IMG/VR virus record: IMGVR_UViG_3300046413_000448
Span: 1-22,331 of that record
DNA from: a virus
Reading direction: 5' to 3' (one strand)
Length of the DNA: 22,331 nucleotides
The position numbers and the translations under genes are program-made. The notes under the pieces were generated by a model. That model was given only the letters and a program-made list of their open reading frames with translations. It was not told the DNA's origin and did not search any database. Positions 1 to 22,331 of this stretch are shown in pieces. How positions within the stretch are numbered: position 1 is the first letter of the stretch; every line of letters starts with the position of its first letter.

Positions 1-460
1 AATGTTTTTTTACATATGCCCTTAAATTTTGTCTATCTCTCTGTAAATCTTCATATTTAGATTTTTGCTTTTGGTAAAGATTTTTGTAGTAATCTCTCTC
101 TTTGATTAAGTCTTGGTATATATCCTCTGCATAACATTTAGCTTTATTTTCTACCTCTTGCTCATGCTTAGATTCGACCTTTTTAACCTCCCTCTTAACC
201 CTTTGTTGTTTTTCAATTACTATACTACTAGACAAATCAATCATAGCCTCAATCGCTTTAAGCGTCATATAAGGTGTTATTGAGATTGCCTCATTGTTAT
301 TTCCAACCCTCTGCACTAGCTTGTATTTACTGTTAAACCTGCAAAGAACATAAGAGCCAACTACATTACCAACTTGATCATTTTTAACAGATGGAAAATT
401 AGCAAACTTAAATTGATTTAACCGTTTAACTTTCTCGTTTACTTCGCGCCTAATAGCCAT
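1..460 (-). CDS. Charged coiled-coil phage protein, cut by the window edge
   Basis: The frame is open from an ATG at 460 to base 1 (153 codons), so the C-terminus lies outside the window. The start codon shares one base with the stop of the preceding gene (TGATG), which suggests translational coupling. The N-terminus begins MAIRREVNEKVKRLNQFKF. From about residue 85 to the end the chain is dense in Lys, Glu, Arg and Gln with almost no Gly or Pro, which predicts a long coiled coil. I do not recognise the family. Its place directly after the annealase-like gene suggests an early replication or recombination role, but that is inference from position. The gene is visibly more AT-rich than the one upstream of it (15 of 60 G+C in bases 1-60 against 36 of 60 in bases 541-600). 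Confidence 0.75.
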   Translation of the reverse strand, partial: MAIRREVNEKVKRLNQFKFANFPSVKNDQVGNVVGSYVLCRFNSKYKLVQRVGNNNEAISITPYMTLKAIEAMIDLSSSIVIEKQQRVKREVKKVESKHEQEVENKAKCYAEDIYQDLIKERDYYKNLYQKQKSKYEDLQRDRQNLRAYVKKH

Positions 461-1032
461 CACGCCCCCTTAAAACCGTTCTTGATGTATTCGCGCTCTT
501 GAGTCGTAAAGCAACCGCCCTTCGTAGTCGCTAGCCACAATGCCCGCTGGTCATACTCATCTAACTCAGCCCAAGCCTCACGCGCCAAGTCAGCCTCGTC
601 ATTAGCTATATGGGTCTGTATCGCAATAACGCTAGAATAGTTATCAATCATAGCCTTTGTGAATTGAACCATGCGTGAATAAATATCTTTCTCTGTGCTT
701 TGCTTCTGAGCGTTTACCACCTCATCTGCTGAAGCTATCTCAGTGCCACCCATACCCAAGAAAGCTAAGCAACGGCCTACGGCACTTGTCTCTGCATTCT
801 CTAGTGCGCTGGTCTTGTTGATATTCGTAGACCCTCGTAGCTCCTCTGCATGACCCGTAGCTATTACCTTGCCATCAGGGTCTTTAATCGTTGCCTTAAC
901 TAATACTAGCTCAGCCGCAGATAGCACCTCTGTCGATATTTCGTAATCTGGCTTATCAGCCCTAAAGTCAGCTATTCGCTTGCCGACTGTGCGATATTCT
1001 TTGCCATGAATCCTTACTATGCCCTCACTCAT
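460..1032 (-). CDS. Putative ERF/annealase-like phage recombination protein
   Basis: The product has 190 residues. The start is ATG 1032, preceded by AGGAGC; a longer frame to 1158 exists but would overlap the upstream gene deeply. Residues about 10-60 look like an alternating alpha/beta domain, starting VRIHGKEYRTVG. Residues about 76-96 carry the segment ALENAETSAVGRCLAFLGMG. Segments of this kind (AET-A-GR-LA-LG) are what I remember from phage single-strand annealing proteins of the ERF type and related uncharacterised early proteins. If right, the protein binds single-stranded DNA and promotes strand annealing during replication or recombination in the cytoplasm. The C-terminal third, rich in acidic residues and Trp, has no motif I recognise. 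It overlaps the upstream gene by 8 bases. The ERF assignment is from memory of motif style and needs a profile search. Confidence 0.6.
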   Translation of the reverse strand: MSEGIVRIHGKEYRTVGKRIADFRADKPDYEISTEVLSAAELVLVKATIKDPDGKVIATGHAEELRGSTNINKTSALENAETSAVGRCLAFLGMGGTEIASADEVVNAQKQSTEKDIYSRMVQFTKAMIDNYSSVIAIQTHIANDEADLAREAWAELDEYDQRALWLATTKGGCFTTQEREYIKNGFKGA

Positions 1033-1306
1033 CGTTATATCGCTCCTGTGGTTTAAATGGTAGCTGATCAGTTGATTGATTTCTGTCAAATATATCTGCG
1101 GCCTTAGCATAAGCCTCAGTAGTAAACTCCCATCTCTCAGTAAATCCCTTAGCCTCAAAATATTCTAGCAACGCTACGTTTAACTCATACTCTGCCCTAG
1201 CTTCTCTAGCTAGCTGAGAATGCAAGTCACCTATGCCGCTGTTGAATTCCTCTAAAGCCTTTAGGCTGTCATCAATTCCAATATCTAATTTTTCTAGTTT
1301 TTTCAT
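1025..1306 (-). CDS. Small acidic helical early protein, unknown
   Basis: The product has 93 residues, MKKLEKLDIG to QERYNDE. The ATG at 1306 follows GAGGGTGAAAA, a variant of the ribosome binding site used by most early genes here, and overlaps the stop of the zinc-finger gene as ATGA. Residues about 10-75 are rich in Ala, Glu and Leu and look largely helical. There is no membrane segment, no cysteine and no recognisable catalytic motif. It sits between the zinc-finger microprotein and the annealase-like gene with overlaps on both sides, so it is almost certainly co-translated with them. I do not recognise the family; a DNA metabolism accessory role is only suggested by context. Confidence 0.75.
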   Translation of the reverse strand: MKKLEKLDIGIDDSLKALEEFNSGIGDLHSQLAREARAEYELNVALLEYFEAKGFTERWEFTTEAYAKAADIFDRNQSTDQLPFKPQERYNDE

Positions 1307-1476
1307 TTTTCACCCTCACAGTTTTCACAATATAAATCATTTCTATCAGCACCCCACCCATTGCAGGTATAACATAGAGTGACATCGTGTAACCCCTCAC
1401 CTGATCCCCCGCAGTCATTGCAGAGGCGTTCTTCTAGCGATTCCTTGCAGTCACCGCACTTAGGTCTAGGGCGCAC
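1303..1476 (-). CDS. DnaJ-type zinc-finger microprotein (four CxxC)
   Basis: This 57-residue gene starts with GTG at 1476, whose G is the last base of the upstream TAG stop, and ends TGA inside the ATG of the next gene. Four CxxC pairs are visible: C7/C10, C19/C22, C35/C38 and C50/C53. Two match the DnaJ cysteine-rich repeat CxxCxGxG exactly (CNDCGGSG and CYTCNGWG), and the last (CENCEGE) matches in part. Four pairs would ligate two zinc ions. In DnaJ such repeats bind unfolded protein; in phages stand-alone versions are small proteins of unknown role that may bind nucleic acid or protein. There is no J domain or other domain. The regular cysteine spacing and the tight fit between neighbours make a real gene likely despite the GTG start. 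Confidence 0.8.
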   Translation of the reverse strand: MRPRPKCGDCKESLEERLCNDCGGSGEGLHDVTLCYTCNGWGADRNDLYCENCEGEK

Positions 1477-1751
1477 TAGAATGCGCCTTTGATTGCTTCA
1501 TATTGATCAGCTTTTAAAACGCCTTTAGCTAAATCAAATAAAAGATTAGTCATTACTGAGCGTAACTTAATATCTTGCTCAGTCATTGAGCCAGACTGCT
1601 CATGACGCGCATCAATCTCTCTAAGCTCTTTGATAGCTTCTTTAGCGTTTAGCAATTTAGCCAACCAAAGAGCCGCACCAGTATGGTCATTGCAGTCAGT
1701 CATTTCTGCGATTTCTGAAACTGTTGTATCGAAAAAGTTTTGATTGTTCAT
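1476..1751 (-). CDS. Small early protein, unknown
   Basis: The product has 91 residues, MNNQNFFDTT to YEAIKGAF. The ATG at 1751 follows GAGGGCAAACAA, the shared early ribosome binding site, and a consensus-like promoter lies just upstream at 1788-1815, so this is the first gene of the unit running to 1 or beyond. The sequence is mostly helical by composition, with Leu and Ala heptads around residues 28-45 and 65-85. There is no membrane segment. The opening MNNQNF resembles MNKQNF of the first gene of the unit at 2704-2982, but the rest does not obviously align. Function unknown. Confidence 0.8.
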   Translation of the reverse strand: MNNQNFFDTTVSEIAEMTDCNDHTGAALWLAKLLNAKEAIKELREIDARHEQSGSMTEQDIKLRSVMTNLLFDLAKGVLKADQYEAIKGAF

Positions 1752-1787
1752 TTGTTTGCCCTCACAGCGTTTGTTTGTATGGTTGTT

Positions 1788-1815
1788 ATTATAGGGGTAT
1801 TAGGTGTAATGTCAA
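1788..1815 (-). promoter_or_regulatory. Sigma70-like early promoter
   Basis: On the minus strand a perfect -35 TTGACA (1815-1810) is followed by a 16-base spacer and a perfect -10 TATAAT (1793-1788). An A/T-rich tract lies upstream of the -35, like an UP element. The bases right after the -35 read TTACACCTAA, 8 of 10 matching the palindrome TTACGCGTAA found at the same place in the other early promoters. It would drive the genes from 1751 leftward. Confidence 0.75.
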
Positions 1816-1834
1816 GCCTTTTTTTAAATTATTT

Positions 1835-2077
1835 TCAATTTATTTTATCGAATATCTGACCCTGCGACATCTGCTCAATCAATCTGTCGTATAGGCCAAT
1901 AATTAACCGCTTTGAATGGTAAGGTGCAAAGTTGATTTCTAAGCATCGCTGGCCGTTGCATTTCCACCGAAATCCATGCTGTAGCCAAACCTTGACCGAG
2001 TTGTTTTTAGTGTCAACCTCTACTGCTCCGCCAGCCTCAATTGCCTTGCGCTTCACTGTTGTTAAATTAGTCGTCAT
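1835..2077 (-). CDS. Small basic early protein, unknown
   Basis: The product has 80 residues, MTTNLTTVKR to GQIFDKIN. The ATG at 2077 overlaps the last 11 bases of the replication-protein gene and is preceded by GGGGA about 8 bases upstream. The middle (about residues 18-52) alternates hydrophobic and charged residues like a small beta sheet and holds two cysteines in WKCNGQRCLE; the C-terminal third looks helical. With only two cysteines, CNGQRC is not a complete zinc site. It is the last gene of its unit, since a new promoter follows at 1815. Function unknown. Confidence 0.7.
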   Translation of the reverse strand: MTTNLTTVKRKAIEAGGAVEVDTKNNSVKVWLQHGFRWKCNGQRCLEINFAPYHSKRLIIGLYDRLIEQMSQGQIFDKIN

Positions 2078-2504
2078 CGTTCAAATCCCCTGCCCACGTT
2101 CTATCCATTAGTCTGTCTAAAGCATCAAATTTATATATATTATTTTTATTTGTTTTTTCTTTGTTTCTTTGGGGTGCTATTTTGCACTTGTTGGGGGTGT
2201 CATTTTGCACCCGTTGGGGTGTAGCAGTTACACCGTTATCATTTAGCACTGGTGTTATTTTGTACCTGTTAGAATGGCCACCATTTGATTTGATAATAGT
2301 TATCCAGCCCTCTTGCTCGAGGTTCACTAAATGCTTTTGAATTGTGCGTTTAGTCAGCCCTGTGTCTCTCTGTATCGTTGCTTTGCTAGGCCAGCACGTT
2401 TGTGAGTTGCTGTGCAGATACCACCGCAGATAAGCCGCCAAGAGCTTTGAGTTGCTAGGCAGGTCACTACGCCATACCTCATTGAGCCAATCAGTTGGAT
2501 TCAT
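2067..2504 (-). CDS. Winged-helix replication-type protein
   Basis: The product has 145 residues. ATG 2504 is chosen because GAGGGCGACA lies directly before it; the frame continues upstream to 2555 without such a site. Residues about 38-72 form a helix-turn-helix with the order expected of the phage HTH_36/replication-initiator winged-helix family: SKATIQRDTGLTKRTIQKHL then NLEQEGWI, with a following strand pair (ITIIKSNGGHSNRYKI) as the wing. After about residue 85 the chain is a polar, Asn/Lys-rich linker and an acidic C-terminus. In phage O-like and DnaD-like initiators this kind of domain binds the origin and the tail recruits helicase machinery; here the protein is short and no DnaD or O C-terminal domain is visible. 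It could instead be a transcription regulator. Confidence 0.7.
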   Translation of the reverse strand: MNPTDWLNEVWRSDLPSNSKLLAAYLRWYLHSNSQTCWPSKATIQRDTGLTKRTIQKHLVNLEQEGWITIIKSNGGHSNRYKITPVLNDNGVTATPQRVQNDTPNKCKIAPQRNKEKTNKNNIYKFDALDRLMDRTWAGDLNDDD

Positions 2505-2664
2505 TGTCGCCCTCACATTCAAAATCCTCATAAGCTGGCCATGCGCCAGATGCAACCATTGAGCAGTAATAGTCGTCTTGCCTTACCTGCTCACCGTAAT
2601 CAGATGTGCCGACTATACCCAAAATAATAAGAAACGCCAGCCCTACAGTTATTGCTCTAATCAT
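2491..2664 (-). CDS. Small single-pass membrane or exported protein
   Basis: The 57-residue reading frame begins with ATG 2664 after TTGAGGGCAAGGCA and ends TGA at 2491, overlapping the start of the replication gene, whose ribosome binding site lies in its last codons. Residues 1-21 (MIRAITVGLAFLIILGIVGT) form one basic-then-hydrophobic segment, either a membrane anchor or a signal peptide. The rest (about residues 22-57) is acidic and aromatic with two cysteines (YYCSM and FECEG). A GGGGC-GAAA-GCCCC hairpin sits just before the ribosome binding site. The composition and the canonical initiation region make this a real gene; its function is unknown. A small inner-membrane early protein that modifies the host envelope is one possibility. 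Confidence 0.7.
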   Translation of the reverse strand: MIRAITVGLAFLIILGIVGTSDYGEQVRQDDYYCSMVASGAWPAYEDFECEGDNESN

Positions 2665-2682
2665 TGCCTTGCCCTCAAGTGA

Positions 2683-2696
2683 GGGGCTTTCGCCCC
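2683..2696 (-). promoter_or_regulatory. Intercistronic GNRA hairpin, copy A
   Basis: The minus strand reads GGGGC-GAAA-GCCCC, a perfect 5-bp stem with a GAAA tetraloop. It begins 7 bases after the stop of the 92-residue gene and is followed by TCACTTGAGGGCAA and ATG 2664. No run of T follows, so it is not an intrinsic terminator. CCCTC of the 3' side can alternatively pair with GAGGG of the ribosome binding site (5 bp, ACTT loop), so two exclusive folds are possible. Confidence 0.7.
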
Positions 2697-2703
2697 ATTG
2701 AAA

Positions 2704-2982
2704 TTAGATTTTAGCTATTAATCCTTTTTTAACATTGTCAGCATCAATCTCTCTGAAAGTTTTTATTGTATCTATCGAATGATGATGCTTATTAGGAAAC
2801 CAAGCTAGTAACTTGTAAAGAGTGTTGCGGGTTTGCTCAGCGTCAATCCTGTCTAACTCATCTTCACTTGCGCCCCTGTCAAACGCGTCAGACATTTTTT
2901 CATCTAGCCTTGCTTGCATAGCCAAAGCGCTATTGTAATCTTTAAGGTTTTGACCTCTTGGTTTAAAGTTTTGTTTGTTCAT
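2704..2982 (-). CDS. Small early protein, unknown
   Basis: The product has 92 residues, MNKQNFKPRG to KGLIAKI. ATG 2982 follows AGAGGGCAAAAAA, and a promoter lies 32-60 bases upstream (3014-3042). Residues about 15-60 are charged and helical, with a notable acidic-basic alternation, and residues 62-68 read WFPNKHHH. No membrane segment, cysteine or catalytic motif is visible. It is the first gene of a unit that continues through the hairpin into the small membrane protein and the replication-type protein. Function unknown. Confidence 0.8.
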   Translation of the reverse strand: MNKQNFKPRGQNLKDYNSALAMQARLDEKMSDAFDRGASEDELDRIDAEQTRNTLYKLLAWFPNKHHHSIDTIKTFREIDADNVKKGLIAKI

Positions 2983-3013
2983 TTTTTTGCCCTCTGGTTA
3001 AGTTGATGGGTAC

Positions 3014-3042
3014 ATTATTGACCCTGTTACGCATAATGTCAA
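3014..3042 (-). promoter_or_regulatory. Sigma70-like early promoter with TTATGCGTAA operator
   Basis: The minus strand has -35 TTGACA (3042-3037), a 17-base spacer and -10 AATAAT (3019-3014). The first ten spacer bases are TTATGCGTAA, one base off the perfect palindrome TTACGCGTAA. An A/T-rich tract precedes the -35. The sequence after the -10 (AATGTACCCATCAA) is identical to the promoter at 3503-3531, so the two are duplicates including the start-site region. Confidence 0.75.
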
Positions 3043-3065
3043 GCATTATTTCAAATTAATTTAAT

Positions 3066-3254
3066 TTATTTATTCCAGCCCACTGCCTTGCCTTGTGCTT
3101 TGGCGTTCCAGTGGTTGATGTCTGCGGCTATTTCCTTTGGTGTTGCTGTGCCGCTGATCACTGTAATGTGTTCTGGTTTGACCTTTACTGACCAATGAAG
3201 CTGGCTGGCATCTGTAAAAGTAGAATCACCGTAATGTTGCTCAATTAATTTCAT
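3066..3254 (-). CDS. Small early protein, unknown
   Basis: The product has 62 residues, MKLIEQHYGD to AVGWNK. ATG 3254 follows TTGAGGGCAAGACG and a GGGGTC-GCAA-GACCCC hairpin, the same arrangement as before the gene at 2491-2664. The first half alternates hydrophobic and polar residues (beta-like, ending HITVISGTAT) and the second half looks helical (PKEIAADINHWNAKAQG). No motif is recognised. It is the second and last gene of the unit that begins at 3471; the next promoter lies directly downstream. Confidence 0.75.
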   Translation of the reverse strand: MKLIEQHYGDSTFTDASQLHWSVKVKPEHITVISGTATPKEIAADINHWNAKAQGKAVGWNK

Positions 3255-3274
3255 CGTCTTGCCCTCAAGTGTTT

Positions 3275-3290
3275 GGGGTCTTGCGACCCC
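3275..3290 (-). promoter_or_regulatory. Intercistronic GNRA hairpin, copy B
   Basis: The minus strand reads GGGGTC-GCAA-GACCCC, a perfect 6-bp stem with a GCAA tetraloop. It begins 7 bases after the upstream stop, exactly as in copy A, and is followed by AAACACTTGAGGG, the ribosome binding site and ATG 3254. No T run follows. The same hairpin and the same 13 following bases recur on the plus strand at 3906. Confidence 0.7.
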
Positions 3291-3297
3291 ATCTCAG

Positions 3298-3471
3298 TTA
3301 AATTTCTCTTAAAGCGTCTATCGGTAATGCTAGCTCGCCTCTGGCTGTTTGCGTATGGTCATTTGGGTTGACTGCTTTGACCTGCGCGTATTCTTGGCCG
3401 TCAATGTTTCTGAATCCTAGTATTACGAATGTACCGCAAACTTGACCTTTTACTATTTGATTGATTTTCAT
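3298..3471 (-). CDS. Small beta-rich early protein, unknown
   Basis: The product has 57 residues. The frame is open up to 3531, but ATG 3471 is chosen because CGAGGGCAACAAA lies directly before it and the upstream part of the frame runs through a promoter. The sequence MKINQIVKGQ onward alternates hydrophobic and polar residues with turns at Gly and Asp (CGTFVILGFRNIDGQEYAQV), which suggests a small beta barrel of about five strands. No catalytic motif is seen. It is the first gene leftward from the bidirectional promoter region, so it is probably one of the first to be transcribed. Function unknown; a small nucleic acid-binding fold would fit, but that is a guess. Confidence 0.75.
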   Translation of the reverse strand: MKINQIVKGQVCGTFVILGFRNIDGQEYAQVKAVNPNDHTQTARGELALPIDALREI

Positions 3472-3502
3472 TTTGTTGCCCTCGTTTTGATTTGATGGGT
3501 AC

Positions 3503-3531
3503 ATTATGGCTACTGTTACGCGTAATGTCAA
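3503..3531 (-). promoter_or_regulatory. Leftward early promoter with perfect TTACGCGTAA palindrome
   Basis: The minus strand has -35 TTGACA (3531-3526), a 17-base spacer and -10 CATAAT (3508-3503). The spacer starts with TTACGCGTAA (3525-3516), a perfect 10-base palindrome in the place where a repressor would block RNA polymerase. The downstream AATGTACCCATCAA is the same as in the promoter at 3014-3042. Confidence 0.75.
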
Positions 3532-3533
3532 TG

Positions 3534-3545
3534 GTAATATATTAC
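3534..3545. promoter_or_regulatory. Palindrome GTAATATATTAC between divergent promoters
   Basis: A perfect 12-base palindrome lies in the A/T-rich stretch between the two divergent -35 boxes (3526-3531 on minus, 3566-3571 on plus). It could be an operator for one of the regulators encoded next door, or simply part of the A/T-rich UP region. The perfect symmetry supports the first reading but does not prove it. Confidence 0.4.
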
Positions 3546-3565
3546 AATTATTTTAATTTATTTGC

Positions 3566-3594
3566 TTGACTTATCCTTCATTATGCGTAATAAT
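3566..3594 (+). promoter_or_regulatory. Rightward early promoter with TTATGCGTAA operator
   Basis: TTGACT (3566-3571), a 17-base spacer and AATAAT (3589-3594) form the promoter for the plus-strand genes. TTATGCGTAA (3581-3590) lies at the -10 end of the spacer, not directly behind the -35 as in the leftward promoters. AATGTTTACATCAA after the -10 resembles the leftward AATGTACCCATCAA. Confidence 0.7.
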
Positions 3595-3624
3595 GTTTAC
3601 ATCAACTAACAAGAGGGCAACAAA

Positions 3625-3894
3625 ATGTATACATTAACTGAATTAGAAACTAACTTTTTAGAGACAATGATTGATGACTATATTTGCGTATTAGATGGTC
3701 ACTCACATAATTTAAACCTTTTCAGCGATCAACTTAATATGGAAAAAAATCAAATTAGTGGCGTAGTATCTAGCTTGGTAAAAAAACAAATCATAAGCGT
3801 TTGGCACAATCCAGACGAAAAAGCACATAACGGCACAAAAGGGCAAATGATTGAAATAGAAGCAAACGCCTTAGATTTTTGTTGCGAATTATAA
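3625..3894 (+). CDS. Probable winged-helix regulator
   Basis: The product has 89 residues, MYTLTELETN to DFCCEL. The start follows AAGAGGGCAACAAA, the same ribosome binding site as the leftward gene at 3471. Residues about 30-62 read like a winged helix-turn-helix: NLFSDQLNMEKNQISGVVSS gives helix 2, turn and recognition helix, then LVKKQIISVWHN gives a strand and wing. Such small MarR-like folds bind DNA as dimers. It is the first gene right of the divergent promoters, the classical place for a phage regulator acting on both, and the repeated TTAYGCGTAA palindromes are candidate targets. The link between protein and palindrome is inference. The C-terminus has an unusual CC pair. Confidence 0.65.
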   Translation: MYTLTELETNFLETMIDDYICVLDGHSHNLNLFSDQLNMEKNQISGVVSSLVKKQIISVWHNPDEKAHNGTKGQMIEIEANALDFCCEL

Positions 3895-3905
3895 TCAACC
3901 ATAAC

Positions 3906-3921
3906 GGGGTCGAAAGACCCC
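3906..3921 (+). promoter_or_regulatory. Intercistronic GNRA hairpin, copy C
   Basis: GGGGTC-GAAA-GACCCC forms a perfect 6-bp stem with a GAAA tetraloop, 11 bases after the stop of the regulator gene. It is followed by AAACACTTGAGGG, identical to copy B on the other strand, and then ATG 3943. No T run follows, so termination is unlikely. Confidence 0.7.
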
Positions 3922-3942
3922 AAACACTTGAGGGAGTGAGTC

Positions 3943-4341
3943 ATGCCAACAGCAAGCGAATACGACAGACTGATTAACAACAAATGGAAAGACGCTCAAC
4001 TGCCAGAGCCAACAGAGAAACAAGCAATCTCTGGCGCAAAAGCATTATGGCGCAAGGCAACGGGCAGAGCGTTCAAGGGAAAGGTCGAGATTGTAAAGCG
4101 CAAGAATCAATACACTTGGTTTAAGCGCGGCACTTACGGCCGAGATATGGTAGTTAATCCCTGCCGATACTCTCATGGCCACATAGAGCAGGGCTGGCAA
4201 GAAATAGTCCATAGCATAGCGCATATGGTACATCATGAGCTAAGACCCAGTGAGCGGCCTCACAGCGACCACCAGCTTAACCTTGAGGCAATGCTAACCA
4301 GCTACGCTCTTAGCGATAAGTTTAAAAAGTACAGAGGTTAA
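3943..4341 (+). CDS. Metallopeptidase-like early protein with HSIAH motif
   Basis: The product has 132 residues. ATG 3943 follows TTGAGGGAGTGAGTC. The N-terminal 60 residues are basic and partly helical. Residues 86-118 hold a histidine cluster: H90-SIA-H94, H97, H98, E99, then RPHSDH (H107, H110) and E115. The HxxxH spacing followed by more His and Glu recalls zinc metallopeptidase-like phage proteins of SprT type, which bind zinc through HExxH plus a third ligand. The catalytic glutamate right after the first His is replaced by Ser, so either the active site differs or the fold only binds metal. It may be a small zinc-dependent early protein acting on host or DNA-bound proteins; this is uncertain. 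It is co-transcribed with the upstream regulator and the downstream HTH gene. Confidence 0.6.
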   Translation: MPTASEYDRLINNKWKDAQLPEPTEKQAISGAKALWRKATGRAFKGKVEIVKRKNQYTWFKRGTYGRDMVVNPCRYSHGHIEQGWQEIVHSIAHMVHHELRPSERPHSDHQLNLEAMLTSYALSDKFKKYRG

Positions 4342-4342
4342 A

Positions 4343-4558
4343 TTGCAACCAGAAACAGCATCACAAGTATGCAGACGCAATGGGTTGAAAGGCTTAAATC
4401 AGGTAAGTGAGATTACTGGCCAATCACCCCAGACGTTGATAAATTGGTATAACAATAAACGTTCTTTATTCGATATAGTTATATTGGGTTGCCTGACGCA
4501 AGTTGATTTGCAACGTCAATCGCCCTCTGTCCAACCTGCTCAGCCCAACGAGAGTTGA
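4343..4558 (+). CDS. Small Cro-like helix-turn-helix protein
   Basis: The product has 71 residues with a TTG start at 4343, one base after the upstream TAA and preceded by AGAGGT at good spacing. Residues about 5-45 resemble the short HTH proteins common in phages: VCRRNGLKGLNQVSEITGQS then PQTLINWYNNKRSLFDIVI, with helix-turn-helix at GLNQVSEITGQSPQTLINWY. This suggests DNA binding and a regulatory role. The last 27 codons (4479-4558) overlap the 3' end of the endolysin gene on the opposite strand, so the tail sequence QRQSPSVQPAQPNES may be constrained by that gene. No ATG start exists in this frame near 4343. Confidence 0.65.
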   Translation: MQPETASQVCRRNGLKGLNQVSEITGQSPQTLINWYNNKRSLFDIVILGCLTQVDLQRQSPSVQPAQPNES

Positions 4559-4910
4559 GCGCTTCAGCACCAGCTAGCTCATAATCTCTGTTCTCGATGT
4601 GCTTGATGGTTGCTTTGAATTGATTGAACCTTGTAAGGCCAAGATTAAAGACCATATTTACTACGGCTTCTTTTCTAACATCGTCAAGCTCTGAGAACCA
4701 CCCATAGGCCGCCTGTAGTTCGCTCTCAACGCGATTAATGTCATTCTTGAGCAAATACCTTGCCTCATCTTCTGTTATCCCTAGACCGCCATTTTTTTTA
4801 TCAATATTTCTGCCTACGCCAATAGTGATAGCGTTCGCTGAGCAGGTATAGGCGTGAGTCTCTAGAGATTCGTGAATAATTAGCTGGTCGCTTAATCTTT
4901 TAATGTCCAT
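4479..4910 (-). CDS. GH24 lysozyme-type endolysin
   Basis: The product has 143 residues, a normal length for the T4-lysozyme family (GH24). It cleaves the glycan strands of peptidoglycan to release progeny. The catalytic region is clear: E14 in IIHESLETHAY, then AITIGVGRNID with the conserved Thr of T4 Thr26. The T4 Asp20 position is Cys (YTCSA), a variant I recall as common in this family. C-terminal RW..QVGQRAIDVANQLASG matches the usual end of the fold. No signal peptide or membrane segment is present, so export needs the adjacent holin. ATG 4910 follows AAGGAAGATTA and shares one base with the holin stop (TAATG). Its 3' end overlaps the convergent HTH gene by 80 bases. Confidence 0.93.
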   Translation of the reverse strand: MDIKRLSDQLIIHESLETHAYTCSANAITIGVGRNIDKKNGGLGITEDEARYLLKNDINRVESELQAAYGWFSELDDVRKEAVVNMVFNLGLTRFNQFKATIKHIENRDYELAGAEALNSRWAEQVGQRAIDVANQLASGNPI

Positions 4911-5386
4911 TAATCTTCCTTCGCATGACTAGCGCCAAAGTAAAATGAGCTTATTCCTGAAACAAGTCCACCGAGATACCCCAAGACCAGAGAAACAATA
5001 GTATCGCTATTAGCGTCTGGTGGCTGAACAGTGACCAAAAAAATATAAAAAAGGAAGCCGATAAGAGCAAGTAATCCGAATACTCTTGGTGTCCAATCTC
5101 CCTTATGAGCTTTCCTAGCGTCTTGAACATCGGCAGTCTCCAAAGAAAATATGTCTACTTCCATCTGAGCCATTTTAGCCTCAAAGTCTAGCTCGGCCTC
5201 TTTAATTGCCACCAACTGCTCTGGCGTTGCGCTTTGTATGGCTCTCTCAATCTCTTTAGGCTCGTTCTTAACACCTAGCTTATCCGCTATAGCAGACATA
5301 GCCGCACCAGCTAGAGGTGAACCCATAGCCGTTGCGAGAGTTGGCGCTACTGCACCGACTAGCCCTTTAATCGCGTTTAGGTTCAT
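4910..5386 (-). CDS. Holin-like protein (GTA holin 3TM type)
   Basis: The product has 158 residues. Residues about 5-35 are a small-residue, hydrophobic segment (GLVGAVAPTLATAMGSPLAG) that may associate with the membrane. A charged helical region follows (about 40-95), then WTPRVFGLLALIGFLFYIFL (about 98-118) and a second membrane span VSLVLGYLGGLVSGISSFYF (about 131-151). The motif DWTPRVFG and this arrangement match the holin family known from gene transfer agents and many marine phages (PF11351). It would form the membrane lesion that lets the endolysin out. It lies directly upstream of the endolysin and overlaps it by one base, as expected for a lysis cassette. Confidence 0.8.
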   Translation of the reverse strand: MNLNAIKGLVGAVAPTLATAMGSPLAGAAMSAIADKLGVKNEPKEIERAIQSATPEQLVAIKEAELDFEAKMAQMEVDIFSLETADVQDARKAHKGDWTPRVFGLLALIGFLFYIFLVTVQPPDANSDTIVSLVLGYLGGLVSGISSFYFGASHAKED

Positions 5387-5475
5387 TTTTTCTTACCTTT
5401 CTTTGTTGAGCCATTGCCTTTTTTAACTGGTGGCCGCCCTTTTTTATTTCCGTAAGTACCTTTACCTTGTGGCAT
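5383..5475 (-). CDS. Basic 30-residue peptide with GRPP motif
   Basis: MPQGKGTYGN opens a 30-residue frame that ends in a lysine-rich tail (STKKGKKK). ATG 5475 is preceded by GAGGTGATAT, and the TGA stop overlaps the holin ATG as ATGA, so expression looks coupled to the holin. The core KKGRPPVKK resembles an AT-hook (RGRP), a minor-groove DNA-binding element, although the flanking residues are lysine, not arginine. I recall near-identical MP-GKGTYG peptides next to lysis genes in marine phages. Function unknown. Confidence 0.7.
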   Translation of the reverse strand: MPQGKGTYGNKKGRPPVKKGNGSTKKGKKK

Positions 5476-5483
5476 ATATCACC

Positions 5484-5765
5484 TCACCATTTTACCTTAT
5501 TAGACCAAAAAGCCGCAGACATCTTGCCTTTAGCTATATTCTTTGCATGACGCGCTTTGAAGCTGGCTCTCTTGGCCTTGTCAGCATCGCTCTCACCCTT
5601 TCTTGGCGGCTTAGTTTTCGCCCCCTGCTGTCCAAAGCGAATAGTTTTGATCTTGTCACCCTCTTTAGCTACGACTACATGAGACTTTGTAGGGTGGTTA
5701 GGTGTCCTCTTAGGCTTGTTGTAACCTTCAACACCTGCATTTTTTAACCTAGAATCTTTAGCCAT
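5484..5765 (-). CDS. Conserved basic phage protein (RFGQQG/ARHAKNI type)
   Basis: The product has 93 residues and is strongly basic. Conserved-looking blocks are KPKRTPNHPTKSHVVVA, KIKTIRFGQQG and SFKARHAKNIAKGKMSAAFW. I remember the same blocks, in this order, in small proteins of marine phages and cyanophages, but no established function. The central part could be a small beta hairpin and the C-terminus two helices. There is no membrane segment. It overlaps the upstream microprotein by 8 bases and is followed 8 bases later by the 30-residue peptide. A nucleic acid-binding or virion-internal role would suit the charge. Confidence 0.8.
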   Translation of the reverse strand: MAKDSRLKNAGVEGYNKPKRTPNHPTKSHVVVAKEGDKIKTIRFGQQGAKTKPPRKGESDADKAKRASFKARHAKNIAKGKMSAAFWSNKVKW

Positions 5766-5931
5766 TCTTTTTAGCCTTATTTTTAGCCCCTGCTGGTCTG
5801 CCTTTTTTCTTAGGTTTCGGCTTGATGCCTATTAATATTTTAACATCAGTAACAAAGCCTAGCCACTTGAGTTTAATTAATAACCAGTATTTAGTCAGTA
5901 GTTTTCTTAAATCAGTTATAAAGCTGTGCAT
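5758..5931 (-). CDS. Basic 57-residue microprotein with KKGRP tail
   Basis: The 57-residue frame starts at ATG 5931 (preceded by GGGGTAATACT, in which the upstream stop lies) and ends TAA at 5758, overlapping the next gene by 8 bases. Residues 1-36 are amphipathic to hydrophobic (LLTKYWLLIKLKWLGFVTDV), possibly a membrane-associated helix. Residues 37-57 are PKPKKKGRPAGAKNKAKKNG, very similar in style to the tail of the 30-residue peptide at 5383-5475. The shared KKGRP core resembles an AT-hook. Function unknown. Confidence 0.7.
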   Translation of the reverse strand: MHSFITDLRKLLTKYWLLIKLKWLGFVTDVKILIGIKPKPKKKGRPAGAKNKAKKNG

Positions 5932-5935
5932 AGTA

Positions 5936-6433
5936 TTACCCCAGTGGTGAGCTTGCCGCGTCTAAGCCTTTCCAAAGGTCATCGACTTCTGCTTTGAATT
6001 TGCCTACCTGCGCCTCAAAAGATTTAATGGCATCTGCCATCGCCTTGTACTCGTTTCTAACCTCTATCCAATCTTTTTCCATCGAATTGACTTTAGCTGT
6101 AGAATTTGCCGCATCTGACAAAACTTCAGTCTGTCGCTCTTTTATACTAAGTAGTAATGTGTCAAGTTCCGCCAGCTTGCCTTGCAGATGCGACAAATCA
6201 TTGTCTTCAATCTTAGTACGGATTGTGTTTAATTCCAACTCTAGCGGTTCTATATCTGGTATTGAATCGATAGTATCGTTTAAAGTTTGCTCAATATTAT
6301 CAATTCTTGACACAAATTCACTTGCCGCCCATATTCCACCGCCAATAGTTGTTGCAAAACTAAACAATATAGCAATGTAAACACCCTTAAATTTAGTGCC
6401 GCCTACGTCTAATTCAATATCTTCAATGCCCAT
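5936..6433 (-). CDS. Membrane-anchored coiled-coil protein
   Basis: The product has 165 residues. Residues about 17-37 (GVYIAILFSFATTIGGGIWA) form one membrane span after a short N-terminal segment. Residues about 40-155 are charged with regular Leu and Ile, predicting a long coiled coil, probably oligomeric and outside the cytoplasm if the N-terminus stays inside. ATG 6433 follows AGGCGGTAATTA and shares one base with the upstream stop. The layout (N-terminal anchor, periplasmic coiled coil, just ahead of holin and endolysin) resembles an inner-membrane spanin subunit, but no outer-membrane lipoprotein partner is evident nearby. I would call it an unknown lysis-region membrane protein. Confidence 0.7.
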   Translation of the reverse strand: MGIEDIELDVGGTKFKGVYIAILFSFATTIGGGIWAASEFVSRIDNIEQTLNDTIDSIPDIEPLELELNTIRTKIEDNDLSHLQGKLAELDTLLLSIKERQTEVLSDAANSTAKVNSMEKDWIEVRNEYKAMADAIKSFEAQVGKFKAEVDDLWKGLDAASSPLG

Positions 6434-7512
6434 TAATTACCGCCTAGATTGCCGTTTTGATTGTTAAACTGTGTTGTAGGCGTTTCATTCTGAACATCTA
6501 AAACATCTTGCACTAGCTGTACTGGGTCATACAGCTTAGCGTTTATATTATAACCAGACCCCATAGAGGCCACCTGCTCTCCAGAACCATAGCTGTAAGC
6601 AGAGTACATTTCATTGATTGTAACGGGAGGGGTATCACCGTAAAAGCCGTCATAGACCTCTGTAGTGGCTTGTGTCCAGCCTATATTGTCTGCATTGTTA
6701 AAGAATACACCCTGCAAAACAGTATCAGTAGCATTGTCCCAAGTGACTGTCATTTGGTCAGTCCAAGCATCATAGGCTACCGTAGAGTTTGTTATGTTGG
6801 ATAACGTGGCTATTCCATCATAATTAATCATTGCAAGTGTTGCTGAATCTTGAGATGCCCATAGGCTCGCAGTAGCCGCTTGCGCTTTATCCTCAATAAC
6901 ATCAAGGCTCTGATTAAATGTCTGGACTGTTGATTGGTCAATCTGCACATCGTTTGCGCGTATGTAATTCTGCAACTGTATACGCTCATCATCAGTTTGA
7001 GCATTAACAGCTTCAGTGTAAATTGCTTCCGCCTTGCTAATCTCTGTAGCCGCGCCACTGAACATCTCAATAGCCGCCTCCATTTCTGCCATATTTTCCT
7101 CATAGCTATCAACCAGTAGATGCTCTGCGCTGTAGTAATTAGCGTTAGCTGTGTCTAGGATAGATTGATTGTAGTAGGCAACCTCTAGCAAGTCTATTTT
7201 ATGGCTGTCTGTCCTACCTGCAACTGGTACAACCAACCCATCAACACTATCCGCAGATTGCGGTACGCCCATTGCCATCTCTACAACGCTAGCCTGTGCA
7301 TCGCTGACCTGAGTATTGATGTAGGCCGCTGTATTAACCAGCTCTTGTATCTCTACAAACTCAACACCAGTAGGGCGCAGTGGGTTTATGTTGGGGTCAA
7401 TTAATGCCCCAAACGTGATTGATTGCGGATAGTAAACCCCTGTATCACCACTTAGTTGTGCGGAAACGCTCAGAAACAGACTTAGCATCGCCATTTTCTT
7501 TATGTTCGCCAT
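6433..7512 (-). CDS. Secreted phage protein, unknown
   Basis: The product has 359 residues. An in-frame ATG four codons upstream (7524) is part of the sequence that supplies the ribosome binding site (GGAGATACAA), so ATG 7512 is preferred. Residues 1-18 (MANIKKMAMLSLFLSVSA) are a signal peptide with probable cleavage near SAQ. The mature part is acidic and polar, rich in Asn, Thr, Ala and Tyr, with a helical middle (about residues 120-210) and a beta-like C-terminal third ending in an Asn/Gly-rich tail. No cysteines and no catalytic motif are visible. It may be exported to the periplasm late in infection or be a virion protein. The 5' end overlaps the neighbouring secreted-protein gene by 68 bases in another frame. 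Confidence 0.7.
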   Translation of the reverse strand: MANIKKMAMLSLFLSVSAQLSGDTGVYYPQSITFGALIDPNINPLRPTGVEFVEIQELVNTAAYINTQVSDAQASVVEMAMGVPQSADSVDGLVVPVAGRTDSHKIDLLEVAYYNQSILDTANANYYSAEHLLVDSYEENMAEMEAAIEMFSGAATEISKAEAIYTEAVNAQTDDERIQLQNYIRANDVQIDQSTVQTFNQSLDVIEDKAQAATASLWASQDSATLAMINYDGIATLSNITNSTVAYDAWTDQMTVTWDNATDTVLQGVFFNNADNIGWTQATTEVYDGFYGDTPPVTINEMYSAYSYGSGEQVASMGSGYNINAKLYDPVQLVQDVLDVQNETPTTQFNNQNGNLGGN

Positions 7513-8089
7513 TTGTATCTCCATTGATGCCTAACGCGACATCGAAATACTCTTTGTTGTCCTCGTAATTCCTTACAAAGAGTGTGGGTTTGCGCTTCAT
7601 CATTAGGTAAGCATTCTTACCTGCGACCACTTTACCGCCTACAATAAGGGGGCATGGTGTCCCTGACTCAAACATTGATAACCAGTTATCGTCATGCTGG
7701 CACATTCTAGTTATTGCCGCTATCTTCATATTTAAAGTGAACAGCATTTGAGCATCTTTGCGCCTGTTGCAATCCTCGTCTACTTCATACTTGCCAGAGC
7801 TTATGCCTATCTGTAAGGTAGATACACCGCCACTGGTAGACTTCAAGCAACTATCATTGCCGCCACTCATCAGGCTTGGCGCTACTGCTGAAGCTACTGG
7901 TATCTCGCTGGCACTACCAGCCCCGTTGTATTGGTTGGTATTCGTGTTTGTGGTGTTATTGCTATCAACCGTAGCCCCTTGCTGATTAGTGTTTAAATCG
8001 CCTGTCTGAGAGCTTGTATTCCCACTGTCTGTATCTTGCGCGTAGCTAGATGAGCCTATCAGCAAAAGCACTAACAAAAATAGCCGCAT
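7445..8089 (-). CDS. Secreted cysteine-containing phage protein
   Basis: The product has 214 residues. Residues 1-18 (MRLFLLVLLLIGSSSYAQ) are a clear signal peptide with an AQ cleavage site. Residues about 20-60 are a low-complexity Asn/Thr/Ser/Gln linker. The folded part begins near SCLKSTSGGVSTLQIGISSG and includes VDEDCNRRKDAQMLF, AAITRMCQHDDNWLSMF and SGTPCPLI, so four cysteines could form two disulfides in the periplasm. I recall similar domains (C-KS..GV, DE.C..R..A, GTPCP) in other marine phages, without a known function. ATG 8089 follows GGGGGATAT. It overlaps both the gene before it and the gene after it. Confidence 0.75.
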   Translation of the reverse strand: MRLFLLVLLLIGSSSYAQDTDSGNTSSQTGDLNTNQQGATVDSNNTTNTNTNQYNGAGSASEIPVASAVAPSLMSGGNDSCLKSTSGGVSTLQIGISSGKYEVDEDCNRRKDAQMLFTLNMKIAAITRMCQHDDNWLSMFESGTPCPLIVGGKVVAGKNAYLMMKRKPTLFVRNYEDNKEYFDVALGINGDTNGEHKENGDAKSVSERFRTTKW

Positions 8090-8225
8090 ATATCCCCCAG
8101 ATATAATACTCTAGTCGAACAAATTTCCTTGAACCTTCATCAAGTCGCTTATCAATAGCCTCCAGCCTGACAGCGCATATTTCTTCATGCTTTTCTAATC
8201 TTGCTAATAATTCCTTAACCGTCAT
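8046..8225 (-). CDS. Small coiled-coil membrane protein, XhlA-like
   Basis: The 59-residue frame runs from ATG 8225 to TAG 8046 and overlaps the start of the secreted-protein gene by 44 bases in a different frame. The N-terminal half is a charged helix (MTVKELLARLEKHEEICAVR to RLDEGSRKFVRLEYY) with heptad-like Leu and Ile spacing. The C-terminal part, IWGIYAAIFVSAFADRL, is one membrane segment. This plan (coiled coil then a single C-terminal span, 55-80 residues) is that of the haemolysin XhlA-type phage proteins that aid lysis. No strong ribosome binding site is visible before 8225. The assignment rests on layout only. Confidence 0.6.
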   Translation of the reverse strand: MTVKELLARLEKHEEICAVRLEAIDKRLDEGSRKFVRLEYYIWGIYAAIFVSAFADRLI

Positions 8226-8227
8226 AT

Positions 8228-8710
8228 TTAACTCGTTTTATAGTTTGACCCATTATATGTAACACCTTCATGCTCATTAGTTTGCACCTCTGTACCTGCA
8301 TATGAAGAATCCCTAATAGATTCTTGCCCCTTAGCAAACATATCAATAGCAGAGCTGTTTATAGTAGTAAATCCAAAATCTGTAAAATTAGCTTTATTGA
8401 ATGTTTCGACCGCGATTGTCCAATCAGAGTTGTGTATATAACTTTTACTGCCATTAGAATCAGCACCGAAATAAGCTGAAACTAAAACTACCCTGCCATC
8501 ATTCACTACGCCTGACAACAATGCTAATAAATAACCATCCTCATAAACACCTATGACGCAATTCATTTCAGCAACTCGACTCTTTTGCACATTCAAAGCA
8601 TCGGCTTGTGATAAGCCTTTCATATCGTCTGGCAACTTATCCCATGAACTGTTAAACAACCTAGCAAACTCATCATCAGTGTAAGAGGGATTCAAAGTGC
8701 AAGAATACAT
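8228..8710 (-). CDS. Unknown protein, possibly GNAT-like, after the fibre genes
   Basis: The product has 160 residues. The start is ATG 8710, which shares one base with the upstream stop (TGATG) and follows GGAGCGATT. The N-terminal third is helical with an aromatic patch (FARLFNSSWDKLP). Then come strands NCVIGVYEDGYLLALLSGVV and GRVVLVSAYFGAD, a helix and a final strand (FTDFGFTTINSS), an order that loosely recalls an acetyltransferase (GNAT) fold. The acetyl-CoA loop (Q/RxxGxG/A) is not obvious; GADSNGSKS is the nearest thing. Small proteins after fibre genes are often fibre chaperones or modifiers. Function left open. Confidence 0.55.
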   Translation of the reverse strand: MYSCTLNPSYTDDEFARLFNSSWDKLPDDMKGLSQADALNVQKSRVAEMNCVIGVYEDGYLLALLSGVVNDGRVVLVSAYFGADSNGSKSYIHNSDWTIAVETFNKANFTDFGFTTINSSAIDMFAKGQESIRDSSYAGTEVQTNEHEGVTYNGSNYKTS

Positions 8711-9234
8711 CAATCGCTCCTTAGCTGTATTGTTCTTGTGCCGCTTGTACCCATGTTAATTGTTTGTGTCTTGTAAAAACTAACACTGTAACCAGTGCCA
8801 GTAGAATCTGTATTACTTGCAAATGACATATCACTTCTTTGAATTGTTGTTTCTGTGCTATTGACATTGTTAATGATTTTTAAACTCTTAAAAAAGTTAG
8901 CATCAGTGTTAGCTGGCACAGATGCAGTTTCATCGGGAAAGTATAAAAATAAAGAAACTGAATTAGCACCGCCTGAGTTTGGGTCTCGTTCATACAAAGC
9001 TGAACCAAGAAAACTAATTGTAAAACCACCACCTGTATCTAAATCTGCTGTATGTCCATTAGCGACAGTTATTTCAGTCTTAGCAGAAGAACCAAAACCA
9101 AAACCAATAGCAGATACCCGATAGCCAGTCAACACATCTTTACTGCCTAATTCTGTAATCTGCCCCACTGCAATGTTAAACTCAGCTATAACTGGGTCAA
9201 CAAATGATGCCGCTATAGCGCCAGAGCTAAACAT
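8710..9234 (-). CDS. Probable minor tail or fibre-associated protein
   Basis: The product has 174 residues, rich in Ser, Thr, Gly and Asn with alternating hydrophobic residues, typical of all-beta phage appendage proteins. It opens MFSSGAIAASFVDPVIAEFN and has beta-like stretches YRVSAIGFGFGSS, GGFTISFLGSALYERD and NSVSLFLYFPDE. No catalytic motif or cysteine is present. It starts in the stop of the Mtd-like fibre gene (TAATG) and ends in the start of the next gene (TGATG), so it is co-translated with them. A distal receptor-binding or capping protein is plausible from position and composition. No family recognised. Confidence 0.6.
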   Translation of the reverse strand: MFSSGAIAASFVDPVIAEFNIAVGQITELGSKDVLTGYRVSAIGFGFGSSAKTEITVANGHTADLDTGGGFTISFLGSALYERDPNSGGANSVSLFLYFPDETASVPANTDANFFKSLKIINNVNSTETTIQRSDMSFASNTDSTGTGYSVSFYKTQTINMGTSGTRTIQLRSD

Positions 9235-10769
9235 TAAGAAATACCTACGCCAAACGTAATATAATTATCAGCTCCAGTACAAATTATTTCTGCTACAGCA
9301 CCGATTGCTAATGTTAAGTTTGATGTGCCAGTAGGTAAAGCAGAGCCATTTAAAAGCTTTATGACTTGCCCGTTTGTATCTCTCTTAACCGTCAAAGCTC
9401 CCGCACCCATATTGATAACTATCCAAGATTTGCCAGCATCACCTGCAACCGCATCTGGTAAAGTTATATCTCCAGTGCCACTACCAGTATAAATAATCTT
9501 AGTACCAACGTATCCTGTAAACTCTGTATCAGTAATATCTGTGTCAGTTACATTATTACTAAGTGTTTGCGAGCCTGTATAAGCATTAGCAGTTACAGTG
9601 CCATCTACGGTTAAACCATCTTTTGTGAAGTTATGCTCGCTATAAGCTCCAGCAACGCCAAAAGCATCACCAGTACCAGCCGCACAGAAAATATCAAATG
9701 TGCCTTTTTCTTGTCCATCTCTATGGTCACTAGCCTTTGCCCTTAGTTTTACATAATCAAAATCATCATCATTTGTATTTTTACTTTTGTATGTTACTTC
9801 GCCAATGCGATGATAATTTTTATCGCCTACATTGGGTATGACTGCTCTTTGAAATTGTAAATCAGGGCCATTAGCATTAGTTGTACTATTTGTTTTTATA
9901 TTTAAAGCAGTATCAACACCAGTGCTGTTTATGCTTAAAGCATTTGTTCCTACATTGAAAGTAGGTGTACCATCTACAGTAAGACCATCAGCAGTTACAG
10001 TACCCGTTACAAGTATACCGTCTTTATAAATTTTAAGTTTTTCAGTAGGGTTCTTTAAAGCAGTAGACGAGTCATTACCGTCCATCACAGCAAATCTTAT
10101 CTGTGCATCTGCCTCTGTTCTGTCAGTTTCAGAAGCACCTTGATCTACTACATATGAAGTTATTGTTGAGTAAGCGTGTGTGTTAAAACCATCATTATGA
10201 GCATTTTCAAAGCGTATGTTTCCTGAGTTAAACTCGTCATCTCCTGACGTATCGTTGGCTTTTCTTAACACTAAGTCAGGGCAAGCGGTGTCGTCTGTAT
10301 TAGTACATACTATTTGAAACTGTCGACCTTGATTAGAAGAAGTAAATAAAGCGTTATTTGATCCAGTATTAACATCAAATATCGTATTCCCTGTATCAAT
10401 GTCTACCGTACCATCAATGTCTAAGGCATCAGCAGTTACAGTACCGTTTACATTTAAAGCAGTAACAGACAATGTTCCAGTACCAGCGTTATAAGTATAT
10501 GCGCTTGCATCTGTCTTAGGGGCTAATGCGCCTAACGCATCTTTAGTAAAAACTGGAAAGCAAGTGGTATCACCCGACTCATCTGCGGCTGTGATAGTTG
10601 CGCCTAATTCAGAATATTTAGCCAATCTTGTGCCAGAACCATTGTTGCCAGAACCATCGTGCACAATGACGGTTTTTAATTCTGTGTCTACTGTTATTTC
10701 GCCTTCAAGCCCACCAAATGAACTATGCTCTGAAGTTGTCCCGCGCCTTTGTTGTACTGCTGTAGCCAT
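9234..10769 (-). CDS. Tail fibre protein with Mtd-like N-terminal domain
   Basis: The product has 511 residues. The N-terminus (MATAVQQRRGTTSEHSSFGG then LEGEITVDTELKTVIVHDGS) matches the virion-attachment domain known from the major tropism determinant of Bordetella phage and from many marine tail fibres: Q-RRGTT..H..F.G..GE.TVDT....V.HDG. The shaft (about residues 90-300) has repeated beta elements: NVNGTVTADALDIDGTVDI, TGTVTADGLTVDGTPTF and DGLTVDGTVTANAYTGSQ, as in trimeric fibre stems. The C-terminal 120 residues look like a separate beta domain (IIYTGSGTGDITLPDAVAGD). It probably contacts the host surface. It is coupled by TAATG to the preceding paralogue and to the next gene. Confidence 0.75.
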   Translation of the reverse strand: MATAVQQRRGTTSEHSSFGGLEGEITVDTELKTVIVHDGSGNNGSGTRLAKYSELGATITAADESGDTTCFPVFTKDALGALAPKTDASAYTYNAGTGTLSVTALNVNGTVTADALDIDGTVDIDTGNTIFDVNTGSNNALFTSSNQGRQFQIVCTNTDDTACPDLVLRKANDTSGDDEFNSGNIRFENAHNDGFNTHAYSTITSYVVDQGASETDRTEADAQIRFAVMDGNDSSTALKNPTEKLKIYKDGILVTGTVTADGLTVDGTPTFNVGTNALSINSTGVDTALNIKTNSTTNANGPDLQFQRAVIPNVGDKNYHRIGEVTYKSKNTNDDDFDYVKLRAKASDHRDGQEKGTFDIFCAAGTGDAFGVAGAYSEHNFTKDGLTVDGTVTANAYTGSQTLSNNVTDTDITDTEFTGYVGTKIIYTGSGTGDITLPDAVAGDAGKSWIVINMGAGALTVKRDTNGQVIKLLNGSALPTGTSNLTLAIGAVAEIICTGADNYITFGVGIS

Positions 10770-11572
10770 TACCTACCTCCGTTATTTTGACCGTCAATCG
10801 CATAGCCTTGTGATTCTGAAGCACCATCAGGGTGTGTTATTTGTTTATTATTAGTCACAGGCGTATCGTAATGTAATTTTCTGTCTGGATTTAAAAAAGG
10901 TGACGAAGCTGTATTATTTGGATCATTATTTGAGTGCATTGCATTAGCATCTTTCATAGTACGAAATTCAGTGCCAGATTCTGCTGTGCTAATTATTACA
11001 TAGCATACCATTTCTGTATTTGTGCTTCTGTTGATATTAATTTTAAAACCTTCATTCCTGACGAAAGCTATATCCTTAACTGCTGTTGTAACATTGAAAC
11101 TTGTGCTATTTGTTGTATTACTTAGAAAAGCGTTTCCACTTATAGTTTCCTCTGTATAATTGCCGCCAATATCACTTTTATAAAATCTTACTGTAGTTGT
11201 TAAATTTGATCCGCTAGTTTTTTTATGCCACATTACTAGCCTAACTCTAAATGTTCCATTAGCTCTAATTTTTACTCCATCAAAATAATCTGCAACAGCA
11301 GTATTATCAACTGGAGGTTCACTGACACCTGTTGAGTTTTTACTGTAATAATTCTGGCCAACACCACAAAAAATCCTGATTTTTTCGCCAGCAGTATAAT
11401 TAGGATAATGCGTATGATCTTTTAGTTTTAAAGGATAATTTTCTGTTCCCCACAAACTACTATCCTGCTCTTGTAATGCCAAAGTATTATTATTGATTTT
11501 AGTCAATAATTCATTTGTAACTGGTTTATCTACAGCCACTTCGTTTGCATTAATGGGAATAAAGGTAGTCAT
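10769..11572 (-). CDS. Tail protein, paralogue 3 of three
   Basis: The product has 267 residues. Its N-terminus (FIPINANEVAVDKPVTNELL then TKINNNTLALQEQDSSLWG) aligns by eye with the two following proteins at 11574-12200 and 12201-13001: I....E..VD.PVTN.LL..I..N..A....D. The rest is beta-rich with Ser, Thr and Asn and ends in a flexible DGASESQGYAIDGQNNGGR tail. This suggests a conserved attachment segment carrying a variable outer domain, as in receptor-binding or fibre-base proteins. No strong ribosome binding site precedes ATG 11572, which lies one base after the upstream stop, so reinitiation is likely. Confidence 0.65.
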   Translation of the reverse strand: MTTFIPINANEVAVDKPVTNELLTKINNNTLALQEQDSSLWGTENYPLKLKDHTHYPNYTAGEKIRIFCGVGQNYYSKNSTGVSEPPVDNTAVADYFDGVKIRANGTFRVRLVMWHKKTSGSNLTTTVRFYKSDIGGNYTEETISGNAFLSNTTNSTSFNVTTAVKDIAFVRNEGFKININRSTNTEMVCYVIISTAESGTEFRTMKDANAMHSNNDPNNTASSPFLNPDRKLHYDTPVTNNKQITHPDGASESQGYAIDGQNNGGR

Positions 11573-11573
11573 T

Positions 11574-12200
11574 TTATATGCCTATTGAAGAAAAACCATA
11601 ACGAACCACTCCTGTTGTGGTTGTGCTCGCATATGAAAAAGGGATATGCTGATTTTTATAAAGTGTGAATTTCTGGTCAACAGAAGTGCCAGAGCGCGCA
11701 ACCATAGCCGCCCCTATATACGCTTGCAGATAGGTATTATTGCTATTGCTTTTACCCTCAAGATATATAATATCGCCAGCCAAAAAATCCTCAGGATTAA
11801 TGTCAGAAGCAGTTTCAACTCCAGAATGGCCTAAAGTTTTAATTATAGTATTAGTGCCACTTCTTATTCTACGCCATCTTACAGTAGCGCCACTTGGAGT
11901 ACCAATTGTCGAATTCATCTTTGTGTATAAAGTATAAGTCCCTGCTCTTTGGCATTCTACATATAAAAAATTATGATAACTAGAGTGGTCTTGGGCGTGT
12001 ATTATCCTCCACATATAATGCAAATCATTTATTGATCCAGTTGGACTTTGCGGATATGTGAACTCTTTAAGTTTTTGTGCAGGCGCAGAACTATGCCCTA
12101 AATTTGATGCAACGGGATTATCAACTAATTGTTGCATTAATTGCTGAGTAACTGGAGCGCCAGCCGCTAATTGCGTGTCAGAAATTTCTTGATAACTCAT
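11574..12200 (-). CDS. Tail protein, paralogue 2 of three
   Basis: The product has 208 residues, the shortest of the set. The N-terminus reads YQEISDTQLAAGAPVTQQLM then QQLVDNPVASNLGHSSAPAQ, and the SSAPAQ segment is shared with SAPAQ of the paralogue at 12201-13001. The remainder is beta-like (YTLYTKMNSTIGTPSGATVR; IIYLEGKSNSNNTYLQAYIG) and resembles the small jelly-roll domains of phage appendages. It starts directly after the preceding stop (TAA then ATG). The tandem placement of three related genes points to local duplication followed by divergence of the C-terminal domains. Confidence 0.65.
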   Translation of the reverse strand: MSYQEISDTQLAAGAPVTQQLMQQLVDNPVASNLGHSSAPAQKLKEFTYPQSPTGSINDLHYMWRIIHAQDHSSYHNFLYVECQRAGTYTLYTKMNSTIGTPSGATVRWRRIRSGTNTIIKTLGHSGVETASDINPEDFLAGDIIYLEGKSNSNNTYLQAYIGAAMVARSGTSVDQKFTLYKNQHIPFSYASTTTTGVVRYGFSSIGI

Positions 12201-13001
12201 TTATACACCATCATGTAAAACAACTGCTTGAGGATAAAAATTATAAAATCTTGGTCTTGAACCACCACCGCCATTAAATTGATCTCCGTAATCATTATGA
12301 ACGCTATAGCTATGATATGGCATATTATGACAAAAATTATGAGTTCTGCCACTATAACTATTTGTGTTTATAACGGCAGAGGTATTTTCTAGCTCATCTA
12401 TATCTTTATATAGTTTCACCAATCCATTTTGTGTTTCTTGACCAAAAAATACATAAGCCCAAAAATCAGAATAATTAGTTGCAGAATCTGGAACGCTATC
12501 AACATGAACTGATAATCTATCGAGCCTTCCAATCGTCTGTGATGCTATAGTTTGCGCAACCCTTGCAACAGTAGAATTGCCTGACCCTGTAGGAGAAAAT
12601 GTTAGCAAAGTTTCAGTAGTATTCCCGCTTGTTCTTTTCAACTTTATTGATCCACCACCCCAATGAGAAAAATAAACCTGCATATGTATTCTCAATGTAC
12701 CGCTTTCGAAAGCGTCAAAGCGTATTAATTGACTTGTTCCTTTTTGACCGCTAAGCGTAAAACCTGCGCCACCTAAAAATGGGTCACCAAAACTATCCCA
12801 ATATCCAACTGCACAAGTTTCATTTCCAGCTTTTGGTGTTGGTAAACTATCAAATGTTAATATTTGTTGAGCAGGTGCAGAAGCATCGCCTTGCGCTATA
12901 GCCATTTGATTATCGCGTAATGCGGTTAACAAATCATTTGTTACTGGAGCATCAACCTCAAGTTCTGTACTAGATATAGCTCTATAAGTTTTATTAGTCA
13001 T
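12201..13001 (-). CDS. Tail protein, paralogue 1 of three
   Basis: The product has 266 residues. The N-terminus YRAISSTELEVDAPVTNDLL then TALRDNQMAIAQGDASAPAQ is the most complete form of the shared segment. The rest has beta-type stretches (TSQLIRFDAFESGTLRIHMQ; AYVFFGQETQNGLVKLYKDI) and a His/Tyr/Asn-rich C-terminal part (THNFCHNMPYHSYSVHNDYG). Only two cysteines are scattered. The start overlaps the end of the tail-hub gene as ATGA, so it is the first gene after the tail tip, consistent with an appendage attached to the hub or baseplate. Confidence 0.65.
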   Translation of the reverse strand: MTNKTYRAISSTELEVDAPVTNDLLTALRDNQMAIAQGDASAPAQQILTFDSLPTPKAGNETCAVGYWDSFGDPFLGGAGFTLSGQKGTSQLIRFDAFESGTLRIHMQVYFSHWGGGSIKLKRTSGNTTETLLTFSPTGSGNSTVARVAQTIASQTIGRLDRLSVHVDSVPDSATNYSDFWAYVFFGQETQNGLVKLYKDIDELENTSAVINTNSYSGRTHNFCHNMPYHSYSVHNDYGDQFNGGGGSRPRFYNFYPQAVVLHDGV

Positions 13002-16000
13002 ATTATCAAATAAGGTTGCGAGGTATTATCAGATAATAAATTATCAGACGCATCGGCTAAATAACCACCAGTTGCCCTTACGCCAGTATATTTATCTAAC
13101 TCAGTACCAGTACCGCCACCATCTCCTTTAAAATATTCTTGTTTAATTTGTATTTGCAAACCAGAACCGTTGGTGCTTCCGCTTGCATAATTTAAAAGAT
13201 CATCGACAACATATTTATTAGCAGTATTCAAATCGCCTTTATTTGTCAAAGTTGCCTTTGTAACCGCGCCATTGGCAGTATTAATAGCATCGACTCTAAT
13301 TTGTATTCCTGTTGCGCTATTAGAACCTGCGCTGAATGTTAAGGTTTCACCAACAACATAATTAGTACCAGCATTAGCTCCCTCGCCTAATTGAAAAACA
13401 TTTGGAGTTATAGTACAACCATTTTTTGAAGTAAATCTGAATTGTTTTGCTTTGATAATATATTGTTGATTTTTAGAATCATATTTAGACGACAAGCATT
13501 GCATTTCTAATTCTATTATAATACCTGCTTGACTTATTATACTTTTCGTTTGTAAGAAAAAATGCTGTCCAGTTCGTATTCTTTCTCCGCCAACATCTAA
13601 TTTGAATTCAACTGTTTTAGGTGTATTCTTAAATCTTGATAATAACCTTTGAGAGATGGTCGTTGAAGTTGAAGAAGCTGTTATTCCCCAAGCGTTGATA
13701 ACTTTATTAGATTGCTTACCATATTCTTCAGCACTTTCAGAATCTATATCTATATTAGTGAATAAACTTTTATAATTTTTAGGTTTTTTCCTATCAGTAG
13801 TTAAATCTTTTTGGTTAAAATAATAATAAACTCGGCTAACCCTATCTTTTTCAGAATTCAATAATTTTAAACTATCTTCAACAATTTCATTATCCGTTAT
13901 TAACGGTATTTGTGAATTAGCTGGTTCAGGTGTTTCTGCTCTCATAATAATTTTAGTTGCTAAATCATCATAAAAGAAATTTACACCAACTGATTGAGCT
14001 AATTGCCCTATAACATCATTTGCAGTTTGGGGTTCAGAAAGCAAAGTATTTATTTTAAATGTAGCTACCCAAGCTGTCTTTTCATCTACCCAACTATATT
14101 CACCGCCAGCGGCATTATTAATATAACTAGGACTAACACCAGAATTATTTACTAATATGTCGTAAACAACATCATTGATAGTAGAACCGCTTGCTGGAGT
14201 ATTATAAGTTCCGTATGCAAGACATTTTTGAACAGCGTCACCAGTTTCATATGTATCAGTAGAAGCCACGCTACCCCATTGACCTCTTGACGTTATATCA
14301 ATAGCCGCCTCATTACCGCTAACATCAACTCTATAACCTAATATTTCCTCATCTATTCTAATAAATCCAGTAGCATTATCATCGCCAAAATAATCAGTTA
14401 CTTTTTTCTTATCAGTTGCACTAGAACCATCTAACGCTATATCATCATATTTCAAATTTATATGACTATATGATGTCAAATTACCTAAATCTTCACCTAA
14501 TGAAAAATGAGTTGGCTCTGGTACTTTTGATTTTAAATCATCAGCAAGCGACATAGGGTCTTTGCATTTAATGGTACAAATATCATTATCTAAATGTATG
14601 CTTTCAATAATATATTCTCTTTTGCCATCGTGTACCTGTGGAGTACCATCATAGTCAAAAAAGCCATCATATATTTCTATTGGCCTACCGTAGTAGTGAG
14701 GATTCCTAGCTAATAGCTTTTGAAAAAATGTTCCGTTTTCTAAAGCAATAATGTTACGAGTAGCAAAGTAAGGGTCAATGCCCTTATCATTTGAAATAAA
14801 ATCCCTAAGTTTTATAGTAATATTTGATCTTACAGAAACACCTTTTGTTGGTTGAATTTCATTAGGTGCAGATGAAATAGAAATCAAAGCAGGGTGAGCA
14901 GATGGTTCATATCCTGCAAGGTTATTTCCTACTTCTTGAGAAAATGCAATAACTTTCTTACCGTTTTGATTTATTCTGTATCTAGGTGTATTCGTACAAG
15001 TATGCTTAGTGTTGTAACACTCATTGCCTACGCTTATTGTAGCTTCGCAATTTGACCCAAGTACTGTTGAACCATATACATTATCGCACTCATCAAGATA
15101 CATCTTGACCATTTGCAATGGTTCTCTAGGATTTAATTTATGCGCGCCACCATATAAATAATTATTAGCATATGGTGGGGTTGTTTTATAGGGGTGACCG
15201 TTTACTAATTCTAAATGAGTATCGCTATATTTATGTGCAAAATATCCATGATATAACTGTCGCTCTGCAAGGCTTAAATGCTTTTCATCTTCATCAACCA
15301 TTATCATTTCAAAAAATTCAAATGCTGTACCATTCCCCATCTTAATTTTATAATTTGTAGGAAATTGTATGGCTGTAGTTGTTGCAGTTGAATCTATTGA
15401 AGAACCGTTTAAAAATTCAGAAACGTAAGAACTACTAGAGTTAAATTCAAACTCAAATAGAATATGCGTATTTGCAGTAACTGTTGCACTTCCAGAGCTT
15501 TCCCTAGTAGTACCGCCTGAATCTTTATACCTAACTTTCATAGCAGTTTTTGCAGTTAAATATCCTAAACCACCAGACGGAACTTCATAAATTAACTCTA
15601 TGTGATTAGTACCGTCTTGATCTTCAAACTTTAAAAAAGCTTCACTGGTATTTACATCGGTATCATCACACAAAACGCACATTATGAATAATCTGAAATT
15701 GCTAGGAAAACTAGACTTTGCGTCTGTACTAAATGTTCCATTGCCTGTCAGACCGCCTCGCTCTCTAACACTAGAAACGGTTAGCGTAACACCGTTTTGA
15801 GTACTAGCTACATCTGGATAAAAAGTATCGCCAACATGAGCATTACGGCTCAAAGTCATACTTTCGACACTTTGAACAACATCATTAGAATAAATTAGAT
15901 TTAGTCTGCCCGCATTTTTAGCAAAACTTCCTTCTCTTGGTGCTAACCAATTTCCCCCTTCTAAATCTCCATTGAATGCTTGCTGGTTAATTGTTTGAGA

Positions 16001-16333
16001 ATATGCGCTTGAGACTAAACCTGCACCAGCGCCACCGTAAGCTCCAGCATTACCGCCATTTGTAACAGTCGCACCAGCTATTTGATAATAAAGTACAGTC
16101 CATGGCTGTCTTGAGGGAATATTATTATTTGGTCCTGTAAGAGTTATTTCAGCATTAAAATCAGAACGAGTTAATGATTTATCTTTTATTATGGGAGTGC
16201 TGGCCGCGCCAACATCAATGGTAGTACCAGCGCCTCTAGGATAAGAAACTCCATTATTAGCTAATATATCTCTGCTATCCCACCAACCTATTATGTTGTT
16301 GTAAAGGTTATAAGGCGACCACAATTTACTCAC
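12998..16333 (-). CDS. Tail-tip hub protein with embedded LamG-like lectin domain
   Basis: The product has 1111 residues. GTG 16333 overlaps the upstream stop as GTGA and is preferred to a TTG ten codons earlier. Residues about 200-380 look like a concanavalin/LamG domain, ending in the typical SLAERQLYHGYFAHKY then LELVNGHPYKT. From about 395 the chain resembles siphophage tail hubs known from marine phages, with the cysteine segment NECYNTKHTCTNTPRY (near residue 440), the IKLRDFISND and FFQKLLARNPHYYGRPIEIY region, and a long beta-rich core. Residues about 980-1067 hold two related repeats (NYVVGETLTFSAGSNSATG and NKYVVDDLLNYASGSTNGSG). It should close the tail tip and carry sugar-binding activity toward the host. 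The gene is strikingly AT-rich compared with the tape measure gene. Confidence 0.75.
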   Translation of the reverse strand: MSKLWSPYNLYNNIIGWWDSRDILANNGVSYPRGAGTTIDVGAASTPIIKDKSLTRSDFNAEITLTGPNNNIPSRQPWTVLYYQIAGATVTNGGNAGAYGGAGAGLVSSAYSQTINQQAFNGDLEGGNWLAPREGSFAKNAGRLNLIYSNDVVQSVESMTLSRNAHVGDTFYPDVASTQNGVTLTVSSVRERGGLTGNGTFSTDAKSSFPSNFRLFIMCVLCDDTDVNTSEAFLKFEDQDGTNHIELIYEVPSGGLGYLTAKTAMKVRYKDSGGTTRESSGSATVTANTHILFEFEFNSSSSYVSEFLNGSSIDSTATTTAIQFPTNYKIKMGNGTAFEFFEMIMVDEDEKHLSLAERQLYHGYFAHKYSDTHLELVNGHPYKTTPPYANNYLYGGAHKLNPREPLQMVKMYLDECDNVYGSTVLGSNCEATISVGNECYNTKHTCTNTPRYRINQNGKKVIAFSQEVGNNLAGYEPSAHPALISISSAPNEIQPTKGVSVRSNITIKLRDFISNDKGIDPYFATRNIIALENGTFFQKLLARNPHYYGRPIEIYDGFFDYDGTPQVHDGKREYIIESIHLDNDICTIKCKDPMSLADDLKSKVPEPTHFSLGEDLGNLTSYSHINLKYDDIALDGSSATDKKKVTDYFGDDNATGFIRIDEEILGYRVDVSGNEAAIDITSRGQWGSVASTDTYETGDAVQKCLAYGTYNTPASGSTINDVVYDILVNNSGVSPSYINNAAGGEYSWVDEKTAWVATFKINTLLSEPQTANDVIGQLAQSVGVNFFYDDLATKIIMRAETPEPANSQIPLITDNEIVEDSLKLLNSEKDRVSRVYYYFNQKDLTTDRKKPKNYKSLFTNIDIDSESAEEYGKQSNKVINAWGITASSTSTTISQRLLSRFKNTPKTVEFKLDVGGERIRTGQHFFLQTKSIISQAGIIIELEMQCLSSKYDSKNQQYIIKAKQFRFTSKNGCTITPNVFQLGEGANAGTNYVVGETLTFSAGSNSATGIQIRVDAINTANGAVTKATLTNKGDLNTANKYVVDDLLNYASGSTNGSGLQIQIKQEYFKGDGGGTGTELDKYTGVRATGGYLADASDNLLSDNTSQPYLII

Positions 16334-17220
16334 GATATATAACCTATAGCGCGTATGCTCCAACTCAAAGTGGTTGGACTATTCCATTTAGGCTGTTGGA
16401 GTGATTTATCAACAGTACAAAAATAAATTTTATCTCTATCTGTTCTTTTTTCTGTATTACTTCCATCGCCTCCGTCATTATGTAAAACAAAAAATGGAAA
16501 CCTTGATAAATAATATCCAAGATAATCTACAAATGAATAAGTAGCGTTCCTACCATTAATTGTTGTATTTGTTATCCCAGATTGGGTCGCGTCTAAATCT
16601 GATTCTTGTAATGTATTTAGATTGATATTAAGTTTTTGTGGAATCTTTGTAACATCAGAACTAAGTAAATTTCCTTGATTATTTCTTTTAGTTGCAACCA
16701 TTTGTGGTGTAAAACTTGGCATAGTATAAGGCGCAGATATATTTATATGATCTACAAAACTACCTAATGCAAATGTGGTTATAAATGAATTTACATCCCA
16801 AGCTATAGTAGTAATTCTCCAGTACCGACCTGCTTTCGGTGCGCCTTTTAAATAAACACAAAATGCTTCTCCATTATTATTAGATGGAAAAATTTGCCCA
16901 TTTGCAGGATAAACCGCAGAATCAGTAAATGTACTATAAGAGGAATCATTCAAACTATATTCCAATTTTATTCCTTGCGATGTGGTGAGATTATGCCCAT
17001 AAATAGCAAATCCGTTGAAACTTTTAGTTGTACCTAAATCCACTTTAATAACGCTTTGTGTACTAGAATTATTTTTGAAAGATGTATGTGCGTTATTATC
17101 AAACATATTAACAAATTCAAAGCCTTCTTTTTCACCGCCAGAAACAGTTGTAATAGTAGGCTTAGAGACAGACCGCCAATAAGCATGATGTAATTCATTT
17201 TCTGCTAAGATTGCACCCAT
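16330..17220 (-). CDS. Distal tail protein with discoidin-like domain
   Basis: The product has 296 residues. Residues about 33-150 resemble an F5/8 type C (discoidin) domain: FVNMFDNNAHTSFKNN, IKVDLGTTKSFNGFAIYGHN, IKLEYSLNDSSYSTF and RYWRITTIAW, in the order expected for that carbohydrate-binding jelly roll. The C-terminal half (about 160-296) contains GRNATYSFVDYLGYYLSRFP and ends LSWSIRAIGYIS, probably the structural part that joins the tail. It lies between the tape measure and the hub, the position of distal tail or tail-tip proteins in siphophages. ATG 17220 shares one base with the tape measure stop. Confidence 0.7.
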   Translation of the reverse strand: MGAILAENELHHAYWRSVSKPTITTVSGGEKEGFEFVNMFDNNAHTSFKNNSSTQSVIKVDLGTTKSFNGFAIYGHNLTTSQGIKLEYSLNDSSYSTFTDSAVYPANGQIFPSNNNGEAFCVYLKGAPKAGRYWRITTIAWDVNSFITTFALGSFVDHINISAPYTMPSFTPQMVATKRNNQGNLLSSDVTKIPQKLNINLNTLQESDLDATQSGITNTTINGRNATYSFVDYLGYYLSRFPFFVLHNDGGDGSNTEKRTDRDKIYFCTVDKSLQQPKWNSPTTLSWSIRAIGYIS

Positions 17221-19391
17221 TATGTACCCACCAATGCGTTTATTTGTAATCCATCTTCTGTAACTTCGTTTATTGCCTCAACTATTTGCCTAGCGCCAGA
17301 TGGATCAATAGAACCATCAATGGTAACATTGATAACTTGAGCCTCTTGAACTTCTTGTATCTCTCCCTCTGGCTGTATTGCCATACCGCTTGCGACAGAG
17401 CCAGCAGATGCACCCCCACCACCACCGCCACCGCCACCGCCACCGCCAATAGCAATGCCAGCCGCACCCATTCCAAATTGTATGGCCGCAGTTTTTACAG
17501 CAAGTGCTTTAGATTGCGCCACGCTTTTTGCCGCCAAAACTCGACCCCTAGCCCTGTGAGCCGCAGATGAGGCTGGCTCTGGTATGAATGATGCTTGCAA
17601 ATCATGCGCGGCAATAATTGCCTGTCCAGACCTTGCGCCCTGTGCAGTCACCTCAGCGGCCGCCATAGCCGCATCTATAGCAACCCCTGCGATTGCTCCT
17701 GCTTTAGAGTTCCCTAAAGCCTGCTTTAAAAGGTTGGCAGAGCCTTTCATCAGCATCTTATTTACAGCTATTATCCCTTTTTCTTTCTTTTTTTCTATAT
17801 TTATTAGAGTGTTTTTAGACTGCTCAGCCGCATCTAGCTCAGCCTGATAACCCTCCTGCTTTCTCTCTAAGTCTGTTAGCTTTAATCCATCTTTCCACTC
17901 TTGAAAATCTAACTCTAGCTGTTTAAGCCTTTCGACCTCATCAATGCGAGCTTGTTCTTCAGGTGATATAAAGTCTACAACTCCAACAGCTTCAGAGTCA
18001 GCCATTGGTGGCTGTATTTGAGCAGTAGGGGCTTGCTTGTTAGGGTCAAGTAAAGAAAATGGTTGCTCCTCTTGCACTAGATTAGATGGGTCTGCTGGAT
18101 TTAACCCTCCAAACATCTGGCTCATATCAAAAGGTTGTGCGCCATCTCTTGCAAGGATAAAGGCATTAAGTGAGGCTGTAGCTTCGTCTAAACGTGTTTT
18201 TGTCATGCGTATGGCATTGTTCTGCCCTCTGAAGCCATCACTATCTTTAAAGTGTTCTAATTTCTCTGTTAATGAAGCAACTTTATCTGTTGCATTTGCA
18301 ATGTCTTGATCTAATTTTCTAGCCGCTCCAGCTAATGCAAGAGTTTCTGATACCTCACCCTCAGAGACTAACTGAGGCAACAAGCCCCCACCATCAACAA
18401 ACTTTAGTTTTTCAAATCTATCCAAAAGATTGCCTAACGCCTTAACTCCATCTAAAGGAATACCAACAAGGCTGACAAAAAAGCTAGACAAAGCGCCTAT
18501 GCCCTTACGCATTTCTTCGCTGGCTAGCCCATCTTTAAGCTGTAAAACTTTCGCGGTGGCTTCATCTAAAGCACCGCCCGCGCCAGCCTCTCTAAATAGA
18601 TTGTCAAACTCATCACCTAAGTTACTCAAAGCACCAGCGAATGAGGCCGCTTGCAATTCCATTGCATTGCCAAACTTTTCATCGCCTATAGATTTTAAGA
18701 ATCCAACAATCGCATCTGCTTCTTTCTCTACAACTGTTGTAGTGCCTTGAAATGTAAAGCTAACGGTATCTGTCTGCTGTTTAGCCTTGATACCAAACAA
18801 CTTTAAACGCTCAAACTCCATAGTAGAGGCGGCCGCGACAGCCTCTATCATTTGCTGTAGACTTCTACCCATTGCGGCCGCTGTGTTACCAAATGAATTC
18901 ATAGACTCCATAGAGGGGTCTAATCCTAGATTCTTCAGCATGACAAAGCCGTTTACAGATTGATCTAATGCAAAGGGGGTGGTTGCGGCAAACTCTTTTA
19001 TTTTATCGAACTGAATACTAGCCGCTTCTGCTGAGCCTGTAGCACTCAAAAGCATCGCATTCATTATGGCAAATTCTTTGTTGACTTGAACAAACTTACT
19101 GCCGAACGCCATAGCAGAGCCAACACCAATAAGCGCACTAGCCATACCTGCAAGCTTGCCTCTAGCGCTACCAGCGGCTTTGCCCATAGTGCCGACTTGC
19201 TTACCCGTCTGCTTTGATTCTTTTCCTAACTTATCTACCTTGCGACCTGCGGTCTTAGATTCCTTACCTAAGCGGTCTACATCTTTAGATGAGTCATTGG
19301 CAGACTTGCCAAGTTTGTCTAATACCTTTTCAGCCTTTACTAGCTCTTTAGTCTCAGCTTTAAAAATTAACTTTGCTACTTCGTTTGCCAT
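17220..19391 (-). CDS. Tail tape measure protein
   Basis: The product has 723 residues. The N-terminal 90 residues are a Lys/Asp/Gly-rich helical repeat (KLGKSANDSSKDVDRLGKES, RKVDKLGKESKQTGKQVGTM), followed by GKLAGMASALIGVGSAMAFG, the hydrophobic stretch typical of these proteins. A TP901-type central region follows (FDKIKEFAATTPFALDQSVN, FGNTAAAMGRSLQQMIEAVA). Residues about 480-560 are coiled coil, and the C-terminal region holds a run of 12 glycines. The protein is scaffold and ruler of tail length; by the usual 0.15 nm per residue it implies a tail near 110 nm. GAGG precedes ATG 19391, which overlaps the frameshifted chaperone reading frame by 16 bases, as in lambda GT and H. Confidence 0.9.
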   Translation of the reverse strand: MANEVAKLIFKAETKELVKAEKVLDKLGKSANDSSKDVDRLGKESKTAGRKVDKLGKESKQTGKQVGTMGKAAGSARGKLAGMASALIGVGSAMAFGSKFVQVNKEFAIMNAMLLSATGSAEAASIQFDKIKEFAATTPFALDQSVNGFVMLKNLGLDPSMESMNSFGNTAAAMGRSLQQMIEAVAAASTMEFERLKLFGIKAKQQTDTVSFTFQGTTTVVEKEADAIVGFLKSIGDEKFGNAMELQAASFAGALSNLGDEFDNLFREAGAGGALDEATAKVLQLKDGLASEEMRKGIGALSSFFVSLVGIPLDGVKALGNLLDRFEKLKFVDGGGLLPQLVSEGEVSETLALAGAARKLDQDIANATDKVASLTEKLEHFKDSDGFRGQNNAIRMTKTRLDEATASLNAFILARDGAQPFDMSQMFGGLNPADPSNLVQEEQPFSLLDPNKQAPTAQIQPPMADSEAVGVVDFISPEEQARIDEVERLKQLELDFQEWKDGLKLTDLERKQEGYQAELDAAEQSKNTLINIEKKKEKGIIAVNKMLMKGSANLLKQALGNSKAGAIAGVAIDAAMAAAEVTAQGARSGQAIIAAHDLQASFIPEPASSAAHRARGRVLAAKSVAQSKALAVKTAAIQFGMGAAGIAIGGGGGGGGGGGGASAGSVASGMAIQPEGEIQEVQEAQVINVTIDGSIDPSGARQIVEAINEVTEDGLQINALVGT
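17411..17448 (-). repeat. GGY codon microsatellite encoding 12 glycines
   Basis: Inside the tape measure gene the minus strand has four GGCGGT units in a row followed by four more GGN codons, giving 12 consecutive glycines. The low-complexity run may vary in length between relatives and act as a flexible hinge. It is followed by the Ala/Ser/Gly-rich ASAGSVASG. Confidence 0.8.
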
Positions 19392-19693
19392 TCTTCAAGC
19401 CTCGCCTTGTCTAAGCCTAGTATTGCGTCAATCTCCCACCTATCTAGCGGGTCATCATAAACGTCAATATAAGCCTTAACGTCTAATAATGAAATTGATT
19501 CTTTGCCATGACTGATTTTAGACCAAACTTGAAAAATCTCAATCTGGTGTTCGTCAAGTGTAGGCATACTTTCCAACTCTGCTGGCGGCTTGCCTGATAT
19601 TCTTTCAATAGCCTTCCACTGCTCAAGCCTTGTAGACTTACTACCTTCTACCCTGCCGTTTGCGTGAAATATCCATCTGCCAAACTCAATTAT
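19376..19693 (-). CDS. Tail assembly chaperone -1 frameshift extension (T-like)
   Basis: Starting from the A-run at 19693-19698, the -1 frame is open without a stop to 19376 (105 codons after the slip, beginning I-I-E-F-G-R-W-I-F-H). It has no ATG until codon 48 (19567), so separate translation of the first half is unlikely. The product would be a 228-residue fusion with the 123-residue chaperone upstream. This is the arrangement of lambda G/GT: the short form and the fusion, made in a fixed ratio, coat the tape measure protein and recruit tail tube protein. The extension is acidic and helical (LDEHQIEIFQVWSKI; YIDVYDDPLDRWEIDAI) and overlaps the tape measure start by 16 bases. Confidence 0.8.
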   Translation of the reverse strand: MIEFGRWIFHANGRVEGSKSTRLEQWKAIERISGKPPAELESMPTLDEHQIEIFQVWSKISHGKESISLLDVKAYIDVYDDPLDRWEIDAILGLDKARLEEWQTK

Positions 19694-20061
19694 TTTTTCG
19701 GTTTGGCTTTGGTAAAATTTTTACGCTCAACCATAAAGGTGTCTACTTGCTCTCTTACAAAGGGCGCTTTTTCATACAGCTCTTTGCATAGCTTCTTGCT
19801 AAATTTTTCATCAGTGCCGCGCCAACCAACAGTACAAGCAACTAGCGCACTTACTACAAACTTATCTGTATCTACCTCTTGACCAGTTTGTGAGGCATCA
19901 AGATAAGCCGCCTTTTGTTTTTTAAATTCATTCCTATAACTGACTGAATCTACACCTTTAACAGTAATAAATAATGGCGTTAATTCGCCCTCGCCATCTT
20001 TAATCTGTAACTCTGAACCCTGTTCATGTATATCAACTGTGTATAAGTCTGTTAATTTCAT
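19690..20061 (-). CDS. Tail assembly chaperone (G-like)
   Basis: The product has 123 residues. ATG 20061 follows a strong AGGGGGGAAT; the frame runs further upstream to 20091 but passes the hairpin at 20084. The N-terminal half is beta-rich (LTDLYTVDIHEQGSELQIKD, PLFITVKGVDS) and the C-terminal half is helical (FSKKLCKELYEKAPFVREQV), as in tail assembly chaperones between the tail tube and tape measure genes. The basic end FTKAKPKK is encoded across the slippery site. It functions in the cytoplasm, keeping the tape measure protein extended while the tail tube polymerises. Confidence 0.8.
   Translation of the reverse strand: MKLTDLYTVDIHEQGSELQIKDGEGELTPLFITVKGVDSVSYRNEFKKQKAAYLDASQTGQEVDTDKFVVSALVACTVGWRGTDEKFSKKLCKELYEKAPFVREQVDTFMVERKNFTKAKPKK
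19693..19699 (-). promoter_or_regulatory. Slippery site G-AAA-AAA for -1 frameshifting
   Basis: The chaperone ends CCG AAA AAA TAA. The heptamer G AAA AAA sits in the right phase for tandem -1 slippage of two lysine tRNAs, immediately before the stop codon, and the -1 frame continues into the extension. A stop codon right after the slip site often raises frameshifting. No obvious stimulatory stem-loop follows. Confidence 0.75.
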
Positions 20062-20083
20062 ATTCCCCCCTAGAGAATAATTA

Positions 20084-20102
20084 AGCCCCACCCAGTGAGG
20101 CT
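20084..20102 (-). terminator. Hairpin after the tail tube gene, possible partial terminator
   Basis: The minus strand reads AGCCTCAC-TGG-GTGGGGCT, an 8-bp stem with one G-T pair and a 3-base loop, followed by TAATTATT. It lies in the 57-base gap between tail tube and chaperone genes, the only sizeable gap in the late operon. The T-rich tail is weak, so it may only attenuate transcription or protect the 3' end of the abundant tail tube message. Confidence 0.5.
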
Positions 20103-20118
20103 ATAGTTTGCTAATAAA

Positions 20119-21108
20119 TTATACAGCTAAATCAGTATCGAACTGTATAGCTCCATCAATGCCTGCGTTATACAAAGCTGTGAATTCAAGATTAACTAAC
20201 ACCGCACCATCTGCCGTCACTTCTGTAGCACCAGTGGTAAACGCGCAAGTAGGCAAGTTAAATTTTATGCCATCTGTACTGTTATAGTCTGTATTATCGT
20301 TATCTATTTCGATAATAATAGCGTCTGTTCCAGCCTCTTGAGATGCAACATTTAAAAATCTTGCATAATTGGTATTGTTTGGAAAATGTGCAGTTAAACT
20401 ACCTGTGACTGACATTTTTCCTAAAGTACCCTCTACTGGCTTTTCATTACCGATAACATAAACTGGCGACATACCATTTTCAATAGTTAATGATATTTCG
20501 GTTATTGTAGTATCTTCTGAACCAGCAATCTTAACCCTAGCATCTTGAGCCGTAAAAGGTGTAACTGTAGCTGTTGGTGGCACAGCAGGGCTTCCATCAG
20601 TATCAGGATGTGCGTCTGCCACTGTCATTGTTGCACCCATTACTGAAACACTGCACTCAATGAATCCGTCAGCAGGTATGCTCATGTTAAAACTGTTGAT
20701 CTGGCAACCTGTGAAAATCTGAGTATCACCAGTAAAGTTTATATCATTAAACTCGCGAACAAATACAAACGAGCGCTGAGTTGAACCGTTAACATATACA
20801 GTGCCTGAGGCATCATCGTCAGCGTCTAATGCTGTTGGTGTGCATAAAGACGCATGAATTAGCTCGTTGTGGTCTGGGTCTGGTGATAGGTCAAAAGTAA
20901 TATCGCCTGTAACACTGTGTGAGCCTTTCAAAATTTTATCAGTGTTTCTGTCACCCCTGATTCTTTCGGTTGTAAGTGTTGCAAAACTCAAAGACAGGGT
21001 ATTGCCTTTTTGATTTAGCTCCTCAAAGCCTGTTGTGGTTGCGTTCAGATATGATGTTTCTGGCGCAAATGATAATTTTGAATTAAAACCTAATGCTGTT
21101 GTTGCCAT
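20119..21108 (-). CDS. Major tail tube protein
   Basis: The product has 329 residues, MATTALGFNS to DLAV. Features typical of the siphophage tail tube protein family (Phage_tube_2) are the opening GFNSKLSFAPETSY, the TTERIRGDR and GSHSVTGDITFDLSP segments, and SLTIENGMSPVYVIGNEKPV with GTLGKMSVTGSLTAHFPNN, which form the tube beta barrel and the inter-ring contacts. The size is on the large side and suggests an extra outward domain. It polymerises into the tail tube through which DNA passes. AGGAGT precedes ATG 21108, and a hairpin follows the gene. Confidence 0.85.
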   Translation of the reverse strand: MATTALGFNSKLSFAPETSYLNATTTGFEELNQKGNTLSLSFATLTTERIRGDRNTDKILKGSHSVTGDITFDLSPDPDHNELIHASLCTPTALDADDDASGTVYVNGSTQRSFVFVREFNDINFTGDTQIFTGCQINSFNMSIPADGFIECSVSVMGATMTVADAHPDTDGSPAVPPTATVTPFTAQDARVKIAGSEDTTITEISLTIENGMSPVYVIGNEKPVEGTLGKMSVTGSLTAHFPNNTNYARFLNVASQEAGTDAIIIEIDNDNTDYNSTDGIKFNLPTCAFTTGATEVTADGAVLVNLEFTALYNAGIDGAIQFDTDLAV

Positions 21109-21110
21109 TT

Positions 21111-21623
21111 TTAACTCCTAGCGGGTGTTACCGCAATGTAAGATACGTCTATATTACGAACATAAAAAGCATCTTCTTTGCGCCCCACGCCTAAAGATAC
21201 ATTACGCAAAACCACCTCAGTGCCACCCGCACTGATTTTAGTCCCGCGCCTAAATTGGTTGGCTAAAGTATCTATCTTTTCGCTATATCCGCCTACGCCA
21301 ACCTGACAGAAATAGTCTATCTGAAATATGCCAGAGTGCAAGTCTTTACCGCTACCGCCTATTGTTGCAACCTCGGTATCTGCTGGCAATAATGTACCCC
21401 TTGCCCATTCTGCTGTTGATGATGTTTTATTCAACTCAGTTAAATCAAAATTGACGTTTTCAAATACCCGCTTAGTGATACTGGCTGTATTGCAAGCAGT
21501 ATTGAATTGAGTTTCAAATGCTATGCGAATATTTCTAAATATTTTAGAAGTGTCTGATTGTGCGCCAGCTACAACCGTTAAATCTGTACTCTCAGTTATA
21601 GAGCCATAATCAACACTGCTCAT
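21111..21623 (-). CDS. Tail terminator-like protein
   Basis: The product has 170 residues. Residues about 28-60 (NIRIAFETQFNTACNTASIT and FENVNFDL) and about 68-110 (ARGTLLPADTEVATIGGSG, GIFQIDYFCQVGVG) match the plan of phage proteins of the DUF4128/gpU-like terminator type, which form a ring that stops tail tube growth and joins the tail to the head. The position between the gp10-like gene and the tail tube gene is the expected one. It overlaps the upstream gene as ATGA. The assignment is by pattern memory and gene order. Confidence 0.75.
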   Translation of the reverse strand: MSSVDYGSITESTDLTVVAGAQSDTSKIFRNIRIAFETQFNTACNTASITKRVFENVNFDLTELNKTSSTAEWARGTLLPADTEVATIGGSGKDLHSGIFQIDYFCQVGVGGYSEKIDTLANQFRRGTKISAGGTEVVLRNVSLGVGRKEDAFYVRNIDVSYIAVTPARS

Positions 21624-21982
21624 AATGTAACCTCAGAAATACTCACCTTGAGCATTCCAGCAGGGGCTTTATCAAACCCTCCGTTTTCAATTCTCTCAGC
21701 GTAAGGCAAGTTGTTAGAAAAATAAACAGCATCTCCAATCTTAAAATTGCTCATTTCCTCGCTAGCATCGCTAGTAGACTCTGTACCCGCCTTATTCTCG
21801 CCTCTAGTGCCGTTATCAACTTGACCTATAGAAGTGTGCCAGTTATTTCTAAGCCGCCCAGAGACAACTGGGGTGCGCTTAATAGTGCGCGAAAATATAC
21901 CTAGCAAAGTACCTCTTACAACCTTACTCTGCTCAGACTTAATATTTGTAATAGCTTTCTTAGCTTGTAAGCTGAAGCTCAT
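21620..21982 (-). CDS. HK97 gp10-like tail completion protein
   Basis: The product has 120 residues. The N-terminal helix and RTPVVSGRLRNNWHTSIGQV, then KIGDAVYFSNNLPYAERIEN and GGFDKAPAGMLKVSI, are the hallmark blocks of the HK97 gp10 (tail-component) family: T P V.SG.L..SW at the start, and N..PYA..IE.G....APaGM. near the end. These proteins act at the neck, linking the head connector to the tail. It overlaps the preceding gene by 23 bases and the terminator gene by 4. Confidence 0.85.
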   Translation of the reverse strand: MSFSLQAKKAITNIKSEQSKVVRGTLLGIFSRTIKRTPVVSGRLRNNWHTSIGQVDNGTRGENKAGTESTSDASEEMSNFKIGDAVYFSNNLPYAERIENGGFDKAPAGMLKVSISEVTL

Positions 21983-22331
21983 ACACCACCACCGTTGTTG
22001 CTGGTTTAACTTCTTTTACACTCACCACCCTAAAGCTCTGGCTATTAATCGTAGCCGTATCACCTACAACAATCTGCGAATCAGATGACGCTAGGGCATT
22101 ATGAACAACCCCAATAGTAGCAGTATCGCCTTGCTCAGACTTAGCCTCATCAAGAACAACAACAACAGCCGTATAAGTTGAAGTCGTCACACTCATAGCC
22201 GCGCCAAAATTAGGTTGACCGCTATCCAACAAAGCATGAGTTTCAGCTATGCGGCTAAATGTCACCGATTGACCAAAATCAGTAATCAGATTTCGTGCTG
22301 TAGATGCTAAAGGTGCGTAATTAAAAGCCAT
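21960..22331 (-). CDS. Head closure (stopper)-like protein
   Basis: The product has 123 residues. The ATG lies exactly at the window edge (22331), so a start further upstream outside the window cannot be excluded. The order of elements (short helix, FGQSVTFSRIAE, TSTYTAVVVVLDEAKS, then IVVGDTATINSQSFRVVSVKEV and a final strand VVVYELQL) fits the small beta-barrel head-closure or head-tail joining proteins found just before gp10-like genes. These seal the capsid portal after DNA packaging. Support is gene order plus fold-like pattern, not a strong motif. Confidence 0.7.
   Translation of the reverse strand: MAFNYAPLASTARNLITDFGQSVTFSRIAETHALLDSGQPNFGAAMSVTTSTYTAVVVVLDEAKSEQGDTATIGVVHNALASSDSQIVVGDTATINSQSFRVVSVKEVKPATTVVVYELQLTS

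Follow-up and report, generated by a model that had tools for sequence, protein, structure and literature searches.

GNRA hairpins joined to ribosome binding sites: candidate RNA boundary elements behind exchangeable gene slots in a putative marine phage

Dar and Sorek (2018, PMC5927463) describe for E. coli that operon boundaries can bear stable hairpins lacking a U tract. These hairpins shield the upstream segment from 3'-5' exonucleases, and the 3' ends that they mark belong to operon segments with a longer life than the adjacent ones. For malE-malF and puf, the article describes, with citations, a stable intercistronic hairpin that was shown to block 3'-5' decay (PMC5927463). The DNA considered here, a complete 22,331-base IMG/VR virus record (hereafter the window), resembles these cases in that stable hairpins lie between genes of the same operon. 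The malE-malF and puf hairpins are not described as fused to a ribosome binding site (RBS), unlike those of the window, for which a role in decay is our proposal.

Hairpins between genes are already common in phages (T4, lambda and others); what is unusual in the window is their regular use as the end mark of promoter-led, swapped gene slots. At the T4 wac-13 (TGGGGCCGCAAGGCCCCA, 93595-93612) and e.6-e.5 (AGGGGCTTCGGCCCCT) junctions, a stop codon is followed by a hairpin that has a GNRA or UUCG loop and no long T run, and then by an RBS and a start, much as in the window, and the stem is nearly that of the window's copy B. T4 uses GNRA or UUCG, whereas the window's phage group has GNRA at every site, and we know of no TTACGCGTAA promoter cassette of the kind described below at the T4 intercistronic hairpins. 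The lambda E-FI hairpin (ATGGCCCTTCGGGGCCAT, 7163-7180) likewise follows a strongly expressed gene at 2 nt from its stop codon, the next start being 21 nt further on, but it has a UUCG loop, is present in a single copy and belongs to a late structural operon. In Dhillonvirus HK578, Vilniusvirus KLB19 and the T4-like phage Ci1, GGGGC-GAAA-GCCCC recurs with the same spacing (in KLB19 before ssb); there, however, the RBS differs, the neighbouring genes are unrelated and, in HK578, the annotation gives a terminator on the opposite strand. Morons, which are accessory phage genes with their own promoter and terminator, share with the window a small promoter-led gene that varies between relatives, sits among conserved genes and has a hairpin at its end. 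The window's slots differ from them in that the closing hairpin lacks a U tract and is joined to the next RBS, and in that one operator-like palindrome serves all slots.

The window probably stems from an uncultured marine phage, which appears siphovirus-like from the tape measure, tail tube and neck proteins that it encodes; no near relative was found among the cultured phages searched. A first-pass annotation had placed three GNRA hairpins between a stop codon and the next RBS, and these positions are confirmed (Table 1). Hairpins A, B and C each consist of a perfect GC-rich stem and a GNRA loop on the mRNA strand, between the stop codon and the next RBS and start of a co-directional gene pair; A and B are on the minus strand and C is on the plus strand, so that the hairpin lies in the coding strand every time. 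Hairpin A is located 7 nt past a TAA (2706-2704) and 3 nt ahead of CTTGAGGG, with the next ATG at 2664-2662. Hairpin B, whose outermost T/A pair is optional, lies 6-7 nt past its TAA (3300-3298) and precedes an ATG at 3254, while hairpin C is found 11 nt past a TAA ending at 3894, the next ATG being at 3943. Perfect GC-rich GNRA hairpins with a stem of 5 or more never reached three in 300 dinucleotide shuffles of the window (mean 0.05, maximum 1), and none of these shuffles contained a GNRA hairpin followed by GAGGG and ATG. CTTGAGGG itself occurs five times in the window against 0.45 expected, and three of the five are the RBSs behind the hairpins. Rfam gave no match to the hairpins at the gathering score and nothing credible up to an E value of 5; a tRNA search found none.

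Table 1. Positions of the hairpins, predicted promoters, RBSs and genes of the three hairpin-closed cassettes and of the fourth promoter in the window
Feature	Position	Strand	Remarks
Hairpin A, GGGGC-GAAA-GCCCC	2683..2696	-	sequence; folding in context p=0.97; stem ~-10.0 kcal/mol
Hairpin B, TGGGGTC-GCAA-GACCCCA	3274..3291	-	sequence; same in L004/L005; folding probability 1.0
Hairpin C, GGGGTC-GAAA-GACCCC	3906..3921	+	sequence; compensatory change in L004/L005
CTTGAGGG, RBS after hairpin A	2672..2679	-	sequence count
CTTGAGGG, RBS after hairpin B	3262..3269	-	sequence count
CTTGAGGG, RBS after hairpin C	3927..3934	+	sequence count
Predicted promoter of copy A, TTGACA-17-AATAAT	3014..3042	-	11/12 consensus bases; palindrome variant TTATGCGTAA at 3036-3027
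Predicted promoter of copy B, TTGACA-17-CATAAT	3503..3531	-	11/12; perfect palindrome TTACGCGTAA at 3525-3516
Predicted promoter of copy C, TTGACT-17-AATAAT	3566..3594	+	10/12; palindrome variant TTATGCGTAA at 3581-3590
Predicted fourth promoter (P1), TTGACA-16-TATAAT	1788..1815	-	12/12; TTACACCTAA at 1809-1800
Slot gene (gene 1) of copy A, 92 aa	2704..2982	-	no family match; unrelated gene instead in L005
Gene 2 of copy A, 57 aa	2491..2664	-	sequence, translation
Slot gene of copy B, 57 aa	3298..3471	-	homologues in other phages without this hairpin
Gene 2 of copy B, 62 aa	3066..3254	-	sequence
Slot gene of copy C, 89 aa	3625..3894	+	unrelated 81-aa gene instead in L005
Gene 2 of copy C, 132 aa	3943..4341	+	retained in L005 (protein identity 98%)
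Slot gene of fourth promoter, 91 aa	1476..1751	-	unrelated 111-aa gene in L005

A scan with the hairpin-RBS pattern retrieved two contigs of one close relative (L004 and L005), and a second scan added L040/L041, L042, L043 and two sites in L046. Eight further hairpin sites were thus obtained from related contigs, with GAAA, GCAA and GTAA as the loops of the set; the sites of the window's phage group derive from few contigs. Hairpin B of L004/L005 is identical to that of the window. The orthologous copy C reads GGGGGC-GAAA-GCCCCC, a U-A pair having become G-C with pairing kept, and L005 carries two extra hairpins, GGGGGC-GTAA-GCCCCC and GGGGGT-GCAA-ACCCCC, each followed by GAGGGCAAGAAAATG. Pairing was scored over 12 sites, of which Klebsiella phage KLB19 contributed one and the window's phage group eleven. 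Paired cells make up 97% of this set, both-side changes are seen in three of the six pairs, and none of 500 shuffles and none of the slid controls reached the covariation score; since this set is small and partly paralogous, its counts are not independent events. Because compensatory changes occur in the stems while the GNRA loops are kept, the RNA structure of the hairpins is under selection, as the first-pass annotation had proposed from the window and as the relatives now bear out. At the window copies, a second small hairpin (CTTG-AGGG-CAAG) presents GAGGG in its loop; it was set aside as a shared feature because it cannot form in L005D/E, L040, L042 or L043.

Each hairpin ends a cassette made up of a sigma-70 promoter with a TTACGCGTAA-like palindrome, the RBS GAGGGCAA and one small gene, the slot gene. 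The first-pass annotation had the structure of the hairpins right, but missed both this promoter-operator-gene-hairpin arrangement and the gene swaps described below. The promoters are predicted by consensus match alone and, since the region contains no more promoter-like sites than expected by chance, weight was put on the quality of the match and on the common palindrome. TTACGCGTAA, a perfect palindrome, or near variants of it fall in the promoter spacers or adjoining bases, where they form a putative operator-like site. A scan for promoter, palindrome and RBS, with the hairpin left out of the pattern, matched only hairpin-carrying contigs. Within the window, a GNRA hairpin is present at three of the four first-gene junctions and at none of the other co-directional junctions (Fisher p ~0.002, with 20 other junctions assumed; the hand gene list holds 28 co-directional junctions in all). 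The fourth first-gene junction has a hexaloop hairpin, GGCGCA-TTCTAG-TGCGCC, at the stop (1487-1470). The hairpin is usual at slots and not obligatory, because two operator promoters of L005 (6415 and 5359) lead slot genes with no hairpin behind. In L040 a second small gene precedes the hairpin, and the cassettes of L046 have a different promoter but share the leader elements (ATCAACTAA and GAGGGCAA) and the hairpin.

When the window is aligned with L005, the flanking blocks are 92-99% identical and three of the four promoters (P1, A and C) lead genes that are unrelated between the two. Homology is lost at most a few bases from the start codons (2979, 3627 and ~1747) and is back at 3903, 3 bases ahead of hairpin C. 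Copy A is missing from L005, where the slot gene, the hairpin and most of gene 2 are replaced. Among L040, L042 and L043, homology extends to the start codon, gives way to unrelated genes and resumes ~10 nt before the hairpin; by our reading of the ORFs, this slot would be located between portal-like and head-morphogenesis-like genes. A tie between the hairpin and a particular upstream gene was considered and rejected, homologues of the copy B slot gene in seven other contigs (51-70% identity) having no such hairpin directly behind them. An ORF-based survey of the retrieved contigs provided too few gene gaps to be of use.

The junction is not restricted to the window's phage group. In a free-loop scan, in which any eight bases could separate GGGG from CCCC, perfect G4/C4 hairpins ahead of GAGGGCAA..ATG mostly carried UUCG or GNRA; the loop table includes some genome-contig matches, and these, L003 and most free-loop matches are mainly chance occurrences or terminators and were used for loop statistics alone. 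At the stop-hairpin-RBS-start junctions of ten cultured phages, GNRA was counted 21 times against 0 for its reverse complement, and UNCG 13 times against 1. By a stricter count in cultured phages, 15 of 25 GNRA/UNCG cases are without a T tract. Since unrelated phages share the junction with GNRA or UUCG loops, the hairpins of the window belong to a widespread phage intercistronic kind and would be neither a GNRA-specific riboswitch nor a private protein target. That either super-stable tetraloop can serve favours mechanical stability over loop recognition.

The first-pass annotation had argued from the missing T runs that the hairpins are not terminators, and this holds at every site: the first 9 bases past the stem contain 0 to 3 T, and the U tract expected of an intrinsic terminator directly after the stem is absent in 11 of 11 cases. 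A terminator scan of the coding strand was negative at all three copies; on the strand opposite C it gave a weak score, in an orientation that would face the wrong gene. Since the U tract is missing throughout, ordinary termination is unlikely, and the hairpins of the window's phage group are probably not intrinsic terminators. Junctions of the same shape elsewhere (L044, L081 and some of those in cultured phages) may have a T tract and be true terminators. The existence of such versions, the promoter-gene-hairpin layout known from morons and a terminator-like stem that is G-first and C-last would all suit former or weak terminators of autonomous accessory genes, at which part of the polymerases would stop behind the slot gene, either now or in an ancestral phage. 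However, the low T counts after all 11 hairpins and the silent coding strand at A, B and C speak against this origin, which we consider rather unlikely. The slot genes do resemble morons in that a differing gene occupies one place behind its own sigma-70 promoter (by consensus match), but no factor-independent terminator of their own was found at them; on this ground they would fall outside the morons, with a layout that appears to work like one.

Other alternatives assign the hairpin a role in translation, protein binding or recombination. The first-pass annotation had pointed out that in copy A a CCCTC can pair with the GAGGG of the RBS in a fold exclusive with the hairpin, and had suggested an RNA switch. 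This fold indeed exists, but it is confined to copy A, whose hairpin forms with a probability of 0.97, the 5-bp form of the fold being missing in B and C; moreover, in many phages that share the architecture the RBS is unable to pair with the 3' arm of the hairpin, and a site-blocking switch as a general feature is not supported, though one might act within the window's phage group. It could also be imagined that a ribosome terminating on gene 1 covers the 5' arm, whereupon the freed CCCC would mask the next start by pairing with GAGGG. The stems do lie 6-14 nt from the stop codons, and forcing the 5' arm open lowers predicted start accessibility from ~0.6 to ~0.03-0.34 at nine of 11 sites, an outcome that is trivial because the C-rich arm adjoins a G-rich RBS. 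Since the predicted effect fails in L043 and L005E, the mechanism is impossible in phages that combine this hairpin with an AGGA or GAGGA site, and strong CCCTC:GAGGG pairing is particular to copy A, such coupling seems improbable. As for the RNA-binding protein target that had also been suggested, its GNRA-specific form is disfavoured by the UUCG loops that replace GNRA at equivalent junctions in other phages. Lambdoid N peptides bind GNRA-like folds, and the presence of several near-identical hairpins in both divergent operons would fit a site for one protein, such as a regulator of the phage or, in the manner of N at boxB, an antitermination factor. Yet the second loop base varies (A, C or T), unrelated genes adjoin the hairpins and no boxA-like sequence occurs at a fixed upstream place; a lambda nut site (boxA plus boxB) was rejected, boxA-like upstream matches being scattered with 2-4 mismatches at best. 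We doubt strongly that a single protein accounts for these sites. Finally, the hairpin-RBS stretch might be retained as short homology for gene exchange by recombination, given that in each of two independent slots the breaks in homology coincide exactly with the start codon and with the hairpin. This would leave the compensatory changes and the GNRA/UUCG preference unexplained, and the hairpin is not needed for recombination because long gene 2 homology adjoins its far side; we give this explanation little credence.

Among the options listed in the first-pass annotation, a processing or stability element remains the best. We propose that the hairpin is an intercistronic RNA boundary element closing an exchangeable first-gene slot, which blocks 3'-5' decay and keeps the next start site independent, and we put the chances of this proposal at about even. 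From the architecture, the selected pairing, the missing U tract and the gene swaps, all of which can be read in the DNA, we infer both the decay block and the insulation. After transcription, the GC-rich tetraloop hairpin would halt 3'-5' exonucleases entering from downstream cuts. The message of the slot gene would thus outlive the remaining mRNA, and the slot gene would be expressed above the genes that follow. The hairpin would also prevent the start site of the next gene from pairing with whatever slot gene sits upstream. Such insulation may be a second effect of the hairpin; it is small in prediction, mean start-site accessibility being 0.56 with the hairpin, 0.53 with the hairpin deleted and 0.45 with a random linker.

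The hairpin junction would represent a natural boundary part for translation and mRNA, testable in E. coli reporters. More tentatively, the cassettes could form a standardised plug-in system, in which copies of an operator-controlled promoter and leader are combined with an exchangeable accessory gene and with a hairpin that frees expression of the next gene from the insert. If this is true, new genes could be swapped in without retuning of the operon. The slot genes are possible host-takeover or anti-defence genes, and the hairpin at the ends of slots with one palindrome would supply a rule for finding small accessory genes in uncultured phages.

At each of the four strong sigma-70 promoters of the window, the palindrome TTACGCGTAA or a variant lies within or adjoining the promoter, and is probably an operator for some regulator. 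A second promoter type is found in L046, a contig with two hairpins of the same group, where two promoter/leader copies each precede a small gene, the two genes being different; the leader is similar to that of the other cassettes and the hairpin is the same. The product of slot gene C, the exchangeable promoter-led small gene of copy C, reads, by eye, like a small winged-helix DNA-binding protein, and a family search with it gave no match above thresholds.

Features of the cassettes and related junctions
Feature	Location	Detail
Palindrome TTACGCGTAA and variants	window 3525-3516, 3036-3027, 3581-3590, 1809-1800	four copies
Slot gene C	window 3625-3894	89 aa
Promoter/leader copies	L046 2920-3010 and 3510-3590	near-identical; CTGTTGCCTCATTCTTAGATAGTAGTAATATA...ATCAACTAA
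3' end of gene 2-A, remnant	L005 6070-6115	behind replacement gene
HK578 junction	L047 597-675	GNRA hairpin-RBS, then ATG bordering true terminator

Since L005, from a close relative, retains the 3' remnant of gene 2-A (the gene after hairpin A), hairpin A and the start of this gene were lost together. The phage of contig L033 (59% GC) carries a homologue of the copy B slot gene, behind which, 3' of 4629, GC-rich inverted repeats occur and the leader CACACACTCAGGAGACGAGAC is repeated ahead of each start codon.

Among cultured phages, a short unannotated reading frame spans the terminator in Dhillonvirus HK578. In the Vilniusvirus KLB19 (L048; genome L185-L187), at least four stop-hairpin-RBS-start junctions occur. 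Three of them share the stem GCCGGA, closed by GCAA or GTAA loops, and these GCCGGA-stem hairpins are a separate family.
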